Made by a program: the position numbers and the translations under genes. Shown here piece by piece: positions 1 through 64,000 of a DNA stretch of 64,000 nt (positions are counted from its first letter, which is position 1; the number at the start of each line of letters is the position of its first letter). The stretch lies in contig NZ_CADFDU010000007.1 in the NCBI RefSeq assembly GCF_902833045.1, forward strand, positions 1 through 64,000, read 5' to 3'. Under the pieces are notes generated by a model. It was not told the origin of the DNA. It worked only from the letters and a program-made list of their open reading frames with translations, and did not search any database. This stretch comes from Burkholderia sp. BCC0322 (lineage in GTDB: Bacteria > Pseudomonadota > Gammaproteobacteria > Burkholderiales > Burkholderiaceae).

Positions 1-131
1 GCTATCTGATCCGAGGATCAGCTCGCTTCCATCAAGCGCCCACACTTATCGGCTGTTAATTTTTAAAGAGCATTCTGCGAGGAACTTCGTGTTTCCCGGC
101 AGCGCTGCGTTTTCAGCAGCAGAGAAGCGAG
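1..131 (-). promoter_or_regulatory. rRNA operon leader with boxA
   Basis: Read on the minus strand this is the transcribed leader in front of a 16S rRNA gene that starts beyond the left edge. Positions 72-61 read TGCTCTTTAAAA, close to the rRNA antitermination boxA (TGCTCTTTAACA). Positions 6-21 form a perfect inverted repeat (CTGATCC, two bases, GGATCAG), as expected near processing stems before mature 16S. No mature rRNA sequence is visible in the window. The rRNA assignment rests on the boxA, the strong tandem promoters upstream and the resemblance to beta-proteobacterial 16S leaders. Confidence 0.8.
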
Positions 132-160
132 ATTATTAACCGTTTTTTTAAATCCGTCAA
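132..160 (-). promoter_or_regulatory. Proximal rRNA promoter
   Basis: The minus strand reads TTGACG (160-155), a 17-base spacer, then AATAAT (137-132). This is a near-consensus sigma-70 promoter about 60 bases upstream of boxA, preceded by an A/T-rich stretch that could act as an UP element. It fits one of two tandem promoters for the rRNA operon to the left. Confidence 0.75.
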
Positions 161-293
161 CAACTTTTTTAACTACTTCGTTGCGACGACTGCGGTTTAA
201 TTCCATGTGCGCTGGAGTCGTTAAAACCGACATCAACAGCACCGCTTCCCTTCTTCCCCCGCGCTGCGTTTCCGTTAGCGCGAAAGAGGCGTG

Positions 294-322
294 ATTCTAA
301 GCACCTGTCCCAGTCTCCGCAA
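294..322 (-). promoter_or_regulatory. Distal rRNA promoter
   Basis: The minus strand reads TTGCGG (322-317), a 17-base spacer, then TAGAAT (299-294). Just upstream is AATTTCACAAAAGGGG, which nearly matches the sequence in the same place before the tRNA-Val promoter (about 6718-6733). The shared upstream block suggests a common way of activating stable-RNA promoters in this organism. Confidence 0.7.
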
Positions 323-460
323 CCCCTTTTGTGAAATTATTTTGACATGTGGTAGCGGGGGTCTCTGAACCTGTCCTACGGTCATAGATATGCGACACGG
401 CAGGAGCAGGCCCGGTTGCCCGTGAACCGCCCCGCCGCATCGAGCGCAATCCTCCGCCGC

Positions 461-994
461 TCACCGCCCCACCATCGCCCTCACCACGCCGTCCCGTCGA
501 ATCAGCCCGTGATACAGCGCTGCGGCAAAGTGCGCGAGGAACGTCGCGAAGAACAGATAGGCCAGCACCCTGTGCGCGACCCGGAGCCACGCGAACGTCA
601 CCGGATCCGCCGCCACGATCGCCGGCAGCTGCACACCCCCGCCCAGCGTCACCGGATACCCGCCCGCCGACAGCATCGCCCAGCCGATCAGCGGCATCGC
701 GAGCATCAGCGCATACAGCACGAGATGCGACCCGTGCGCGGCAACCTTCTGCCACCACGGCAGTTCCTCGGGCAACGCCGGCGGCTTCGACAGAACCCGC
801 ACCACGATACGCACGCACACGAGCACCAGCACGGCAATGCCCAGCGGCTTGTGAATCGCCACCAGAAGCGCATGCCGCTCAGAGACAGACGCCACCATCC
901 CCACCCCGATGAACAGCATCGCGATGATCATCGCGGCCATCGCCCAGTGCAGCACCCTCGCCGGCAAACCAAACGTCGCAGAAGTCTTCATCAC
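461..994 (-). CDS. Cytochrome b561 family protein
   Basis: This 177-residue inner-membrane protein resembles the bacterial cytochrome b561 (CybB) family, which carries two b-type haems in a four-helix bundle and passes electrons between the quinone pool and a partner. Histidines suited to haem ligation lie at H16, H48, H87 or H90, H141 and H155, in or beside hydrophobic segments. Its start overlaps the stop of the peroxidase gene by four bases (ATGA), so the two are translationally coupled. The pairing suggests it supplies electrons to the membrane-anchored peroxidase; that role is inferred. Expression probably comes from the ECF-type promoter at 2125-2152. Confidence 0.85.
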   Translation of the reverse strand: MMKTSATFGLPARVLHWAMAAMIIAMLFIGVGMVASVSERHALLVAIHKPLGIAVLVLVCVRIVVRVLSKPPALPEELPWWQKVAAHGSHLVLYALMLAMPLIGWAMLSAGGYPVTLGGGVQLPAIVAADPVTFAWLRVAHRVLAYLFFATFLAHFAAALYHGLIRRDGVVRAMVGR

Positions 995-2085
995 CGTCCC
1001 TCCGAACTCAACCTGGCCACGCCCGCCACCCCGGCCTCTTCACTCGTCCTGCGCAGATACGAATCCGCGTAGGCAGCCGAGCGCGCCGCCAGCAACGGAT
1101 CCCCCGACACCTGAATCCCCTGCGGCAGCACCGTCGGGTCGTAATTCACGTCGCGGCACGGCCCGCTGTCCTGCGCCTCCACGCGGTCGAGCACGAGCGT
1201 GCCCGCGTCGATCGTCGTGCGCTGCGCGGGCCAGACCTTCGTCGCGTCGTCCACCGGATCGCCCGGCTCCGCCAGGGTGACCAGCAGCTTCCACTTCTGC
1301 GCACCGGCCGCGATACGCTCCGTCACGTCCTGCTGCAGCACGTTCGGATCCGCCGCCGTCGCGACGTCACCGGCGCCGGCCGTCTGCTCCGGCACGACGC
1401 GCCACCGCACCGCCTGGCGCTTGCCCGCCGCATCGACGAAGTCGAACGCGTTCAAGCCGTAATAGCTTTCGGTGACGTAGCTCGCGCTCGGCTTCGCACC
1501 CTTCACCCATTCGCGGAACGCGGCCGTCTCCGGGTGCGCGCCGAAAAACGCCTTTACCTTCGCCGGATCGGGCTTGCCCGTCTTCGGATCGGGCCGGGTC
1601 GCCAGCAATTGCGCGTAGAACGCCTGCGGCGTCGCGACCGGAAACACCGGCATCGCGTTCATCCCGGTTCGCCATTGCTCGCCATCGGGCGCGGTGAGCT
1701 TCAGCGCGAGGCTGCGGATCGGCACGCTGCTGTCGGGCGCATACGGATTCCCGCCCGGCAACGCGAAGCGCCCGACCACCGGCGTGCGCACCGCCTTGAA
1801 GAACGGCGCGACCGAATACGCGCTCGCGGCCCCGTTGCCTTCGAAGTAACCGGTCACGCACACGCCCTTCGCGTGATTGCGCCGGAAGCCCGGATGAATA
1901 CCGCCGCCGGCCGTCTGCAGCGCATCGACGATCCGGTGCGGGGTCAGACGCGCCGGCGCGAGCCAGCCGCCGACATACCCGAACGCCACGGCCACGCCGG
2001 CCACCGCGCAGCCGATCGCGGCCCAGCGCCACCACCCGCGCCCGGGCTCGCGCTGCGGCGAAGAAGAGGAAGAAGATCGCTCCAT
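991..2085 (-). CDS. Catalase-family (SrpA-like) peroxidase, membrane-anchored
   Basis: The 364-residue protein is a short catalase-related haem peroxidase, much smaller than ordinary catalases (about 480 or more residues). A hydrophobic segment at about residues 20-44 is an uncleaved anchor or signal that would put the enzyme in the periplasm. The segment after about residue 60 (HPGFRRNHAKG, then a GYFEGNG region) fits the small catalase subfamily. Such proteins use peroxide with an organic or protein electron donor and usually have weak catalase activity. The gene is coupled to cytochrome b561 downstream and divergent from an ECF sigma operon. A role in periplasmic oxidative stress is likely but inferred. 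Confidence 0.85.
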   Translation of the reverse strand: MERSSSSSSPQREPGRGWWRWAAIGCAVAGVAVAFGYVGGWLAPARLTPHRIVDALQTAGGGIHPGFRRNHAKGVCVTGYFEGNGAASAYSVAPFFKAVRTPVVGRFALPGGNPYAPDSSVPIRSLALKLTAPDGEQWRTGMNAMPVFPVATPQAFYAQLLATRPDPKTGKPDPAKVKAFFGAHPETAAFREWVKGAKPSASYVTESYYGLNAFDFVDAAGKRQAVRWRVVPEQTAGAGDVATAADPNVLQQDVTERIAAGAQKWKLLVTLAEPGDPVDDATKVWPAQRTTIDAGTLVLDRVEAQDSGPCRDVNYDPTVLPQGIQVSGDPLLAARSAAYADSYLRRTSEEAGVAGVARLSSEGR

Positions 2086-2124
2086 ATATAGGCTCCCGAC
2101 CGTCAGGTCATTGTCGAACCCGCG

Positions 2125-2152
2125 TAGGACGCCACCCGCGCCGCTTTATTCC
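2125..2152 (-). promoter_or_regulatory. ECF-type promoter for peroxidase/b561
   Basis: The minus strand reads GGAATA (2152-2147), a 16-base spacer, then GTCCTA (2130-2125) followed by CGCGG. The GGAAT/GTC pattern is typical of ECF sigma promoters. It nearly duplicates the plus-strand element at 2178-2205, with the same spacing and the same bases after the -10. Expected transcription start is about 30 bases before the peroxidase ATG. Confidence 0.75.
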
Positions 2153-2177
2153 ACGAAAACTTTTTTCCTATGCTGGT

Positions 2178-2205
2178 GGAATAAGCGGCGCCGACCGGCG
2201 TCTTA
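2178..2205 (+). promoter_or_regulatory. ECF-type autoregulatory promoter for the sigma operon
   Basis: The plus strand reads GGAATA (2178-2183), a 16-base spacer, then GTCTTA (2200-2205) followed by CGCGG. It is the mirror partner of the element at 2125-2152; their -35 regions face away from each other and form a large inverted repeat. It should drive the sigma/anti-sigma pair from about position 2212. Confidence 0.75.
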
Positions 2206-2241
2206 CGCGGTATCTCGACCCATTCGGCAATCGGCCCGGCC

Positions 2242-2763
2242 ATGCCCTCCACCGCCCTCGACGACGACGCACTGCGCGAACTCATCCCCAGGCTGCGACG
2301 CTTCGCGCTCTGGCTCGCGCGCGACGTCCACGCGGCCGACGATCTCGTCCAGTCGACACTCGAGCGCGCGCTGTCGCGCTGGACGAGCCGTCGCGACGAC
2401 GCGTCGCTGCGCAGCTGGCTCTTCACGATCCTGTACCGGCAGTTTCTCGACGGCAAACGCAGCGCGAAGCGCTACGCGTGGCTGCTTGGACGCATCCGCG
2501 ATGACGACGAAGCGCACTGGCCGTCCGCCGAACGCGAATTCGCGGCGCGCGCGACGCTCGAAGCATTCGGCCGGCTCTCCGACGAGCAGCGCAGCCTGCT
2601 GCTGCTCGTCGCGGTCGAGGGTTTCACCTATCAGGAAGTCGCCGACCTGCTCGACATTCCGATCGGCACCGTGATGTCGCGGCTCTCCCGCGCGCGCCAG
2701 GCGCTGCGCCAGCTCAGCGACGGCGAGCTTCCCGCTCCTTCTCTCCGCCTGATGAAGAAATGA
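2242..2763 (+). CDS. ECF RNA polymerase sigma factor
   Basis: This 173-residue sigma-70 family protein has only regions 2 and 4. Region 2 lies at about residues 15-75 (helix around DDLVQSTLERAL, then SLRSWLFTILYRQFLD) and region 4 at about 110-160 (YQEVADLLDIPIGTVMSRL, a clear helix-turn-helix). Length and layout are those of group 4 (ECF) sigma factors. Its stop overlaps the start of a membrane anti-sigma gene by four bases. Paired ECF-type promoters lie just upstream, so it probably activates its own operon and the divergent peroxidase/cytochrome b561 operon. The signal is unknown; oxidative stress is a reasonable guess from the target genes. Confidence 0.9.
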   Translation: MPSTALDDDALRELIPRLRRFALWLARDVHAADDLVQSTLERALSRWTSRRDDASLRSWLFTILYRQFLDGKRSAKRYAWLLGRIRDDDEAHWPSAEREFAARATLEAFGRLSDEQRSLLLLVAVEGFTYQEVADLLDIPIGTVMSRLSRARQALRQLSDGELPAPSLRLMKK

Positions 2764-3518
2764 ACACGCCTCCGAACGAACACGACCTCCAGGCCTATGT
2801 CGACGGCCACCTCGACGACGATGCGCGCGCCGCGGTCGAGCGTTATCTCACGCTGCATCCGGAGCGCGCGGAACAGGTGAAGCAATGGCAGCAGGATGCG
2901 CAACGGTTGCGCGCTGCGCTCGAGAGCGTGCGGATGCCGGCGGACAACCCCGCGCTGGATCCGGCGGCGATTCGCGGACGGCGCGCGGAGCGCACGCGGA
3001 TGCGGTTCGCGATGGCGGCTTCGTTCGTGTTCTGCGTCGGGCTGGGGACGTTGGGCGGGTGGCAGGCGTGCGGGTGGAACGCGCCGCCGCCCATCGCGCC
3101 GATGAGCGATGCGGTCGAGGCTTACCGGATGATGGTGGTCGATCAGACGGCGAAGGTGGACTACCGGCCGACGGGTGAGGGAGATTTGCAGGGGTGGCTC
3201 ACCAAACGCGTGGGGGCATCGGCGAGGCTGCCGGATCTGAGCGCGGCGGGGTTCCGGCCGGTCGGCGGACGGCTGTTCACGACGGACAGCGGCGCCACGG
3301 CTGCGATGGTGCTCTATGAGGATGCAGGCGGGCGGACGCTGAGCTTCTATCTGCGACCGGCGGAATCGAAACATCGACTGCTGCCGGCCGGGCAACGCGT
3401 GGATGGCGCGCTGCTCGCACGGTATGGATCGGTGAACGGGCTCAACTATGCAGTGGTCGGGCCGGCCGGGAGCCTCGCGGAGAAAGCAGTCGCGCAGGCG
3501 CTCGATCAGCAGACTTGA
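2760..3518 (+). CDS. Membrane anti-sigma factor
   Basis: This 252-residue protein has a short cytoplasmic N-terminal domain (EHDLQAYVDGHLDDDARAAV at residues 7-26), one hydrophobic segment at about 80-100 and a C-terminal domain of about 150 residues that would lie in the periplasm. The N-terminal start resembles anti-sigma domains, but the HxxxCxxC zinc motif of ZAS-type factors is absent. The gene is translationally coupled (ATGA) to the ECF sigma gene, as is usual for sigma/anti-sigma pairs. It should hold the sigma factor at the membrane until a periplasmic signal arrives. Confidence 0.8.
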   Translation: MNTPPNEHDLQAYVDGHLDDDARAAVERYLTLHPERAEQVKQWQQDAQRLRAALESVRMPADNPALDPAAIRGRRAERTRMRFAMAASFVFCVGLGTLGGWQACGWNAPPPIAPMSDAVEAYRMMVVDQTAKVDYRPTGEGDLQGWLTKRVGASARLPDLSAAGFRPVGGRLFTTDSGATAAMVLYEDAGGRTLSFYLRPAESKHRLLPAGQRVDGALLARYGSVNGLNYAVVGPAGSLAEKAVAQALDQQT

Positions 3519-4482
3519 GTGGTACGATGCGCGCCCTGCCGGCGGCGCTCGATGGCCGCAAGCGCCCGGAATGATGCGGGTTCGCCGGCTTGGGCGTGGC
3601 CACGATCACCGCTGGATTGCACAGCGTTTCGACTGACTTCCCCGGTCTGTTGTCCACACCTAAGCGTCTTTGGCACCCTCACCTTTTGGAATCACAGGGT
3701 TTCGAGTTGCTGCGGAACAGGATATCCACATCGATCATGGCGGCACCTCGCGCGGCCATCGGTCGACTCGCTCACCTTGGGTTGGCACAGTGTTTCGCGT
3801 TGTTTTCGCATGCGATATCCACAACCGGTGAGATAACGCGAACATCCGCTCCGAATTCGATTACCCTCGCGCACTGAACGCACAGGCCTTCGAGTGCTTT
3901 GACTTCTCGATATCCACAAGGCAATCAATCGCGGCGGATCGCGCAAAAACTACCGGCATCGTCCGCTCTATTCCGGCAAAGCCCTGCCAAACAAGGCGTT
4001 CGAGGCGATTCGTGTGGTTGAATGCAAGACGCTCACCTGTTCGATACACAGCGATTCGACTGGTTGCGCATGTGGGTTGTCCACATGCGGCCCGCCGACA
4101 AGCGCACGAACGCGATACACATTCCGCCAGCGCTCACATCATAGAGCCGGCAACTCTCCGTCCAGTCTGGTGCGTATTCATTTGGATCGGCGCGTCACTG
4201 CATGAATTCGACGGAATCCGCACCCGGCTTTCGATCCGGGTGCAGGCTCACCTTATGCTCGCACAGCGTTTCGCGTTATTTTGTGCCGCGGTTATCCACA
4301 TACGAAGGGTGACCACCTTCGCCGCTTCCGAAGTCACTTGATTCCATCAACCCTGAAAATCTCGCCGGTTTTCGGAGAAACGACGTGCTCGATGGACGCC
4401 CCGAGCGGACTCGCATTGCCGAGCCTGCGCATGCCGAACGGCATCTTGCTTGATCGTGTCCGTCACGATTGCTCCGCTACGC
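3519..4482. other. Long non-coding region between anti-sigma gene and small-gene cluster
   Basis: About 960 bases have no convincing gene; the open frames here lack homology features and ribosome sites. Most of the stretch is occupied by the six-copy module array described separately (3605-4300). After 4300 I see nothing distinct. Confidence 0.7.
3605..4300 (+). repeat. Six-copy modular repeat ending in DnaA-box-like sites
   Basis: Six copies of a composite module lie in the same orientation. Each has a 13-base element near GCACAGCGTTTCG starting at 3619, 3692, 3785, 3880, 4046 and 4261. Exactly 30 or 31 bases after each start comes a site near TTATCCACA, starting at 3650, 3722, 3815, 3910, 4077 and 4292. 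The last site is a perfect DnaA box; the others read ATATCCACA or TTGTCCACA. In four copies CTCACCTT or CTCACCTG begins exactly 14 bases before the 13-mer (3678, 3771, 4032, 4247); copies at 3605 and 3866 are degenerate. Sequence between modules is not conserved. The constant spacing over diverged sequence implies selection on a protein-binding layout. Confidence 0.8.
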
Positions 4483-5199
4483 TCACGTCCGCGTGTCCTT
4501 GTTGCGCAGACCGCTACGTTCCAACACCTCCCGCAGGCAGTCCGGACACACGAGCTCACCGGCGTTCCACATCTGCATAAACGTGGCCCGATCATCGATG
4601 CGTAACGTCGATTCAACGATGTCGACATCCGTCCCGAGCACCTTGTGCAAGAACGCTTCGTCAAACCAATGCTTGGCTTCGTGCTGCGCACTGGCATTGA
4701 TCACCTGCACGACGTGACAATCGCGGATCACGTCGATCGACAAGATCGCGGCCTCGATATCCGGTGAGGTCCGCGTCGGCCGGATCAACCCGTGCAACTC
4801 GCAGCGCGCGTCGCCGCGCGACCACTTCGCATTCGCCGCGACGACAGACGTGTCGAACGCCTGCTCTTTCGTCGTCGGTTTATAGGGCGCTTCGCCGGAG
4901 CGGACGAGCAGCTCGTCCAGGCATGCCGAACACAGATGCGCGCGCAAGCGTTCCAGCGCCGCAATTTTTGGAAACGCCTTCACATGCGCAACGTTGTCGA
5001 CAAAGGTCGCGTCGACCTCGTGCTCGTCGAGTTCGGCACGCAGCATCCACATTTCCCGGCTGTATTTCGGGCGATCGAGCGAAACCTTCACGAGCTCGCC
5101 GGACAAGAACTGCCCGCGCTGCCGAATGCGCGCGGCAATGCCCTTCGATGTCGTGATCCCGTTATCGCGTCCGTGCCGACCGCAGTGAATGGGGCCCAT
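4483..5199 (-). CDS. Hypothetical protein with paired cysteine motifs
   Basis: I do not recognise this 238-residue protein. It has two CxxC pairs in similar settings, CSACLDELL near residue 90 and CPDCLREVL near residue 220, plus CGRH near the N-terminus and CELHG near residue 132, so metal binding or structural zinc is possible. No signal peptide or membrane segment is seen. It is the last of four co-directional small genes (from 6178). An 18-codon open frame starting at 5253 ends in TAATG at this start, which may give translational coupling. It lies between two DnaA-box-rich non-coding regions. Its neighbour resembles an immunity protein, so this could belong to the same kind of accessory set, but nothing proves it. 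Confidence 0.6.
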   Translation of the reverse strand: MGPIHCGRHGRDNGITTSKGIAARIRQRGQFLSGELVKVSLDRPKYSREMWMLRAELDEHEVDATFVDNVAHVKAFPKIAALERLRAHLCSACLDELLVRSGEAPYKPTTKEQAFDTSVVAANAKWSRGDARCELHGLIRPTRTSPDIEAAILSIDVIRDCHVVQVINASAQHEAKHWFDEAFLHKVLGTDVDIVESTLRIDDRATFMQMWNAGELVCPDCLREVLERSGLRNKDTRT

Positions 5200-5280
5200 T
5201 ACCCGCTCCGGTTGCGGGCTGTGCTCGTGTCGCCCGGGTCGTTCTTCGGTTTCATCGTGTCGGTCGTCATCATCGATGGC

Positions 5281-5538
5281 TCAGGGTTCGAACTCGACCG
5301 TCGCGCGTCGCGACGAGAAATATGCAGTGATCGCCGAAATCACGGCCTGGCGTGTGACGGCATCGATCGTCTCGCCGTCGTTTTCCGGTTCGACGTACTT
5401 CATGGAATCGACGTAGGCGACGAATGCGGGCCCGTTGTCCACGCCGGGCAGCAATGCTTCGCCAGGCGCTCGCACGGTGCGGTGCCCGTCGGACAGCACG
5501 ATCTCGCCGCGCGACACCATCAGGACTGTGTACGTCAT
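5281..5538 (-). CDS. Imm74-like immunity family protein
   Basis: The 85-residue protein fits my memory of the Imm74 immunity family. It has a VSRGEIVLSDGHRTV strand region, a GEALLP turn, an FVAYVDSMKYVEP core and a C-terminal AITAYF...VEFEP segment. Imm74-type proteins are predicted to protect cells from polymorphic toxins. The gene has a ribosome site (GAGG) and sits in a row of small genes, but no toxin gene is seen beside it. That would make it an orphan immunity gene, often a sign of a decayed or laterally acquired toxin locus. The family call is from memory of the motif pattern. Confidence 0.55.
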   Translation of the reverse strand: MTYTVLMVSRGEIVLSDGHRTVRAPGEALLPGVDNGPAFVAYVDSMKYVEPENDGETIDAVTRQAVISAITAYFSSRRATVEFEP

Positions 5539-5556
5539 GAACTTGCCTCGCGTGAT

Positions 5557-5886
5557 TCAGTCATGCCGCTCGATGACGCATTGCGTCGGCCCGCGCCACA
5601 CAACCGCACGGTATCCGCGCCGCACGACGCCGATCTCCCGGTAATACTCGACGAGCGCCTGCGGGCTCCAATCGCGCCCCGCGGAGAACAGCACATCCAG
5701 ATCAACAAGCGCGGCAACGAGTGCCTGGCGGTCGGTATCGTCTGCGATCGCGCGTTCCCAGCGATCGGATTGCCGAACGAAGCCCAACTGCGTCAGCACA
5801 TCGGCGGCAGCCGTCACGTCGGTCACGACAACCGCAACGTGGCCGGCAATATCCGTCACCAGCATCTCGTCGACAGGTAGCTTCAT
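5557..5886 (-). CDS. Hypothetical protein
   Basis: I do not recognise this 109-residue acidic protein. It has no signal peptide, membrane segment or cysteine motif. A strong ribosome site (AGGGGAT) precedes the start. It lies 18 bases upstream of the Imm74-like gene and in the same direction, so the two are probably co-transcribed. Its small size and setting would suit an immunity or antitoxin role, but no sequence feature supports that directly. Confidence 0.6.
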   Translation of the reverse strand: MKLPVDEMLVTDIAGHVAVVVTDVTAAADVLTQLGFVRQSDRWERAIADDTDRQALVAALVDLDVLFSAGRDWSPQALVEYYREIGVVRRGYRAVVWRGPTQCVIERHD

Positions 5887-5917
5887 TCATCCCCTCGTCC
5901 GGGTTCGTCCGCTGTCA

Positions 5918-6178
5918 TCACTCTGCTTCTTTCGTGAGCCATCTAACGATCTCCGCGGTGTCCTCGCCGGACAGCTTCCCGATGCGATCGACGAACACCC
6001 CGTAGTCGAGATCGAACTTCAAGTTGAATCGCTCGCCCTTGTAGCGGCAACACAGGACTTCGGCTTCCGGCATCGACACGCGTTGCTCGAACACGAGGTC
6101 GCCTGGCTGTTGCTGTAACCGGTGTACGACGGCATCGATATCGAGTGCGTCGAGCCGGGTCAACGAAGAATCGGTCAT
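5918..6178 (-). CDS. Hypothetical small protein
   Basis: This 86-residue soluble protein is not recognised. It contains a hydrophilic N-terminus, a central CCRYKGERFNLKFDLDYGVF segment and ends in LTKEAE. It is the first gene of the four-gene minus-strand set, 31 bases before the next. The ribosome site is weak. The region upstream (6179-6774) is non-coding and holds further DnaA-box-like sites, so its promoter must lie there or be read through. Confidence 0.55.
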   Translation of the reverse strand: MTDSSLTRLDALDIDAVVHRLQQQPGDLVFEQRVSMPEAEVLCCRYKGERFNLKFDLDYGVFVDRIGKLSGEDTAEIVRWLTKEAE

Positions 6179-6733
6179 GTGTCGTGAACCTGTGCGCTAA
6201 GCCCTCTCATCCTGAATGTCGGCGATTCTACATATCTATGGATACGGCGGCTTACACATCATCCGATGCGCCTCACAGCTTGCCGCTTCGTTTATCCGAT
6301 CCCCGCACGCAGTGCATATCCTGCGCGAAGCACAGTCGACGGACTGTGCTTATCCAAAGGTGTTAACAGAGTTCGTATACATACGTAGTGATAGTTAACA
6401 AACCCTGTGCCTCACAGTGGATAACGTCCCTAAGCCCATGAATTCGCGACAGGAAGCAGAATGCATAACCCTGGGTGCGCGACGTGAACAGCTTCGGGCA
6501 GCACAGAACAACTTTTCGTCGATTCACAGCCGCGGCGACATATCCTCAATCGTTCCACTGTGAATCCAGAGGCTTGCCGGAGGGTTATCCAGAGGGCAAT
6601 GTGGATAACACCACAGCGCATCGACGCGTTTTGCTGTGACGCGAACAGATGAAGCCAACGTTCCCGGCATCGCCAGGCAACATCGATCGTCGCCCTCCGC
6701 ACCCCCCGATTCAAAAAAATTTCACGAAGGGGC
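6179..6733. other. Non-coding region with DnaA-box-like sites
   Basis: No gene is seen. TTATCC-type sites occur at 6292 (TTATCCGAT, +), 6350 (TTATCCAAA, +), 6416-6424 (TTATCCACT, -), 6585-6593 (TTATCCAGA, +) and 6600-6608 (TTATCCACA, -, perfect). The last belongs to a seventh copy of the module found at 3605-4300: on the minus strand TCACAGCAAAACG starts at 6639, exactly 31 bases before the box, and TTCATCTG starts 14 bases before that at 6653. A palindrome GCACAGTC-GACG-GACTGTGC lies at 6330-6349. The stretch is more A/T-rich than nearby genes. Confidence 0.65.
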
Positions 6734-6762
6734 TTGTGCTCCTCAAAAACCCTCTCTATAAT
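6734..6762 (+). promoter_or_regulatory. tRNA-Val promoter
   Basis: TTGTGC (6734-6739), a 17-base spacer and a perfect TATAAT (6757-6762) precede the tRNA by 12 bases. The upstream AATTTCACGAAGGGGC block closely matches the one upstream of the distal rRNA promoter near 322-340. Confidence 0.85.
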
Positions 6763-6774
6763 TCGCGGCTTCTT

Positions 6775-6851
6775 AGGCTCGTAGCTCAGTTGGTTAGAGC
6801 ACCACCTTGACATGGTGGGGGTCGTTGGTTCGAATCCAATCGAGCCTACCA
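6775..6851 (+). tRNA. tRNA-Val (anticodon GAC)
   Basis: The 77-base sequence folds as a complete tRNA. The acceptor stem AGGCTCG pairs with CGAGCCT (6841-6847), followed by A and an encoded CCA. The D arm carries AGCTCAGTTGGTTAGAGC, the anticodon stem is CCACC/GGTGG around loop TTGACAT, and the T arm has GGTTCGAATCC. The anticodon GAC reads GUC and GUU, valine. It stands alone with its own promoter and a terminator at 6915. Confidence 0.97.
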
Positions 6852-6914
6852 ACGAACAAATGAAGGGGTCTGGCAGCACAACTTGCCTACAGGCAATGCG
6901 GCTCGCCAACATAC

Positions 6915-6955
6915 AAACGCCACGCGGCAACTTCGCGTGGCGTTTTTCTTTTTCC
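6915..6955 (+). terminator. Rho-independent terminator after tRNA-Val
   Basis: A perfect 12-base stem pairs AAACGCCACGCG (6915-6926) with CGCGTGGCGTTT (6934-6945) around a 7-base loop. It is followed by a T-rich run. It lies 63 bases after the tRNA and should end that transcript. Confidence 0.9.
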
Positions 6956-7153
6956 GGCCGAAACGACGCATGTTGCCCCGATGCGTTGCGCGATCCACGG
7001 CGTCGCATCCTTTCTCACCGACACTTCGTTCCGCTACACAACGGGCACTGCGCCGCGCGTAGAATCGTGTGCGCATCGAAGCGGCTGTTCCGACCGTCGC
7101 CCGATTTCCAACCCATCAAAACAACGACGCGCGATCCGCGCGACCGAGAGCAC

Positions 7154-7684
7154 ATGACCATGTCCGACGTCACGACCGCCACATCATCCGCGAGCAACGA
7201 CGAGATCGCCGCTTACGTCGGCAAGAAAGCCGCCTGGTTCGAGAAGAAGTGGGAGATCGCCGCGTCGCGAAAGAACCGGCAGTCGTGGAACTGGGCCGCC
7301 TGTTTCCTGGGCCCGGTCTGGATGGCGTATCGATGCATGTACTGGCAGGCGGCGGCCGTTCTTGGCGCGACGGTCGCGATCACGCTGATCGAACTGCTGT
7401 TCTTCCCGAAATACTTCGAATCGAGCACGTTCGACCCGGTCACCATCGGGATCGCGGTCGCGCTCGGCTGGTGCGGGAATAGTCTCTACAGGACGCACGT
7501 CGAACGCAAGATCGAGAAACTGCGCCCGAGCGCGACGTCCCGCGAATCGTTGCTCGCGCTGCTGGAAGCGCAGGGCGGCACGAACCGGCTCGCGGCAGCG
7601 GGTTTCGCGATCGCGACGCCGTTGCTCGGTTTCCTGGTGATCGCGATCGGGACCGTACTGACCGCAGGAACCGGTGGCCAGTAA
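7154..7684 (+). CDS. DUF2628 family membrane protein
   Basis: The 176-residue protein fits the DUF2628 family: a charged N-terminal part with WFEKKWE, then NWAACFLGPVWMAYRCMYW at about residues 47-65 leading into hydrophobic segments at about 65-85, 92-108 and 150-172. A second ATG two codons on (7160) is an equally likely start. The family function is not known to me. It is a single-gene unit after the tRNA terminator and convergent with the ECF41 sigma gene, with a small GC-rich hairpin near 7721-7738 between them. Confidence 0.8.
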   Translation: MTMSDVTTATSSASNDEIAAYVGKKAAWFEKKWEIAASRKNRQSWNWAACFLGPVWMAYRCMYWQAAAVLGATVAITLIELLFFPKYFESSTFDPVTIGIAVALGWCGNSLYRTHVERKIEKLRPSATSRESLLALLEAQGGTNRLAAAGFAIATPLLGFLVIAIGTVLTAGTGGQ

Positions 7685-7762
7685 AGCAGGGCGGCAGGAC
7701 GGGGAGAAGGGCGCATCGCGGCCGTGCATGCGCACGGCACTCGACGCGCGATCCCGCCGCAC

Positions 7763-8644
7763 TCAGTGCAAGTGCTTCAACTTGTCAGGATTCCGCACGA
7801 CATAGATCGCGACGATCTTCCCGTCCTCGATCTCGAGCGCAGTGGTCTGCAGCTCGCCATCGGATTCCAGCGTAACGAAACCCGGCAGCCCGTTGACGAA
7901 GCCCGCTCGCACGAGCTTCGACGCATGCGTGGCGAACAGCCCGGCCAGGTACTCGTGCACCTTCATCACGCGCTCGAAGCCGAACACCGGCTTGCCTGCA
8001 GCCGGGCGCTTGCCGCCGCCGTCCGAATGCAGGCTCACGTCCTCGGCGAGCATCGCGCCGAGCGCGCGCATGTCGCCGCTGCGTGATGCCGCGAAGAACG
8101 CTTCCGCCAATTCGATCCCGCGCTGCTTTTCGACATGAAAACGCGGCCGCGCCTCGCGTACATGCGTACGCGCTCGCGCAGCGAGTTGCCGGCATGCGGC
8201 CGGGTCGCGCTGGATCGTCGTGGCCACTTCGTCGAACTCGAGGCCGAACACGTCGTGCAGCAGGAACGCCGCACGTTCGAGCGGTGAAAGCCGTTCGAGC
8301 GCGAGCAGCAGCGGCAGCGTGACGTCTTCCTGTTCGTCTTCCTCGACGACCGGCTCGGGCAGCCACGGGCCGATATAGGTCTCGCGCTGGTGCCGCGCGG
8401 ACTTCAGCTGGTCGACGCACATGCGCATCACCATGCGGCGCAGGAACGCTTCAGGTACGCGCACCTCGGTGCGGTCGACGGCCATCCAGCGGATGAACGC
8501 CTCCTGCACGATGTCCTCGGAATCCGCGACGGAACCGAGCATCCGGTACGCGACGCGGATCAGCGTGCGGCGCAGCGGGTCGAAACTCGTCGCCGCATCG
8601 GCCCGTTCTTCGGCGCTGCCCTCGGCCGGGTCGAGGTTCGGCAT
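7763..8644 (-). CDS. ECF41-type sigma factor with SnoaL-like C-terminal domain
   Basis: This 293-residue sigma factor has region 2 at about residues 20-90, region 4 at about 125-180 and an extra SnoaL-like domain of about 100 residues. It carries the ECF41 hallmarks WLPEP (before region 4), DGGGK (start of the C-terminal domain) and NPDKL (near the end). In ECF41 proteins the C-terminal extension acts as a built-in regulator in place of a separate anti-sigma factor. The start overlaps the decarboxylase stop (TGATG), and such an enzyme gene is the usual ECF41 target. An ECF41-type promoter stands before the pair. Confidence 0.93.
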   Translation of the reverse strand: MPNLDPAEGSAEERADAATSFDPLRRTLIRVAYRMLGSVADSEDIVQEAFIRWMAVDRTEVRVPEAFLRRMVMRMCVDQLKSARHQRETYIGPWLPEPVVEEDEQEDVTLPLLLALERLSPLERAAFLLHDVFGLEFDEVATTIQRDPAACRQLAARARTHVREARPRFHVEKQRGIELAEAFFAASRSGDMRALGAMLAEDVSLHSDGGGKRPAAGKPVFGFERVMKVHEYLAGLFATHASKLVRAGFVNGLPGFVTLESDGELQTTALEIEDGKIVAIYVVRNPDKLKHLH

Positions 8645-9120
8645 CAGGCCACCATCTTCGCAGCGGCGGCCTTTGCATCGGCCGGATCGATCCACAGCCC
8701 GAAGCCGACCGCGAGCCGGTTCCAGCCGTTGATCACGTTGATCATCAGCGTGAGCTTCACCTGTTCCTCCTGGCTGAAGTGGTCGTTCAGCGCCGCATGG
8801 GCCGCTTCGTGCGCCGCGTGGCCCTCCGACAGCCGCGTGAGCGCGTCGGTCCAGCCGAGCGCCGCGCGTTCGCGGTCGGTGTAGCAGGGCGCTTCGCGCC
8901 ACGCGGACAGCAGGTAGATGCGCTGCTCGGTCTCGCCTTGCTCGCGCGCCTCGGCCGTGTGCATGTTAATGCAGTTCGCGCACGCGTTGATCTGCGACGC
9001 GCGGATCTTCACCAGCTCGATCAGCGTCGGCTCGAGGCTCTGCGCGGCGGCGACCGAGACGGTCATCCAGTTCTTCATCAGGGCGGGCGCGGCGGCAAAC
9101 GGGTTGAGCTTCGCAGTCAT
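8644..9120 (-). CDS. Carboxymuconolactone decarboxylase/AhpD-like protein
   Basis: The 158-residue protein belongs to the carboxymuconolactone decarboxylase superfamily. It carries the AhpD-type redox motif CxxCxxxH (C47, C50, H54), so a disulfide reductase or peroxidase-linked activity is more likely than decarboxylation. The start chosen at 9120 has a strong ribosome site (GGAGAAGG); a longer frame upstream has none. It is the first gene of a two-gene operon with an ECF41 sigma factor. Confidence 0.88.
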   Translation of the reverse strand: MTAKLNPFAAAPALMKNWMTVSVAAAQSLEPTLIELVKIRASQINACANCINMHTAEAREQGETEQRIYLLSAWREAPCYTDRERAALGWTDALTRLSEGHAAHEAAHAALNDHFSQEEQVKLTLMINVINGWNRLAVGFGLWIDPADAKAAAAKMVA

Positions 9121-9154
9121 GGTCCTTCTCCTTTCGTGTGGATTCCGGTGATAT

Positions 9155-9182
9155 GACGAGCGAGCGCCCCGCGTGTGTGACA
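9155..9182 (-). promoter_or_regulatory. ECF41-type promoter
   Basis: The minus strand reads TGTCACA (9182-9176), a 17-base spacer and CGTC (9158-9155). This matches the bipartite motif known for ECF41 targets, TGTCACA and CGTC about 16 bases apart. It is about 35 bases upstream of the decarboxylase start, so the sigma factor probably activates its own operon. Confidence 0.75.
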
Positions 9183-9668
9183 TCGACGCAAAATTTTTCT
9201 CGAAGCCGGCGCGCGGCTCGGCGCGGAAGGCCGCCGGCGAGGCCGGGCAGGGTACGCGTCGAACCCGAAAAACGCGGCGGGCATGCTTCGTGCGCCCGTG
9301 CTGGTCAGACGATTCCCCGTTCGCGTCATGGTGACGATCACGGCCGCGGCGTGCGTCGATCGCAACGGCCGATGCATGCCCCCCGCATGCACCTCGTTAC
9401 GCGCGGATGTCAGCAACTGGCAGGTGATCGGTTGCTTTCATTTACATTTCTCCGCCGTTTCGTGCGCATCTCGATCAGCAGCATTCACATTTCTGGACCA
9501 TACTGTTCTGCACGGGCAGGTGAAGTGACGCCGCATCTGCGGCCCGGCGCGCGCGCCGGTTGCCCGACGACGCAGCAGCAGGTCGCACGTCAGCCGCGCG
9601 CATCACGCGCAAGGCTTTCCTTTTTCCGGCAACGCAACGCAGCGAATCGCGCCGTGGACGGTAAACCG
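9183..9668. other. Non-coding gap upstream of egtB
   Basis: About 490 bases separate the divergent decarboxylase and egtB genes. One frame stays open into egtB, but its residues are arginine-rich and unlike any EgtB N-terminus, so I treat it as non-coding. I see no clear promoter, terminator or repeat beyond the ECF41 promoter at its left edge. Confidence 0.6.
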
Positions 9669-10892
9669 ATGAGCCTCCTTGCATCACAGCTTCAGCGCCG
9701 TTACCAGGACGTGCGCGCTCATAGCGTCGCGCTGACCGCGACGCTGTCCGCCGAAGACCAGGCCGTGCAGTCGATGCCCGACGCCAGTCCGACGAAATGG
9801 CATCTCGCGCATACGACCTGGTTCTTCGAAACCGTCGTACTGATGCGCCGCGTGGCCGGCTACGCGCCGTTCGACGCGGCATTCCAGTTCCTCTTCAATT
9901 CCTATTACGAAGCGCTCGGCCCGCGCCATCCGCGGCCGCAACGCGGGCTGCTCACGCGCCCGTCGCTCGACGAGGTGCATGCGTACCGACAACACGTCGA
10001 CGACGCGATGCTGCACGCACTGGCCGGTGCCGATGCGGCGCTGCTCGAGACGATCGCGCCCGAGATCGAGCTCGGCCTGCATCACGAGCAGCAGCACCAG
10101 GAGCTGATCGTCACCGACATGCTGCACGCGTTCTCGTGCAACCCGCTGAAGCCGGCATTCCGGCCGCGCAACGGGATGGATGCCGGCGCGATGGCCGTGG
10201 GCGACGCCGGCGCGCTGCACTGGCTGCACCAGCCGGGCGGGCTCGTCGAGATCGGCCACGATGGCGACGCGTTCTCGTTCGACAACGAACGGCCGCGCCA
10301 TACGGCGCTCGTGCGACCGTACGAAATCGCGAACCGTCTCGTGACGAATGCGGAATTCGCGGCATTCGTCGCCGACGGCGGCTATACGCGCCCCGAGTTC
10401 TGGCTGTCGGATGGCTGGGCCACGGTGCAGCGTGAAGGGTGGCAAGGGCCGGCATACTGGATGCCCGACGACGACGACGCGGCCGCCACGCGGGTACGGC
10501 GCACGTTTGGCCTGCACGGCGTCGAACCGCTCGCACCCGACGCACCGGTGTGCCACGTGAGCTTCTACGAAGCGGCCGCATATGCGGATTGGGCCGGTGC
10601 GCGCCTGCCGACCGAATTCGAATGGGAAGCCGCGTTCCCTGCCGAAGGCATCCGGCAGATGCTCGGGCACGTGTGGCAATGGACGCGCTCGTCCTACGAG
10701 CCGTATCCGGGCTTTCGGCCGCTCGAGGGCGTCGCGGCCGAATACAACGGCAAGTTCATGGTCGGCCAGCAAGTCCTGCGCGGCAGCAGCATCGCGACGC
10801 CGCCCGGGCACGAACGGCCGACGTACCGCAATTTCTTTCCGCCGGCCGCGCGCTGGCAATTCACGGGAGTGCGACTTGCGCGAGACGTCTGA
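9669..10892 (+). CDS. egtB: Ergothioneine biosynthesis protein EgtB
   Basis: The 407-residue protein is an EgtB-type non-haem iron sulfoxide synthase, which joins trimethylhistidine (hercynine) to a thiol donor in ergothioneine synthesis. The DinB-like N-terminal half has WHLAHTTWFFE with H48 and the iron-binding HxxxHxE motif at residues 139-145. The C-terminal half is the FGE-sulfatase/C-type-lectin fold (EIANRLVTNAEFAAFVADGGY, then RLPTEFEWEAAFP). The ATG at 9669 gives a normal EgtB N-terminus. The gene overlaps egtD by 17 bases. No egtA, egtC or egtE is nearby, consistent with the two-gene type. Confidence 0.93.
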   Translation: MSLLASQLQRRYQDVRAHSVALTATLSAEDQAVQSMPDASPTKWHLAHTTWFFETVVLMRRVAGYAPFDAAFQFLFNSYYEALGPRHPRPQRGLLTRPSLDEVHAYRQHVDDAMLHALAGADAALLETIAPEIELGLHHEQQHQELIVTDMLHAFSCNPLKPAFRPRNGMDAGAMAVGDAGALHWLHQPGGLVEIGHDGDAFSFDNERPRHTALVRPYEIANRLVTNAEFAAFVADGGYTRPEFWLSDGWATVQREGWQGPAYWMPDDDDAAATRVRRTFGLHGVEPLAPDAPVCHVSFYEAAAYADWAGARLPTEFEWEAAFPAEGIRQMLGHVWQWTRSSYEPYPGFRPLEGVAAEYNGKFMVGQQVLRGSSIATPPGHERPTYRNFFPPAARWQFTGVRLARDV

Positions 10893-11889
10893 CCAGACGG
10901 CCACGAGCGGTGGCCAGCAACCCGCCCGCGATTCGCGGCCGAGCGCGTTCGAGCGCGACCTGATCGACGGGCTGTCGCGTACGCCGCGCAGCATTCCGCC
11001 GAAATACTTCTACGATGCGGCCGGCTCCGCGCTGTTCGACCGCATCTGCGAACTGCCCGAGTACTATCCGACCCGCACCGAGCTCGGCATCCTGCGCGAT
11101 CGCGCGGCCGAGATCGTGCGGCGCGTCGGCCCGCATGCGGACATCGTCGAATTCGGCGCGGGCTCGCTCGAGAAGATCCGCGTGCTGCTCGACGCGTTCG
11201 CAGGCAACTACGCGAACGCGCCGGCGCGCTACGTGCCGGTGGACATCTCGGCCGACTACCTGCACGACGCCGCCGCGCGGCTGCGTGCGGCGTATCCATG
11301 GCTCGACGTCGCGCCGATCGCGGCCGACTACACGAAGGCCGAGCAACTGGCCGGGCTGGCCGGGACGCCGCGGCGGCGCATCGGCTTCTTTCCCGGTTCG
11401 ACGATCGGCAACTTCTCGCCGGAGGAAGCCGATGCGTTCCTGCGCGATGCCGCGCGGCTGCTGCGTGGCGGCGGCTTGCTGGTCGGCGCGGATCTCGTGA
11501 AGGACGAGCGCACGCTGCACGATGCGTACAACGATGCGCAGGGCGTGACCGCGCAGTTCAACCTGAACCTGCTGGTGCGCGCGAACGCCGAGCTCGGCGC
11601 GGATTTCGACGTCGACGCGTTCTCGCATTGCGCGTTCTACGACAGCACGCGGCAGCGCATCGAGATGCACCTCGTCAGCGACATCGCGCAGACCGTGCAT
11701 GTGCGTGGCCACGCGTTCCGCTTCGACGCCGGTGAGCGCATCCACACGGAGAATTCGCACAAGTTCACGATCGACGGTTTTCATGCGATCGCGCGCCGTG
11801 CGGGATTCGAGCCCGATACCGTGTGGACCGACGCGGACCACCTGTTCAGCGTGCACTGGCTGCGCAGCGTCGACGATATCCGTGCGTGA
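10876..11889 (+). CDS. egtD: L-histidine N-alpha-methyltransferase EgtD
   Basis: The 337-residue enzyme trimethylates histidine to hercynine using S-adenosylmethionine, the first step of ergothioneine synthesis. Family marks are PPKYFYDAAGSALFDRICEL and PEYYPTRTELGIL near the N-terminus, the SAM-binding VEFGAGSLEK and the GFFPGSTIGNFSPEEA loop. No ATG or GTG lies in a suitable place in frame. A TTG at 10876 is preceded by GGGAG at a good distance and lies inside the end of egtB, so it is the likely start. The overlap suggests translational coupling with egtB. Confidence 0.93.
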   Translation: MRETSDQTATSGGQQPARDSRPSAFERDLIDGLSRTPRSIPPKYFYDAAGSALFDRICELPEYYPTRTELGILRDRAAEIVRRVGPHADIVEFGAGSLEKIRVLLDAFAGNYANAPARYVPVDISADYLHDAAARLRAAYPWLDVAPIAADYTKAEQLAGLAGTPRRRIGFFPGSTIGNFSPEEADAFLRDAARLLRGGGLLVGADLVKDERTLHDAYNDAQGVTAQFNLNLLVRANAELGADFDVDAFSHCAFYDSTRQRIEMHLVSDIAQTVHVRGHAFRFDAGERIHTENSHKFTIDGFHAIARRAGFEPDTVWTDADHLFSVHWLRSVDDIRA

Positions 11890-12188
11890 CGCGCGCTTGC
11901 GGACCGCTCGCGTACGGTGCGGGCGGTTCGCTTTCGGTGTATTCCCGTTCCCGTGCAGGCCGGCGTGCTCCGATCGTCCGGTTTCGTGCCGGACAGCCCT
12001 TTTTGCCGGCCCGATGCACCGCTGCAACGGTGCGTGGAATGCCGCCTCTTCCTTGTGCCACAAGGCTTTACGGACGGCTGTAAACATCCGTTACCGGTCT
12101 CGCATACCCGTTTCACCTGTGTCTGCACCTCGTGCCTAGACTCCGAACCGTATTCACATGACGCACGACACGTGCAGGGAGTCGCGAG
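11890..12188. other. Non-coding gap
   Basis: About 300 bases between egtD and the small exported protein. No gene is seen. A weak sigma-70-like arrangement (TTCACC and TAGACT, spacing 19) lies near 12113-12143, but I cannot call it a promoter with confidence. Confidence 0.4.
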
Positions 12189-12476
12189 ATGAACAAGAAA
12201 CTCATTCTCGGTGCAGTTCTCGGTGTAGCGGCGCTGGCAGCTTCGGGCGTCGCATCGGCCCACGTCGACCTGTCGGTCGGCATTGGCGTACCCGCGTATG
12301 CGGCGCCGGCGCCCGTCTACGTGGCGCCGCCTCCGCCGGTTGTGTATGCCCCGGTTGGTTATCGCTACGACGACTGGCGTGCGCGCGAATGGCGCGAACA
12401 CGAGTGGCGCCGCCGTGAATGGCGCGAGCACGAATGGCACGATCGCGGCGGCTGGCGCGGCGGCCGCTGGGATTAA
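12189..12476 (+). CDS. Small exported protein with WREHEW repeats
   Basis: The 95-residue protein starts with a clear signal peptide (MNKKLILGAVLGVAALAASG, cleavage after about residue 24). A proline- and alanine-rich stretch follows (APAPVYVAPPPPVVYAP), then a C-terminal tail with two copies of REWREHEW separated by RR. The tail is rich in W, R, H and E. AGGGAG lies well placed before the ATG. The histidines could bind metal, but this is a guess. It is probably co-transcribed with the next gene, 42 bases downstream. Confidence 0.75.
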   Translation: MNKKLILGAVLGVAALAASGVASAHVDLSVGIGVPAYAAPAPVYVAPPPPVVYAPVGYRYDDWRAREWREHEWRRREWREHEWHDRGGWRGGRWD

Positions 12477-12518
12477 CGAAGCGGCTCGACTTGATTACTA
12501 CAAGAGGAGAATGAACAC

Positions 12519-12773
12519 ATGATGCCCATTCGACACATCAGGATGTGCGCGACCGCCGCCATCGTTGCGCTTGCCACCATCGGCAGCGCGCACGCGGCGG
12601 GCTGCATGAAGGGCGCGGTGGTCGGCGGTGTGGCCGGCCACTACGCGGGGCACCACGCGGTCGTCGGCGCGGTTGGCGGCTGTATCGTCGGTCACCACAT
12701 GGCGAAGAAGCACGCGCAGGAAGAGGCCGCGCAGCACAAGGCCGCCGCGCAGGGCATGCAGCCGGCGCAGTAA
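12519..12773 (+). CDS. Small exported glycine-rich protein
   Basis: The 84-residue protein has a signal peptide ending near AHA-AG (residues 26-28). A glycine-zipper-like core with many histidines follows (GAVVGGVAGHYAGHHAVVGAVG), then a charged, glutamine-rich tail. Glycine-zipper segments often sit in or span membranes. A GAGGAG ribosome site precedes the start; ATG codons at 12519 and 12522 are both usable. Two cysteines bracket the zipper. The function is unknown. A shared terminator follows at 12823. Confidence 0.75.
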   Translation: MMPIRHIRMCATAAIVALATIGSAHAAGCMKGAVVGGVAGHYAGHHAVVGAVGGCIVGHHMAKKHAQEEAAQHKAAAQGMQPAQ

Positions 12774-12822
12774 GCGCCATCGTCATCGGGGAGGGCGCCG
12801 CGGCCGGCGCGCTTCATGAAAA

Positions 12823-12851
12823 AAGGGCGGCTCATGGCCGCCCTTCGTTTT
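12823..12851. terminator. Bidirectional terminator
   Basis: A 9-base stem, AAGGGCGGC (12823-12831) with GCCGCCCTT (12837-12845), has a 5-base loop. It is followed on the plus strand by TTTT and preceded by six A residues that become a T run on the minus strand. It can serve both the small exported protein gene and res; the res stop codon lies inside its right edge. Confidence 0.85.
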
Positions 12852-15800
12852 ACCGCCCGGCGCCCGCCGGCGGCTCCGCAGGTTCAAACAACGCCTCCGC
12901 CTGCCTGACGCGCACGAAGCGCGCCGCGCCATCGCCCTCCACCAGCGCCCGGAAATGCGCTTCGCCGCACGCGAGCTTCGCACGCTCGTGCTCGCTCGGC
13001 ACGTTGCCGTCCGCATTCGGTGTATCGACGACGAAGTACAGCCGTTCGCCACCGTCCTGCTCCGCGAGCACGGCCCAGTCCGGGTGATAGCTGCCGAGCG
13101 GCGTCGACACGCGGAACCACGCGGGCAGCTTCGCGTACAGCTTCACGCCGTCGTGCGCCTCGAGCGCATCGGCGAACGCGCGCTCCGCGTCCGTCTCGCA
13201 CACGACCGCTTCGTGGATCGACTTTTGCGCATCGGGCCGCAGGTTGCGCAAGTAGCCGGTCAGCGCCTCGCTCTCGAACGATTCGAGCGCATGCACGTGG
13301 CGCTCGCCGAGCTTGCGGTATGCGATGCCCGCGACGAGCGCGAGCCGCTTGCAGCGGTTGATCGCATCGGCCGCGACCGCGATGAACTGCTGCGGATTCA
13401 CGCGGAAATCTTCGAGCCGGCCGCTGTCGGCCAGGATCGTCGCGAGCGAACGGCGCGTGAGCTGCGTGCGGTCCTGCAGCTCGGTGAGCAGGTCGGGCAG
13501 CGGCAGCTCGCCTTCGTCGAGCAGCACCGTGCCGGCGCCGGCCACCTCGATCGCCTCGATGCCGGCCTTGCCGATGTCGATCTCCGCCTTGCGCCATTGC
13601 AGCCGGGCGCGCGCGATGTCCGGCGCGTCGTGCAGCGCGGCCGCGCAGTCACGCACGAGCTTCGCGTTGTCGAACTCAACGCTGTAGACGGTGCGATGGC
13701 GAATGCGATCCCACAACGCGCGGAAATCCTCGCCGAACACGACGGCCTTGCCCGACGCATCGCGCCGCAGCGCGATGGCGCGGCGCTCGTCCGCGTTGCG
13801 CACGGCAAAGCGGCCCGACAGCTTGCGCAGCGTCGCGACGATCGGCCCGCGCAGCATCTCGAACGCATCCGGCAGCACCAGTGCGCTCTGGCGCAGCGCA
13901 TCCTTCAGCCGGTCGAGCACCTTGCCCTGCGCGTCGACGTAACCCTGCTCGTGCAGGTGGTTCCACAGCACGCGCGACAGCTCGACGCCGAGCGCATGCG
14001 CGGGCCCGTCGCCTTCCTGCACGGGCAGCGCCGCGAACTGGTGTTCCTCGACGATCCCGAAACGGATGCCCGTATCGGCCTCGATTTCCTTCTGCAGGTT
14101 CTCGGCGAACGACTCGTAGCGCTCGGTCGCGATCACGGTGAGCGTGTTTACGCCGGCATCGCGCACGCGTTCGCCGTCCTGGTCGACGGCGAGGCGCAGC
14201 CCGCGGCCAAGCGTCTGGCGGCGCTCGCGTTCGGTCTGGATGTCGCGCAGCGTGCAGATCTGGAACACGTTCGGGTTGTCCCAGCCTTCCTTGAGCGCCG
14301 AGTGCGAGAAGATGAATTTCAGCGGCGTGTCGAACGACAGCAGCGCCTCCTTCTCGCGCATGATCAGGCCGTACGCACGCTCCGCGTTTTCGCGCGCCGC
14401 GGCGCTGCTTTCGCTCGTGTCGGTCCAGCCGCCCTTGCGGTCGATCGAGAAGTAGCCGTTGTGCGCGCGCTCGACTTCGAGCGCGACGTCGACGCCGTCG
14501 AACAGCGCACGGTAGGCCGGCACGCGCGCCGCACGCGCATATTCCTCTTCGAAGATCAGCGCGTAATCGCCCTTCACGGGCACGCCGTTCTCGTCGTAGC
14601 GGCGATAGCGCTCGACCGAATCGACGAAGAACAGCGACAGCACCTTCACGCCGCGCTCGGCCAGGCGCAATTCCTTGTCGAGATGCTCGCGGATCGTGCG
14701 GCGGATCATTTCGCGCTGCACGGCGAGCGTGTCGATGTCGCCGAACGCCTCGCCGAGCGACAGGAACGCTTCGCCTTCCGGATGGCGCAGCTCGACGTAC
14801 TCGGCGCCCTTCACCGCATGGACCTCGCCGATCCGCAGCCCCGCGTACAGCGCGCGCTTGGTCAGGCGTTCGAGATCGTCGCCGTCGGTGGCCGACACGA
14901 TCTGGCGTTTCACGCCGGCCGCCGTCGCGACGTCGAGCTCGACGCGCGCGCTGATCGCGCCGCGCCGGTTCGACACGCCGACGAGCCGCACGTACGGCTT
15001 GTTGTGCGCATCCTCGACGATCGCCGATGCGATCTCGATCTGCTTGACCAGCTTGCGCTCGTACGCATCGACCGCGTCGAGCCGGTACACCATGTGGTGA
15101 CGGTCGACGTGCGTGGCCGAATAGCGCAGCGTGCAAAGCGGCGCCATCGCGGCGAGCGCTTCGCGGCCACGGCCTTCGAGCCCGCCGTCGACGCTCTGCG
15201 GCTCGTCGACGATCACGATCGGCCGCGTCGCGCGGATCAGGTCGATCGGCTTCTCGCCGCCGGTCTTTTCGCTGTCCTTGTAGAGGTTGTTGATTTCCTT
15301 CTTGTTGATCGCGGCCACCGTCATCACCATGATCTGGATCGCCGCGCTCGCCGCGAAGTGGCGCACCTGGCCGAGCTTCGCGGAGTCGTACAGGAAGTAG
15401 TCGTACGGCACGCCCGCGTACAGCGCGCGGAAGTGATCCTCGGTGATCGAGAGCGTCTTGTGCACGCCTTCCTTGATCGCGATCGACGGCACGACGATCA
15501 CGAACTTCGTGAAGCCGTAGCGGCGGTTCAGCTCGAAGATCGTGCGCAGGTACACGTAGGTCTTGCCGGTGCCGGTTTCCATCTCGACGGTGAAGTCGCG
15601 CGAGCCGGGCAGGCCGGACGGCGGCAGCCCGCCGCGCAGCTGCACGTCGGCGAGATTGCGCGCGAGCGCGTCGTCGGTCAGCGACAGCCGGTTGCCGACG
15701 CCCTGTTCCGACACCGCGAAGCCGAGCGAGCCTTGCGCGGCGGCCGTCGTGCCGGGTGCGGCGTTCGCGAGCACGCTGAAGTCGCCGCGATACGATTCCT

Positions 15801-15876
15801 GGCCGCGAAACAGGTCGCAGACGGCGTCGATCGCCTCGCGCTGGTAGTCGAGATCCGCTTCGAAATGCAGCCGCAT
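12850..15876 (-). CDS. Type III restriction endonuclease subunit Res
   Basis: The 1008-residue protein is the helicase/nuclease subunit of a type III restriction system. The superfamily 2 helicase core has Walker A METGTGKTYVYL (residues 99-110), motif II DEPQ (224-227), RYSATH (motif III) and the later LGRGLRL (motif VI). The C-terminal part contains YHPDWAVL and YFVVDTP, which fit the PD-(D/E)xK nuclease. It works with Mod, cutting about 25 bases from unmodified inverted sites. The start at 15876 overlaps the mod stop by one base (TGATG). The frame upstream of that ATG is a shadow of mod. Length is normal for the family. Confidence 0.95.
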   Translation of the reverse strand: MRLHFEADLDYQREAIDAVCDLFRGQESYRGDFSVLANAAPGTTAAAQGSLGFAVSEQGVGNRLSLTDDALARNLADVQLRGGLPPSGLPGSRDFTVEMETGTGKTYVYLRTIFELNRRYGFTKFVIVVPSIAIKEGVHKTLSITEDHFRALYAGVPYDYFLYDSAKLGQVRHFAASAAIQIMVMTVAAINKKEINNLYKDSEKTGGEKPIDLIRATRPIVIVDEPQSVDGGLEGRGREALAAMAPLCTLRYSATHVDRHHMVYRLDAVDAYERKLVKQIEIASAIVEDAHNKPYVRLVGVSNRRGAISARVELDVATAAGVKRQIVSATDGDDLERLTKRALYAGLRIGEVHAVKGAEYVELRHPEGEAFLSLGEAFGDIDTLAVQREMIRRTIREHLDKELRLAERGVKVLSLFFVDSVERYRRYDENGVPVKGDYALIFEEEYARAARVPAYRALFDGVDVALEVERAHNGYFSIDRKGGWTDTSESSAAARENAERAYGLIMREKEALLSFDTPLKFIFSHSALKEGWDNPNVFQICTLRDIQTERERRQTLGRGLRLAVDQDGERVRDAGVNTLTVIATERYESFAENLQKEIEADTGIRFGIVEEHQFAALPVQEGDGPAHALGVELSRVLWNHLHEQGYVDAQGKVLDRLKDALRQSALVLPDAFEMLRGPIVATLRKLSGRFAVRNADERRAIALRRDASGKAVVFGEDFRALWDRIRHRTVYSVEFDNAKLVRDCAAALHDAPDIARARLQWRKAEIDIGKAGIEAIEVAGAGTVLLDEGELPLPDLLTELQDRTQLTRRSLATILADSGRLEDFRVNPQQFIAVAADAINRCKRLALVAGIAYRKLGERHVHALESFESEALTGYLRNLRPDAQKSIHEAVVCETDAERAFADALEAHDGVKLYAKLPAWFRVSTPLGSYHPDWAVLAEQDGGERLYFVVDTPNADGNVPSEHERAKLACGEAHFRALVEGDGAARFVRVRQAEALFEPAEPPAGAGR

Positions 15877-17894
15877 CACAGGCTCCGCACGCGCTTCACG
15901 CCGTGCTGTTCGAGCAGCGCGGCGAGATTGAGCTTCGCGACGTCGTCGACGAAGCCGCTGTCGCGGAACAGACACGTGACGTCGTGCGTCGTGCCGGTCG
16001 CATCGAGCAGGTCGACGATGCCGTCAGCCAGCGGCCCGGCGTCGTCGCGCGTGATGCGTGCATCGAAGCACGCGACGATCGAATGGCCGATCAGGTGCAC
16101 GGTCTTGCCCGCCACCTGGTGATGCTCGACCGGCGTGCACAGGTCGAGGCCGAGCTTGAGCGTCAGCTCGGCGAGCAGGTCGTCCTCGGTGCGGCCGGTC
16201 TTCACGTGCTCGACGGACGCGAAGAGCGCATGGTCGAAGTCGTCGCGGCGCGGATCCCACTCGATCACGTTGGTCGTGTCGAGCCGGTACACGCGAAAGC
16301 CCAGGTCGCCATAGCTTTCCGGATAGTCGCGCGCCACTTGCTGGGCCGCGCGGCGCAGGCGTTCCTTCGTGATTTCGGCGAGCGTCAGCGGCTTTTTCAG
16401 CTTCGCGCAGAAATCGGCGGCCGCCTGCTGCGTCTTGTCGCGGCGGTCGAGCGCTTCGGGCAGCTGCACGAGCACGTAGCGGCGCGCGCCGCCGTCGGTC
16501 GCGTTCACCTGCATCACCGCGTGGCCGGTCGAGCCGGAGCCCGCGAAGCAGTCGAGCACGATGTCGTCGCCGCGTGTGCACCAGCCGATCACGGCCGCCG
16601 CGAAATCGACCGGCTTCGGCAGGTCGAACGGAATCCCGAGCGTCTTCAGCAGCGCGTCGTCGGAACCGGCGAACGGCAGCACCGACGGCACGTTCTCGTA
16701 CATGTTCTCGTCGAGGTAGTAGATCCGCTGCGGCTGCGTGGTTTCGTCCGCGCCGAATTCGATCTGGCCGCGCTCGATCAGCGCCTGCATCGTCGCAGGC
16801 GGGTTGCGCCAGCCGCGCGCCGGCATCGCGCACGGCTTGCCGGTGATCGGATGGATCAGCGGCGTGAAATACTCGTCCGGCGCCTTCTTCTTGTTCGGCC
16901 AGGCCATCGACACGAGGCGGTACACGCGGCCTTCTTCCGACAGCCGGTCGTACATCACCTCGCCGCCGGACAGGTTGGTCTGCGCCTTCATCCATGCGCG
17001 GTACGCCTTCTGCGCGTCCTTCGCGTTGCCGCTGCGGTACATGGCGTCATGCGCGGCGTCGAGCATGCGCTGCGCGTTGCGCTTCGGGCGCCTGAGCGGC
17101 GCCCGCTCGAGCAGCGTCTCGGCGTTGCGCGCGAACAGCACCAGTGATTCGTGCTGGTACGCGATGCCGCGCGCGTCGCCCTTCGGGTTGCGCTTGTCCC
17201 ACACGGCGACGCCGAGCTCGTTCTCCTCGCCGAAGATCTCGCGCAGCATCAGCACCAGCGCGTGCACTTCATGCTCGTCGATATGCACGGCGATCAGCCC
17301 TTCGTCGGACAGCAGCGCGTGCGCGAGCTTCAGGCGCGGATACATCATGTTCAGCCAGTCGGTGTGGAACCGGCCGTTCGCCTCGGTGTTGGTGCTGCGC
17401 TTCACGCCGCCCTGGGTCTGCCCGGTCATCGCCAGGTAGTGGCGGATGCTGTCGGTGAAGTCGTCCGGATAGACGAAATCGCTGCCGGTGTTGTACGGCG
17501 GGTCGATGTAGACGAGCTTCACCTTGCCTGCGTAACTCTTGTGCAGCAGCTTCATCACGTCGAGGTTGTCGCCCTCGATCACGAGATGGCGCGTGTCGTC
17601 CCACGCGACGCTGTCGTCGGGGCAGGGCCGCAGCGTGCCCGTCGACGGCGTGAGCGCGGCCTGGCGCGCGCTGCGCTTGCCGTGCCAGTGAAAGCCGTAG
17701 CGCTCGTCGGCGTCGCCGACCGTGCGTTCGCCGACGAGCGCCTTCAGCACGTCGACGTCGACCGACGCGCCCTCCGGGCCTTCGGTCACGAGTTCGGGGA
17801 ACAGCGCCTTCAGGCGCGCGACGTTGTCGGCGGTGAAATCCGTCGACATCGCCTGCGGGCTGGCCGCATCGAGTTTGTGCATCGTCTTTTCCAT
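15876..17894 (-). CDS. Type III DNA methyltransferase subunit Mod
   Basis: This 672-residue protein is the modification and target-recognition subunit of the type III system. Motif IV DPPY lies at residues 131-134 and the SAM-binding motif (DCFAGSGSTGHAV) near residue 455, the order of beta-class N6-adenine methyltransferases. The region between them should hold the target-recognition domain. A second in-frame ATG at 17882 has GGAAAAG in front and may be the true start. The res gene follows with a TGATG junction. No simple-sequence tract that could cause phase variation is seen in the gene. Confidence 0.95.
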   Translation of the reverse strand: MEKTMHKLDAASPQAMSTDFTADNVARLKALFPELVTEGPEGASVDVDVLKALVGERTVGDADERYGFHWHGKRSARQAALTPSTGTLRPCPDDSVAWDDTRHLVIEGDNLDVMKLLHKSYAGKVKLVYIDPPYNTGSDFVYPDDFTDSIRHYLAMTGQTQGGVKRSTNTEANGRFHTDWLNMMYPRLKLAHALLSDEGLIAVHIDEHEVHALVLMLREIFGEENELGVAVWDKRNPKGDARGIAYQHESLVLFARNAETLLERAPLRRPKRNAQRMLDAAHDAMYRSGNAKDAQKAYRAWMKAQTNLSGGEVMYDRLSEEGRVYRLVSMAWPNKKKAPDEYFTPLIHPITGKPCAMPARGWRNPPATMQALIERGQIEFGADETTQPQRIYYLDENMYENVPSVLPFAGSDDALLKTLGIPFDLPKPVDFAAAVIGWCTRGDDIVLDCFAGSGSTGHAVMQVNATDGGARRYVLVQLPEALDRRDKTQQAAADFCAKLKKPLTLAEITKERLRRAAQQVARDYPESYGDLGFRVYRLDTTNVIEWDPRRDDFDHALFASVEHVKTGRTEDDLLAELTLKLGLDLCTPVEHHQVAGKTVHLIGHSIVACFDARITRDDAGPLADGIVDLLDATGTTHDVTCLFRDSGFVDDVAKLNLAALLEQHGVKRVRSL

Positions 17895-18137
17895 CGGAGC
17901 CCGGCCGCGCGCGCCAGGACGTCGGGCGCGCTCACGGCACCGGCGGCAATGGCCGCCCGGGCAAACCCGAAACGCTAGCGAGTCGATCGGCCGAGGTCAA
18001 GCGCCGATGTGGGGCGAGCGTGCGGACATCGGCCGCGATCGCCCGCCAGGCGGGCCGCAAGCGGCTTCGGGCCGGTTGTCGGATGGCCGGCCGGCGGGCG
18101 CCTGCCGGGCGTCCGCGGCGGCACGCCGGAAAGGACG

Positions 18138-18175
18138 AAAAAAGGGCACGGTCGGCGCAAAGCGCCGGCGTGCCC
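18138..18175 (-). terminator. Terminator after the porin gene
   Basis: On the minus strand GGGCACG (18175-18169) pairs with CGTGCCC (18150-18144), with an inner GCGCCG/CGGCGC stem and a small loop, followed by six T residues (18143-18138). It lies about 55 bases after the porin stop. The rest of 17895-18230 holds no gene; a GC-rich hairpin at about 18203-18222 lacks a T run. Confidence 0.8.
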
Positions 18176-18230
18176 GCATGGAGAATCCCGGACGGAGGGT
18201 GCGGCGGGGCCCGTCGGGCCCCGTTTCAGG

Positions 18231-19361
18231 TCAGAAACGCGTGCGGATGCCCGACGTCAGTTCGAGCTGGTTCTTCGCGCCGAACGTCGACGACACCGTG
18301 TAGCCGCCGTGCAGCTTCATGTAGTCGCCGGCGAGGTAGACCTCGGTGCGCTTGCTCAGGTGATAGAACACCGACCCGTAGATCGTTTCCTTGAAGCCGT
18401 TGGCGACGCCGTTGGTCAGGCTGAACGCGCCGAGGTTCGCGTTCGGGACGAAGCCGTCCGAGTTGTACGCGGCGTTCTTGACGCGCATCTGCTGGTAGCC
18501 GAGCTCGTAGTCGAGCGCGCCCTTCGGCGCGATCTTCATCGACACCGTCCACGAATCGTCGTGGCGCTGGCCGAGCGAGCCCTGGTCGCCGTTGTAGCGG
18601 AAGTAGCCGGCATTCAGGCGCACGATGTCGAACGTGTAGTTGCCGCCGACCGAGAACGTCTGGTTCGTGAAGCCGCCGTTGTTCACGTGGTTGTAGAAGC
18701 CCGACACGTTGAACGGGCCGCCGTTGTAGCCGAGCGCGACCTGGTACGCGGAGCCGGTGGCGAACTGCGTCGAGTTGCTGAACTGGTAGCCGGCGCTCGC
18801 GAAGATGCCGTTGCTGAACAGCTTCTTCCACGCGATGCCGTTGTTGTAGCGCGTGCCGGTCGGGCCGGCCGCGTAGAAGATCATCTGCTTGAAGTTGTTC
18901 GAGTTGGTCCAGCCGCCTTCCTCGGTCGTCAGCCTCGCGGTGCCGTACGGGTCGCCGTAGATCGCGGCCGCGTCGCGCGCGATCGTGTTCTGGAAGCCGG
19001 CCGTCAGCTTGCCGAAGCGTTCGTCCTCGACGCCGACCCACGCATCGCGGTCGAAGATCTGGCCGCTGTCTTCCATCTGGCCGTTCGCGACCACGAATTC
19101 GCTTTCGAGGCGGAAGATGATCTTCGTGCCGCCGCCGATGTCTTCGGCGCCGCGCAGGCCCCAGCGGCTGCCGCTGAACCACGGTTCGCCTTCGTTGCCC
19201 ATCCCGATCACGTGATTGCCGTTTGCGTCGGCGTGGGTCCGGTAGGTCGGAAAGCTCAGGTCCATCAGCCCGTAGAGCTGCACGCTCGATTGCGCATGCG
19301 CCTGGGTGCCGGCGCACAGGCCAGCCGCCGCGATGGAAAGGGCAAGGGTTTTTCGTTTCAA
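18231..19361 (-). CDS. Gram-negative porin
   Basis: The 376-residue protein is a Burkholderia-type general porin, a 16-strand outer-membrane barrel forming trimers. It starts with a signal peptide (KRKTLALSIAAAGLCAGT, cleavage after AHA near residue 23). The mature start SSVQLYGLMDLSF, the internal GSRWGLRGAEDIGGG and the terminal phenylalanine (GIRTRF) are typical. No ATG fits; a TTG at 19361 with a GGAGGAG ribosome site is the likely start. It lies 282 bases after a TctD-like regulator gene. The layout suggests it lets the importer's substrate cross the outer membrane, which is inferred from context. Confidence 0.92.
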   Translation of the reverse strand: MKRKTLALSIAAAGLCAGTQAHAQSSVQLYGLMDLSFPTYRTHADANGNHVIGMGNEGEPWFSGSRWGLRGAEDIGGGTKIIFRLESEFVVANGQMEDSGQIFDRDAWVGVEDERFGKLTAGFQNTIARDAAAIYGDPYGTARLTTEEGGWTNSNNFKQMIFYAAGPTGTRYNNGIAWKKLFSNGIFASAGYQFSNSTQFATGSAYQVALGYNGGPFNVSGFYNHVNNGGFTNQTFSVGGNYTFDIVRLNAGYFRYNGDQGSLGQRHDDSWTVSMKIAPKGALDYELGYQQMRVKNAAYNSDGFVPNANLGAFSLTNGVANGFKETIYGSVFYHLSKRTEVYLAGDYMKLHGGYTVSSTFGAKNQLELTSGIRTRF

Positions 19362-19643
19362 GATCGTCTCCTCCGAGCTGCCGTATTGAAATCCGGTCGT
19401 TGGCAGTACGCAATGTATGCCGACTCTTGCCGGCCACAGCGAGAGGGCCGACGCATCGCATCGTAGAGGGTGCAATCCTTCACGACGCTTTCCCGGACGC
19501 AAGAATCCGATCGGTGAAAACACCGAACACGCAACAATCACGGATCGGGCAGGCACGCGGGTGCGCACCCGCCGGGCTGCGGCGGGCGTGAACGACGTTT
19601 CGTGCTACGAATCGAGAATCGGGGGGCGGTGCAGGGCCGCCCG

Positions 19644-20321
19644 TCAGTCCTGCGTGCTCTTCATGCGCAGGATGTAACCGAGCCCGCGCAGCGTGATGAT
19701 CTCGGCCGTGCTGCCCGCGAGATGCTTGCGCAGCCGGTGGATGTAGATGTCGATCGCGTCGGCGCTCGGCTCGTCGTCGAGCGCGAACACGCTGTCCATC
19801 AGCCGCGCCTTCGACACCGTCTTGTTCTGCTGCAGCATCAGCGTTTCGAGGATCGCGTGCTCGCGGCGGCGCAGCGCGAGCACCGTTTCGCCGCACCGGA
19901 ATTCGCGCGTGCCGAACGCGTAGACGAGATCGCCGCATACGAGCTGCGTCGTGCCGACGCCGGCCTGCCGGCGGATCAGTGCGCGAATCCGGGCGACCAG
20001 CTCGCGCGATTCGAACGGCTTCACGACGTAATCGTCGGCGCCCGCGCCGAAGCAGTCGACCTTGTCGTCGACCGAGCCGTGCGCGGTCAGCATCAGCACC
20101 GGCACGTTGTCGTTGCGGCGCCGCAGCCGCGCGAGCACCTCCTTGCCGCTGATGCCGGGCAGGCGCATGTCGAGCAGCACCGCGTCGTAGCGTTCGGTCT
20201 TCAGCACCGTGTCGGCGCGCTCGCCGTCGCCGACGCAGTCGACCGCGAAATCCTCGCCGCGCAGCAGGTTCACGATCCAGTGCGCGAGTTCGGCGTTGTC
20301 TTCGACCAGCAGGAGTTTCAT
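19644..20321 (-). CDS. OmpR/TctD-type response regulator
   Basis: The 225-residue protein has a receiver domain with phosphoacceptor D51, an acidic pocket near residues 7-8 and K101. A winged-helix DNA-binding domain of the OmpR class follows (about 128-220, ending RLRKHLAGSTAEIITLRGLGYIL). It lies 13 bases after the histidine kinase gene, so the two form a pair. Sequence style and context point to the TctD branch, which often controls a nearby transporter and porin. Probable targets are the ABC genes upstream and the porin downstream. Confidence 0.92.
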   Translation of the reverse strand: MKLLLVEDNAELAHWIVNLLRGEDFAVDCVGDGERADTVLKTERYDAVLLDMRLPGISGKEVLARLRRRNDNVPVLMLTAHGSVDDKVDCFGAGADDYVVKPFESRELVARIRALIRRQAGVGTTQLVCGDLVYAFGTREFRCGETVLALRRREHAILETLMLQQNKTVSKARLMDSVFALDDEPSADAIDIYIHRLRKHLAGSTAEIITLRGLGYILRMKSTQD

Positions 20322-20334
20322 GACGGCATTCTCT

Positions 20335-21768
20335 TCAATCGTAGGCGGGCAGCCGCACGGTCACGACGATACCGCGATTGCCGGGGCCCGGCGCGAGCGA
20401 CGCGCTGCCGCCGTGCGCCTGCGCGATCTCGCGCACGATCGCAAGCCCGAGGCCCGAACCCTCGGTGTCGGCCGACACGCGGTAGAACCGCTTGAACACG
20501 TGCGGACGCGCTTCGGCCGGGATGCCCGGGCCGTTGTCGACCACGTCGAGCACGATCGCGTCGCCGTCGCGGCGTGCGCAGACCGTCACGCAGCCGCCCG
20601 GCTGCGTGTAGCGCACCGCGTTGTCGACGAGGTTCATCACCAGCGCGGTCAGCAGGCTGTCGCTGCCCGCGACGTCGAGCCGCTCGCCGAGATCGGCGCC
20701 GAGGTCGATGTCGCGCCGCTGCGCGAGCACGATCGTCTCCTCCAGCACGCTCGACACCACGGCCGCGAGATCGACGCGATGGTTCAGCAGCGTCGACGGT
20801 GTCGCTTCCGCATGCGCGAGCAGCAGCAGCTTGTCGGTCACGTCGGCCATCTTGCGGCTGCTGCGCTGCATGCTGTCGAGCACCGCGGCAAGCTCCGGAT
20901 CGTCGTGCCCGCGCCGCTGCGCGTACTGGATCTGCGTGTCGAGCACCGCGATCGGCGTGCGCAACTGGTGCGCGGCATCCGCGATGAAGCGGCGCTGCGT
21001 GGCCGTGTGCGTGTTGAGCCGCGCGATGCACTGGTTGATCGCGTCGACGATCGGCCGCAGCTCGTTCTGCAGCCGCTCGGGGCGGATCGGCTCCAGCTCC
21101 ATCGGCCCGCGGTCGGCCACGTCGTCCTTCAGCTTCATCAGCGGGCGCATCTCGAAGGTGAGGCCGAGGTACACGAGCCCCATCGCGAGCATCAGCATCA
21201 GCGACAGCCGCACGAGCTGCGGCCGCCAGATCGTCGCGACCATCGCTTGGTGCGAGCGCGTCGTCTTCGCGACGACCACCGTGGCCGTCTCGACCCGCCC
21301 CTCGTCGTACAGCTGGCGATCGTAGGCCACCGCGCGCAGCGGCACGCCGTCGAGCGACGTGTCGTACAGCGTCGGCTCGACGCCGTGCCGCGCGGGCACG
21401 GCGAGCGCCGGCGTGCCCGCGAGCAGGCGGTCGTGGCCGTCGATCACCTTGTAGAACACCGAATCGCGCGACGGCGATTCGAAAATCTCCAGCGCGGCCG
21501 GCGGCACGTCGGCGACCGGCAGCCCGTTGCGCCATTCGATGTCCTCGCCGATCGTGCGCGCGGACGCGACGAGCGCGCTGTCCTGCACGAGCGCGGCCGT
21601 GGTCCGCGCGGTGTCGTAAGACATCGCGCCGGCGATCAGCACGAACACCGCGAGCGGCAGCAGCAGCCACCACAGCAGCCGTCCGCGCAGGCTGTGCGCC
21701 ATCCCGTTGCGCTCCTTCTCCGAAATGCCGAACCGCGCCGGGGGCGCCGGCGCGGTCGGGGGTGTCAT
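20335..21768 (-). CDS. TctE-type sensor histidine kinase
   Basis: The 477-residue kinase has membrane segments at about residues 30-50 and 187-205. The periplasmic part between them resembles the 2CSK_N/TctE sensor. The phosphorylated histidine is H267 in ADAAHQLRTPI. The ATPase domain has NLVDNAVRYT (N box), DNGPGIP (G1) and GSGLGLAIV (G2). It lies 22 bases after the permease gene and 13 before its regulator, so sensing is probably tied to the importer's substrate. An alternative start at M23 would shorten the cytoplasmic tail. Confidence 0.92.
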   Translation of the reverse strand: MTPPTAPAPPARFGISEKERNGMAHSLRGRLLWWLLLPLAVFVLIAGAMSYDTARTTAALVQDSALVASARTIGEDIEWRNGLPVADVPPAALEIFESPSRDSVFYKVIDGHDRLLAGTPALAVPARHGVEPTLYDTSLDGVPLRAVAYDRQLYDEGRVETATVVVAKTTRSHQAMVATIWRPQLVRLSLMLMLAMGLVYLGLTFEMRPLMKLKDDVADRGPMELEPIRPERLQNELRPIVDAINQCIARLNTHTATQRRFIADAAHQLRTPIAVLDTQIQYAQRRGHDDPELAAVLDSMQRSSRKMADVTDKLLLLAHAEATPSTLLNHRVDLAAVVSSVLEETIVLAQRRDIDLGADLGERLDVAGSDSLLTALVMNLVDNAVRYTQPGGCVTVCARRDGDAIVLDVVDNGPGIPAEARPHVFKRFYRVSADTEGSGLGLAIVREIAQAHGGSASLAPGPGNRGIVVTVRLPAYD

Positions 21769-21790
21769 GTCAGGCGTCCGCCTGCGGCGT

Positions 21791-22648
21791 TCAGAACGCC
21801 GCGGGGCGCCACTTCAGCAGCCGCTTCTCGAGCCACGTCAGCAGGTAGTCGGCGGCCAGCGCGACCACCGCCAGCACGATCATCGCCGCGAACACGCCGC
21901 TGGCATTGAACGCGCCCTGGGCGGTGGAGATTAGCAAACCGATGCCCTGCTTGGAACCCAGGAATTCGCCGACGACCGCACCGACCAGCGCGAAGCCGAA
22001 GCTCACGTGCAGGCTCGCGAGAATCCAGCTCAGCGCGGACGGGATCACGACCGCCGTGGTGATCTGCCGGCGCGACGCGCCGAGGATCTGCGCGTTCGCG
22101 ATCAGGTAGCGGTCGGCTTCGCGCACGCCCTGGAACGCGTTGCCGAACACGACGAAGAACACCATCACGACGGCCAGCGCGATCTTCGACGCCATCCCGA
22201 GGCCCAGCGCGATCACGAAGATCGAGCCGAGCACGACGCGCGGAATCGAGTTCGCGATCTGGATGTACAGGCCGAACACGTCGGCCATCAGCTTGTTGCG
22301 GCCGAGCACGATCCCGCAGATCACGCCGGCGACCGAGCCGATTATGAAGCCGATCCCGGTTTCCTCGAGCGTGACCCATACCTGCGTGAGCAGCGGGCCC
22401 TGCGACGTGCCGTTCACGAACCAGTCCTGGATCTGCGCGAAGATCAGCGACGGCATCGAGAAGAAGAACGGATCGATCCACTTGAGGCGTGCGGCGAGTT
22501 CCCACCCGCCGAGCACGATCACCAGCACGGCGATCCGCAGCGTGACGATCAGGTTGCGCCGGCGGCGCAGCCGGCGTTGCGCGGCGCGCTCGTCGTCCTC
22601 GAGCGTCGTCGCCGGAATGGCGGTGGGGGGAAGCGTCATGTCGGTCAT
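21791..22648 (-). CDS. ABC importer permease (SsuC/TauC family)
   Basis: The 285-residue protein has about six membrane helices from residue 30 onward. The permease EAA-type loop around residues 180-200 (FQGVREADRYLIANAQILGA) contacts the ATPase. It belongs to the nitrate/sulfonate/taurine permease family (BPD_transp_1). It is the third transporter gene in the operon and pairs with the ATPase and substrate-binding protein next to it. The substrate cannot be read from the sequence; thiamine-precursor, sulfonate or aromatic acid uptake are all possible for this family. Confidence 0.9.
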   Translation of the reverse strand: MTDMTLPPTAIPATTLEDDERAAQRRLRRRRNLIVTLRIAVLVIVLGGWELAARLKWIDPFFFSMPSLIFAQIQDWFVNGTSQGPLLTQVWVTLEETGIGFIIGSVAGVICGIVLGRNKLMADVFGLYIQIANSIPRVVLGSIFVIALGLGMASKIALAVVMVFFVVFGNAFQGVREADRYLIANAQILGASRRQITTAVVIPSALSWILASLHVSFGFALVGAVVGEFLGSKQGIGLLISTAQGAFNASGVFAAMIVLAVVALAADYLLTWLEKRLLKWRPAAF

Positions 22649-22687
22649 GCTCCTGTCCTTGCTGTCTTTTACCGGGCTGCGTGTGCG

Positions 22688-23485
22688 TCAGCCGATCTGC
22701 ACTTCTTCGCGCAGGTCGTGCCAGATGTCCTTGGAAATTTCGATGAAGCGCGGGTCGTAGCGGATCTCCGACGTGACGCGCGGGCGCGGCAGGTCGATCT
22801 CGTACACGCGCTTGAGCGTGGCAGGCCGCGCGGTCAGCACGAACACGCGGTCGGCGAGTGCGATCGCCTCCTCGAGATCGTGCGTGACGAACACGACCGA
22901 GCCCTTGTTCGCGGACCAGAGCTGCAGCAGCTCGTCCTGCATCAGCGTGCGCGTCTGCATGTCGAGCGCGGAGAACGGCTCGTCCATCAGCAGGATTTCC
23001 GGCTGGTTGATGAAGGTCTGCGCGAGCGCGACGCGCTTCCTCATGCCGCCGGAAAGCTGGTGCGGGTAGTGCTTCGTGAACTTGTCGAGGCCGACCTTGC
23101 GGATCCATTCCTCGGCCTGTGCGTACGCGACGTCCTTCGAGCGGCCGCGGAACAGCGGGCCGGCCGCGACGTTGTCGATCACGTTGCGCCACGGGAACAC
23201 GGCGTCGGCCTGGAACACGAAGCCGATGCGCGGATCGATCCCGTCGACCGGGCGGCCCATCACGCGCACCTCGCCCGACACGGGCTTGAGCAGCCCGGTG
23301 ATCAGGTTCAGCGTCGTCGACTTGCCGCAGCCGGTCGGCCCGACGATCGCGATGAATTCGCCGCGCGCGACGCTCATGCTGAAGTCGCGCAGCGCGACGG
23401 TGGCCTTGCCTTCCGGCGAAATGAAGCGGCACGACACGTTGCGAAACTCGATCGCCGGTGTGCTCGGGGAGACTGCCTGGTTCAT
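22688..23485 (-). CDS. ABC importer ATPase (SsuB/TauB family)
   Basis: The 265-residue ATPase has Walker A GPTGCGKSTT (about residues 49-58), signature LSGGMRKRVALAQ, Walker B ILLMDEPFSALD and the switch histidine in VFVTHDLEEAI. It matches the nitrate/sulfonate/taurine class. Start 23485 fits the family N-terminus (IEFRNVSCRF); the open frame upstream is non-coding. It is 123 bases after the substrate-binding protein gene and 39 before the permease gene. Confidence 0.93.
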   Translation of the reverse strand: MNQAVSPSTPAIEFRNVSCRFISPEGKATVALRDFSMSVARGEFIAIVGPTGCGKSTTLNLITGLLKPVSGEVRVMGRPVDGIDPRIGFVFQADAVFPWRNVIDNVAAGPLFRGRSKDVAYAQAEEWIRKVGLDKFTKHYPHQLSGGMRKRVALAQTFINQPEILLMDEPFSALDMQTRTLMQDELLQLWSANKGSVVFVTHDLEEAIALADRVFVLTARPATLKRVYEIDLPRPRVTSEIRYDPRFIEISKDIWHDLREEVQIG

Positions 23486-23608
23486 CGCATTTGTCCTGCG
23501 GGTGAAGAGGGCGTCGCATCGTGGCGCAACGCCGGGCCGGTCAACCGGGCCGGAACGGGGCACGCACGGCGGCGGGGTCCCCGCCGCCTGCGCCGCTACC
23601 GATATCGC

Positions 23609-24613
23609 TTACTTCGCGTTCACGAAATCGTTCGTGAAGGTGCGCGCCAGGTCGACATGCTTGCCCTTCACCGACGGGTTGAACGCCGACAGCACCTTCA
23701 GCACGGTCGCCGGGCCGTCGGCCGGCATCTTCGCGTCGGCGGTGAACATCGGCAGCGACGCCTTCAGCGCGCTCACGTACAGCGCCTTGTCCTTCTGGTA
23801 GTCGGCCGGCATCTTCGCGGCAATCTCTTCGGCGCTGTGCGTGTGGATGAACTGCATCGTCTTCGCGAATGCGTGCGCGAGCTTGGTGGCTTCCGCCTTG
23901 TGCGAATCGGCCCACGCCGACTGCACGTACAGGCTCGCGGCCGGGTAGGTGCCGCCGAGCGCGGCGCGCGTGCCTTCCAGCGTGCGCAGGTCGACCAGCA
24001 CCTTCGCGTCGCCCATCTTCTCGAGCGCGGACACGGTCGGCTCGGTCGTCATCCCGGCGTCGATACGGCCCTGCTTGATCGCGGCGATGAAGCTCGCGTC
24101 GGCGCCGACCGGCAGCATCGTGTACTGCGTCGACGGCACGCCGTGCGCGAGCGCGAGGTATTGCGTGAGGAAGCTGGTCGACGAGCCGAGGCCCGTCACG
24201 CCGAGCGTCTTGCCCTTCGCGTCGGCCATCGACTTGAAGGTCGGCGCGGCCTTGGTCGACACCATCTCGACTTCGCCCGGCACCTGGCCGAACACGGCGA
24301 TCGCCTTCACGTCCTTGCCCTTGCTCTGCAGGTCGATCGTGTGGTCGTAGAAGCCGACCACACCCTGCACGGCGCCCGCGAGCAGTTCGTTCTCCGCGTC
24401 GACGCCGGCCGGCTGCGACAGCAGCTCGACGTCGAGCCCTTCGGCCTTGAAGTAGCCGAGTTCCTGCGTGAGCCGCGCGGGCAGGTAGATCAGCTTCGCG
24501 ATCCCGCCGACCATGATCGTGATCTTGCCGCCGTCATCGGCGAAAGCGGGGGCAGCGGCAAGCGCGCAGCTCAGGCTGGCTGCAACGGCGAGGGTGCGCA
24601 GGATGGGTCGCAT
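23609..24613 (-). CDS. ABC importer periplasmic substrate-binding protein
   Basis: The 334-residue protein has a signal peptide ending AFA-DD (about residue 25) and the NMT1/SsuA-like fold. It contains IYLPARLTQELGYFKAEGLD near the start and LGVTGLGSSTSFLTQYLA in the middle. These proteins bind small organic ions and deliver them to the permease. Start 24613 has a GGAG ribosome site. It is the first gene of an apparent six-gene set: binding protein, ATPase, permease, kinase, regulator, porin. The ligand is unknown. Confidence 0.9.
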   Translation of the reverse strand: MRPILRTLAVAASLSCALAAAPAFADDGGKITIMVGGIAKLIYLPARLTQELGYFKAEGLDVELLSQPAGVDAENELLAGAVQGVVGFYDHTIDLQSKGKDVKAIAVFGQVPGEVEMVSTKAAPTFKSMADAKGKTLGVTGLGSSTSFLTQYLALAHGVPSTQYTMLPVGADASFIAAIKQGRIDAGMTTEPTVSALEKMGDAKVLVDLRTLEGTRAALGGTYPAASLYVQSAWADSHKAEATKLAHAFAKTMQFIHTHSAEEIAAKMPADYQKDKALYVSALKASLPMFTADAKMPADGPATVLKVLSAFNPSVKGKHVDLARTFTNDFVNAK

Positions 24614-24671
24614 CGGGTCGTCTCCGTTCGTTGTATTCGTATGGCGCGATGCTTGCTGCATCGTCACGACG

Positions 24672-24698
24672 AGTATAGGGACGCGAAACCTTCTGCAA
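24672..24698 (-). promoter_or_regulatory. Candidate promoter of the ABC/two-component operon
   Basis: The minus strand reads TTGCAG (24698-24693) and TATACT (24677-24672) with a spacer of 15 bases, shorter than ideal. A direct repeat AAGGTT overlaps the -35, which could be a regulator site. It is the best sigma-70 match before the substrate-binding protein gene. Confidence 0.45.
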
Positions 24699-24713
24699 CC
24701 TTTCGCGGGGCGG

Positions 24714-25009
24714 CGGTTCGTTTAGGGGTTTTCCACGAACCCCGGGCGCATGCTCGAAGAGCGTGCTTCCAGCCGGATTGCGCTGTGGGCTGGAATGACA
24801 ACAGGCCTGTCAAATGCCGGTTTCTCGCCATTACGCTTTGGCAGGCACGAACGGGGTCGTCCATTGCGCGCAGACCAACTACGGAAACATGACATCTCGA
24901 CAACGTCGTTGGTCGGCAGGAAGCATCGCGTTGCGCAGTGTTCCGACTGTGATTTTTCCTTGATCGATTCGAAACCTGTTCCGAACTTATATTTCATGTT
25001 GACCATGCA
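24714..25009. other. Non-coding gap between ABC operon and LuxR gene
   Basis: About 300 bases between two divergent genes. Base composition shifts toward A/T in the right half. No gene, strong hairpin or clear promoter for the LuxR gene is seen. Confidence 0.5.
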
Positions 25010-25654
25010 ATGAATCCAACCACCATCGCCATCACCGACGACCATCCGGTCGTGATCGAAATGCTTAAGCGTCTGCCGCAGTGGGGATCGGAATTCCTCA
25101 TTGCACATTGCTGTAATAGCGGTATGGAGTTGATCGACGCATTGACACGCTCGCCGGTCGATCTCGTCATCGTCGACTATTCGATGAATCGGGGCGATAA
25201 ACCGATCGATGGCCTGAGGCTGCTGCGCAGGCTACATGACGTCGCGCCTGGTGCGCAATGCGTGATGCTGACCGCGCAGAAAAATCCGAGCGTTTTCGCG
25301 GCCGCACTGCAACTGGGTGTGAAAGCCATCGTCAGCAAGGAAGACGGGATTGACGAGATCGTGCATGCGTGCCGACATGTGCGCGCCGGCCGAACGCGGT
25401 ATTTCTCCCCGACGGTTCGCGAAATCGTCGAGCAATCCGGCACGATCAGCCGCGGCTCCCACGCAAAGCTGACACAAAGGGAACTTGACGTCGTGCGCCT
25501 GTTCGCGTTGGGCTACTCGCTCTCGAGCATCGCAAAAAAGCTCGGCCGCTCGGTCAGTACCGTGTCGACACAGAAATACATGGCGATGAAAAAGCTGCAG
25601 GCCGATACGAATATCAATCTGATCCGCTACGCGTACGAAAGTGGGCTGATTTGA
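25010..25654 (+). CDS. LuxR/RcsB-type response regulator
   Basis: The 214-residue protein has a receiver domain with phosphoacceptor D56 (VIVDYSMN) and acidic residues D10-D11. A C-terminal LuxR helix-turn-helix follows (about 150-205, LTQRELDVVRLFALGYSLSS then KKLGRSVSTVSTQK). The type is that of RcsB, FimZ and BvgA regulators, which often control fimbriae. No kinase gene is adjacent. It heads the plus-strand set beside a chaperone-usher locus, so control of the pilus or of the nearby peptide genes is likely but inferred. A 22-residue copy of its C-terminus recurs at 26775. Confidence 0.9.
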   Translation: MNPTTIAITDDHPVVIEMLKRLPQWGSEFLIAHCCNSGMELIDALTRSPVDLVIVDYSMNRGDKPIDGLRLLRRLHDVAPGAQCVMLTAQKNPSVFAAALQLGVKAIVSKEDGIDEIVHACRHVRAGRTRYFSPTVREIVEQSGTISRGSHAKLTQRELDVVRLFALGYSLSSIAKKLGRSVSTVSTQKYMAMKKLQADTNINLIRYAYESGLI

Positions 25655-25846
25655 CGAAGGGCGATGCCGTACTGGCGGCCGGTAATCGTGAACGTCGCAG
25701 CGCCTTTGGCGCGACCTGTCAAAATTGCAAGGTTCAGAATGGGAACCCCAAATATTCGACGACGGGACCGACTCGCCGATTTCTCATGGCGTGTCACGCG
25801 GTGTCAGTTTCTCATCGCACATGAGCAGTACTCAACGTTTGAAAAA

Positions 25847-26122
25847 ATGGACACTTTACGATGCTCAGATTTCTATTGGACGAGCACCCTTCCTCTCATA
25901 GTCGGCGCATCTATTAAATACAAATTCATCGATAACTTCACGAGAGTATTGGTCATGATTTTCATCGCAAGAGTAATGAACGCAATTCTCTCGATTATTG
26001 CAATTAATTTTATAAATATCAAATTCATGATCCTGCCGGCAGGAGCGGCGTCTGCGCTATTGATCACAGCGATAGGTGTCGCATTAAGTGAGTCGTTTTT
26101 TTATATTTTCAGAAGGAGATAA
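25847..26122 (+). CDS. Small two-helix membrane protein, possible immunity protein
   Basis: The predicted 91-residue protein has two long hydrophobic segments (about residues 34-58 and 60-82) and ends FFYIFRRR. DNA here is strikingly A/T-rich for this genome. Its stop overlaps the start of the next gene (TAATG), and the next gene's ribosome site lies inside its last codons; this coupling is the main support for it being real. No ribosome site is seen before ATG 25847. The frame is open further upstream, so the start is uncertain. A small hydrophobic protein coupled to a bacteriocin-like peptide could be its immunity protein; that is a guess from layout. Confidence 0.45.
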   Translation: MDTLRCSDFYWTSTLPLIVGASIKYKFIDNFTRVLVMIFIARVMNAILSIIAINFINIKFMILPAGAASALLITAIGVALSESFFYIFRRR

Positions 26123-26418
26123 TGAAAGTGACATATTCCGCCCATAACAAAGAAATGATGCTTGTCTGCGGTACGTTCGATGCTGTCGATACTCTCGGCA
26201 ATCTTCGCATTCTGTCCGATGATGAACGATTGCTGGTCGCGGGCGCCGGCAACCCTTGGGGAGCCGTAGTTGGTGGTCTGCAAGGCTCGGTTGTAGGCGG
26301 GATCGGCGGTGCCGTTACAGGGCCAATGCTCGGTGTCCCTTGGACCGTCAATGGCCTTGCGGGCATGGCGACCGGCGCTATCCAGGGCGCCTTCGCCGGC
26401 TGGTCCGGCCCACGCTAA
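26122..26418 (+). CDS. Glycine-rich bacteriocin-like peptide precursor
   Basis: The 98-residue product has a long N-terminal part ending in LSDDERLLVAGA. This resembles the tail of a double-glycine leader with GA in place of GG. A glycine- and alanine-rich tail with repeated GG/GA spacing follows (NPWGAVVGGLQGSVVGGIGG to about residue 98). A strong ribosome site, AAGGAGATA, stands right before the ATG. The composition is close to that of the peptide at 32718-33032. The C39-peptidase exporter encoded from 35288 could cut and export it. It could instead be a non-secreted glycine-zipper protein. A long leader and imperfect motif lower confidence. Confidence 0.55.
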   Translation: MKVTYSAHNKEMMLVCGTFDAVDTLGNLRILSDDERLLVAGAGNPWGAVVGGLQGSVVGGIGGAVTGPMLGVPWTVNGLAGMATGAIQGAFAGWSGPR

Positions 26419-26774
26419 TTGAGAGTCGTGCGAGATACCGACGCATCGAGATATTGTGCGTCGGTGGCCGGCATGCGATGCACGCCTATCCGGCATTGGC
26501 GCTTGGCGTCATTGCATCGAGAATCCTGTATTCCACTTGGGCACGCCGGCTCCCACTTCAGCGACGTTGCCGCCCAGTTACCAAAGCAATTGAGGATGGC
26601 GACGACGGAGATCGCACCTCGCCCAGGGCCAACATGCCGTCGATACAGCCCGTCAGACCTTCGGTGCCGGCGACAGCCAGGCCGAAACGATCCCTACGGA
26701 CGATCGTCACACAGGTCTGCACATGCGTTCGCATCGCGCAGGCGAAGAGAGCCGGACGCCGTTCTTCATATGCG
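26419..26774. other. Decayed region without intact gene
   Basis: About 350 bases between the peptide gene and the LuxR fragment. Short open frames exist on both strands, but none has a ribosome site or recognisable domain. The stretch may be remnants of a second regulator or peptide gene. Confidence 0.4.
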
Positions 26775-26843
26775 ATGCAGAAGCAGCAGGCCGATTCCAA
26801 CGTCCACTTGATTCGTTACGCGTACGAAAACGGATTGATCTGA
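26775..26843 (+). pseudogene. Fragment of a LuxR-type regulator gene (3' end)
   Basis: The last 22 codons read MQKQQADSNVHLIRYAYENG then LI and stop. They align without gaps to the C-terminus of the regulator at 25010 (MKKLQADTNINLIRYAYESG then LI), and the DNA is also similar. No helix-turn-helix or receiver domain is found upstream in any frame. This is the remnant of a duplicated or second fimbrial regulator gene. Confidence 0.7.
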
Positions 26844-26854
26844 TCGCTCGCGCG

Positions 26855-27859
26855 CTATTTGTAGCTGATCGTAAATGTCGCCGTGCCATTGGCGGTGCCC
26901 GGGCGGGTACCGGATTTCGTCTGGTAATAGCGCGCTGCCAGCGGCACCGACAGCGTGCTCGCGGGCGGCGCATCCGTCACCTTCCACGGCGTGCCGAGCG
27001 ACACCGGGTTGCCGTCGCCCTTGAGCAGCTGGATGCCGACGCCTTGCGCCGTACTCGACGACGACAGCGACAGGATGCCGCTGGATGCGTTGTCCGCGTT
27101 GCCGTCGAGCGTCAGGTTGACCGCGAAACTGCCGGCGACTTGGGCATCGCACTTCAGGCCGATCGTGAAGCCTTTCGACGTGGATGTCGTGCCGATGCCG
27201 GAACCCAGTCCCGACGATTTGCTGAGCTTGTGGGTGCCGAGATCCACGGCCACCTGCGTGGTCGACGGCGCGCAGGTGGCTGCCTGGAACGAGATGTTCT
27301 TGAAGCCGTAGGTGACGTAGCGGGCCGCTTTCGAATAATCCTTGTTCGGGCCGCCGATCAGCGCCGTCAGCACCGACAGGACCGGAAACACCCTCGGCGT
27401 GGACGGCGTCGCCCCGATCTTCACCAGCTCGACGTCGATCGTCGCGGAAACGGTCGTCGGCGTCAGCGACGAACTGATGATCGTCCCCATCGGAAACGAT
27501 GCGTCCCCGGTACCGCGATTGCCGTTATAGGTCACGTACAAGCCGAGACCGTTCGCCGTCAGGTCGGGGTCGGCCATCCATCGATAGAGCGTCGCCTCGA
27601 AGTTCGCCGACGCAACGGTCTTCATGCAGGACGCCTTGATTTCGATCCCTGTCTTGCTCCAGAGCACCGTGCCGATCGGCGCATCGGCCGCGACCCTGAA
27701 CGGATCGGGCAGCGTACCGAGTTCCGCCGTGCTCACGTTCTGGCAATTCGCGGCCGCCTGCGCGGTGCCCGCGCCCGCCGCGCAGGCCAGCAGGCCCGCC
27801 GTGCAAGCCAGCCTGATGCGATGGATGGGTGTGTTCCAGTCGTTCATGTGCGATTTCAT
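26855..27859 (-). CDS. Fimbrial tip adhesin-like protein
   Basis: The 334-residue protein has a signal peptide (cleavage after about residue 35, AQA-AA). A two-domain layout follows, with an N-terminal lectin-like half and a C-terminal pilin half ending GTATFTISYK, the pattern of chaperone-usher donor strands. Cysteine pairs in each half fit fimbrial adhesins. It is the last gene of the pilus operon, 32 bases after the usher. Starts at 27859 (MKSHMNDW) and 27847 are both possible. Which surface it binds cannot be told. Confidence 0.8.
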   Translation of the reverse strand: MKSHMNDWNTPIHRIRLACTAGLLACAAGAGTAQAAANCQNVSTAELGTLPDPFRVAADAPIGTVLWSKTGIEIKASCMKTVASANFEATLYRWMADPDLTANGLGLYVTYNGNRGTGDASFPMGTIISSSLTPTTVSATIDVELVKIGATPSTPRVFPVLSVLTALIGGPNKDYSKAARYVTYGFKNISFQAATCAPSTTQVAVDLGTHKLSKSSGLGSGIGTTSTSKGFTIGLKCDAQVAGSFAVNLTLDGNADNASSGILSLSSSSTAQGVGIQLLKGDGNPVSLGTPWKVTDAPPASTLSVPLAARYYQTKSGTRPGTANGTATFTISYK

Positions 27860-27891
27860 CCGATGTTGTCGTGCGCGCATGCAGGGCGCCG

Positions 27892-30562
27892 TCATGCAGG
27901 CGGGGCCGCGTGCCGCGGCGCATCGCCGGGACCGGACGGCCGCGCGTCGAATTCGCACGGGGCGTCGACGCGCTGGATGGCGACCTGCCGCGCGCCGGCA
28001 TCGAGCGGCGGCAACGCCACGCGGATCGAACATTGCCACGCGTCGGCGTGCCCCCATTTCACCGTCAGCTTTTCGTCCGGTTCCGCGATGCGCGCATAGA
28101 TCTGGCCGCCCTGCGACACCACGCCGACGTTGTTGCCGCGTGCGTCGAATACCGGCGCGCCGAACGGCAATTCCCGGCCGGTCGGCGTCGATGCATGAAT
28201 CAGCAGTGCACGCCCCTTCACGGTCGGGTAGCGCAGCATCACGACGGCGCCCTGACGCGGCGCCACCTGCAGGCTCGTCGTCTGCAGCTCGACGTCGGCG
28301 GGCAGGCCGCGCGGGTCGATCTCGATCTGGTTGACCCGGTACGGATTCAGGTACGGCACGACCGCGTAGCCGCGCCCGTCGAGCGCAACGCCGCCGTATC
28401 CGACCACCCTGGCGCCACTCGCCGCCGGCACCGCGACGACGGCAACCGTGTCGGCCGCATAGGGGGACGCCGTTATGCCACCCGGATGCGCGACGATCGC
28501 GCCAACTCAATCCGACCGAGCCAGACCCGTAGCGATCGCCCTTGGCGAACGCGCCCTGAACCGTCGTGTACGGCGTGCGGTACTGGCCGGACACGCTGCC
28601 CGAATACGTCGCACCCACGTCGCGCGACGCGGAAACCGAATAGCTGCCCTGGTTCTGCGTACCGACGAAGCCGCTCGCCGTCATCATCGACGTGACCCCG
28701 CGCACGCTGTCGTGCGCGACGTTCGCACTTGCGCGCGGCGCTTGTGCCGAGCGACCGAGCGGCAGCGACACGGTCAGCATGTACTGCGTATCGACGTCGC
28801 CGCCGATCGCGCGGGCGCGGTTGACCGAGATGCTGTAGTCGACGATGCGGAAACGGTTGCTGTAGCCGATCTGGAATTGCGTGTCGGTGCCGCGGCGCTC
28901 CCAGTAGTTCTGCGTGTACGCGCTCACGAACAACTGGCCGCCGTTGTCGCCGAACCGCTGCGATGCGGTGACCGATACCCGATTGCGCGCGCGCCAGAGC
29001 GGCTGTTCAGTGAGGCCTGTCGCGTTGCGCCTGGCGTTGTCGACGTAGGCGAGCGCGTTGTCGAGATCGAGATAGCCGGACGACGAGAAGCGATACGCTG
29101 CCACCGACAGGTTGCTGTTCGTCGCTTCCAGCGTCTTGCTGTACGTGATGCGCACGCTCGCGCCGCTTGCCCGCCGGCCGTTCGACGATGTGAATGCACC
29201 GGACACGTCGAGCGCCATCGCGCCGATCGGCGTGTTGAACGCACCGCCGACGAGCAGGTTCTGGTAGTCCTCGTTCGCGAGCACGCCGCCATACAGCGTC
29301 AGCAGGTTGGACACGCCACGCGCGTAGGTCGCCTGCACGATGTGCGGCGTATACGACAGGTTCCGCTTGCGCACCACGCCCGCGACGAAACCGAACCGGT
29401 TCATGCCGGGCCGCAGCGATTGCACGACCGATGCGTACGGCACCTTGAATACCCGCTCGCTGCCGTCCGATTCGGTGACGGTCACGTCGAGATCTCCGCC
29501 GTAACCGGTCGGATAGAGGTCGTCGATCACGAACTGGCCGGGCGGCACGGTCGTTTCGTAGATGACCGCGCCGCTCTGGCGCACGGTCACGCGCGCATTC
29601 GAATTCGCGATGCCGCGAACGACCGGTGCATAGCCGCGACGGGAATCGGGCCACATGCGATCGTCGCTGGCGATCTGCACGCCGCGAAACGGAAACGTAT
29701 CGAACAGCTCGCCGGACGTGTTCGCGTCGCCGAGCCTGACGCGCGCCTTGAGCGCCGTCAGGTCGCGTTGAACGTAGGTGTTGGTGATGCTGTAGTGCTG
29801 GCCGCCGCGATTCTGCCAGTTCAGCGCGCCGTCGTGACGGAAGTACCATCCGCCCGCATTGATGCCGGCGTTCAGTCCGACGTATGCCGCGCTGTCGCTC
29901 CGGCCGTTCACGACGTTTCCATAGAGATTCGCGCTGTAGCCTACGAATCCCGCGGTCACGCCGCTGTCCCACATCGACGGATCGACGTAGCCGCGGGCCG
30001 TGCGGCGCAACAGCGCTTGCGGGACATGGATGTCGAGGCGCGCCGAGCCGGCGTCGAACGACGCCGACGCGCCCGGCAGCAGCGAATCGAGCGATTTGCA
30101 CGCGGCGGGATCGGCGAGCGGCGCGAGCGCTTCGGGCGCAATCCGGCTCGTATCCGCGTTGATCCTGTCGAGCATGCGGCGGCTGAAGCACACTTGCGGG
30201 CCGTTTGCGCCCGATTCGCGCACGGTGACGTCGTCGCGGCCGAGCAGCGCCCCGTTCAGGTACACGTCGGCCCGGTATTCGCCGGGCCAGACCGGGTTGC
30301 CCTTCTCAAAACGGGACAGGTCGATTCCGCTGTCCGGCGACGTCAGCACGAAGTCCGGGTCGAACTGCAGCGCCCGGGACGGCAGCGCGTCCCCCCGGCC
30401 CGGCCCGCCGATCCGGGGCTGCGGATCGGCGGGCGCAAGCTCGCTCGCCGCTGCGCCGAGCGGCAGTGCCGACCAGGCGAGCAACGCCGTCGCGTACGAC
30501 CGCCGGAGCACGAGCGCCGGCCGACCGGTGCGCGGACCGGATGCGGGATGGATGCATTTCAT
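27892..30562 (-). pseudogene. Fimbrial usher, split by a one-base frameshift
   Basis: The outer-membrane usher exports pilus subunits. The N-terminal frame (30562 to about 28505, about 686 residues) has signal peptide, periplasmic domain (FDPDFVLTSPDSGIDLSRFE), long barrel (NTYVQRDLTALKARVRLGD) and middle domain. At about 28504 the reading shifts. The frame that continues naturally, GAIVAHPGGITASPYAADTV through to PSGPGDAPRHAAPPA, lies one base over and ends at 27892. Removing one A from the plus-strand AA at 28504-28505 (AGTTGG to AGTGG on the coding strand) restores one usher of about 890 residues, a normal length. As it stands the frame runs on into non-usher sequence. It is either a mutated usher, a phase-type switch or a sequence error. 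Confidence 0.85.
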
Positions 30563-30677
30563 GGGCTTCGTTTCGAATGCTCGAATTGGACGGATCGCCG
30601 ACGGGCCGCGGGCTCGGTCTGAATCCGACCCGCGTCGCCCGGCAACGCGCGCAGGCGGCTCGAATGCCGAGGTCGAA

Positions 30678-31451
30678 TCAAGGCGTGGCCTCGAGCACCG
30701 CCGGCCATTTCACGTCGGTGCCGAAGTCGTTGATCGTCGAATAGTCGAGCTTTGTGCCGGCCGGGAGGCTCGGCAGCGGCATGTTCAGCGCAAACAGACG
30801 GTCGGCACCGGGCGCGATCATCGCGCCGTCGTCGATCGTGTACGTGCGGCCGTCGTGCACGACTTGCGCCGACAGCACGGTGACGTTGAACGGCGACGAA
30901 TTGGTCGCGTGCAACAGGTGGCCTTTGCCGCCGTCCGGCGCGGGCGCGAGTGACCATTTCACGCCTTTGGCCGCCTCGACCGCCCCATCGGCGTCGAGGC
31001 CGGCCGGCCGGAAGAACACCTTGATTCGCGAACGGAACGCGAGCTGCAGCATGGTCGTCGACGGCTGATCGGCGGTTTTCGGCGGAATGTCGAGTACGTT
31101 CAGCCAGAACACGGATTCCCGGTCTTGCGGCAGCGGATCGCCGGTATAGACGATCCGCAACGTCTGTCCCTTGCCCGGATCGACGCGAAAGATCGGCGGC
31201 ATCAACACGAAAGGCACCTTGGCCGTGCCCGGGCGCGAGCGTGGGTCGCCGTCGTCGAGCCATGCCTGCACGAGCGCCGGATCGGTGCCGACGTTGTCGA
31301 TCTTGGCGGTGATCTCCCGATCGCTGGCCGGATAGACGAGGCGCGTGCCGGAAATGATCACGCCCGCGATGCCGTGCTGTACGGTGCAGGCCAGCACGAC
31401 GCATGCACAGATCGGCAACCGGCGGAAGAGAAACGAGAGGAGCGAGTACAT
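30678..31451 (-). CDS. Fimbrial periplasmic chaperone
   Basis: The 257-residue PapD-like chaperone has a signal peptide (to about residue 30). Two immunoglobulin-like domains follow: GVIISGTRLVYPASDREITA in the first strand region, then FRVDPGKGQTLRIVY and ESVFWLNVLDIPPK, the usual chaperone signature. It caps pilus subunits in the periplasm by donor-strand complementation and hands them to the usher. It lies 115 bases before the usher gene and 130 after the major subunit gene. Confidence 0.92.
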   Translation of the reverse strand: MYSLLSFLFRRLPICACVVLACTVQHGIAGVIISGTRLVYPASDREITAKIDNVGTDPALVQAWLDDGDPRSRPGTAKVPFVLMPPIFRVDPGKGQTLRIVYTGDPLPQDRESVFWLNVLDIPPKTADQPSTTMLQLAFRSRIKVFFRPAGLDADGAVEAAKGVKWSLAPAPDGGKGHLLHATNSSPFNVTVLSAQVVHDGRTYTIDDGAMIAPGADRLFALNMPLPSLPAGTKLDYSTINDFGTDVKWPAVLEATP

Positions 31452-31512
31452 CGTTCAATGACGAGGGAAGGGGAAGGCCGCGCGACGGGACGCTTCCCCG
31501 GAGCGGCGGTAC

Positions 31513-31573
31513 CGCGGGCCGGAATGGCCCGCGTCGCGCGAGTCGTCGATGCCGGCCGTACGCGACGGCCGGC
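31513..31573 (-). promoter_or_regulatory. Two stem-loops after the major pilin gene
   Basis: A 9-base stem (GCCGGCCGT with ACGGCCGGC, 31551-31573) starts 8 bases after the pilin stop. A second 8-base stem follows (CGCGGGCC with GGCCCGCG, 31513-31533). Neither has a T run. Such stems between a major pilin gene and its downstream genes often protect the pilin message or reduce read-through, giving more pilin than chaperone and usher. Confidence 0.6.
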
Positions 31574-31581
31574 ATGACGGC

Positions 31582-32124
31582 TTACAGATAGTCGATCGAG
31601 TACGTGACCGACGTGCTTACGCTGCCTGCCGTCGCCGCGCCGAGCGAGTAGTACTGCGCGCCATAGACCATCGAGGCTGCGTTGTTGACGAGGTCGACCG
31701 GCCGGCCGTTGCGTTGGCTGACATCACCGGCCTTCAGCGCTTTGCCGTCCATGTCGAGAAGCTGCACGGCGACGTTGGCCGCGGCGTTGGTCAGTGCGCG
31801 GTTGTAGAGCGTGCCGTCCCCGCCGTTGACGTTCGGGCCGGCTTCGAAGAACGCGCGCACCGATTTGCCCGCGTTCGTGCAGTTGCTGAGCGCGATAGTG
31901 AAGTTCGTCGCACCCGTTACCGCGCCCTTCGACGCCAGCGAAGCCGCGCCCACGCTCGGAAGCTGGACTGTACCGTTGTTGTCGGCATCGTTGACCTTGA
32001 TGGTGCAGCTGGCGCCGCTCAGCGCACCCGTGATGTTCACGGTGCCGTCGTATGCATGCGCCGCGAGCGGCATGAACGACATCGCCGACGCCGTTGCGGA
32101 GGCCAACAGAATTTTCTTCATCAT
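31582..32124 (-). CDS. Major fimbrial subunit (type 1 pilin family)
   Basis: The 180-residue protein has a signal peptide ending AHA-YD (about residue 24). A type 1 pilin fold follows, with the donor-strand region and conserved cysteines (GALSGASCTIKV and LSNCTNAG). It ends in the usual penultimate tyrosine segment (VTYSIDYL). ATG codons at 32124 and 32121 are both usable, with AAAGGGA upstream. It is the first pilus gene and follows the second double-glycine peptide gene by 233 bases. Confidence 0.93.
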   Translation of the reverse strand: MMKKILLASATASAMSFMPLAAHAYDGTVNITGALSGASCTIKVNDADNNGTVQLPSVGAASLASKGAVTGATNFTIALSNCTNAGKSVRAFFEAGPNVNGGDGTLYNRALTNAAANVAVQLLDMDGKALKAGDVSQRNGRPVDLVNNAASMVYGAQYYSLGAATAGSVSTSVTYSIDYL

Positions 32125-32357
32125 GATCCGGTATCCCTTTTAATCGCTCAAAAATTCCCACCGGGCACGCAAGCGTGTCAGGGAGGATAAAATTAACTTG
32201 CCCGATCCGTTCCGACTATCGCAATCCATCCAAAAGCGGCGCACGCTCACGATCCCGTTGGCCGATGCGGGCCGCGGGGTCGAGTGGCGTGCCGAAGCGA
32301 CCGAAGCAATCGGCACGCATGTCGTCCGGATGGCGAGTCGTCGCACCGAACGTTTGC

Positions 32358-32609
32358 TTATCGGCCGGTCGGGCGAGCCGCGGCGGCGAGGACGGCGAGG
32401 ACCGACGCAGTCGCAGCGGCCGCGATTGCGACGCCTGTCGCGAAGACGACCTTGCCGAGCGTCTCTACAGCGCCCGTCTGGGTGTTGTCCGAAGGAAACG
32501 GATTGACCCAGGGTTCGCGCGGCGCGGCCGGCTTGAACAGGCTGTTGATCCAGTCGGCGATGCCGCCGCCCGAAACGGTCGCGAGTTCCATCTTGCTGAT
32601 TTCACGCAT
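32358..32609 (-). CDS. Double-glycine leader peptide, small (microcin-like)
   Basis: The 83-residue precursor starts with MREISKMELATVSGG, a 15-residue double-glycine leader that matches class II microcin leaders such as microcin V (MRTLTLNELDSVSGG) in length and key positions. The predicted mature part begins GIADWINSLFKPAAPREPWV and ends with a hydrophobic alanine/valine helix (about residues 55-77). It lies after the first peptide gene and in the same direction as the C39 exporter, which would cut after the glycine pair. No similar mature sequence is recalled. A secreted antibacterial or signalling role is inferred. Confidence 0.75.
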   Translation of the reverse strand: MREISKMELATVSGGGIADWINSLFKPAAPREPWVNPFPSDNTQTGAVETLGKVVFATGVAIAAAATASVLAVLAAAARPTGR

Positions 32610-32717
32610 GATTCACCTTCTGACGAAATCGGATTGACATGGCCGGCATCGCGTCGCGCGTGCCGGCCCGTGCTATGACGGCAGCAGGCGCCACTGGAAC
32701 GGCGCCCCCGCCTCGCA

Positions 32718-33032
32718 TTACTTCGGTGCCGGCAGGTTCGGGTCGAACAGGCCTTCCATCACGCGGTTGAAGACCTTGAGCGTCTGCTGCGACCCATTAA
32801 CCAAGCCGTAAATCTTGCCGCCGAGCAGGCCCAGCCCGGCGCCGACGAGCAGGCCGACACCGGCGCTGAGGATGCCTGCGCCCAGGATGCCGCCCGTGCT
32901 GCCGCCCGTTGCGGCACCCTTGAAGCCGCCGGCAACCAGGCCTGCAACGCTGCCCAGCACCCCCGCCCCCAGATTGCTGAAAAGGCCGCCACCGCTTACT
33001 TCATTCAATTCCATCGTGGTCAATTCGCGCAT
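32718..33032 (-). CDS. Double-glycine leader peptide, glycine-zipper type (microcin-like)
   Basis: The 104-residue precursor starts with MRELTTMELNEVSGG, again a microcin-V-type leader. The mature part, about 89 residues, is rich in glycine, alanine and leucine with GxxxG-like spacing (GLFSNLGAGVLGSVAGLVAG onward), then a charged tail ending LPAPK. Such glycine-zipper sequences form membrane-inserting helices in class II bacteriocins and microcins. It lies 105 bases after the exporter gene, and a strong stem-loop lies between them. No immunity gene is obvious next to it. Antibacterial activity is an inference from leader, composition and context. Confidence 0.8.
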   Translation of the reverse strand: MRELTTMELNEVSGGGLFSNLGAGVLGSVAGLVAGGFKGAATGGSTGGILGAGILSAGVGLLVGAGLGLLGGKIYGLVNGSQQTLKVFNRVMEGLFDPNLPAPK

Positions 33033-33093
33033 TTGAAGTTCTCCCTACAGTTACGCACTGCCGATCGTCGAAAGCCGGATCGGCATCGGCTCT

Positions 33094-33118
33094 CCCGTCG
33101 CGCATCGTGCGCGACGGG
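33094..33118 (-). promoter_or_regulatory. Strong intra-operon stem-loop
   Basis: A perfect 10-base stem (CCCGTCGCGC with GCGCGACGGG) has a 5-base loop in the gap between the exporter and first peptide genes. There is no T run, so full termination is unlikely. It could stabilise or process the message so that peptides are made at a different level from the exporter. Confidence 0.55.
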
Positions 33119-33137
33119 CACTCCACTTGCGGCGGCG

Positions 33138-35288
33138 CTAGGCGGCCTCCGGATCGAACCGCGCGCCGACGCCCATTTCGCGTGCGCTGCCTCGCGCGAG
33201 TTCGACGACGCGATCCGCGCTCCGGATCGTCTCCGGCCGGTGCGCGATGATGATCCGCGTGATGTTCATCGCGCGCACCGCATCGTTGATCAGCCGCTCG
33301 CGTTCAACGTCGAGATGGCTGGTCGCCTCGTCGAGCACGAGAATCGCGGGTTTCCGGTAGAAAGCACGGGCGAGCAGCACGCGCTGGCACTGGCCGCCGG
33401 ACATCGACGAGCCCATGTCGCCGACGAGGCTCTGATAGCCCATCGGCATCGCCGCGATGTCGTCGTGGATCTGCGCGAGCCGCGCGGCTTCCTCGATGCG
33501 CGCCTGGTCGGGCTGCGGATCGAAGAAGCCGATGTTGTCGGCGATCGAGCCGGCGAACAGGATGTCGTCCTGCATCACGCAGCCGATCAGCTCGCGGTGC
33601 TGATGGAGCCCGAGCTTGCGGATGTCGATGCCGTCGACGCTCACGCTGCCGTGCTCGGGCGTCAGCAGGCCGAGCAGCACCTTCGCCATCGTGGTCTTGC
33701 CCTGGCCCGACGGGCCGACGAGCGCGACCGATTCTCCCGGCGCGATCGAGAACGAGCAGCCGTCGAGCACCCACGGTTCGGTCTCCGTGTAGCGAAAGCG
33801 CACGTCGCGCACGTCGATCGCGGGCGCCGCCGCGTGGCCGCCCGCCGCCGGCGCGCGCGCGGCCTTCGCTTCCATGTCGGATTCGGCGTCGGTCAGCACG
33901 ATGTCGGCGAGCCGCTCGCCGTGCAGCCGCAGCATCCGGAAATCGATCACCGTGCCGATCAGGCCCGCGCCGCGCGCCATGAACTGATCGGCAAAGCTGA
34001 CGAACGCGACCAGCATCCCCGCCGAGAACTGCCCGTCGATCACCTGTTTCGCGGCCAGCCACACGAGCGCCACGCGGCCCGCGCCGGAGATCACGCCCTG
34101 CAGCGTCGAGAAGCCGATCGACAGCCGCTGGATCACGACGTTCTTGTTGGTGGTCTCGACCACGGCATTCGCATAGGTCGCCACGCGCGCCTCCTGCTTG
34201 TTCGCGAGCTTGATCGCCTGCACGCCGCGGATCGACTCGAGCAGGTTCGATTCCGCGCGGGCCGCGTACACGATGTGTTCCTCGTTCGCCTGCCGGAACG
34301 GCCGATACGCAAGCCAGCGGATTGCGCCATACGCGGCGAACAGCCCGAGCACGAGCCACGTGAGCGTCGGGCTGTAGACGAACAGCATTGCGAGCGTGAC
34401 GATTGCCATCGCGCCGTCGAGCAGCGCGCCGACGAATTGCGTCGTGAGCGTGCCCTGGATCGTGCCGATCGCGCCGAACCGCGACACGACGTCGCCGATG
34501 TGGCGCTGCTCGAAGTACGTCATCGGGAGCCTGAACAGATGCGAACAGACGTTCGCCGTCCACTGCACCCCGAGCAGGCTCGAGAACCACGTGACGACCC
34601 ACGAGCGCAGCGCCGCGACCGCGTTCTGGAACAGCACGACGAGCAGGAAGCCGATGCCGAGCAGCGTCAGCAGGTCGGCGTCGGCCGACACGAGTACCTG
34701 GTCCATCACCCACTGCATGTAGAACGGCGTGACGATGCCGAACACCTCGAGCGCGACGGACAGCAGCAGCACCTGCGCGAACGCCGCGCGGATGCCGGTG
34801 ACGCCGCCGATGAGCGTCGCCATCGAGATCGATTCGCGCTCGCGCGCCCGCGCGAACGACGGCGACGGCATCAGCTCCAGCGCGACGCCCGTGAAGTGGT
34901 CGGACACTTCGGCAAGCGGCACGTCGCGCACGCCGCGCGCGGGATCGTGGATCGTGATCCCGCTGCGCGACACCGACTTCAGCACGACGAAGTGATTCAT
35001 GTCCCAGTGCAGGATGCACGGGCGCCGCAGCTTGCCGAGCTCGTCGAGTTCGAGCCGCAGCGCGCGCGACGCGAGGCCGAGCCGGTAGGCCATCAGCATC
35101 ACGTCGTTGAGCGTCGCCCCTTTCAGCGACGGGCTGAAGCGTCTGCGCAGGCTGACGAGGTCGAGATCGCGGCCGTGATAGCTCGCGATCATCCCGACGC
35201 ACGCGAGCCCGCACTCGGCCGCCTGCGTCTGCAGCATCACGGGCAGGCGACGGCGCCAGCCGAATTGCAGGGCATCCATCCATTTCAT
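33138..35288 (-). CDS. C39-peptidase ABC exporter of double-glycine peptides
   Basis: The 716-residue transporter is a bacteriocin-type exporter with protease, membrane and ATPase domains. The C39 peptidase (residues 1-130) has catalytic C26 (QTQAAECGLACVGM), H99 (WDMNHFVVL) and D115 (HDPARG), so it should be active and cut at GG leaders. Six membrane helices follow (about 160-440). The ATPase has Walker A GPSGQGKTT, signature MSGGQCQRVLLAR and Walker B ILVLDEATSHLD. It forms a type I system with the adaptor and TolC-like proteins upstream. The two double-glycine peptides just downstream are the likely substrates. Confidence 0.95.
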   Translation of the reverse strand: MKWMDALQFGWRRRLPVMLQTQAAECGLACVGMIASYHGRDLDLVSLRRRFSPSLKGATLNDVMLMAYRLGLASRALRLELDELGKLRRPCILHWDMNHFVVLKSVSRSGITIHDPARGVRDVPLAEVSDHFTGVALELMPSPSFARARERESISMATLIGGVTGIRAAFAQVLLLSVALEVFGIVTPFYMQWVMDQVLVSADADLLTLLGIGFLLVVLFQNAVAALRSWVVTWFSSLLGVQWTANVCSHLFRLPMTYFEQRHIGDVVSRFGAIGTIQGTLTTQFVGALLDGAMAIVTLAMLFVYSPTLTWLVLGLFAAYGAIRWLAYRPFRQANEEHIVYAARAESNLLESIRGVQAIKLANKQEARVATYANAVVETTNKNVVIQRLSIGFSTLQGVISGAGRVALVWLAAKQVIDGQFSAGMLVAFVSFADQFMARGAGLIGTVIDFRMLRLHGERLADIVLTDAESDMEAKAARAPAAGGHAAAPAIDVRDVRFRYTETEPWVLDGCSFSIAPGESVALVGPSGQGKTTMAKVLLGLLTPEHGSVSVDGIDIRKLGLHQHRELIGCVMQDDILFAGSIADNIGFFDPQPDQARIEEAARLAQIHDDIAAMPMGYQSLVGDMGSSMSGGQCQRVLLARAFYRKPAILVLDEATSHLDVERERLINDAVRAMNITRIIIAHRPETIRSADRVVELARGSAREMGVGARFDPEAA

Positions 35289-35329
35289 CGTTCAACGGGC
35301 TCCATAGCGAATCGAATGCGCGGGGGCGT

Positions 35330-36589
35330 TCATGCCGACGCGCGGCGGCCGAGCGCGTACAGCGGCTCGAGCACCCACTCGATCAGCCGGCGCTGGTCGA
35401 TCAGCACGTCGGCCTCGAGCGCCATCCCGGGGCGCAGCGTTTCGCGCCTGCCGTACGCGACGATGTCCTGGCGATCGAGCGCGACGACCACGCGGTACAG
35501 CTGCTCGGGCACGTTGGTGCGCCCGGTGAGGTTCGCGACTTCCTGAGGCGACAACGCGGTGCGCGATACGTCGGTCACGCGGCCGAACTGCTGGCCGAAT
35601 TTCTGGAACGGGTAGGCCTCGTAGCGAAGCACGACGCGCGCGCCGGTACGCACGAAGCCGATCGCGCGACTCGGCACCATCAATTGCGCCTCGAGCAATG
35701 CGCCCTGCGGCAGCAGCGAAACGACCGACTGGCCCGCGTTGACGACCTGCCCGGGTTTCGCGAGCAGCGTCGCGACAACGCTCGCCTGAGGTGCGCGCAG
35801 GATCACCGCGCGGCGTGCCTCGTTTTCCGCGATCGACTGGTCGACGTCGGCGAGCTTGCGCTCGATGTCATTCTGCTGATTGCGGGTATTGAGCGGCAAT
35901 TCGCGCAGCTGCTGGCGGATCTGGTCGAGCTGCTGCTCGACGTCGAGCCGCTGGCGCGCGAGATCCTGCAGCCGCGCCTGCGCATCGAGCAGCGCGGCTT
36001 CCTGCTGCTCGACCTGGCTGTTCGACGCGTAGCCCTGCTCGCGCATCGACTGCAGCTTGCCGAGCTGCCGCAGCGAGAGTTCGGCCTGGCGCGTGCGCTG
36101 CGTCTTCTGCAGCGCGATCTGCGCGAGCTGGTCGTTCAGCGCCGCGGCGCGCGCATGCAGCCCACGTTTCGCCTCGCCGCTCAGTTGCGACTGGCTCGCG
36201 AGATCGGTCTCGAGGCGCGCACGCTGAAGATCCAGCTGCTCGCGGACCCGCTCGCGCGTGCCGCCGAGCTCGGTCGCGACTTCGGCCGACACGGCCATCA
36301 GCTCGGCGCCGGCCGCGACGGTCTGTCCCTCGCGCACGCGCGTGTCGATCACCGTGCCCGTCAGCGGCGGCATGACGGCCAGCAGCCCTTTCGCGGGCAG
36401 CAGCTGGCCGGCGACGCGCTCGCGCTTCGTGTAGGTGCCGAGCACGAAGAACGCGACGACCGCAAGCGCCGCGGCCGTCGCGACACCGATCGTCAGCCAG
36501 CGCCACGGCGGCGAATACAGGCTGACCGTGCCCATCAGCTTGTGCTTGGTCGCGTCGAGCGCTTCCTGACGGAACAGCGAATCAGTCAT
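35330..36589 (-). CDS. HlyD/CvaA-like membrane fusion protein
   Basis: The 419-residue protein has one membrane segment (about residues 31-52). A lipoyl-like half (GLLAVMPPLTGTVIDTRVREGQ) is split by a long coiled coil (about 105-250), and a C-terminal beta-barrel region follows. This is the type I secretion adaptor layout, closest to CvaA of the microcin V system. It bridges the ABC exporter and the TolC-like protein in the periplasm. It lies 48 bases after the TolC-like gene and 41 before the exporter gene. Confidence 0.92.
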   Translation of the reverse strand: MTDSLFRQEALDATKHKLMGTVSLYSPPWRWLTIGVATAAALAVVAFFVLGTYTKRERVAGQLLPAKGLLAVMPPLTGTVIDTRVREGQTVAAGAELMAVSAEVATELGGTRERVREQLDLQRARLETDLASQSQLSGEAKRGLHARAAALNDQLAQIALQKTQRTRQAELSLRQLGKLQSMREQGYASNSQVEQQEAALLDAQARLQDLARQRLDVEQQLDQIRQQLRELPLNTRNQQNDIERKLADVDQSIAENEARRAVILRAPQASVVATLLAKPGQVVNAGQSVVSLLPQGALLEAQLMVPSRAIGFVRTGARVVLRYEAYPFQKFGQQFGRVTDVSRTALSPQEVANLTGRTNVPEQLYRVVVALDRQDIVAYGRRETLRPGMALEADVLIDQRRLIEWVLEPLYALGRRASA

Positions 36590-36637
36590 GTGTCGCTACC
36601 GGTGAGATCGAATGGAGGGAGACGGAATCGCGCATGG

Positions 36638-37969
36638 TCAGCCTGCCGGGCGGCATGCAATCGCGGCGACGTCCGCTTCGCCGAGCGTGCCGAGCGCGGC
36701 CGACAACTGCAGCCGCGCGCGCAGATAGCGATAGCGCGCGTCCGCAAGATCGCGGATCGCCTCGAAATAGCGCTGCTGCGCGTTGAGTTCGTCGATCTGC
36801 GTGCGCAGCCCGACTTCGCGGCCCAGGTGGGTCGACTTCACCTTGCTGTCGGCCGACGCGAGAGCGCGTTCTTGCGCGCGGATCAGCGCGGCGCCGTTGG
36901 TGATGCCGAGATACGCGGCACGGGCGTGCTCGCGAGCCTTGCGGCGCGCATCCTCTAGCGCGTTGCGTGCCTGGTCGCGCCGACGGTAAGCTTCGCGGCT
37001 CGCCGACAGCGTGCCGCCGCCGGCAAACAGCGGGATCGTGACTGTCACGCCGATCATCGACGAGCGGGTTTTCGACGTCGTGCCGAACACGGTGTCGAGC
37101 CCGTTCTCGTTGGCGCCGCGGCTCCAGTTCGTGCCATAGCTCGCCTGCAGGTTCACGACCGGCAGGTGCGCGCCCGTCGCGGCGACGACGTCGGCCTGTG
37201 TCTGCTCAGCCAGCTTCTCGGCGATCCGCACCTCGACGTTCTCGAGCGCGGCCTCATCCATTGCGGTCGCGAGATCGACTGGCGGCGTCTGCGGCGCGCA
37301 CTGCCATGCGACCGGCGCAAGCGTATCCGCCGCGAGGCCCGTGAGCCGCCGCAGCGTGCCGCTCGCGATTTCGAGATCGTTCTGCGCGCTGACCTTGCGC
37401 GCGAGCGCTTCGTCGAGGTTCGCGCGCGCCTCGTCCACGTCGGTGCGCGTGCCATCGCCGATCCCCAGCGCCGCCTGCGCCTGGTCGAGTTGCTTATGGA
37501 ATGCCTGCTGGGCGGTTTCGGCGGCCTGCAACACTTCGCGTCCAAACAGGACGTCGAAATAGGCGCTGGCGACATCGGTGATCAGGGTTTGCGACGCCTT
37601 CTCATACTCGATGTCCGCCTGGTCGGCAAGCGTGCCGCCGCGCTTGAAATCGGCGACGCGGGACACATCGAACAGCGGCTGTGTGACGGTTACGGAAGCG
37701 CTGTGACGGCGGACCGCTGCCGCATACGCCGCGGTGGGCTGGTCCTGCTTCGTGTAGCTGCCGTTGAGTTCTGCGCGCGGCAGCAGCCCCGCAAGACCTT
37801 GCCAGCGCTTCTCGCGGCCGGCGAGCTGTGCGTTGCGCGCCGCGCCGATGCCCGCATCGAAGCGCCGCGCCGCGTTCACGGCGTCGAGCAGGTCGGCCGC
37901 CTGCACCGGCCATGCGGCGCCGAGCCAGCCAAGAACCGCCACCAGCTGGAAGGATCGTGTCGAAATCAT
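36638..37969 (-). CDS. TolC-like outer-membrane channel protein
   Basis: The 443-residue protein has a signal peptide ending VQA-AD (about residue 25) and the TolC/OEP repeat (ADLLDAVNAARRFDAGIGAA, and its echo in the second half). TolC-type tails end near LGTLGEADVAAI. It is not a lipoprotein. It is the first gene in the minus-strand run that continues through adaptor, exporter, peptides and pilus genes. A dedicated TolC in such an operon is consistent with a self-contained secretion system. Confidence 0.92.
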   Translation of the reverse strand: MISTRSFQLVAVLGWLGAAWPVQAADLLDAVNAARRFDAGIGAARNAQLAGREKRWQGLAGLLPRAELNGSYTKQDQPTAAYAAAVRRHSASVTVTQPLFDVSRVADFKRGGTLADQADIEYEKASQTLITDVASAYFDVLFGREVLQAAETAQQAFHKQLDQAQAALGIGDGTRTDVDEARANLDEALARKVSAQNDLEIASGTLRRLTGLAADTLAPVAWQCAPQTPPVDLATAMDEAALENVEVRIAEKLAEQTQADVVAATGAHLPVVNLQASYGTNWSRGANENGLDTVFGTTSKTRSSMIGVTVTIPLFAGGGTLSASREAYRRRDQARNALEDARRKAREHARAAYLGITNGAALIRAQERALASADSKVKSTHLGREVGLRTQIDELNAQQRYFEAIRDLADARYRYLRARLQLSAALGTLGEADVAAIACRPAG

Positions 37970-38464
37970 CTGCCTGTACGCGCCGCCGCATGCCGGTCGC
38001 GAGAACCGCGGCGAGGTTACGCCGCAAAGCAGGGAATTATTCAGTCATGCGTGACGGCACGATATCGTCGTTTGTCCAATTTTCGGCTGGTACTGGCAGG
38101 GGCGCGAAGGGCGGAATGCGACGGGGCACCGAGCGGAGATAGCGGCACGCCGCGCGGAGCACTGGCAAGCGCGCCGCTGCAAAGGACAACTCCGAGGAAG
38201 TCCGGTCGGAGCGAAATGCCGCCGTCAGCTAACAAATCGACCGTTTGATGAGCCTCGCCAGTTGTGATGGCAGCACTGGTGTTCCCATGTTGGTAGCCAT
38301 CAACGCCCATGCTGCCCGCAACACGATGGCAAGTATCCTCATCTGACGCGAACGAATCACTCCCGGGTCAATCGGGAGAATCGTCGCCAATTGGCCGGAT
38401 GAATAGGCCCGGAATCCGGATCGGCCGAGGCAGTGCCCGTACCTCGGAACGAATGATCCGCGCA
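37970..38464. other. Non-coding gap upstream of the type I secretion operon
   Basis: About 495 bases between the TolC-like gene and fliR. No gene is seen. The promoter of the secretion operon should lie in the left part (about 37975-38110), which is locally more A/T-rich (AATAATTC on the minus strand near 38035), but no convincing -35/-10 pair was found. No terminator for fliR was identified. Confidence 0.5.
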
Positions 38465-39247
38465 TCACCGCCACCCGAGCAGCACGCGCCCCATCGCATC
38501 CAGCCCCATGTCGAACAGATGCGACACGAACGGCACGAGGTTGGGCACCATCAGTTGCACGAGCAGCAGCCCGACCAGCATCGTCACCGGAAAACCGACC
38601 TGGAACACGCCGATCTGCGGCGCCGCGCGGTTCAGGATGCCGAGCGCGAGGTTCGCGATCAGCAGCGCCGCGACCACCGGCAGCGCGAGCAGCAGCCCCA
38701 TCTCGAACACGGTCACGCCGAACGCGGCGAGCGTGCGCCAGCCGGGCGCGTGCAGCAGGTCGGCCGACACCGGCAGCGACTGGAACGACGCGGCGAGCGC
38801 GGCGAACACCTGCAGGTGGCCGTCCACCGCGAGGAACGCGAGCATCGCGACGGCATTCAGGAAGCGGCCCATCACGGGCGTCGCGCCGCTCGTGTGCGGA
38901 TCGAAGAAGGTCGCGAAGCCGAGCCCCATCGACAGCCCGATGAAGTCGCCGGCCGCCTCGACGGCCACGAACACGAGCTGCATCGTGAAGCCCATCGCGA
39001 CGCCGATCAGGAACTGCGTGACGAGGATCCAGATCCCTTGTGCGGAGAACACGGTGACGTCCGGCATCGCGCCGAGCGTGGGTGCCACGACCAGCGCCAT
39101 GAACGCGGCGAGGCCGATCTTCGCGCGCACGGGCACCGCCGCGTGGCCGACGACGGGCGCGGTCGCGACGAGCGCGAGCATCCGCACGAACGGCCACAGG
39201 AACGCCGTGAGCCAGCCGTTGAGCTGCGCGTAGGTAACCGAGAACAT
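38465..39247 (-). CDS. fliR: Flagellar export protein FliR
   Basis: The 260-residue integral membrane protein is part of the flagellar type III export gate. It has about six helices, the N-terminal LNGWLTAFLWPFVRMLALV and the conserved GFxxxxxxP-like region in the middle. Start 39247 is chosen from family alignment (MFSVTYAQLNGW); the longer open frame is non-coding. It is the last gene of the fliLMNOPQR run, 23 bases after fliQ. Confidence 0.95.
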   Translation of the reverse strand: MFSVTYAQLNGWLTAFLWPFVRMLALVATAPVVGHAAVPVRAKIGLAAFMALVVAPTLGAMPDVTVFSAQGIWILVTQFLIGVAMGFTMQLVFVAVEAAGDFIGLSMGLGFATFFDPHTSGATPVMGRFLNAVAMLAFLAVDGHLQVFAALAASFQSLPVSADLLHAPGWRTLAAFGVTVFEMGLLLALPVVAALLIANLALGILNRAAPQIGVFQVGFPVTMLVGLLLVQLMVPNLVPFVSHLFDMGLDAMGRVLLGWR

Positions 39248-39270
39248 CGCCGCCGGGGGTGAGGCGCGGC

Positions 39271-39543
39271 TCAGCCGGCGCCGAGCGTCGCGACGTGCAG
39301 CAGCGTCTGCCGCAGGTAGTCGAGCATGGTCGTCAGCATCCACGGGCCCGCGATCACGAGCGTCGCGGCGACCGCGAGCAGCTTCGGGATGAACGACAGG
39401 GTTGCCTCGTTGATCTGCGTCGCGGCCTGGAACAGGCTCACGACGAGGCCGACCGCGAGCGCGACCAGCAGCAGTGGGGCGGCCAGCAGCAGGCCGACCA
39501 TCATCGCGTGGTGCGCGAGGGTCATCACTTGTTCGGGCGTCAT
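39271..39543 (-). CDS. fliQ: Flagellar export protein FliQ
   Basis: The 90-residue protein has two membrane helices and the family's MTPEQVMTLAHHAMMVGLLL start and QAATQINEATLSFIPK loop. It is a core gate component with FliP and FliR. It lies 19 bases after fliP. Confidence 0.96.
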   Translation of the reverse strand: MTPEQVMTLAHHAMMVGLLLAAPLLLVALAVGLVVSLFQAATQINEATLSFIPKLLAVAATLVIAGPWMLTTMLDYLRQTLLHVATLGAG

Positions 39544-39562
39544 CGCGCGTTTCCTCCGCCGC

Positions 39563-40324
39563 TTACGTAAAGCTCTGCGCGAGCGAGCCGATCAGCAACT
39601 GCCAGCCGTCGACCAGCACGAACAGCATCAGCTTGAACGGCAGCGACACGGTGGACGGCGACACCATCATCATCCCCATCGACATCAGCACGCTCGCGAC
39701 GACCATGTCGATGATCAGGAACGGGATGAACACCGTGAAGCCGATCTGGAAGCCGGTCTTCAGCTCGCTCGTGACGTACGCGGGCACCAGCAGCGACAGC
39801 GGCACGTCTTCTGGGCCCTGCATCGGCGCGGCCTTCGAGATCTTCGCGAACAGCGCGAGATCGGTCTCGCGGGTCTGCTTCAGCATGAAGGTCTTGAACG
39901 GCGCGACGCCGCGCTGCACCGCCTGCTCCATCGGCATCGAGCCGTCGGAGAACGGCTTGTAGCCGTCGTTGTACGCGCGGTCGAGCACCGGCGACATCAC
40001 GAAGAAGGTGAGGAACATCGCGAGGCCGACGAGCACCTGGTTCGGCGGCGTCGTCGCGGTGCCGAGCGCCTGGCGCAGCAGCGACAGCACGATGATGATG
40101 CGCGTGAAGCTCGTCATCATCAGCATCATCGCCGGCAGGAACGACAGCATCGTGAGCAGCAGCATCGTCTGCACGCTCAGCGAATACGTGGTGCCGCCGT
40201 GCGGGCCCGGGCTCGCGTTGAACGCGGGCAGGCCGTTCGCCTGCGCATGGGCGAGCGCGGGCGCGAGGCAGAGGATCAGCACGGGCGCGAAGCGCGCCGC
40301 GCGATGCAGGAAGGCGTGTTTCAT
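39563..40324 (-). CDS. fliP: Flagellar export protein FliP
   Basis: The 253-residue gate protein has a cleavable signal sequence (to about residue 27, AHA-QA). The conserved [20 protein letters not shown] helix, a cytoplasmic/periplasmic loop ([15 protein letters not shown]) and two C-terminal helices ([20 protein letters not shown]) follow. FliP forms a pentameric ring in the export gate. It lies 36 bases after fliO. Confidence 0.97.
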
Positions 40325-40360
40325 CGGTATGCGGGGTCGGAAAGAGGGCGCGGCGCCATG

Positions 40361-40939
40361 TCAGCGGTCCTTGCCGCGACCGAGGCGCTTCGCGGCTTCG
40401 CTCGCGAGCGCGTCGCGAAACCGCGAGCCGAACGTGCCGGGCAGGCCGCCTTCGGACGGGGCGGCGCCGGCGGGTGCGTCGGCCGAAGCCGAAGCCGCCG
40501 TCGCGGTGGCCGCCGCCGAACCGGCCGGCAGCGTATGCAGCAATCGCACGTTGCCCGGCGCGACGCCGAGCACGAGCCAGGTGTCGCCGATCTCGACGAT
40601 CGTCGCGCTTTCCTTCGCGCCGACCGCGACGCTCGACACGACCTTCAGCGGGCCGCCGCGGCGTGCGTGCTGGAAGCCGAAGCGGCGCGCGAGCCACGCA
40701 CACGCGAACACGAGACCGATCACGACCACGAGCCCGACCAGCGTCTGCAGCACCGCGCCGAAGCCGAGCGACGGTGCGGCCGAACCGACCATCACGCTCG
40801 ATGCGATCGAGCCGGCGTGGTTCACCGCGTTCATGTCGGCGGCGCCGGCCGGCGCGCAGGCAAGCGACGCCGCAATGGCCGCGGCGGCGGCCCCCACGCG
40901 CACGACGCGCACGCGGCGGCCGGGCGCTGCGACGTTCAT
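40361..40939 (-). CDS. fliO: Flagellar assembly protein FliO
   Basis: The 192-residue protein has an N-terminal signal-like segment and one membrane helix (about residues 63-85, VLQTLVGLVVVIGLVFACAW). A short cytoplasmic domain (LKVVSSVAVGAKESATIVEI) and an alanine-rich tail follow. FliO helps assemble the FliP ring. Its start overlaps the fliN stop by four bases (ATGA). Confidence 0.9.
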   Translation of the reverse strand: MNVAAPGRRVRVVRVGAAAAAIAASLACAPAGAADMNAVNHAGSIASSVMVGSAAPSLGFGAVLQTLVGLVVVIGLVFACAWLARRFGFQHARRGGPLKVVSSVAVGAKESATIVEIGDTWLVLGVAPGNVRLLHTLPAGSAAATATAASASADAPAGAAPSEGGLPGTFGSRFRDALASEAAKRLGRGKDR

Positions 40940-41433
40940 CGATTCAGCTTCCGGATGCGTTCGGCCGGCGTGATGATGTCGGTCAGGCGGATGCCGAACT
41001 TGTCGTTGACGACCACGACCTCGCCCTGCGCGATCAGGCAGCCGTTCACGAGCACGTCCATCGGCTCGCCGGCCATGCCGTCCAGCTCGACCACCGAGCC
41101 CTGCGCGAGCTGCAGCAGGTTGCGGATCGCGATCTTCGTGCGGCCGAGCTCCACGGTCATCTTGACCGGGATGTCGAGGATCATCTCGATGTCGTTGTGC
41201 GTCGAGCTCGCCGCGGCCTTCGACAGCGGCTGGAACACGCCGGCGCCCGTCGCGCCCGGCTGCACCGGCTGCTGGTTCTGCTCGGCGAGTGCGGCCGCCC
41301 AGTCGTCGATGCCCGGATCTTCTTCCGCAGCGGCCGGCGCCGCCTGCGCGGCGGCGGCCGATGCCGCGAGGGCCGCGTCGGCCATCGCTTGTGCGTCGTC
41401 CTCGGGCGTCTGGTTCAGCTCACTCATATCCAC
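40936..41433 (-). CDS. fliN: Flagellar motor switch protein FliN
   Basis: The 165-residue protein has an alanine- and acid-rich N-terminus and a C-terminal SpoA domain of about 75 residues (IPVKMTVELGRTKIAIRNLL, then GSVVELDGMAGEPMDVLVNG). It forms the lower C-ring and binds CheY-P with FliM. It overlaps fliM by 14 bases and fliO by four. Confidence 0.95.
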   Translation of the reverse strand: MDMSELNQTPEDDAQAMADAALAASAAAAQAAPAAAEEDPGIDDWAAALAEQNQQPVQPGATGAGVFQPLSKAAASSTHNDIEMILDIPVKMTVELGRTKIAIRNLLQLAQGSVVELDGMAGEPMDVLVNGCLIAQGEVVVVNDKFGIRLTDIITPAERIRKLNR

Positions 41434-42418
41434 CTTCCTTCATCGAATCGCCCGCGCTGATCATCTTCTGCACGCGCAACGCATATTGACCATTGAAAAT
41501 TCCGTAGCCGCATTCCATCACCGGCACGCCGTCGACCTTCGCGGTGATCGTGTCCTCGATTTCCAGCGGCAGCACGTCGCCCGCGCGCAGGTTCAGGATC
41601 TTCTCGAAGGTCGACGAGATCTCGGCGAGGTTCGCGGTCAGCTCGACCTCGGCGGCCTGCACCTGCTGCGACAGCACGCGCACCCAGCGGCGGTCGACTT
41701 CGAGCGCCTCGCCCTGGATCGGCGACGCGAGCACGTCGCGGATCGGCTCGACCATCGAGTACGGCATGCAGATGTGCAGTGTGCCGCCCGTCGGCCCGAA
41801 CTCGATCGAGAACTGCGTGACGATGACGATCTCGTTCGGCGTCGCGACGTTCGCGAACTGCGTGTGCATTTCCGAGCGCACGAATTCGAACTGCAGCGGC
41901 CGCACGCTCTTCCATGCGGTCGTGTAGTGCTCGAACACGAGGTTCAGCAGCTTGCCGATGATCCGCTGCTCGGTGGCCGTGAAATCGCGGCCCTCGACGC
42001 GCGTGTGGAAGCGCCCGTCGCCGCCGAACAGGTTGTCGACGACGAAGAACACGAGGTTCGGGTCGAATACGAACAGCGACGTGCCGCGCAGCGGCTTCAC
42101 GTGCACGAGGTTCAGGTTCGTCGGGATCGGCAGGTTGCGGGTGAACTCGCTGTACTTCTGCACCTTCACCTGGCTCACGGAGATTTCCGCCGTGCGCCGC
42201 ATGAAGTTGAAGATGCCGATCCGCAGCAGGCGCGCGAAGCGATCGTTGATGATCTCGAGGCCGGGCATCCGGCCGCGGACGATCCGCTCCTGCGTCGCGA
42301 TGTTGTAGGGGCGGACGCCCGATGTGTCGCGGTGCTCGTCGACTGCATCGGCTTCGCCCGTGACGCCCTTGAGGAGGGCATCGACCTCCTCCTGGGACAT
42401 GAACTCCTGGTGACCCAT
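41420..42418 (-). CDS. fliM: Flagellar motor switch protein FliM
   Basis: The 332-residue protein has the CheY-P binding N-terminal peptide (EFMSQEEVDALLKG), the middle domain (NDRFARLLRIGIFNFMRRTA) and a C-terminal SpoA domain (about 250-325). It links CheY-P binding to change of motor direction. It follows fliL by 22 bases. Confidence 0.97.
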   Translation of the reverse strand: MGHQEFMSQEEVDALLKGVTGEADAVDEHRDTSGVRPYNIATQERIVRGRMPGLEIINDRFARLLRIGIFNFMRRTAEISVSQVKVQKYSEFTRNLPIPTNLNLVHVKPLRGTSLFVFDPNLVFFVVDNLFGGDGRFHTRVEGRDFTATEQRIIGKLLNLVFEHYTTAWKSVRPLQFEFVRSEMHTQFANVATPNEIVIVTQFSIEFGPTGGTLHICMPYSMVEPIRDVLASPIQGEALEVDRRWVRVLSQQVQAAEVELTANLAEISSTFEKILNLRAGDVLPLEIEDTITAKVDGVPVMECGYGIFNGQYALRVQKMISAGDSMKEGGYE

Positions 42419-42440
42419 ACGCGCTCCTTTCGCGGCCGCG

Positions 42441-42944
42441 TTACTGGACGACGAATTCGGTGAACAACACGTCGTCGACCTTCGCGCGCTGGTTGCCCGG
42501 CTGCGTAGGCTGCTCGATCAGGTCCCGCAGTTCCTTCGCGAGCGAACGTTTGCCGTCCGGCGTCGCGAGATCCTCGGGATGCTTGTTCGACAGCGCGAGC
42601 AGGATCCGGCTGCGGATCTCCGGCATCCGCGCGGTCAGCTGCTCCTGCGCCTTCGGGTCGGTGAGCTTCAGCGACAGGCCGACGCGCAGGTAGTGCTGCG
42701 CGCCGTCGTCGGACTGCAGGTTCACGGTCAGCGGGTCGAGCGGGAAGAACACCGGCGCGGCAAGCGGCGCCGGCGCGGCGGGCGCGCTCGCATGGCCGAC
42801 GCCTTCCTTGCTCAGGAACACGTACATGCCGCCGGCTGCGGCAGCCGCCGCGCCCAGCGCGATGACGGCGATGAGCGCGATGCGCTTGAACTTGCCGGAC
42901 GAAGCCGGCTTGTCGGCGGTCGGGTTTGCGGTCGTGGAGGCCAT
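42441..42944 (-). CDS. fliL: Flagellar basal body protein FliL
   Basis: The 167-residue protein has one membrane helix (about residues 20-40) and a periplasmic domain of about 110 residues (PLDPLTVNLQSDDGAQHYLR and the TEFVVQ end). FliL sits around the stator and supports motor torque. Start 42944 (MASTT) fits the family; an ATG 11 codons upstream is less likely and neither has a strong ribosome site. It is the first gene of the flagellar run. No clear sigma-28 or sigma-54 promoter was found in 42945-43220, which is otherwise empty. Confidence 0.92.
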   Translation of the reverse strand: MASTTANPTADKPASSGKFKRIALIAVIALGAAAAAAGGMYVFLSKEGVGHASAPAAPAPLAAPVFFPLDPLTVNLQSDDGAQHYLRVGLSLKLTDPKAQEQLTARMPEIRSRILLALSNKHPEDLATPDGKRSLAKELRDLIEQPTQPGNQRAKVDDVLFTEFVVQ

Positions 42945-43220
42945 GTGAATGCGTGCGTGATGTCTCGTAGCATGCATTGTTCGGCATCCGGGCCGAGCCC
43001 GATGGGCGGAAAAGAGGGGGGATTTGCGGCTATCTCAGCCGATTGTCGGCCGGGTGTCGGCCGGATGCAGGGTAAGTGGGGGCGGAAAGGGCCGCCGGGC
43101 TGGCGGCCGAAGCGTGCGTGGCCGGGAAAAGGCGCTGTTCCCGCCGCACGGAGCGTGCCGCGCCGATGGCGGCAGGCGCGATCGGGCCGGGCCGGCGCCT
43201 GGCGGGAGCCGGCCGCCCGT

Positions 43221-43943
43221 TCAGATCGGCAGCAGCGTCAACAGCGGCGCGATCAGCACCATCGCAACGCCCGCGATCATCATCGTAAGGCTCGACACCA
43301 CGCCTTCCTCGCTGCCGATCTCGCGCGCCTTCGCCGTGCCCACGCCGTGGGCGGCCGCGCCGAACAGCGCGCCGCGCGCAAGCCGCGTGCGCATCGGCAC
43401 CAGCGCCAGCACCAGCTCGCCGAGCAGCATTCCGCAGATGCCGGTCGCGATCACGAACAGCGCGGTGAGATCCTTCGGCGCGTGGATCTTGTCCGACACG
43501 GCGAGCGCGAACGGCGTCGACACCGAGCGCGTCATCAGCGAGCGCTGCAGTTCCGGCGACAGGTGCAGCAGCTTCGCGAGCAGCAGCGACCCGCACACGC
43601 CCGCGCCGATCCCGACCGCGACGCCGACCGACAGCGACAGCCAGTGGCGGCGGATCAGGTCGCGATAGTCGTAGATCGGCACCGCGAACGCGATCGTCGC
43701 CGGGCCGAGCAGCCACATCAGCCAGCGCGTGTCGTGGAAGTAGACCGAATACGGGATGCCGGTCAGCAGCACGAGCAGGACCAGCACGCCCGGCACGAAC
43801 ACGAGCGGCGAGAACAGCAGCGTCTTCTTGAACGCGTAGAGCCGCTTCGACACGAAATACAACACGATCGTCAGCACGAAGCAGCCGAACGAGATCGCGG
43901 TGTTCGCCTGGTCGGCGGACAGGTTCGACAATGCGGCAAGCAT
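43221..43943 (-). CDS. LrgB/CidB family membrane protein
   Basis: The 240-residue protein has about seven membrane helices and LrgB family features (LLGPATIAFAVPIYDYRDLI, SVSTPFALAVSDKI, GAAAHGVGTAKA). In other bacteria LrgB/CidB work with LrgA/CidA holin-like partners in murein hydrolase export, overflow metabolite handling or control of cell lysis. It lies 13 bases after the lrgA-like gene. Confidence 0.92.
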   Translation of the reverse strand: MLAALSNLSADQANTAISFGCFVLTIVLYFVSKRLYAFKKTLLFSPLVFVPGVLVLLVLLTGIPYSVYFHDTRWLMWLLGPATIAFAVPIYDYRDLIRRHWLSLSVGVAVGIGAGVCGSLLLAKLLHLSPELQRSLMTRSVSTPFALAVSDKIHAPKDLTALFVIATGICGMLLGELVLALVPMRTRLARGALFGAAAHGVGTAKAREIGSEEGVVSSLTMMIAGVAMVLIAPLLTLLPI

Positions 43944-43956
43944 GGCAGGCTCCGGC

Positions 43957-44433
43957 TCAGTGTGCCGACGCGGCGCTCAGGCGCGTGCGGCGGCGTTCGG
44001 CGAACACGCGCTGCGCGGCGAGCCGGCGCTCGAGCTTCGCGGCGAGGTCGACCGCGACGGCCACGGCGACCATCACGAACGCGGTACCGGCGAGCATCAC
44101 CAGCGCGATGCGCCAGCCGTCCTCGCGGAACAGCCCGCCGTACTGCACGGCCGCGACGGCCGCCGGCACGAAGAACAGCAGCATGTCCGACAGCAGCCAG
44201 TTCGCACCGTCCTTGACCCACGCGGGCGCGACGCGGCCCGAGAACAGCAGCACGAGGAGCACCGCGAGGCCGATCACGCCGGACGGAATCGGCAGCCCGA
44301 TCTTGCGCACGGCCCAGTCGACCGCCATCCACAGCGCGCCGAGCGCGGCGGCCTGCAGCGCGATCCGGCCCGTGTGCGCCAGGCTGCCCGAAGCGGCGGG
44401 GCGGGCGGCAAGTGCGGCGGTCGGCTTGGTCAT
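43957..44433 (-). CDS. LrgA/CidA family holin-like protein
   Basis: The 158-residue protein has four hydrophobic segments and the family region GLPIPSGVIGLAVLLVLLFS. It has a cytoplasmic N-terminal tail and a basic C-terminal tail. Start 44433 has a GGGAG-like site upstream. It heads a two-gene operon with the LrgB-like gene and is divergent from a LysR-type gene that likely controls it. Confidence 0.9.
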   Translation of the reverse strand: MTKPTAALAARPAASGSLAHTGRIALQAAALGALWMAVDWAVRKIGLPIPSGVIGLAVLLVLLFSGRVAPAWVKDGANWLLSDMLLFFVPAAVAAVQYGGLFREDGWRIALVMLAGTAFVMVAVAVAVDLAAKLERRLAAQRVFAERRRTRLSAASAH

Positions 44434-44520
44434 GGCGGGCTCCCTACAGATATTCCGTTGATGATGCGAGTATAGGGTTTCCCCTAACCATAAATAAAAT
44501 GACTTGTCTCTATCCTTATC

Positions 44521-44535
44521 ATTCCAATTCGGAAT
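44521..44535. promoter_or_regulatory. Candidate LysR-type operator (T-N11-A)
   Basis: ATTCC-AATTC-GGAAT is a perfect 5-base inverted repeat containing T-N11-A, the LysR-type binding core. It lies in the A/T-rich gap between the lrgA-like gene and the divergent LysR gene, 38 bases before the regulator start. Confidence 0.65.
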
Positions 44536-44572
44536 TCGATTTTGATCGCCGCACCAATTTGGGGAGTCATCG

Positions 44573-45499
44573 ATGGAATTGCGCGCGCTGCGGTACTTCG
44601 TCGAGGTGGTTCGCCAGCAGAGTTTCACGGCGGCCGCCGACAAGCTGTTCGTGACCCAGCCGACCATCAGCAAGATGGTGAAGGCGCTCGAGGACGAGAT
44701 CGGTTCGCCGCTACTGCTGCGCGACGGCCGGCAGATGGTGCTGACCGACGCGGGGCGGATCGTGTTCCAGCGCGGCCAGGACGTGCTCGCCGCGCAGGCG
44801 CAGCTGCAGTCGGAGCTGAACGACCTCGGCACGCTCGGGCGCGGCGAGCTGACGATCGGGATCCCGCCGCTCGGCGGCTCGCTGTTCACGCCGATCATCG
44901 CCGCGTACAAACAGCGCTACCCGAACATCGAGCTGAAGCTGTTCGAGCAGGGCGCACGGATGATCGAGGCCGCGCTGATGTCGGGCGAGCTGGAACTGGG
45001 CGGGCTGCTGGAGCCGGTCGATCCCGGCACCTTCGACGTGCTGCCGATGGTGCGCGCGCCGCTGTGGCTGGTCGCACCGCGCGAATCGCGCTGGGAGGAT
45101 CACGCGGCCGTGCCGCTCGCGGATCTCGCGCGCGAGTCGTTCGTGTTCTACGCGGAAAGCCTCGCGCTGCACGACGCGGTGCTCGATGCGTGCCGGCAGG
45201 TCGGTTTCACGCCGTCGATCGTGAGCCGCAGCGGCCACTGGGATTTCATGGCCGCGCTCGTGCACGCGGGGGTCGGCATCGCGCTGCTGCCCGAGCCGTA
45301 TTGCCGGCGGCTCGACGCGGGACAGTTCACGTGCCGGCCGATCGTCGAGCCGGAGATCACGTGGGCGATCGCGCTCGGCTGGCTGAAGAAGGGGTATCTG
45401 TCGCACGCGGCGCGCGCGTGGCTCGAAGTGGCGCGGGCAACGCTGCCGATCGCGCCGGGGGACGACCTCGCGTTCGGCGGGTTGCGGGCGCGGGAGTGA
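44573..45499 (+). CDS. LysR-type regulator (CidR-like)
   Basis: The 308-residue protein has an N-terminal helix-turn-helix (MELRALRYFVEVVRQQSFTA then TQPTISKMVKALEDEIGSPL). An effector-binding domain follows (about 92-300). It is divergent from the lrgAB-like operon, the usual place for CidR, which activates those genes in response to acetate or overflow metabolism in other species. The ligand here is not known. Confidence 0.92.
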   Translation: MELRALRYFVEVVRQQSFTAAADKLFVTQPTISKMVKALEDEIGSPLLLRDGRQMVLTDAGRIVFQRGQDVLAAQAQLQSELNDLGTLGRGELTIGIPPLGGSLFTPIIAAYKQRYPNIELKLFEQGARMIEAALMSGELELGGLLEPVDPGTFDVLPMVRAPLWLVAPRESRWEDHAAVPLADLARESFVFYAESLALHDAVLDACRQVGFTPSIVSRSGHWDFMAALVHAGVGIALLPEPYCRRLDAGQFTCRPIVEPEITWAIALGWLKKGYLSHAARAWLEVARATLPIAPGDDLAFGGLRARE

Positions 45500-45559
45500 C
45501 GCCCGCCGAGGCGGGCGGCAAAGCGGATGAGGCGGGCGCAACGGCCGCCCGCCGCGCGG

Positions 45560-47122
45560 TCAGTGCCCCATCGCCGGCCCGGCGCCCTTCCTCGGCTTGG
45601 TGATCCACACGAGCGCCGCGAGCGCGCCGAACATGAACGCCGACAGCAGGAAGAAGTCGTTGGTCGCCATCATGAAGCCCTGCTGCGTGACGAGCTGATT
45701 GAGCTGCGCATTGGCCGTCTGGCCGACGATGCCGAGCTGCGACAGCGCGCCCTGGTAGTCGGTCGTGCTCTGCGCATACACGCTCACCGATTCCGACAAC
45801 CGCGCGTGGTGGTAGATCGCGTCGTTCTCCCAGAACGTCGAACTCGCCGCGGTGCCGATCGCGCCCGACAGCGTGCGCAGGAAGTTCGACAGCCCCGACG
45901 CGCTCGCGAGCCGGTCGTCGGGGATGCTCGACAGCGTGATCGTCGTCATCGGCACGAAGAAGCACGCAACGCCGATCCCCTGCACGAGACGCGGCAGGAT
46001 CACATGGCTGAACGGCACGTCGAGCGTAAACGTCGAGTTCCAGATCGACACGCCGGCGAACACGATGAACGCGAAGCTCGCGACCATCCGCAGGTCGAGC
46101 CGGTGCATGTTGCGGCCGATCAGCGGCGACAGCACGAGCGCGAGCAGCCCGACCGGCGCGGTCGCGAGGCCGGCCTTGCCCGCCGTGTAGCCCATCACGG
46201 TCTGCAGCCACAGCGGGAAGATCACGACCGAGCCGAAGAACGCCATGAAGCCGAACGAGATGATCATCGCGCCGAGCGCGAAGTTGCGGTCCTTGAAGAG
46301 CGACAGGTCGACCACCGGCTCCTTCTCGGTCGCCTCCCATACGAGCATGAACGCGAGCGACACGACCGCGATCAGCGCGAGCGCGACGATGAACGTCGAG
46401 TTGAACCAGTCGCGATCCTTGCCGAGGTCGAGCATCATCTGCAGGCACGACACGCCGATCACGAGCAGCGCGAGGCCAATCGCGTCGATCCGCTGCTTCG
46501 ACGTCTTCGTCTCGCGGCCGCGCAGCAGGAAATACGCGCAGGTCGCCGAGAAGACGCCGATCGGCAGGTTGATGTAGAAGATCCACGGCCACGTGTAGTT
46601 GTCGCTGATCCAGCCGCCCAGCAACGGGCCGAAGATCGGTGCGACGATCACCGTCATCGCCCATAGCCCGAGCGCGAGTCCGCGCTTCGCGGGCGGGTAG
46701 CTGCGCATCAGGATCGTCTGCGACAGCGGCACCATCGGCCCCGACACGAGGCCCTGCAGCAGCCGGAACGCGATCAGCGTCTCGAAGTTGGTCGCGAGGC
46801 CGCACAGCGCCGACGCGATCGTGAACGCGAGCACCGACAGCGTGAACAGCCGCACCTCGCCGACCCGACGCGCGAGCCAGCCGGTGAGCGGCACCGCGAT
46901 CGCGGAGGCGACCGAGTACGACGAGATCACCCAGGTGCCTTCGCTCGTCGCGACGCCGAGGCTGCCCGAGATGGTCGGCACCGCGACGTTCGCGATCGAC
47001 GTGTCGAGCACTTCCATGAAGGTGCCGAGCGCGAGCCCGACCGTGAGCAGCGCGAGTGCACCGCCGGACAGCGGTGCGGGTTCGGCGGCGGGGGAGGCGG
47101 CGGATGCCGTGGTGGCGGACAT
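45560..47122 (-). CDS. DHA2 (EmrB/QacA) family drug exporter
   Basis: The 520-residue MFS protein has 14 predicted membrane helices. DHA2 marks are LDTSIANVAVPTISGSLG (motif D1), GWLARRVGEVRLF (motif A) and GPLLGGWISDNYTWPWIFYI (motif C region). It uses the proton gradient to expel hydrophobic compounds. EmrB-type pumps usually work with an EmrA adaptor, but none is encoded beside it. A good ribosome site (AGGAG) precedes the start. It follows the MarR gene, 177 bases downstream. Confidence 0.93.
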   Translation of the reverse strand: MSATTASAASPAAEPAPLSGGALALLTVGLALGTFMEVLDTSIANVAVPTISGSLGVATSEGTWVISSYSVASAIAVPLTGWLARRVGEVRLFTLSVLAFTIASALCGLATNFETLIAFRLLQGLVSGPMVPLSQTILMRSYPPAKRGLALGLWAMTVIVAPIFGPLLGGWISDNYTWPWIFYINLPIGVFSATCAYFLLRGRETKTSKQRIDAIGLALLVIGVSCLQMMLDLGKDRDWFNSTFIVALALIAVVSLAFMLVWEATEKEPVVDLSLFKDRNFALGAMIISFGFMAFFGSVVIFPLWLQTVMGYTAGKAGLATAPVGLLALVLSPLIGRNMHRLDLRMVASFAFIVFAGVSIWNSTFTLDVPFSHVILPRLVQGIGVACFFVPMTTITLSSIPDDRLASASGLSNFLRTLSGAIGTAASSTFWENDAIYHHARLSESVSVYAQSTTDYQGALSQLGIVGQTANAQLNQLVTQQGFMMATNDFFLLSAFMFGALAALVWITKPRKGAGPAMGH

Positions 47123-47259
47123 CGAAATCTCCTAGACGCGGCGCGCGCGACGCGCCGGCACAACGCACGGGTGTGCGCCGCAGCGCCGCCCGGCCGGGTG
47201 GAACGGATTGAGGGAAAAGGGGAGCGCGTGCCCTGTCATCTTCTGCCCAGACAGACAAA

Positions 47260-47273
47260 TAAGCGAACGCTTA
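47260..47273. promoter_or_regulatory. Palindrome between marR and exporter genes
   Basis: TAAGCG-AA-CGCTTA is a perfect 6-base inverted repeat with a two-base centre, in the gap between the MarR gene stop and the exporter start. It is a candidate operator for the exporter promoter, but differs from the palindrome before marR. Confidence 0.45.
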
Positions 47274-47299
47274 ACCTAGCCATGGGATCTCCGCGCACA

Positions 47300-47791
47300 T
47301 CAGCTGTCCGCTTCGTCGTCGGGTTTCGGGCAACCGGTCGAGCCGGGCCCATTGGCGATGAAGCGCTGCAGCAGGCCGATGAGCGTTGCGAGCTCGTCGG
47401 CCGAGAAACCGTCGAGCTGCGCGTTGAGCGTGGTCGCGATCAGCGACGGCAGCGCCCGGGCGGCTTCGGCGCCGCGTTCGGTCAGCGTCAGCTCGATCAT
47501 CCGGCGATCCTGCTCGCTGCGCGAGCGTGCGACCAGCCCCTTGCGTTCGAGCCGGTCGAGCAGCCGCGTCATCGAACCGCTGTCATACGACATCCTGCGG
47601 GACAGCTCGAACGGCGTGCGCGCATAGCCACGTGACAGCAACAGGATCACGCCGATCTGCTGCGCGGTGAGGTCGAGTGGCTCGAGCGCACGATCCATCC
47701 GCTCGACGAGCGCCTGCTTCGCCTTCGACAGGTAATAGCCGAGGCTCGTTTCCAGCGCGATGTTCTCGGGATCGTAGAGGCCGCCGGTCAT
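47300..47791 (-). CDS. MarR family regulator
   Basis: The 163-residue winged-helix regulator has dimerisation helices at both ends and a DNA-binding core (LTAQQIGVILLLSRGYARTP then SMTRLLDRLERKGLVARSRS). Start 47791 is chosen for family length. It likely represses itself and the DHA2 exporter, with phenolic or lipophilic inducers typical of the family. A palindrome (47850-47867) lies upstream. Confidence 0.92.
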   Translation of the reverse strand: MTGGLYDPENIALETSLGYYLSKAKQALVERMDRALEPLDLTAQQIGVILLLSRGYARTPFELSRRMSYDSGSMTRLLDRLERKGLVARSRSEQDRRMIELTLTERGAEAARALPSLIATTLNAQLDGFSADELATLIGLLQRFIANGPGSTGCPKPDDEADS

Positions 47792-47849
47792 GCGATTGCG
47801 CACGCAGCAATAGTGCGTTTCAGATTTAAACGCGCCCAGTATCTTGAAA

Positions 47850-47867
47850 ATTGATTGCTTAGTCAAT
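47850..47867. promoter_or_regulatory. Candidate MarR operator
   Basis: ATTGA and TCAAT arms, eight bases apart, form an inverted repeat in an A/T-rich stretch 58-76 bases before the MarR start. Position and symmetry fit an autoregulatory operator. Confidence 0.5.
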
Positions 47868-47965
47868 ATTATTTGAGGCAACCAGTTACGACGTGCATGT
47901 TGCAATGCCGGAGACTATGTTCTGACCGATTCGCCCGCGTTGCGGGCACCCCGAGGACGTACGCG

Positions 47966-48250
47966 ATGCTGTTCCTGAAAAATGCCGCCGGCGCGCTGCG
48001 CCGCAACCTGACCGATACCGCTCATCATGCGTTTTCCGGGCCGCACCGCGGCTGGAAGATCGCGCTGTACGTGACGATGCTGGTGGTGCCGGGCGGCTCG
48101 CTCGCGGCGCTCGGGTTCGCATGGTTCGATCATCGCCGGCAGCGCAATGCGAAAGACGGCGCGCGCCGCACGGGCCAGCCGGCCGCGACGGAGCCGTCGA
48201 CATGGCGGTCCGCCGCCGAACCGCTTCCGCTGCCCGCGCGCTGCCACTGA
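47966..48250 (+). CDS. Hypothetical small membrane protein
   Basis: The 94-residue protein has one hydrophobic segment (about residues 32-53, IALYVTMLVVPGGSLAALGF) and a basic, disordered C-terminal tail. GAGGA lies before the ATG at 47966. I do not recognise it. The next 260 bases to the efflux gene hold no gene I can support. Confidence 0.55.
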   Translation: MLFLKNAAGALRRNLTDTAHHAFSGPHRGWKIALYVTMLVVPGGSLAALGFAWFDHRRQRNAKDGARRTGQPAATEPSTWRSAAEPLPLPARCH

Positions 48251-48512
48251 CAGCGCGCGGCTCCCGCCTTCCCGACTGCTCCGACTGGGCGCCGGCCGCG
48301 CCACGCACGGCCGGCGTCACGCGTTGGGCTTCCCGTCAGCGAGCCGTAATGGCCGGTAACCCGGCCGCTCGCGCCCGTAACACATTCCTGTCGCCGCGCA
48401 CCGTACCCTTGGGGCTGCGCAGCTTTCCCGCCGTCAGTTACCATTTGTCCGCCAGCGGCACGACGGCCGCACCGCGCGACGCCGTTCCCCGCGCCCAGAC
48501 AGGAAAACCACC

Positions 48513-50069
48513 ATGCCGTACACCTCCCTCCCGCGCGCCCTTCGCCCGCTGAGCGCCGCCGTCGCCGTCGCGACGGCCGTGCTGCTCGCCGGCTGCGCCG
48601 TCGGGCCCGACTATCACCGGCCCGACACGTCGATCCCCGCCGCGTACAAGGAAGCGCCGGCCGGCTGGAAGGTCGCGCAGCCCGCCGACCGCACCGACCG
48701 CGGCGCGTGGTGGACGGTCTACAACGATCCGCAGCTCGATGCGCTGATCGGCAAGCTCAACGCATCGAACCAGACCATCGCGCAATCGGCGGCTGCGTAC
48801 CGGCAGGCGCGCGCGCTCGTCGCCGAGGCGCGCGCCGCGTATTTCCCGACCGTCGGGCTGACCGCATCGGGCTCGCGCGCCCGCACGCCGCGCACGTCGG
48901 GTTCGTCGTCGAGTTTCAGCGGCGGCGCGTCGATCAACAACAGCTACAGCATCGGCCTCGACGCGAGCTGGGAACCCGACCTGTGGGGCAAGGTGAGCCG
49001 CACCGTCAGCGCACAGCGCGCCGGCGAAGCGGCCGCGGCGGCCGATCTCGCGAATGCGCGTCTGTCGCAGCAGGCGCTGCTCGCGCAAACCTATTTCCAG
49101 CTGCGCACGTCCGATGCGCTGCAGAAGCTGCTCGACGACACCGTGAAGTCGTACGAACAGTCGCTGAAGCTCACGCAGAACCAGTACGCGCAGGGCGTTG
49201 CCGCGCGCGCGGACGTGATCCAGGCGCAGACGCAGCTGCAGAGCGCACAGGCGGCGTCGATTGACAACGGCGTGGCCCGCGCGCAGTACGAGCATGCGAT
49301 CGCGACGCTGATCGGCGAACCGGCGTCGACCTTCTCGCTGCCGCCGAACCCGCTCGCGGCCGAGCCGCCGATCACGCCGGTGGACGTACCGTCCGCGATC
49401 CTCGAACGCCGCCCCGACGTCGCGGCGGCCGAGCGCCGTGCGGCGGCCGCGAACGAGCAGATCGGCGTCGCGATCTCCGCGTTCTTCCCGACCCTCACGC
49501 TGTCGGCCACCGGCGGCTTCCAGAGCTCGGTGTGGTCGCAGCTGTTCACGCTGCCGGCGCGTTTCTGGACGGTCGGCCCGCAGCTCGCGGCCACGCTGTT
49601 CGACGCAGGGCTGCGCGCCGCGCAGACCGACGCCGCGCGCGCGACCTACGACCAGGACGTCGCCGCGTACCGCCTCGCGGTGCTCACCGCGTTCCAGGAC
49701 GTCGAGGACAACCTCGCGTCGCAGCGCATCCTCGCGCAGGAAATCGACGTGCAGCGGCAGGCGGTCGACAGCGCCGAGCATTCGCTCGCGATCGTCACGA
49801 ACCAGTACAAGGCCGGCACGGTTGCCTACCTGAACGTGCTGACCGCGCAGACCACCGCGTTCACAGCGCAACAGAAGCTCGCGACGATTGCCGGGCAGCG
49901 GATGACGTCGTCGGTCGGGCTCGTGAAGGCGCTCGGCGGCGGCTGGAACGTAGCGGAGATGGCGCGCGAGAACGGCGACATGGCGGCGCCGGCACCCGTG
50001 CCGGCGTCCGGTGCGGCCGCGCCCGCGGCCACCGCACCGTCGGTCGCCGCGCCGCTCGCGCAGAAGTAG
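48513..50069 (+). CDS. OprM/NodT-type outer-membrane efflux lipoprotein
   Basis: The 518-residue protein has a lipoprotein signal (VLLAGCAVGPDYHRP, lipidated cysteine near residue 28) and two OEP repeats (WWTVYNDPQLDALIGKL; PSAILERRPDVAAAERR, the NodT-family mark). It forms the trimeric outer-membrane duct of a tripartite efflux pump. No RND or adaptor gene is adjacent, so its partner is elsewhere; the nearby DHA2 exporter is one possibility. A serine-rich insertion near residue 130 (RTSGSSSSFSGG) is notable. Confidence 0.93.
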   Translation: MPYTSLPRALRPLSAAVAVATAVLLAGCAVGPDYHRPDTSIPAAYKEAPAGWKVAQPADRTDRGAWWTVYNDPQLDALIGKLNASNQTIAQSAAAYRQARALVAEARAAYFPTVGLTASGSRARTPRTSGSSSSFSGGASINNSYSIGLDASWEPDLWGKVSRTVSAQRAGEAAAAADLANARLSQQALLAQTYFQLRTSDALQKLLDDTVKSYEQSLKLTQNQYAQGVAARADVIQAQTQLQSAQAASIDNGVARAQYEHAIATLIGEPASTFSLPPNPLAAEPPITPVDVPSAILERRPDVAAAERRAAAANEQIGVAISAFFPTLTLSATGGFQSSVWSQLFTLPARFWTVGPQLAATLFDAGLRAAQTDAARATYDQDVAAYRLAVLTAFQDVEDNLASQRILAQEIDVQRQAVDSAEHSLAIVTNQYKAGTVAYLNVLTAQTTAFTAQQKLATIAGQRMTSSVGLVKALGGGWNVAEMARENGDMAAPAPVPASGAAAPAATAPSVAAPLAQK

Positions 50070-50091
50070 GAAGGGAAAGGCGACGCGCGCG

Positions 50092-50880
50092 TCAGCGCTG
50101 CGCGTCGCCGAAGATCAGCGAAACCTCGTTGTTCCCGATCGGGTGGCCGAGCAGGTTCAGCAGCCCCGCGAGGTTGGCCTGTTGTTCGGGCGCCGAATGC
50201 GCGGTGCCGCGGAACGATCCCGGGCCCGGGCCGAAGTTGCCGTGGCCGTCGAGGAACAGCGGGCCCTGCGTCGTCGACAGGTCGAGATCGGCGCCGGCGC
50301 CCTTCGCCTGCAACACCGCGCGGTACGATCCGAGCGGCTTCACGCGCGATACGCGCGAACTCATCGAGTCGATCGTCACCGTCAGTTGGCCGAACGCGTT
50401 GTTGCCGATCAGCCGCCAGTCACTCCAGCCGAGCCGCACGTCGCCCTGCAGGTCGAGCGTGTTGAACGGCGTGCCGAGCCCCGCGAGCAGCGACGCGGGC
50501 ACGGCCATCGTGCCCGCCGACAGCACCGCGCCGCGCCACGTCGCATCGAGCGTGACCGCATCGGGCATCGCCTCGGTCTGCCGCATGCGCATCCGCACGC
50601 GCCCGGTCAGCAGCGGCCAGAAACCCGTGGTCCATTCGACCCGGCCCGGCAGCAGCGTCGCCGCGCTCTGGTCGGCCCCCGGCGCGAGCATCAGGGTGCC
50701 GGAGCCGTGCCACAGCGACCCGTCGGGATCGACGAGATTCACGTGCCCGCCGGTCGCGCGCGCGAACTGCGGCGCGATCCACGCGGCCGGCGCGAGCGCG
50801 ACGAGCGTCACCGCCGTCGCCAGGCCACCCGCCAGTACCCACGGCAATACGGTGGCGAGCCGCTTGATTCCCGGCCTCAT
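50092..50880 (-). CDS. gspN: Type II secretion protein GspN
   Basis: The 262-residue protein has one N-terminal membrane segment (about residues 12-34) and a periplasmic beta-rich domain with the GspN region HVNLVDPDGSLWHGSGTLML. GspN occurs in some type II systems and is not always essential. Its exact role is unclear. It is the last gene of the gspG-N run and is convergent with the efflux gene, with a gap of 22 bases. Confidence 0.9.
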   Translation of the reverse strand: MRPGIKRLATVLPWVLAGGLATAVTLVALAPAAWIAPQFARATGGHVNLVDPDGSLWHGSGTLMLAPGADQSAATLLPGRVEWTTGFWPLLTGRVRMRMRQTEAMPDAVTLDATWRGAVLSAGTMAVPASLLAGLGTPFNTLDLQGDVRLGWSDWRLIGNNAFGQLTVTIDSMSSRVSRVKPLGSYRAVLQAKGAGADLDLSTTQGPLFLDGHGNFGPGPGSFRGTAHSAPEQQANLAGLLNLLGHPIGNNEVSLIFGDAQR

Positions 50881-50911
50881 CGGCCGACCGCCACTTGCGT
50901 CATCCACTGCG

Positions 50912-51418
50912 TCATTTCTGCGTAGACGGTTGCATCACGGCCGTCAGGTCGACCTGGCCGTCGTCTTTCAGCGCCGTTGCATGCGCCTCGCCGACCTGCA
51001 CCTTGAACTGCCGGCGTGCATCGTCGAGCCACTGCGTCCACGCCGGGAACGACACGTTCTTCATCTGGATCTGCACGCCGTTGCCGACGATCTGCACCTG
51101 CGCGCCCTGCAGCCCGTGATCGGACAGCGACGCGGTCAGCGCGTCCTTCAGCGCGAGGCCGGTCGGCGCCACGCCCTGCGCGGCAGCCGCCAGCGACTTC
51201 GCCTCGTTCGCCTGCGCGGTCATCTGCGCGAGCTCGCCGCGCATCGTCGGCAGTTCGCGCTGGATCCGCGCGCGGCCTTCCTGCGCGGGCGACCACAGCA
51301 CCGAATACGCGATCGTGACCGCCAGCACGGCGCCGCCCCAGCCGAGCAGCGTTTTTTCGCGCTGGGTGCGCTCGCCCCAGAACTGGGCCAGCGTCTGGTT
51401 CAGTTGTTCCATCTTCAT
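50912..51418 (-). CDS. gspM: Type II secretion protein GspM
   Basis: The 168-residue inner-membrane protein has a short cytoplasmic tail, one helix (about residues 26-44, GWGGAVLAVTIAYSVLW) and a periplasmic ferredoxin-like domain. It partners GspL in the assembly platform. Its ATG overlaps the gspL stop by four bases. Confidence 0.93.
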   Translation of the reverse strand: MKMEQLNQTLAQFWGERTQREKTLLGWGGAVLAVTIAYSVLWSPAQEGRARIQRELPTMRGELAQMTAQANEAKSLAAAAQGVAPTGLALKDALTASLSDHGLQGAQVQIVGNGVQIQMKNVSFPAWTQWLDDARRQFKVQVGEAHATALKDDGQVDLTAVMQPSTQK

Positions 51419-52776
51419 GAGCGGCTCCGGATCGTCCATTTGCCCGTGTTGCTGTCGACTTCGCCGGACAGTCCGTTACGTGCGAGGCGCTGCGTGAAAT
51501 CGGGATCGACCTTGACCTCCGGCTTGAAGCCGACGTCCAGCCGCCGGTCGTGATAGTCGAGCGACGCGATGCCGTTCAGCGGCAGCGCGCCCATCGAACG
51601 CGACAGCCCGCTCGCCAGCGCGAGGAAATCGTTCGGCGACAGCTCGCCGGCCGCCAGGCGCAACTGGTCGAGCTGGCGCTGCATCTGCGCGGGCGGATCG
51701 AGCACCGTCGTCGTCTTCGGGAACGCGGACAGCAGCGTCTCGGTGATCTGCGCCGACAGCGCATCGCGCTCGCGCGACAGCTTCCACCAATGCAGGTTCA
51801 TCCCGATCACCGCCACGCCGAGTGTTGCCGCAACGAGGGCGAGCGGCACCCGCAGGCGCTTCACCGTCGCGCGGTCGAAGCGCCACGGCTGCGATTCGAA
51901 TTCGAACTGGCACAGGTCGAACTTCTCGGTCAGCGCGCGCCGCGCGAACGCGTCGAACGACAGCGGTGCGGCGCCCGGCAGCAGCGGGCCGCCGTCGCTG
52001 CGTCCGACCGATGCCAGGCGAGGCTCCGCGCCCGGTTCGCCGAGTTCGTACAGTTCGACATCGCCGCCGCCTGCCAGCGCGGCCAGCGTGCCGGCCGCGC
52101 GCGACGCAGGCGCCGCGAAGCCTTCACCAAGCGCACCGCGTGCGACCGCGAGTTCGAGGCGCGGCGCACCGGCCGCGGCCGGCTGCGCGCCGGCCTCGAC
52201 GAGCACTTGTTCGACCGCTGCCGCGAGGCCGAGCACCGCGGCCACCGTCGCCGGGCGGGCGGGCGGCGCGTCGACGGCGTCCGCAGCAACCGCGGCGGCA
52301 TCGACCGCGCTGTCGGCCGGCGCGGCGATTACGTGCGGCGCAGGCAGGCAGCGGGTCGCGGGCACCGCGCTCAGGTGCCGGTGGCCGGCCGCCGTGAACG
52401 CGTCGCAGATCGTGCGGAACCACGCGCGATCGACGACGGCCAGCACGCGGCGCCCGTCGGGCAGCGCATCCGGATCGAGCGCGATATGGCAGCCGAGCGG
52501 ATCCTGGATCAGCTGATCCTCGACGATGTTGGGCAGCGCCTGACGCAGCTTCGGTCCCTTCAGCGGCGGCACGGTCGCGGCCAGCAGCAGCACGTCGCGC
52601 GCGGCGACGATCAGCACGGTCGCATTCGCGCGCGGCAGCAACGCGAGCGCGGCGCGGCCGGCGCGCTGCACATGGCCGGCCTTGTCGACGAACGTGAACG
52701 GCAGCTCGGGCCACTGCCATTCCTGCAACGGCACGGCAGGCTCGCGCGGCGGCAAAGAAACAATCAACGTGCTCAC
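51415..52776 (-). CDS. gspL: Type II secretion protein GspL
   Basis: The 453-residue protein has a cytoplasmic actin-like domain (about residues 1-280) that binds GspE. One membrane helix (about 310-330, VPLALVAATLGVAVIGMNL) and a periplasmic ferredoxin-like domain follow. It couples ATPase action to the platform. The gene overlaps gspM by four bases and lies 26 bases after gspK. Confidence 0.93.
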   Translation of the reverse strand: MSTLIVSLPPREPAVPLQEWQWPELPFTFVDKAGHVQRAGRAALALLPRANATVLIVAARDVLLLAATVPPLKGPKLRQALPNIVEDQLIQDPLGCHIALDPDALPDGRRVLAVVDRAWFRTICDAFTAAGHRHLSAVPATRCLPAPHVIAAPADSAVDAAAVAADAVDAPPARPATVAAVLGLAAAVEQVLVEAGAQPAAAGAPRLELAVARGALGEGFAAPASRAAGTLAALAGGGDVELYELGEPGAEPRLASVGRSDGGPLLPGAAPLSFDAFARRALTEKFDLCQFEFESQPWRFDRATVKRLRVPLALVAATLGVAVIGMNLHWWKLSRERDALSAQITETLLSAFPKTTTVLDPPAQMQRQLDQLRLAAGELSPNDFLALASGLSRSMGALPLNGIASLDYHDRRLDVGFKPEVKVDPDFTQRLARNGLSGEVDSNTGKWTIRSRS

Positions 52777-52802
52777 AAGAGCTCCTCTCCCGATTGGCGT
52801 CG

Positions 52803-53933
52803 TTATAGCTGGTCGCGAATGCGCACGACCCGTGTCGAGTGCGTGGTCGGATCACGATACACGAGCGAGGTGCGATCGACCTCCGCGCGTTCGTGCTGGA
52901 TCCGGCCATGCACGATGAAATAGCTCGAATTGACGTCGACGACGCTCGAGTCGAGCGTCACGTTCGGCGCACCGGCGCCGCGCAGCGCGAGCTGCACGTC
53001 GGCGACGTTGCGGAAAAACACGGTCTCGCGGCGCGACACGAGCGCCTGCGCGGACGACACGCTCATTCCCGGCATCAGCGCCGCAATGACCTCGGCCGGC
53101 GCGGTGTTCATGTTCACGGGCGTCGTGGTCGGCAGCACGGTGACGAACGGGCGCAGCCGGGCAACCATCTCGGGCGTCACGCCGTCGACGTCGAGCAGGC
53201 TGTCGACGCCCGTCATCATCAGCGGCGCGGGCCCGCGGTCGCCGCCCGTCATGCCGGGATCGTCGGTGAAGCCGCCGCCGCCTTGCTGATCGGTCGTCAC
53301 CGGCGCGGTGACCGGCGGCGCGGTGCCGCCACCCGGCAGCGTCGGCATCTGGAAACGCGTCGCCGAATTCAGCAGGCCCGCGCGCACCTGGAGCGCGATG
53401 CGCTTCGCGAACGCGCCGTCGTAGCCGAGCGTCGCCAGCAGGCGCTGGAACGCCTGGACCTGCGTGACGTTCAGCTGCAGCACGCCGGGTGCCGGCGACG
53501 CCACGAGGTTGCGCAGGTTGAACTTCGCCTGCGCATCCTCGATCGAGCCGGAGATATAGGTGTCTTCGCCGCCGGTGTCGTTGGGCGCGCCGATCCGGCC
53601 GAGGAAGTCCGACAGTTTCGTCTTCGCGATCGGTACGCCCCAGATCCCGCCGAGATACGTGATGCCGGGCGCCGTATCGCCTTCGGAGCGCAGGATCATC
53701 CGCGTCCAGTCGAGCGCGCCGCGCGCGACCCACTGCGCCTGCGCGATCACGCGCTGGTTCTCGATGCGGCGGATCTGCACCTGCTGGCGCCACAGCATGC
53801 CCGAGACGAGGATCGCCGACAGCGCGACGACGAGCAGCGCGGTGATGATCGCCGCGCCGCGCTGGCGGCCGCGTGCGCGACCGTCAGCACGGGCGGCAAA
53901 TAATAGGCGGTGAGGGCGCGCACGCATCGTCAT
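52803..53933 (-). CDS. gspK: Type II secretion minor pseudopilin GspK
   Basis: The 376-residue minor pseudopilin is the largest of its set. A 26-residue basic leader ends RQRG-AAIITALLVVALSAI; as usual for GspK, the position-5 glutamate is missing. A large alpha-helical domain and the SAM-like region (VTPEMVARLRPFVTVLP) follow. It caps the pseudopilus tip with GspI and GspJ. Start 53933 overlaps the gspJ stop (ATGA); the upstream open frame is a shadow. Confidence 0.93.
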   Translation of the reverse strand: MTMRARPHRLLFAARADGRARGRQRGAAIITALLVVALSAILVSGMLWRQQVQIRRIENQRVIAQAQWVARGALDWTRMILRSEGDTAPGITYLGGIWGVPIAKTKLSDFLGRIGAPNDTGGEDTYISGSIEDAQAKFNLRNLVASPAPGVLQLNVTQVQAFQRLLATLGYDGAFAKRIALQVRAGLLNSATRFQMPTLPGGGTAPPVTAPVTTDQQGGGGFTDDPGMTGGDRGPAPLMMTGVDSLLDVDGVTPEMVARLRPFVTVLPTTTPVNMNTAPAEVIAALMPGMSVSSAQALVSRRETVFFRNVADVQLALRGAGAPNVTLDSSVVDVNSSYFIVHGRIQHERAEVDRTSLVYRDPTTHSTRVVRIRDQL

Positions 53934-54589
53934 TCCCCGACGAGGAAGATGCGCGTGACCGGCACGCGCAGCGACGTCGCGCCGATGCTGACCTGCAGCC
54001 CCGTCACCGCGCGCGCAGGCGGCGCGTTGCCGATCTGCGGCACCTTGAGCGCATCGTTGTTCTGCGCGAGGGCTTCGTCGGCCGTCTGCAGGTTGGTGGT
54101 CCAGCCCACGCGCGGCACGTACAGCTTCGCGTCGATCGCGCCGACGCCGCCCATCAGCGCGACCCAGCTCCAGCCTTCGACGCTGCTGTCCTTCAGCATG
54201 CTGCGCAGCCGGTTCGCGTCGTCGATCGGCGGTGACGCATAGCGCACGACGCGCCCGCCGGCGATCCGGTAGCGGACCACCTGCAGCCGCGGCGCGACGC
54301 CCGGCACCTCGAGTTCGCGGACGATCTGCAGCGTATTGCCGGCGACGCCGATCGCCGGCTGGCCGGCCTCGTCGTCGGTCGCGGCGAGCCGCGCGTCGAT
54401 GCGCATCTGGTCGAACATCTGCGCGAACACGCGCTCGTCTTCCATTGCGGCCGCGACCTTGTCGCGACCGCGCATGATCTGGTCGAGCCCGCGCCATGCG
54501 AGGATCGCGACCACCGCGAGGATCGCGATCGCGATCATCAGCTCGATCAGCGTGAAGCCGCGGGCGGGGCGGGCGAGCGGGCGTCGCAT
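53930..54589 (-). CDS. gspJ: Type II secretion minor pseudopilin GspJ
   Basis: From ATG 54589 the protein has 219 residues, an 11-residue leader (MRRPLARPARG) and the cleaved helix FTLIELMIAIAILAVVAILA. A start at 54619 would add ten residues and overlap gspI. The body (AWRGLDQIMRGRD onward) is typical of GspJ. It forms the pseudopilus tip complex with GspI and GspK. Confidence 0.92.
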   Translation of the reverse strand: MRRPLARPARGFTLIELMIAIAILAVVAILAWRGLDQIMRGRDKVAAAMEDERVFAQMFDQMRIDARLAATDDEAGQPAIGVAGNTLQIVRELEVPGVAPRLQVVRYRIAGGRVVRYASPPIDDANRLRSMLKDSSVEGWSWVALMGGVGAIDAKLYVPRVGWTTNLQTADEALAQNNDALKVPQIGNAPPARAVTGLQVSIGATSLRVPVTRIFLVGE

Positions 54590-54596
54590 CGGCGCG

Positions 54597-55085
54597 TCAG
54601 AGCGGACGGCTGGTTTCATTCGCGACCACCGTCACCATCTGCGCGAGCACGCCGGTGTGCCCCGGCATGCTCACCGAAATCCGCACGCGCCGGAACACCG
54701 GGTTGGGCGTGGTGCTCACGCGCTGCGTGCAGACGAGCTGCACGTTGCCTTGCGAGCAGTCGAAACTCTGTTCGCCGATCTCCGGCCACGCATGCGTGAG
54801 CCGCATCTGCGCGAGCGCGTTGTCGGCGCTCCAGCCGGCGAGCAGCCGGCGATGAAGATCGGACGCGTTGGTCGCCATCGTGCCGACCGCGCGGATCGAA
54901 GCGGCGAGCGCGACTGCGATGATCGCGAGTGCGACCAGCACCTCGATCATCGTGAAACCGCGCGCCCCGACGAAGCCGGCCGCAGGCCGGGCCCCGGAGG
55001 AAACCCGCTCGGGGTGCTCCGAAGGAAGTCCCCTTGGGGGGCGCGATGAAGAAACGGAAGAGGGCAGGCGACGACGCATCGTCAT
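54597..55085 (-). CDS. gspI: Type II secretion minor pseudopilin GspI
   Basis: The 162-residue minor pseudopilin has the helix FTMIEVLVALAIIAVALAAS and a normal GspI body ending NETSRPL. The leader before the cleavage glycine is 43 residues long, unlike the usual 6-15. It includes RPPRGLPSEHPERVSSGARP, and no in-frame ATG, GTG or TTG lies nearer the cleavage site. The DNA of the leader (about 54965-55060) looks like a dispersed GC-rich element inserted in frame. The start overlaps the gspH stop (ATGA). Confidence 0.9.
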   Translation of the reverse strand: MTMRRRLPSSVSSSRPPRGLPSEHPERVSSGARPAAGFVGARGFTMIEVLVALAIIAVALAASIRAVGTMATNASDLHRRLLAGWSADNALAQMRLTHAWPEIGEQSFDCSQGNVQLVCTQRVSTTPNPVFRRVRISVSMPGHTGVLAQMVTVVANETSRPL

Positions 55086-55651
55086 TGCACCTCGTAGCGG
55101 CCATTGCCGGTGCCGACGATCGTCGCGCTGCCGACGGCCGAATGCAGCGTCACGCGCACCGGCGTGTCGATGCTCTCGGTGCCGAACACGACGCGATTCG
55201 CGTGCGTGTCGGACCCCGGATAGTCGATGTCGGCGCCGGTGACGCCACCATCCCAGTCGCGCGGCCGCAGCAGGTCGTCGCGCAGCGTGCGCCAGCCGTC
55301 GGGCGAGCTCACGTCGAAACGGAAGCCTTGCGCGGTCGGCTGCCACGCGATCGGTCGGGCACGCACCTGCGCTTCGTCGCCGGCCGTCTCGAACAGCAGC
55401 GCGATGCGCTGCGCCTCCTCGCGCAGGTCGGTGCGCGGATTGCGCGTGAGCGACAAGGACGCGAGCGACACGAGCAACCCCGCGATCACGAGCACGACCA
55501 GCATTTCGAGCAGCGTGAAGCCGCGCGCGCGATGTCGCCGCGCCGCTTGCAACGCGCGCCCGCCGTCGGCACGCGCCGGCACGGACGAAGCCGCGCCGCG
55601 ACGCACACGGCAATCGCGGCCGCAGCGGAAGGTCGTGCGGATGGCGAGCAT
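55082..55651 (-). CDS. gspH: Type II secretion pseudopilin GspH
   Basis: The 189-residue open frame encodes a GspH-type pseudopilin with cleavage site ARG-FTLLEMLVVLVIAGLLV. The leader from ATG 55651 is 44 residues. A TTG at 55552 would give an 11-residue leader (MQAARRHRARG), the normal length, so it may be the true start though its ribosome site is weak. The body (LSLTRNPRTDLREEAQRIAL) is typical. Confidence 0.9.
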   Translation of the reverse strand: MLAIRTTFRCGRDCRVRRGAASSVPARADGGRALQAARRHRARGFTLLEMLVVLVIAGLLVSLASLSLTRNPRTDLREEAQRIALLFETAGDEAQVRARPIAWQPTAQGFRFDVSSPDGWRTLRDDLLRPRDWDGGVTGADIDYPGSDTHANRVVFGTESIDTPVRVTLHSAVGSATIVGTGNGRYEVQ

Positions 55652-55690
55652 GAAGAACGGGAGCGAAGCGTCGGGCCGGTCAGTGAGCGC

Positions 55691-56143
55691 TTATTGCCAC
55701 GAACCGATGTCGGTGTCGTTGCCTTCGCCGCCTTCCTTGCCGTCGGCGCCGTAGCTGAACACGTCGATCTCGCCGTGCACGCCCGGGTTCAGGTACTTGT
55801 AGCTGTTACCCCACGGATCGTTCGGCAGGCGCTCGAGATAGCCGCCGTCCTTCCAGTTGTTCGGGATCGGATCGGTGGACGGCTTCTGGATCAGCGCGTT
55901 CAGGCCCTGATCCTGGGTCGGGTAGCGGCCGTTGTCGAGCCGGTACAGCTTGAGCGCCTGCATGATCGTGCCGATGTCCTGCTTCGCGGCGATGCGGCGT
56001 GCCTCGTCCGGGCGGCTCATGATCTTCGGCACGATCAGCGCCGCCAGGATCCCGAGGATCGCGACCACCACCATGATCTCGATCAGCGTGAAACCGCGCT
56101 GACGACGCACGGCCGCGTTGCGGCGAGTGATCCACGTTTGCAT
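55691..56143 (-). CDS. gspG: Type II secretion major pseudopilin GspG
   Basis: The 150-residue major pseudopilin has a 17-residue leader cleaved at [21 protein letters not shown]. The GspG-specific calcium-binding and disordered loop region follows ([34 protein letters not shown]). It polymerises into the pseudopilus that pushes substrates through GspD. It begins the gspG-N run. Confidence 0.97.
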
Positions 56144-56318
56144 GACTGACTACCTCTTTCCAAAAAATGTCGTTGGTTGAGTGACGCACCCGGCGCAGCG
56201 GACGATTGCCTGACGGCAACCTTCCGAACCCGCGGGCGCGGAGCACGCATTGTAAGGCGCGCGTTGCCGAGGGCTTTCACCCAACGCAAATTTCATATAC
56301 ATCCGTACAATAGCGCGC

Positions 56319-56729
56319 ATGAACGCGCTCTCGATCCGGATCCTCTCCCTAGCCCTCTTCGCGGGTTTGTGCGCGACGGCCACCTACTGGGTCGTCACGC
56401 TGTCCGCCCGCGAAGCGCCGCTGCCCGCCGCCGCCGCGCGGCCGCCGATCCGCACCGAGGACGCCGCGGCGCTCTTCGGCGGTCAGCTCGACAAGAATCC
56501 CGTGCAGGACATCCACCTGTTCGGCATCCTCGCGCTCGACCACGGCGGCGCCGCGATCGTCGGTGTCGGCGGTGAGCCGCCGCGCGCCGTGTCGCTCGGC
56601 GCGGACGTCACGTCCGGCGCGAAGCTCGCCGAAGTCCGCCCCCGCTCGATCATCGTCGAGCGCAACGGTGCCCGCACCGAAGTCCAGCTGCCCGCCAACA
56701 CGCCGTCCCCGGCGATCTACATGCGCTGA
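56319..56729 (+). CDS. gspC: Type II secretion protein GspC-like
   Basis: The 136-residue protein has one N-terminal membrane helix (about residues 7-28) and the periplasmic homology region (AAALFGG, then DIHLFGILALDHGGAAIVGV) that contacts GspD. It lacks the PDZ or coiled-coil C-terminus of longer GspC proteins. It lies on the plus strand between gspF and gspG, opposite to the rest of the operon, with its own upstream region shared with gspG. Confidence 0.9.
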   Translation: MNALSIRILSLALFAGLCATATYWVVTLSAREAPLPAAAARPPIRTEDAAALFGGQLDKNPVQDIHLFGILALDHGGAAIVGVGGEPPRAVSLGADVTSGAKLAEVRPRSIIVERNGARTEVQLPANTPSPAIYMR

Positions 56730-56764
56730 AGCCGAAGGCGACGGCCCGACCCACGGTCAGGCCG

Positions 56765-57982
56765 TCACTGCACCATGTTGTTCAGCTCGATGATCGGCAG
56801 CATCACCGCCAGCACGATCACGAGCACGATGCCCCCCATCGCCAGGATCAGCAGCGGCTCGAGCAGGCTCGTCAGGAACATCGTGCGGCGTTCGAGTTCG
56901 CGCGCTTCGCCTTCGGCCGCGCGATCCAGCATCGTCGTCACGTCGCCCGTCGCTTCGCCGGAACGGATCAGGTGTACGAGCACCGGCGGAAACGTCTTCA
57001 CGTTGTTCAGCGCGCGCGACAGCGCGGAGCCTTCGCGCACGCGCACGATCGCGTCGTCGATGTTCGCGCGCATCGCGCGGTTCGACAGCGTCTCGCCGGC
57101 CGCCTGCAGCGCGCGCAGGATCGGCACGCCCGCCGCGGTGAGGATGCCGAGCGTGCTCGCGAAACGCACCGTGTTGTAGCCGCGTACGAGCTTGCCGGCG
57201 AGCGGTGCGGTCAGCACCCAGCGGTCGAACGCGAGGCGGGGCCCGTCGCGCGACAGCGTCGCCTTCACGAACCACACGACGAGCACGACCGCGATCAGGA
57301 TCGCCCACCACCAGTGCCGCACGAAATCCGACAGCGCCATCATCACGATCGTGAGCACGGGCAACTGCTGCTTCGTGCTCGCGAACACGTTGACGACCTG
57401 CGGCACGACATAGCTCAGCAGGAACGTGACGATGCCGAATGCGATCAGCGTGACGATCCCCGGATACGTGAACGCCAGCAGGATCTTCTGCTTCAGCGCG
57501 TTGCTTTGCTCGATGTAGTCGGCGAGGCGCGACAACACGATGCCGAGCTTGCCGGTGTGCTCGCCCGCCGCGACGAGCGCGCGGTAGATCTCCGGGAAAT
57601 CGCGCGGATGCTGGCCCAGCGCATTCGCGAGCGAATGGCCGCCGAGCACCTCGGCGCGGATCGCGGCCATCAGTTCGCGGATGTAGTCGCGCTCGGCCTG
57701 CTCGGTCAGCACGCCGAGCGCCTCGTCGAGCGGCAGCCCGGCGATCAGCAGGCTCGCGAGCTGGCGCGTGAGGATCGCCTGTTCGCGCTGCGACAGCTTG
57801 CGGCCGAACGCGAGCCGCTGCGACCGCGCCCCGCGCGTCGCGCTGGCGGCCGGCTCGACGACGAGCGGCGTCAGCCCTTGCGTACGCAGCTGGCCGCGCG
57901 CGGCACGGGCGCTGTCGGCATCGATGACGCCTTTCTGCGCGCGTCCCGCCGAATCGATTGCTTCGAAACGGAATGCCGGCAT
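56765..57982 (-). CDS. gspF: Type II secretion inner-membrane protein GspF
   Basis: The 405-residue platform protein has two cytoplasmic GspF domains (about residues 70-190 and 270-395). Three membrane helices follow the family pattern (LAFTYPGIVTLIAFGIVTFL; MGGIVLVIVLAVMLPIIELN at the end). It works with GspE and GspL in pseudopilus assembly. It lies four bases after gspE and is convergent with gspC. Confidence 0.96.
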   Translation of the reverse strand: MPAFRFEAIDSAGRAQKGVIDADSARAARGQLRTQGLTPLVVEPAASATRGARSQRLAFGRKLSQREQAILTRQLASLLIAGLPLDEALGVLTEQAERDYIRELMAAIRAEVLGGHSLANALGQHPRDFPEIYRALVAAGEHTGKLGIVLSRLADYIEQSNALKQKILLAFTYPGIVTLIAFGIVTFLLSYVVPQVVNVFASTKQQLPVLTIVMMALSDFVRHWWWAILIAVVLVVWFVKATLSRDGPRLAFDRWVLTAPLAGKLVRGYNTVRFASTLGILTAAGVPILRALQAAGETLSNRAMRANIDDAIVRVREGSALSRALNNVKTFPPVLVHLIRSGEATGDVTTMLDRAAEGEARELERRTMFLTSLLEPLLILAMGGIVLVIVLAVMLPIIELNNMVQ

Positions 57983-57986
57983 CGCG

Positions 57987-59486
57987 CTATGCGCCTCCCG
58001 TCACGCGCAGCACTTCCTCGAGCGACGTCGCGCCCGACGCGAGCCAGCGCTCGGCATCGTCGCGCAGCGTGCGCATGCCTTCCGCACGGCCGGCGGCGAG
58101 AATCTCCGCGTCGGCCGCGTTGCGGTGGATCAGCGAGCGGATCGAATCGTCGACCAGCAGCAGTTCGTATACGCCGCGCCGGCCCGAATAACCCGAATGC
58201 CCGCACTTGTCGCAGCCGACCGGATGCCACACGGTGCGGCCTTCTTCCTGGCGCTCTTCCTTGCAGGCGGGGCAGAGCTGCCGCACGAGCCGCTGCGCGA
58301 GCACGCCGAGCAGCGACGATGCGAGCAGGTACGGCTCGACGCCCATGTCGGTCAGACGCGTGACGGCCGAGGCCGCATCGTTCGTGTGCAGCGTCGCGAG
58401 CACGAGGTGGCCCGTCAGCGATGCCTGCACGGCGATCTGCGCGGTTTCGAGATCGCGGATTTCGCCGATCATGATCACGTCCGGATCCTGGCGCAGGATC
58501 GAGCGCAGCGCGCGGGCAAAGGTCATCCCGATCCGCTCGTTCACCTGCGTCTGGCCGATGCCGCCGAGATCGTATTCGATCGGGTCCTCGACGGTCATGA
58601 TGTTGGTCGTCGCGGTTTCGAGCCGCGACATCGACGCGTACAGCGTGGTCGTCTTGCCCGAACCCGTCGGGCCCGTGACGAGCACGATGCCGTGCGGGCG
58701 CGCGATCAGCTTGTCGAACTGGACGAGCGTGTCGCGGCCCATCCCGAGCGCTTCGAGGTTCAGCCGCTTCGCATCCTTTTCCAGCAGACGCAGCACCGCG
58801 CGCTCGCCATGCCCGGTCGGCAGCGTCGACACCCGCACGTCGACCGGCCGGCCGCCGACGCGCAGCGTGATGCGGCCGTCCTGCGGCAGGCGCTTCTCCG
58901 CGATATCGAGCTGCGCCATGATCTTGATCCGCGAGATCAGCGCGCCGTGCAGCGCCTTCTTCGGCCGCACGACGTCGCGCAGCGTGCCGTCGACGCGAAA
59001 GCGCACGACCGAGGCGTTCTCGAACGGCTCGATGTGGATGTCCGATGCCTGTTCGCGCGCCGCTTGCGTGAGCAGCGCGTTGATCATCCGGATGATCGGC
59101 GCGTCGTCTTCCGATTCGAGCAGATCCTCGACTTCGGGGATGTCCTGCATCAGCCGCGACAGGTCGACCTCGCCTTCGACCTCGCCGACCACCTGCGCGG
59201 CGCTGCCGTCCTGGCGTGCGTACGCATGGTTGATCGCCTGCGCGAGCTCGTCGGCCGGCACGCGATGCACAGAGATCGAGCCGAAGTTGCGCGCGATCTC
59301 CGCGAGCGCAGCGTCGCTCGTGCGTTCGCTGATCCACACCTCGAGCGTGTCGTCGAGCTGGTGCGCGATCAGCACCTGGCCGCTCTTCGCGAAGCCGTAC
59401 GGCAACAGCCGCGCGGCGAGCGGCGACGGCGGCTGCCGTTCGCCCGGCGCGCCGTCGTGGGAAGGGGATGCGAGCACGTCGCTCAC
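57987..59486 (-). CDS. gspE: Type II secretion ATPase GspE
   Basis: The 499-residue ATPase has N-terminal GspL-binding domain and Walker A GPTGSGKTT (272-280). The Asp box (TTNIMTVEDPIEYDLGGIGQ), Walker B (DPDVIMIGEIRD), His box (LVLATLHTNDA) and a four-cysteine zinc motif (CPAC ... CDKC) follow. It powers pseudopilus assembly. A GTG at 59486 overlapping the gspD stop (GTGA) is the most likely start; the longer open frame lies inside gspD. Confidence 0.96.
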   Translation of the reverse strand: MSDVLASPSHDGAPGERQPPSPLAARLLPYGFAKSGQVLIAHQLDDTLEVWISERTSDAALAEIARNFGSISVHRVPADELAQAINHAYARQDGSAAQVVGEVEGEVDLSRLMQDIPEVEDLLESEDDAPIIRMINALLTQAAREQASDIHIEPFENASVVRFRVDGTLRDVVRPKKALHGALISRIKIMAQLDIAEKRLPQDGRITLRVGGRPVDVRVSTLPTGHGERAVLRLLEKDAKRLNLEALGMGRDTLVQFDKLIARPHGIVLVTGPTGSGKTTTLYASMSRLETATTNIMTVEDPIEYDLGGIGQTQVNERIGMTFARALRSILRQDPDVIMIGEIRDLETAQIAVQASLTGHLVLATLHTNDAASAVTRLTDMGVEPYLLASSLLGVLAQRLVRQLCPACKEERQEEGRTVWHPVGCDKCGHSGYSGRRGVYELLLVDDSIRSLIHRNAADAEILAAGRAEGMRTLRDDAERWLASGATSLEEVLRVTGGA

Positions 59487-61816
59487 TGCGACGCTCCCGG
59501 CGTGGCCGTCAGCGGCTGTTGCGGCACGGCCTGCTGCGGCACGCTTTGCGGCTGCGCGGGCGTCGCCTCCGGCAACGGCTGGGCCGGAACCGGCACCACC
59601 TGGCGCTGCAGTTGCTGGCGACGCATCTTGTCGAGATCGAACAGGTTGCCCGCGGCCGTGCCGCCCTGGCTCGGGCCGATCGGCATCGGCGGAACGATCG
59701 GATCGTCCTTGTCGCGCATCACGTTGTTGTCGGACTTGTACGCACCCGTCACGCCCTGGATATAGTCGTAGCGATTGGCCGTGACTTCCTGCGCGACGTT
59801 GCGATCGGTGATGATCACCGGGCGCAGGAACACCATCAGGTTGGTTTTCTGGCGCTGCTTCGATTCCGAACGGAACAACTGGCCGATCCACGGAATGTCG
59901 CCGAGCAGCGGCACCTTGCTGTTCGCCACCTGGTAGTTGTCCTGCATCAAGCCGCCGAGCACGATGATCTCGCCGTTGTCCGCCAGGATCGTCGACTGGA
60001 TCGAGCGCTTCGTGAAGGTCGGGCCGGTCTGCGCGCTCGTCGTGCCGGCGACGACCGCCGAATCCTCGGTATAGAGCTGCAGCTTCAGGATGCCGCCGTC
60101 GGTAATCTGCGGCTTCACGTGCAGCGTCAGGCCGACGTCGCGACGGTCGTAGGTGTTGAACGCATTGCTCGTCGTGCCGCTCGTCAGGTTCGAATACGAA
60201 CCGGTCGCGATCGGCACGTTCTGGCCGACGACGATCTTCGCTTCCTCGTTGTCGAGCGTGATCAGGTTCGGCGTCGACAGCACGTTCGCGTCGCTCACGC
60301 CCGAGAAATACTGCAGCAGTGCGCCGAGCCCCTGCACGCCGAACATGTTGTGCAGCCAGCCGATGTTGAGGCCCTGGTTCAGCCCCGCGATGTTGGCTGC
60401 CAGTCCGGTGGTCGCCGCCGTGCCGCCGGTCGTCAGGTTGATGATGCTGTTGCCCGCCACGCTGCCGGCAGTGGCCGCCAGGTTCGTGCCGCCGAGAAAC
60501 TGGCCGCTCGCCACCTGCCACTGGATGCCGAGGTTGCCCTGCGTCGTCGAGTTCAGCTCGACGATCAGCGCCTCGATATAGACCTGCGCACGCCGCGCAT
60601 CGAGCTGGTCGATCACCGAGCGCAGGTTCCGGTAAACCGGATCCGACGCGGTGATGATCAGCGAGTTGGTCGCCGCATCGGCCTGGATCATCCCGCCGGG
60701 CTGGTTGTCGTCGCCCTTGTCCTTGTCGCCGCCGAGCAGACCGGCGCTGCCAAGCCCGCCGCCGCTGCCCGACGAGCCGCCGTACCCCGACGATGACGAC
60801 GAGCCGCCGAGGCCGCCCGACGGCAGCGGCGGGGTGCCGGACGTGCCGGTCGAGAAGTTGCCGCTCGACGACGAGCCGCCGTTCTGGTTGAAGCTGTTCA
60901 CATCGTTGGAGGACGCCGACGAGCCGCTGTCGCTGCCGCTGCCCTTGCCGAGCATCCCGCGCAGCGTCTTCGCGAGCTTCACAGCATCGGCGTTGCGCAA
61001 CGGCACGACGTGCATGTTGCCGGGCACCCCGCTCGGCGCATCGAGCTGCTGCACGAGCCGCTTGGCGGCCGCGAGGCGCGACGCGCTCGACGCGCGCAGC
61101 AGCAGCGAGTTGGTGCGCGGGTCGGCCGTGACCGACACCTTCAGCGTCGCGTCGCTATTGCCGATCGCGCCCGGGTCGAGCATTTTCTGCAGCTGCGCGG
61201 CGAGATCGATCGCGTTCGCGTTGCGCAGCGGAACGACCTGCACCTGCGCGCCCGCGGCGCTGTCCACGCCCGCGATGATCTGTGCGATGCGCCGCACGTT
61301 GTCCGCGTAGTCGGTCACGACGATCGTGTTGTTCGCCGGATAGGCAGTGACCGTGTTGTTCGGCGAGATCAGCGGCCGCAGCACGGGCAGCAGGTTGTTC
61401 GCCGATTCGTTGTGCAGCTCGAACACCTGCGTGATCACCTGGTCGCCGCGGGCCTGCGGCGCATTGCCGACATAGGTCGGCACGCCCTGCAGTTTCGCGT
61501 CGGCCTCGGGTACGACCTTCAGCACGCCGTGATCCTGCACGAGCGAGAAGCCCTGCATGCGCAGCGCCGACTGCAGCGTCTTCAGCGCCTGGTCTTCCGG
61601 CACTGGCCGTTCGGCCACGAGGTTGAGTTGCCCCTTCACACGAGGGTCGACGATGATGGTCTTGCCGGTTGCGGCGCCGATCGCCTTGGCGACCTGGTCG
61701 ATATCCGCATTCACGAAGTTGAGCGTGACCTGAGCGTAGGCGGCCTGCGAGACGATGATGCCGGCGACGATCAGAGTCGTGGCGACGCGCCGCATTACGA
61801 AGCGATTTCTTGTCAT
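59483..61816 (-). CDS. gspD: Type II secretion secretin GspD
   Basis: The 777-residue secretin forms the outer-membrane channel. After a signal peptide (to about residue 28, AYA-QV) come the N0 domain (NADIDQVAKAIGAATGKTII) and N1-N3 domains (SANNLLPVLRPLISPNNTVT, VPLRNANAIDLAAQL, VPLRNADAVKLAKTL). A long serine/glycine linker inside N3 (about 298-370), the secretin core (VPIATGSYSN, VGLTLHVKPQI) and a proline/glutamine-rich tail follow. It is not a lipoprotein. It is the first gene of the gspD-E-F operon. Confidence 0.97.
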   Translation of the reverse strand: MTRNRFVMRRVATTLIVAGIIVSQAAYAQVTLNFVNADIDQVAKAIGAATGKTIIVDPRVKGQLNLVAERPVPEDQALKTLQSALRMQGFSLVQDHGVLKVVPEADAKLQGVPTYVGNAPQARGDQVITQVFELHNESANNLLPVLRPLISPNNTVTAYPANNTIVVTDYADNVRRIAQIIAGVDSAAGAQVQVVPLRNANAIDLAAQLQKMLDPGAIGNSDATLKVSVTADPRTNSLLLRASSASRLAAAKRLVQQLDAPSGVPGNMHVVPLRNADAVKLAKTLRGMLGKGSGSDSGSSASSNDVNSFNQNGGSSSSGNFSTGTSGTPPLPSGGLGGSSSSSGYGGSSGSGGGLGSAGLLGGDKDKGDDNQPGGMIQADAATNSLIITASDPVYRNLRSVIDQLDARRAQVYIEALIVELNSTTQGNLGIQWQVASGQFLGGTNLAATAGSVAGNSIINLTTGGTAATTGLAANIAGLNQGLNIGWLHNMFGVQGLGALLQYFSGVSDANVLSTPNLITLDNEEAKIVVGQNVPIATGSYSNLTSGTTSNAFNTYDRRDVGLTLHVKPQITDGGILKLQLYTEDSAVVAGTTSAQTGPTFTKRSIQSTILADNGEIIVLGGLMQDNYQVANSKVPLLGDIPWIGQLFRSESKQRQKTNLMVFLRPVIITDRNVAQEVTANRYDYIQGVTGAYKSDNNVMRDKDDPIVPPMPIGPSQGGTAAGNLFDLDKMRRQQLQRQVVPVPAQPLPEATPAQPQSVPQQAVPQQPLTATPGASQ

Positions 61817-62182
61817 GGATGAATGGGTCGATGCCGGCTCAGGCCACTTCCGGCGGTAGTGCTGGGATCCAAGTCCGAAAGAGGCGACATTAGCAGTTTT
61901 TCATGTCCGAAATATCACATTGATCCGAGGACTGTCTCACATACGACATGTATCCGGCGAGCCGTATGCAATATGTAAGATTCGGCCTGTTCCCGGCATG
62001 CCGGCCATCGCCCCCGTTTCACGATGAATCGACACGGAAATGCGGTATAACCGGGCTGCCGTATTCCTGTATGTCTCAAGCTGACGGACTGTCGGTATGA
62101 TACGGGCGGCATGATTCTTGTCGCACGAATAACAGGCGCGGGTTTTCCCGACCCTCACGCATTTTCTTGTCGATTTCGCACC
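61817..62182. other. Divergent intergenic region gspD/transglycosylase
   Basis: About 365 bases between two divergent genes should hold both promoters. Local A/T content is higher near 61895-62000 (CATGTCCGAAATATCACATT), but I could not fix a convincing promoter for either side. The open frame that starts at 62111 belongs to the transglycosylase frame and is not needed for it. Confidence 0.45.
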
Positions 62183-62632
62183 ATGAACAGACGGTTCGCT
62201 TCGATCGCGTTGATCGCCGCCGGCGCTTGTTTCGCCAGCGCGAACGCTCGCGCGGACTGTTTCGACGAAGCGGCCAAATATCAGCAGGTCAATCCGCTGA
62301 TCCTGCGCGCGATCGCGTGGCAGGAATCGCGCAACCGGCCCGGCGCGCTGAACAAGAACACCAATGGCTCGGTCGACTACGGCCTGATGCAGATCAATTC
62401 GATCCACCTGCCGACGCTGTCGCGCTACGGGATCGGCCGCGATACGCTGATGGAGCCGTGCAAGAACGTGTACATCGCCGCGTGGCATCTCAAGCAGAAG
62501 ATGAACCGCTACGGCAACACGTGGCAGGCCGTCGGCGCCTATCATTCGGAAACCCCGTCGCTGCGCGACAAGTACGCGCGGCAGATCGCCGGCATCCTGA
62601 CCCAGTGGAAGCTGCTGCCGCCCATGCAATGA
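62183..62632 (+). CDS. Small exported lytic transglycosylase
   Basis: The 149-residue protein has a signal peptide (to about residue 24, ARA-DC) and a SLT-type domain. The catalytic glutamate is E48 in AIAWQESRNRPG, then NTNGSVDYGLMQIN and the CKNVYIAAWHLKQK segment. It resembles IagB/VirB1-type enzymes that open peptidoglycan for secretion machines. Its position next to gspD may mean it aids secretin insertion, but that is inferred. Confidence 0.92.
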   Translation: MNRRFASIALIAAGACFASANARADCFDEAAKYQQVNPLILRAIAWQESRNRPGALNKNTNGSVDYGLMQINSIHLPTLSRYGIGRDTLMEPCKNVYIAAWHLKQKMNRYGNTWQAVGAYHSETPSLRDKYARQIAGILTQWKLLPPMQ

Positions 62633-62786
62633 CGCGGCGCCGCAGGCCTGACGCCGTACCGGCCGGCCGGCGCGCGTTTGATGCACAATGCGGACTCACG
62701 CCGCAATTTCACCCGTGCGCGGGACGATCGCGCCCCGGAAGGGCGTCGCGGCCGCTTTTTCAATCTTTCCGTTGGTGCATATCGCT

Positions 62787-64000
62787 ATGAATCCGGCAAT
62801 GAACCAGCCGTTGCCCGTCACCGTGCTGTCCGGCTTCCTCGGCGCCGGCAAGACCACGCTGCTCAATCACATCCTCGCGAACCGCGCGGGCCTGAAAGTC
62901 GCCGTGATCGTCAACGATCTCGCGGCGGTCAACATCGACGCATCGCTCGTGCGCGACGCGCAGGCGCTGTCGCACGTCGAGGAACGCCTCGTCGAGATGT
63001 CGAACGGCTGCATCTGCTGCACGCTGCGCGACGACCTGCTCGTCGAGATCCGCACGCTCGCGTCCGAAGGCCGCTTCGACGCGATCGTGATCGAATCGAC
63101 CGGAATCGCGGAGCCGATGCCGATCGCCGAAACCTTCACGTTCGTCGACGACGACAGCACGTCGCTGTCGAAGGTCGCGCAGCTCGACACGCTCGTCACC
63201 GTGGTCGACGCGTACAACTTCCTGCGCGACTACGGCTCGGACGATGCGCTCGCGGCGCGCGGCATCGCCGCATCGGAAGAGGACGACCGCACGCTCGTCG
63301 AACTCCTGATCGAGCAGATCGAGTTCTGCGACGTGCTGGTGATCAACAAGGCCGACCTCGTCGACGCGAACGACCTTGCACGCCTGCAGCACATTCTGGC
63401 GCGACTCAATCCGCGCGCGCACCAGGTCGTGTCGACGTTCGGCAACGTGCCGCTCGACGAAGTGCTGAACACGGGCCGCTTCGATTTCGACGAAGCCGCG
63501 AACGCACCGGGCTGGCTCGCGTCGCTCGATCACGATCACACTCATCGCGACGACCCGGACGGCCATGACGAACATCATGCGCACGTGCACGGCGAAGCCG
63601 ACGAATTCGGCATCGGCAATTTTGTTTACCGTGCGCGCCGGCCGTTTCATCCGGCTCGACTCTGGGCGCTGCTGCACCAGGAGTGGCCGGGCGTGCTGCG
63701 CAGCAAGGGCTTCTTCTGGCTCGCGACGCGAAACGACATCGCGGGTTCGCTGTCGCAGGCGGGCGGCGTATGCCGGCATGGCCCGGCGGGGCTCTGGTGG
63801 GCGGCGCAGGATCGCGCGGAATGGCCGGACGACGATGAGCTGCTGGGCGAAATCCGCGCCGAATGGCACGGCGATCTCGACGATCGCTCAGTGGGCGACC
63901 GCCGGCAGGAACTCGTGCTGATCGGCATCGCGCTCGACGCGAATGCATGGCGCGCGAAGCTCGACGCGTGCCTGCTGACCGATGCGGAATTCGCGCTCGG
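62787..64000 (+). CDS. CobW-family GTPase (cut by window end)
   Basis: At least 404 residues of a G3E-family metal chaperone GTPase are visible, with Walker A GFLGAGKTT (16-24), the metal motif CICC (75-78), switch region ESTGIAEP and NKADL (G4). A histidine-rich stretch follows (DHDHTHRDDPDGHDEHHAHV, about 250-275), and then the CobW C-terminal domain begins. Such proteins deliver zinc, cobalt or other metals. The stop codon lies beyond the right edge. No Zur box is recognised upstream. Confidence 0.92.
   Translation, partial: MNPAMNQPLPVTVLSGFLGAGKTTLLNHILANRAGLKVAVIVNDLAAVNIDASLVRDAQALSHVEERLVEMSNGCICCTLRDDLLVEIRTLASEGRFDAIVIESTGIAEPMPIAETFTFVDDDSTSLSKVAQLDTLVTVVDAYNFLRDYGSDDALAARGIAASEEDDRTLVELLIEQIEFCDVLVINKADLVDANDLARLQHILARLNPRAHQVVSTFGNVPLDEVLNTGRFDFDEAANAPGWLASLDHDHTHRDDPDGHDEHHAHVHGEADEFGIGNFVYRARRPFHPARLWALLHQEWPGVLRSKGFFWLATRNDIAGSLSQAGGVCRHGPAGLWWAAQDRAEWPDDDELLGEIRAEWHGDLDDRSVGDRRQELVLIGIALDANAWRAKLDACLLTDAEFAL

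What the first reader, a model, noticed from the sequence alone, without database searches (positions are those of the whole stretch)
32358..37969. Microcin-V-type secretion cassette with two novel double-glycine peptides
TolC-like, CvaA/HlyD-like and C39-peptidase ABC genes are followed by two small genes whose leaders MRELTTMELNEVSGG and MREISKMELATVSGG match class II microcin leaders (microcin V: MRTLTLNELDSVSGG). The peptidase triad C26/H99/D115 is intact. The mature parts are unlike peptides I know: one is a glycine-zipper of about 89 residues, the other has a PAAPREPWVNPF segment plus a hydrophobic helix. This looks like a complete, undescribed peptide export system, possibly a two-peptide microcin.
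Basis: partly seen in the sequence, partly recalled or inferred. Interest (0 to 1): 0.82.

Follow-up and report, generated by a model that had tools for sequence, protein, structure and literature searches.

The report
Peptide exporter fused to adhesive fimbriae
In some Burkholderia and Pantoea strains, a microcin-type export machine that should secrete two small peptides is inherited together with the genes of its own sticky surface fibres, which suggests that the peptides act where cells touch and makes that idea easy to test.

Summary
In detail: an intact minus-strand set of TolC, HlyD and C39-peptidase ABC transporter genes, followed by two double-glycine-leader peptides, pep1 (glycine zipper) and pep2. 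The reading as a two-peptide microcin is only partly supported, and the stated borders cut the system. Directly downstream lie genes of a chaperone-usher fimbria (usher frame interrupted here), then a LuxR-type regulator. The joint module (exporter, pep1, pep2, fimbria) is in 15 pep1 loci read in sequence: Burkholderia, another Burkholderiales family, Pluralibacter and Pantoea plasmids. On plasmids, 38 of 44 pep1 records carry the cognate usher and exporter; 6 carry neither. The module's chaperones group apart from other chaperones of the held genomes, with weak support. No conserved candidate immunity gene was found beside pep1/pep2. A separate pair outside the finding, a glycine-zipper peptide (26122-26418) overlapping a small hydrophobic ORF, fits a microcin with immunity better; one relative has it beside this exporter with no fimbria found. 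Best reading: a fimbria-coupled, Cdz-like peptide secretion module whose peptides act at cell contact. Whether they kill or build matrix is open. Ten paper searches showed no description of the joint module.

The parts
36638..37969 (-). TolC-family outer-membrane channel of the exporter
   Evidence: Pfam OEP 6.4e-54; NCBIfam TIGR01844 type_I_sec_TolC above its cut-off
35330..36589 (-). HlyD/CvaA-type membrane fusion protein
   Evidence: Pfam HlyD_3 2e-14; NCBIfam TIGR01843 type_I_hlyD 5.5e-38 but below its cut-off
33138..35288 (-). C39-peptidase ABC transporter (PCAT), triad C26/H99/D115, Walker A at 525, MSGGQ at 629
   Evidence: 47% to McbB of Moraxella pLQ510; near full-length PDB match to ABC-type bacteriocin transporter 4ry2
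32718..33032 (-). pep1: 104-aa glycine-zipper peptide, leader MRELTTMELNEVSGG
32358..32609 (-). pep2: 83-aa peptide, leader MREISKMELATVSGG, PWVNPF segment and one C-terminal hydrophobic helix
31582..32124 (-). FimA-type fimbrial subunit
   Evidence: Pfam FimA 6.4e-13, Fimbrial 1.3e-11
30678..31451 (-). PapD-type periplasmic fimbrial chaperone
   Evidence: Pfam PapD_N 5.4e-44; groups with the other module chaperones
27892..30562 (-). fimbrial usher; its reading frame is interrupted in the window relative to relatives (described only)
26855..27826 (-). adhesin-like terminal fimbrial subunit (start approximate)
   Evidence: Pfam Fimbrial 2.7e-18 on 26858-27748
25010..25654 (+). response regulator with LuxR-type DNA-binding domain
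   Evidence: Pfam Response_reg 2.7e-17, GerE 8.9e-9; searched with the Pluralibacter regulator, a LuxR-type regulator is in 10 of 11 other module loci, window included, and not in G189 (G189 again none)
25955..26122 (+). small hydrophobic protein, candidate immunity protein of the third peptide (55 aa from the ATG at 25955; longer starts possible)
26122..26418 (+). third leader peptide (glycine zipper, leader ending LLVAGA), ATG overlaps the preceding stop (TAATG)

Best explanation
A fimbria-coupled peptide secretion module. The C39-ABC transporter recognises the MRE-type leaders of pep1 and pep2, cleaves after the GG/GA motif and passes the peptides through HlyD and TolC to the outside. A dedicated chaperone-usher fimbria with an adhesin-like subunit, inherited with the exporter and probably under the neighbouring LuxR-type response regulator, holds the cell to a neighbour or surface. 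Pep1 forms a glycine-zipper helical hairpin and, with pep2, stays at or near the cell surface, where it inserts into or aggregates at the membrane of the cell held by the fimbria: a Cdz-like contact weapon with its own fibres. Shown: gene set, leaders, catalytic triad, co-inheritance of peptides, exporter and fimbria. Inferred: cleavage, export, surface retention, co-regulation, contact action, lethality.
For: Same joint module in 15 loci read in sequence: window, G001, G002, G007, G008, G019 (two loci, one a variant), G035, G039, G056, G189, Pluralibacter MAG, B. ubonensis plasmid pRF23, P. agglomerans and Pantoea sp. Nvir plasmids. In Pantoea pep1-pep2-FimA-chaperone-usher-adhesin-regulator-TolC-HlyD-PCAT run on one strand. 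Plasmid collection: 44 records with pep1, of which 38 have the cognate usher and the PCAT, and 6 have neither (many of the 38 are near-identical Pantoea plasmids). The 14 module chaperones form one side of a branch against 36 other chaperones of nine held module genomes plus 7 near-module ones, 0 of 500 label shuffles as low. In 13 loci distances of PCAT track those of chaperone, FimA and pep1 (r 0.84, 0.83, 0.68; 0 of 5000 permutations each). The window's pep1 fits the four criteria for Cdz-like proteins printed in PMC5380434 section 13 (the polar tail judged by eye); that paper reports adhesion genes near Cdz-like loci and CdzC on surface fibrils of unknown genes.
Against: No conserved immunity-like ORF beside pep1/pep2 in 12 loci scanned, none in the peptide stretch of 3 more. 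Pep2 has no GxxxGxxxG in 10 of 10 rows. dN/dS 0.20-0.41 shows no sign of diversifying selection. AlphaFold models are low confidence (pLDDT 63 and 65). In one of the 15 loci (G019 contig 4) the nearest chaperone belongs to another fimbria and lies 6.7 kb away. The same exporter clade also sits beside other fimbriae without pep1/pep2 (G011, G013, G053, B. stagnalis), so the partners can be exchanged. In 5 further pep1 loci read, pep1 stands without exporter and cognate fimbria. The usher frame is interrupted in the window, so this strain may make no fimbria. The one-clade result for the chaperones has only 60/89 support, 56% of bootstrap trees, and long branches among its rows; other chaperones of Pantoea, Pluralibacter and B. 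ubonensis were not sampled. CdzC/D were not compared.
Confidence: 0.45

Rival explanations
1. Non-lethal surface peptides: the exporter secretes pep1 and pep2 as matrix or adhesion factors that work with the fimbria in aggregation or biofilm formation, as the GG-leader EbfG proteins do in Synechococcus.
For: No conserved immunity-like ORF in the loci scanned; peptides co-inherited with a fimbria and mostly near a response regulator; purifying selection; precedents: GG-leader proteins and a C39 transporter needed for biofilm, with surface and amyloid-forming products (abstracts of PMC4997328 and PMC9981879); the GG-leader Nap peptides of the gonococcus do not kill competitor species (PMC11798529, passages).
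Against: The PCAT is kin to bacteriocin exporters (47% to McbB; 42% from the Pluralibacter PCAT to CvaB and MchF), and the same exporter clade is paired with a microcin-like peptide and an immunity-like ORF in G018. No homology to EbfG was tested.
Confidence: 0.33
2. A conventional diffusible two-peptide class II microcin; the fimbria is an independent neighbour.
For: Exporter, triad and leaders are of microcin type; pep1 and pep2 in tandem in 14 of the 15 module loci read (in G189 another leader peptide stands between them).
Against: No conserved immunity-like ORF; a fimbria in 15 of 15 loci read that have pep1, pep2 and exporter, and of one chaperone group in 14 of 15; exporter and cognate usher are missing together in 6 of 44 pep1 plasmid records.
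Confidence: 0.12
3. Pep1 is the toxin and pep2 is its immunity or antidote: a small one-helix protein next to the toxin gene, unusually with an export leader.
For: By position and length pep2 would pass the immunity screen described in PMC9746304 (passages), and it has one membrane stretch; pep2 is directly behind pep1 in 14 of 15 module loci.
Against: Pep2 carries its own double-glycine-type leader in 15 of 15 aligned rows (VSGG, VPGG, VAGA, IAGA or VAGG), so it is predicted to be cleaved and exported; I know of no immunity protein made that way (recalled).
Confidence: 0.07

Closest known systems
Cdz system of Caulobacter crescentus (CdzABCDI; PMC5380434, passages and section 13 read)
   Same: T1SS-exported small glycine-zipper proteins with leader ending G[G/A/S], two peptides; authors report Cdz-like candidates in B. 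cepacia and adhesion genes (Tafi) in many of the regions; CdzC is associated with surface fibrils
   Different: Here one peptide of the pair is not a glycine zipper, no CdzI-like immunity gene was found, TolC is in the cluster, and a dedicated chaperone-usher fimbria is part of the unit; the cdz cluster has no adhesion genes
Class II microcins, type microcin V (CvaABC-Cvi, TolC)
   Same: PCAT with intact triad, MFP, TolC, GG leaders of the same pattern
   Different: The Pluralibacter PCAT of this group is about 42% identical to CvaB and MchF; no immunity gene found for pep1/pep2; fimbrial operon attached. The third peptide (26122-26418) fits this kind better
McbABCI of Moraxella catarrhalis pLQ510 (PMC2761928, abstract read)
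   Same: PCAT 47% identical to the window's; GG-leader cargo directly behind the PCAT
   Different: One cargo with an overlapping immunity gene mcbI, no fimbria on the 9.8 kb read of the 12.1-kb plasmid; McbC resembles pep1 only in the leader and the next 20 or so residues (41% over 37, E 0.003)
EbfG1-4/PteB of Synechococcus elongatus (abstracts of PMC4997328 and PMC9981879)
   Same: Several small GG-leader proteins with a C39 transporter, needed for biofilm; surface and matrix location
   Different: Cyanobacterial; no fimbrial operon mentioned in the abstracts; homology not tested
Nap island of Neisseria gonorrhoeae (PMC11798529, passages)
   Same: Several small GG-leader peptides with a C39 peptidase, not active against competitor species in the tests quoted
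   Different: Mature peptides of 16-36 residues, a LagC-like putative immunity gene, a FapF-like export channel, no fimbria found among the passages; homology not tested

Membership tests
Class II microcin system | precursor peptide with double-glycine leader | tested here: met
   pep1 and pep2 leaders; strict pattern hits only these two of 985 window ORFs
Class II microcin system | C39-peptidase ABC transporter with catalytic Cys/His/Asp | tested here: met
   16 of 16 aligned sequences, window included; the interrupted PCAT of G001 was not aligned
Class II microcin system | membrane fusion protein and TolC | tested here: met
Class II microcin system | cognate immunity protein for pep1/pep2 | tested here: not met
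   no conserved immunity-like ORF in 12 loci; only the peptides themselves in the stretch of 3 more. A distant, short or unconserved immunity gene is not excluded
Class II microcin system | immunity protein for the third peptide (26122-26418) | tested here: inconclusive
   a small hydrophobic ORF ends within -7 to +3 bases of the peptide start in 6 of 8 loci of this peptide family, window included; none in L062 and L066. Its function is inferred from place and hydropathy only
Class II microcin system | antibacterial activity | not testable with these tools
   needs culture work
Cdz-like contact-dependent system | 60-151 aa with leader ending G[G/A/S] | tested here: met
   pep1 103-105 aa, leader GG or GA in 11 of 12 rows, GT in G189; pep2 76-97 aa in the 10 rows, 73-97 aa in the 15 rows
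Cdz-like contact-dependent system | glycine zipper not interrupted by proline or charge, polar C-terminus | tested here: inconclusive
   pep1: 3-7 GxxxGxxxG free of proline and charge in 12 of 12 rows, tail judged by eye; pep2: 0 in 10 of 10
Cdz-like contact-dependent system | CdzI-like small membrane immunity protein | tested here: not met
   by hydropathy and conservation, not by comparison with CdzI itself
Cdz-like contact-dependent system | surface retention and contact-dependent killing | not testable with these tools
   needs culture work
Cdz-like contact-dependent system | sequence homology to CdzC/CdzD | not tested
   their sequences were not in hand; the paper says BLAST with CdzC/D found no hits
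Chaperone-usher fimbria | pilin, PapD chaperone, usher, terminal adhesin-like subunit | tested here: met
   Pfam and tblastn. The usher matches in two frames in the window; with the same query it matches in one piece in 9 of 10 other module loci, and the tenth (G019 contig 4) runs off the fetched stretch
EbfG-type biofilm proteins | GG-leader proteins exported by a C39 transporter and needed for biofilm | not testable with these tools
   leader and transporter type fit; role needs culture work

The most novel reading that the evidence does not exclude
Armed fimbriae: the exporter delivers hydrophobic glycine-zipper peptides onto the outside of a dedicated chaperone-usher fibre, so that one inherited unit both grips a neighbouring cell and carries the membrane-active peptides to it; a third, immunity-protected microcin can be loaded on the same exporter.
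Probability: 0.22. Interest if true: 0.85.

Novelty: new variant of a known kind. Interest (0 to 1): 0.62.

Why it matters
In Caulobacter the glycine-zipper toxin CdzC is associated with surface fibrils whose genes are unknown and whose role in attachment is open (PMC5380434, passages). Here a glycine-zipper peptide and a fimbria are one inherited unit, on Pantoea plasmids among others, so the question whether such peptides need a fibre to reach their target, or build the matrix instead, can be tested by single gene removals. It also warns microcin mining: the right exporter and leader do not by themselves make a cargo a bacteriocin.

Tried and rejected
Immunity gene: looked for as any unassigned ORF of 30-250 aa shared by at least 3 of 12 pep1 loci (379 ORFs). 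What recurred: the LuxR-type regulator; ORFs read from the same stretch on other frames or the other strand, several of them with one hydrophobic stretch; and ORFs of the flagellar neighbours, FliQ among them. Lone membrane ORFs occur in single loci (for example in L028 and L054) without conservation. The scan leaves out ORFs overlapping known genes by 30% or more and reaches 6.5 kb upstream and 7.5 kb downstream of the start of pep1; in the window this just misses the intact regulator at 25010-25654.

Exporter without pep1/pep2: of 14 Burkholderia loci with a PCAT at 74% or more (one, G001, in two pieces), 9 have pep1/pep2 and 5 do not (G011, G013, G018, G050, G053). In three of the 5 (G011, G013, G053) other fimbrial genes lie within the fetched 18 kb, of another chaperone group; G018 carries the third peptide instead; in G050 no peptide was recognised. 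On plasmids, 42 records have a PCAT at 58% or more to the Pantoea one and 38 of these have pep1 and usher; of the other four, P. deleyi and P. anthophila have a different fimbrial operon and a related leader peptide, P. vagans LMG 24199 has a fimbrial operon about 4 kb away on the other strand and no peptide that I recognised in the gene table, and B. stagnalis has fimbrial genes on both sides and no pep1/pep2 match.

Pep1 without the module: 6 of 44 pep1 plasmid records lack both cognate usher and PCAT. I read 5 of these 6: exporter and cognate fimbria are gone together; the annotated pep1 gene is short in four of the five. This fits loss as a unit but cannot tell killing from adhesion. Four weaker pep1 matches in Burkholderia (G050, G056 contig 80, G060, G065; E 2.8e-7 to 2.7e-4) are glycine-zipper leader peptides outside this module.

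The plasmid search with the window's own pep1 found nothing, although pRF23 carries a homologue 57% identical, so BLAST's low-complexity filter loses such peptides and the plasmid counts are lower bounds. The distant DNA search of E. coli genomes with the Pluralibacter stretch found nothing. The PDB profile search with pep1 found no relative (best E 0.089). No fold search was run because both models are weak. The sixth locus (Acetobacter fallax) matches pep1 in the leader only. Phylum sample: 1 of 398 genomes at E <= 1e-8, the nearest genome itself. The hairpin-like repeat between pep1 and pep2 was not analysed.

Papers: ten searches. Read: PMC5380434 passages and section 13; PMC8386478, PMC13174018, PMC11494933, PMC11798529, PMC9746304, PMC7773334, PMC3505739 passages; PMC2761928, PMC4997328, PMC9981879 abstracts with outline. 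Others were seen in search listings only. PMC3505739, on the large Pantoea plasmid, has no hit for type I secretion, HlyD, TolC or colicin in its main text and speaks of seven fimbriae.

Full report
What is there. On the minus strand from 37969 down, the window holds a TolC-family channel, a HlyD-family fusion protein, a C39-peptidase ABC transporter (PCAT) and two small genes, pep1 and pep2. The peptidase residues C26, H99 and D115 are present here and in the 15 relatives aligned. Pep1 has 104 residues, a VSGG leader and five overlapping GxxxGxxxG motifs; pep2 has 83 residues, a VSGG leader, no such motif, a PWVNPF segment and one hydrophobic helix. A strict leader pattern finds just these two among 985 ORFs of the window, and one hit in 20 shuffles together.

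What the borders left out. The next genes on the same strand are a FimA-type pilin (31582-32124), a PapD chaperone (30678-31451), an usher and a terminal adhesin-like subunit. The usher matches in two reading frames in this window; in 9 of 10 other module loci searched with the same query it matches in one piece, and the tenth runs off the fetched stretch. I describe this and went no further. Beyond lie a LuxR-type response regulator (25010-25654, plus) and a third leader peptide.

The module recurs. With the pep1 alignment, 10 of 65 Burkholderia genomes match at E <= 1e-3, 8 of them strongly (9 loci); 5 of 300 genomes of the order match, of which only G001 and G189 strongly; in a phylum sample only G001 of 398 matches at 1e-8. 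The 9 Burkholderia loci and the G189 locus have TolC, HlyD, PCAT, pep1, a pep2-like peptide, FimA, chaperone, usher and an adhesin-like subunit in the same neighbourhood; in G001 the PCAT lies in two frames, and in one of the two G019 loci pilin, chaperone and usher lie 6 kb further on. A Pluralibacter MAG contig has the same set, with a LuxR-type regulator in front and a third leader peptide behind the adhesin. B. ubonensis plasmid pRF23 has the set in the Burkholderia order; Pantoea plasmids have it rotated: pep1-pep2-FimA-chaperone-usher-adhesin-regulator-TolC-HlyD-PCAT. In the plasmid collection 44 of 72,556 records match Pantoea pep1; 38 of these 44 also match the usher, all 38 also match the PCAT, and the other 6 match neither (I compared the three printed lists by hand). 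Many of the 38 are near-identical, and the counts are lower bounds because a search with the window's pep1 found none of them.

It looks like a dedicated fimbria. The nine held genomes with the module have 46 PapD_N loci in all, 3 to 8 each, so a neighbouring chaperone is not expected by chance, although related loci are not independent. In a tree of 57 chaperones the 14 module chaperones lie on one side of a branch, apart from 36 other chaperones of these nine genomes and 7 near-module ones; 0 of 500 label shuffles do as well, but support is only 60/89, 56% of bootstrap trees show it, and some module rows are long. Other chaperones of Pantoea, Pluralibacter and B. ubonensis were not in the tree. 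The G019 variant falls outside. Distances of PCAT follow those of HlyD (r 0.97), chaperone (0.84), FimA (0.83) and pep1 (0.68) in 13 loci, 0 of 5000 permutations each.

The unit is not rigid. Of 14 Burkholderia loci with a PCAT at 74% or more, 5 lack pep1/pep2; three of these 5 have fimbrial genes of another chaperone group nearby, and so does a B. stagnalis record. In 5 Pantoea records read, pep1 remains where exporter and cognate fimbria are gone.

Immunity. Microcin systems are described as having five parts, one an immunity protein (PMC9746304, passages). I found none for pep1/pep2: 379 unassigned ORFs from 12 loci gave as recurrent sets only the regulator, ORFs on other frames or strands of the same stretch, and flagellar neighbours; in three further loci the peptides alone showed membrane stretches in the region scanned. 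Hydropathy scans of this kind can miss a short or lone immunity gene.

The third peptide. At 26122-26418 (plus) lies a 98-residue glycine-zipper peptide with a long leader ending LLVAGA. Its start overlaps the stop of a small hydrophobic ORF (TAATG, 26120-26124). Relatives occur in 4 of 65 Burkholderia genomes. In 6 of 8 loci of this family, the window included, a small hydrophobic ORF ends within -7 to +3 bases of the peptide start. In G018 peptide and partner sit next to a PCAT 84% identical to the window's, with no fimbrial gene found in the 18 kb fetched. Immunity gene first is also the natural order for microcin V (PMC13174018, passages). It is the part of the window that best fits a microcin, outside the finding.

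How it may work. The exporter chemistry follows from the family: C39 domains cut after the double glycine. The models of pep1 (helices 15-46, 50-79, 81-94) and pep2 (helix 44-77) are of low confidence, though they agree with membrane hairpins. In four Pantoea records a protein annotated as DcrB-related follows the PCAT, in a fifth none is annotated; two tested belong to Pfam DcrB, the family used to find the T6SS Eag chaperones that bind membrane helices of effectors (PMC7773334, passages). A helper of that kind would suit hydrophobic cargo; this is inference. My best reading is a Cdz-like module with its own fibre; the main rival is a non-lethal matrix or adhesion role, as for EbfG proteins. 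The missing immunity gene favours the rival; the exporter's kin and the third peptide favour antagonism. I leave the two close, 0.45 to 0.33.

Relation to what is known. The window's pep1 fits the published Cdz-like criteria (length, leader, zipper, polar tail); pep2 does not meet the zipper criterion, and no CdzI-like gene is found. So I do not file the module as a Cdz system or as a class II microcin; it works like the first at most. PMC5380434 already reports Cdz-like loci in B. cepacia and Tafi genes near many of its loci, so a link between such peptides and fimbriae is not a new idea; what is new here is a conserved joint module with its own chaperone-usher fimbria in Beta- and Gammaproteobacteria. 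In ten searches of the open library I met no description of it.

Noticed in passing
window 25955-26418 (+): Third double-glycine-type glycine-zipper peptide whose start overlaps a small hydrophobic, immunity-like ORF; homologous pair next to a related PCAT in G018 (L071).
   Followed up: yes
window about 27892-30562 (-): The usher reading frame is interrupted in the window; in 9 of 10 other module loci searched it matches in one piece. Described only.
   Followed up: partly
L003 8273-10418 (-) (G001): In the nearest genome the PCAT lies in two reading frames. Described only.
   Followed up: no
window 24001-26000 and about 26750-26843: Lowest G+C stretch of the window's 2-kb steps (0.586) with the regulator and most of the immunity-like ORF; a tail like that of a second LuxR-type regulator follows.
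   Followed up: partly
window about 32640-32675: GC-rich inverted repeat between pep1 and pep2 without a run of T (seen).
   Followed up: no
L083 15890-16321, L085 16816-17253: DcrB-family protein (PF08786) directly behind the Pantoea PCAT, the family of T6SS Eag chaperones.
   Followed up: partly
L054 (G189), L038: Extra leader peptides in the module: four in all in G189, one of them between TolC and HlyD and one between pep1 and pep2, and one behind the adhesin in Pluralibacter.
   Followed up: partly
L072, L073, L075: A second Burkholderia PCAT family at about 53% identity with its own leader peptides in front of HlyD; no module fimbria match in the fetched 15 kb.
   Followed up: no
L086, L087, L088, L091, L092: Pantoea plasmids that have lost exporter and cognate fimbria together and keep pep1, mostly annotated shorter.
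   Followed up: partly
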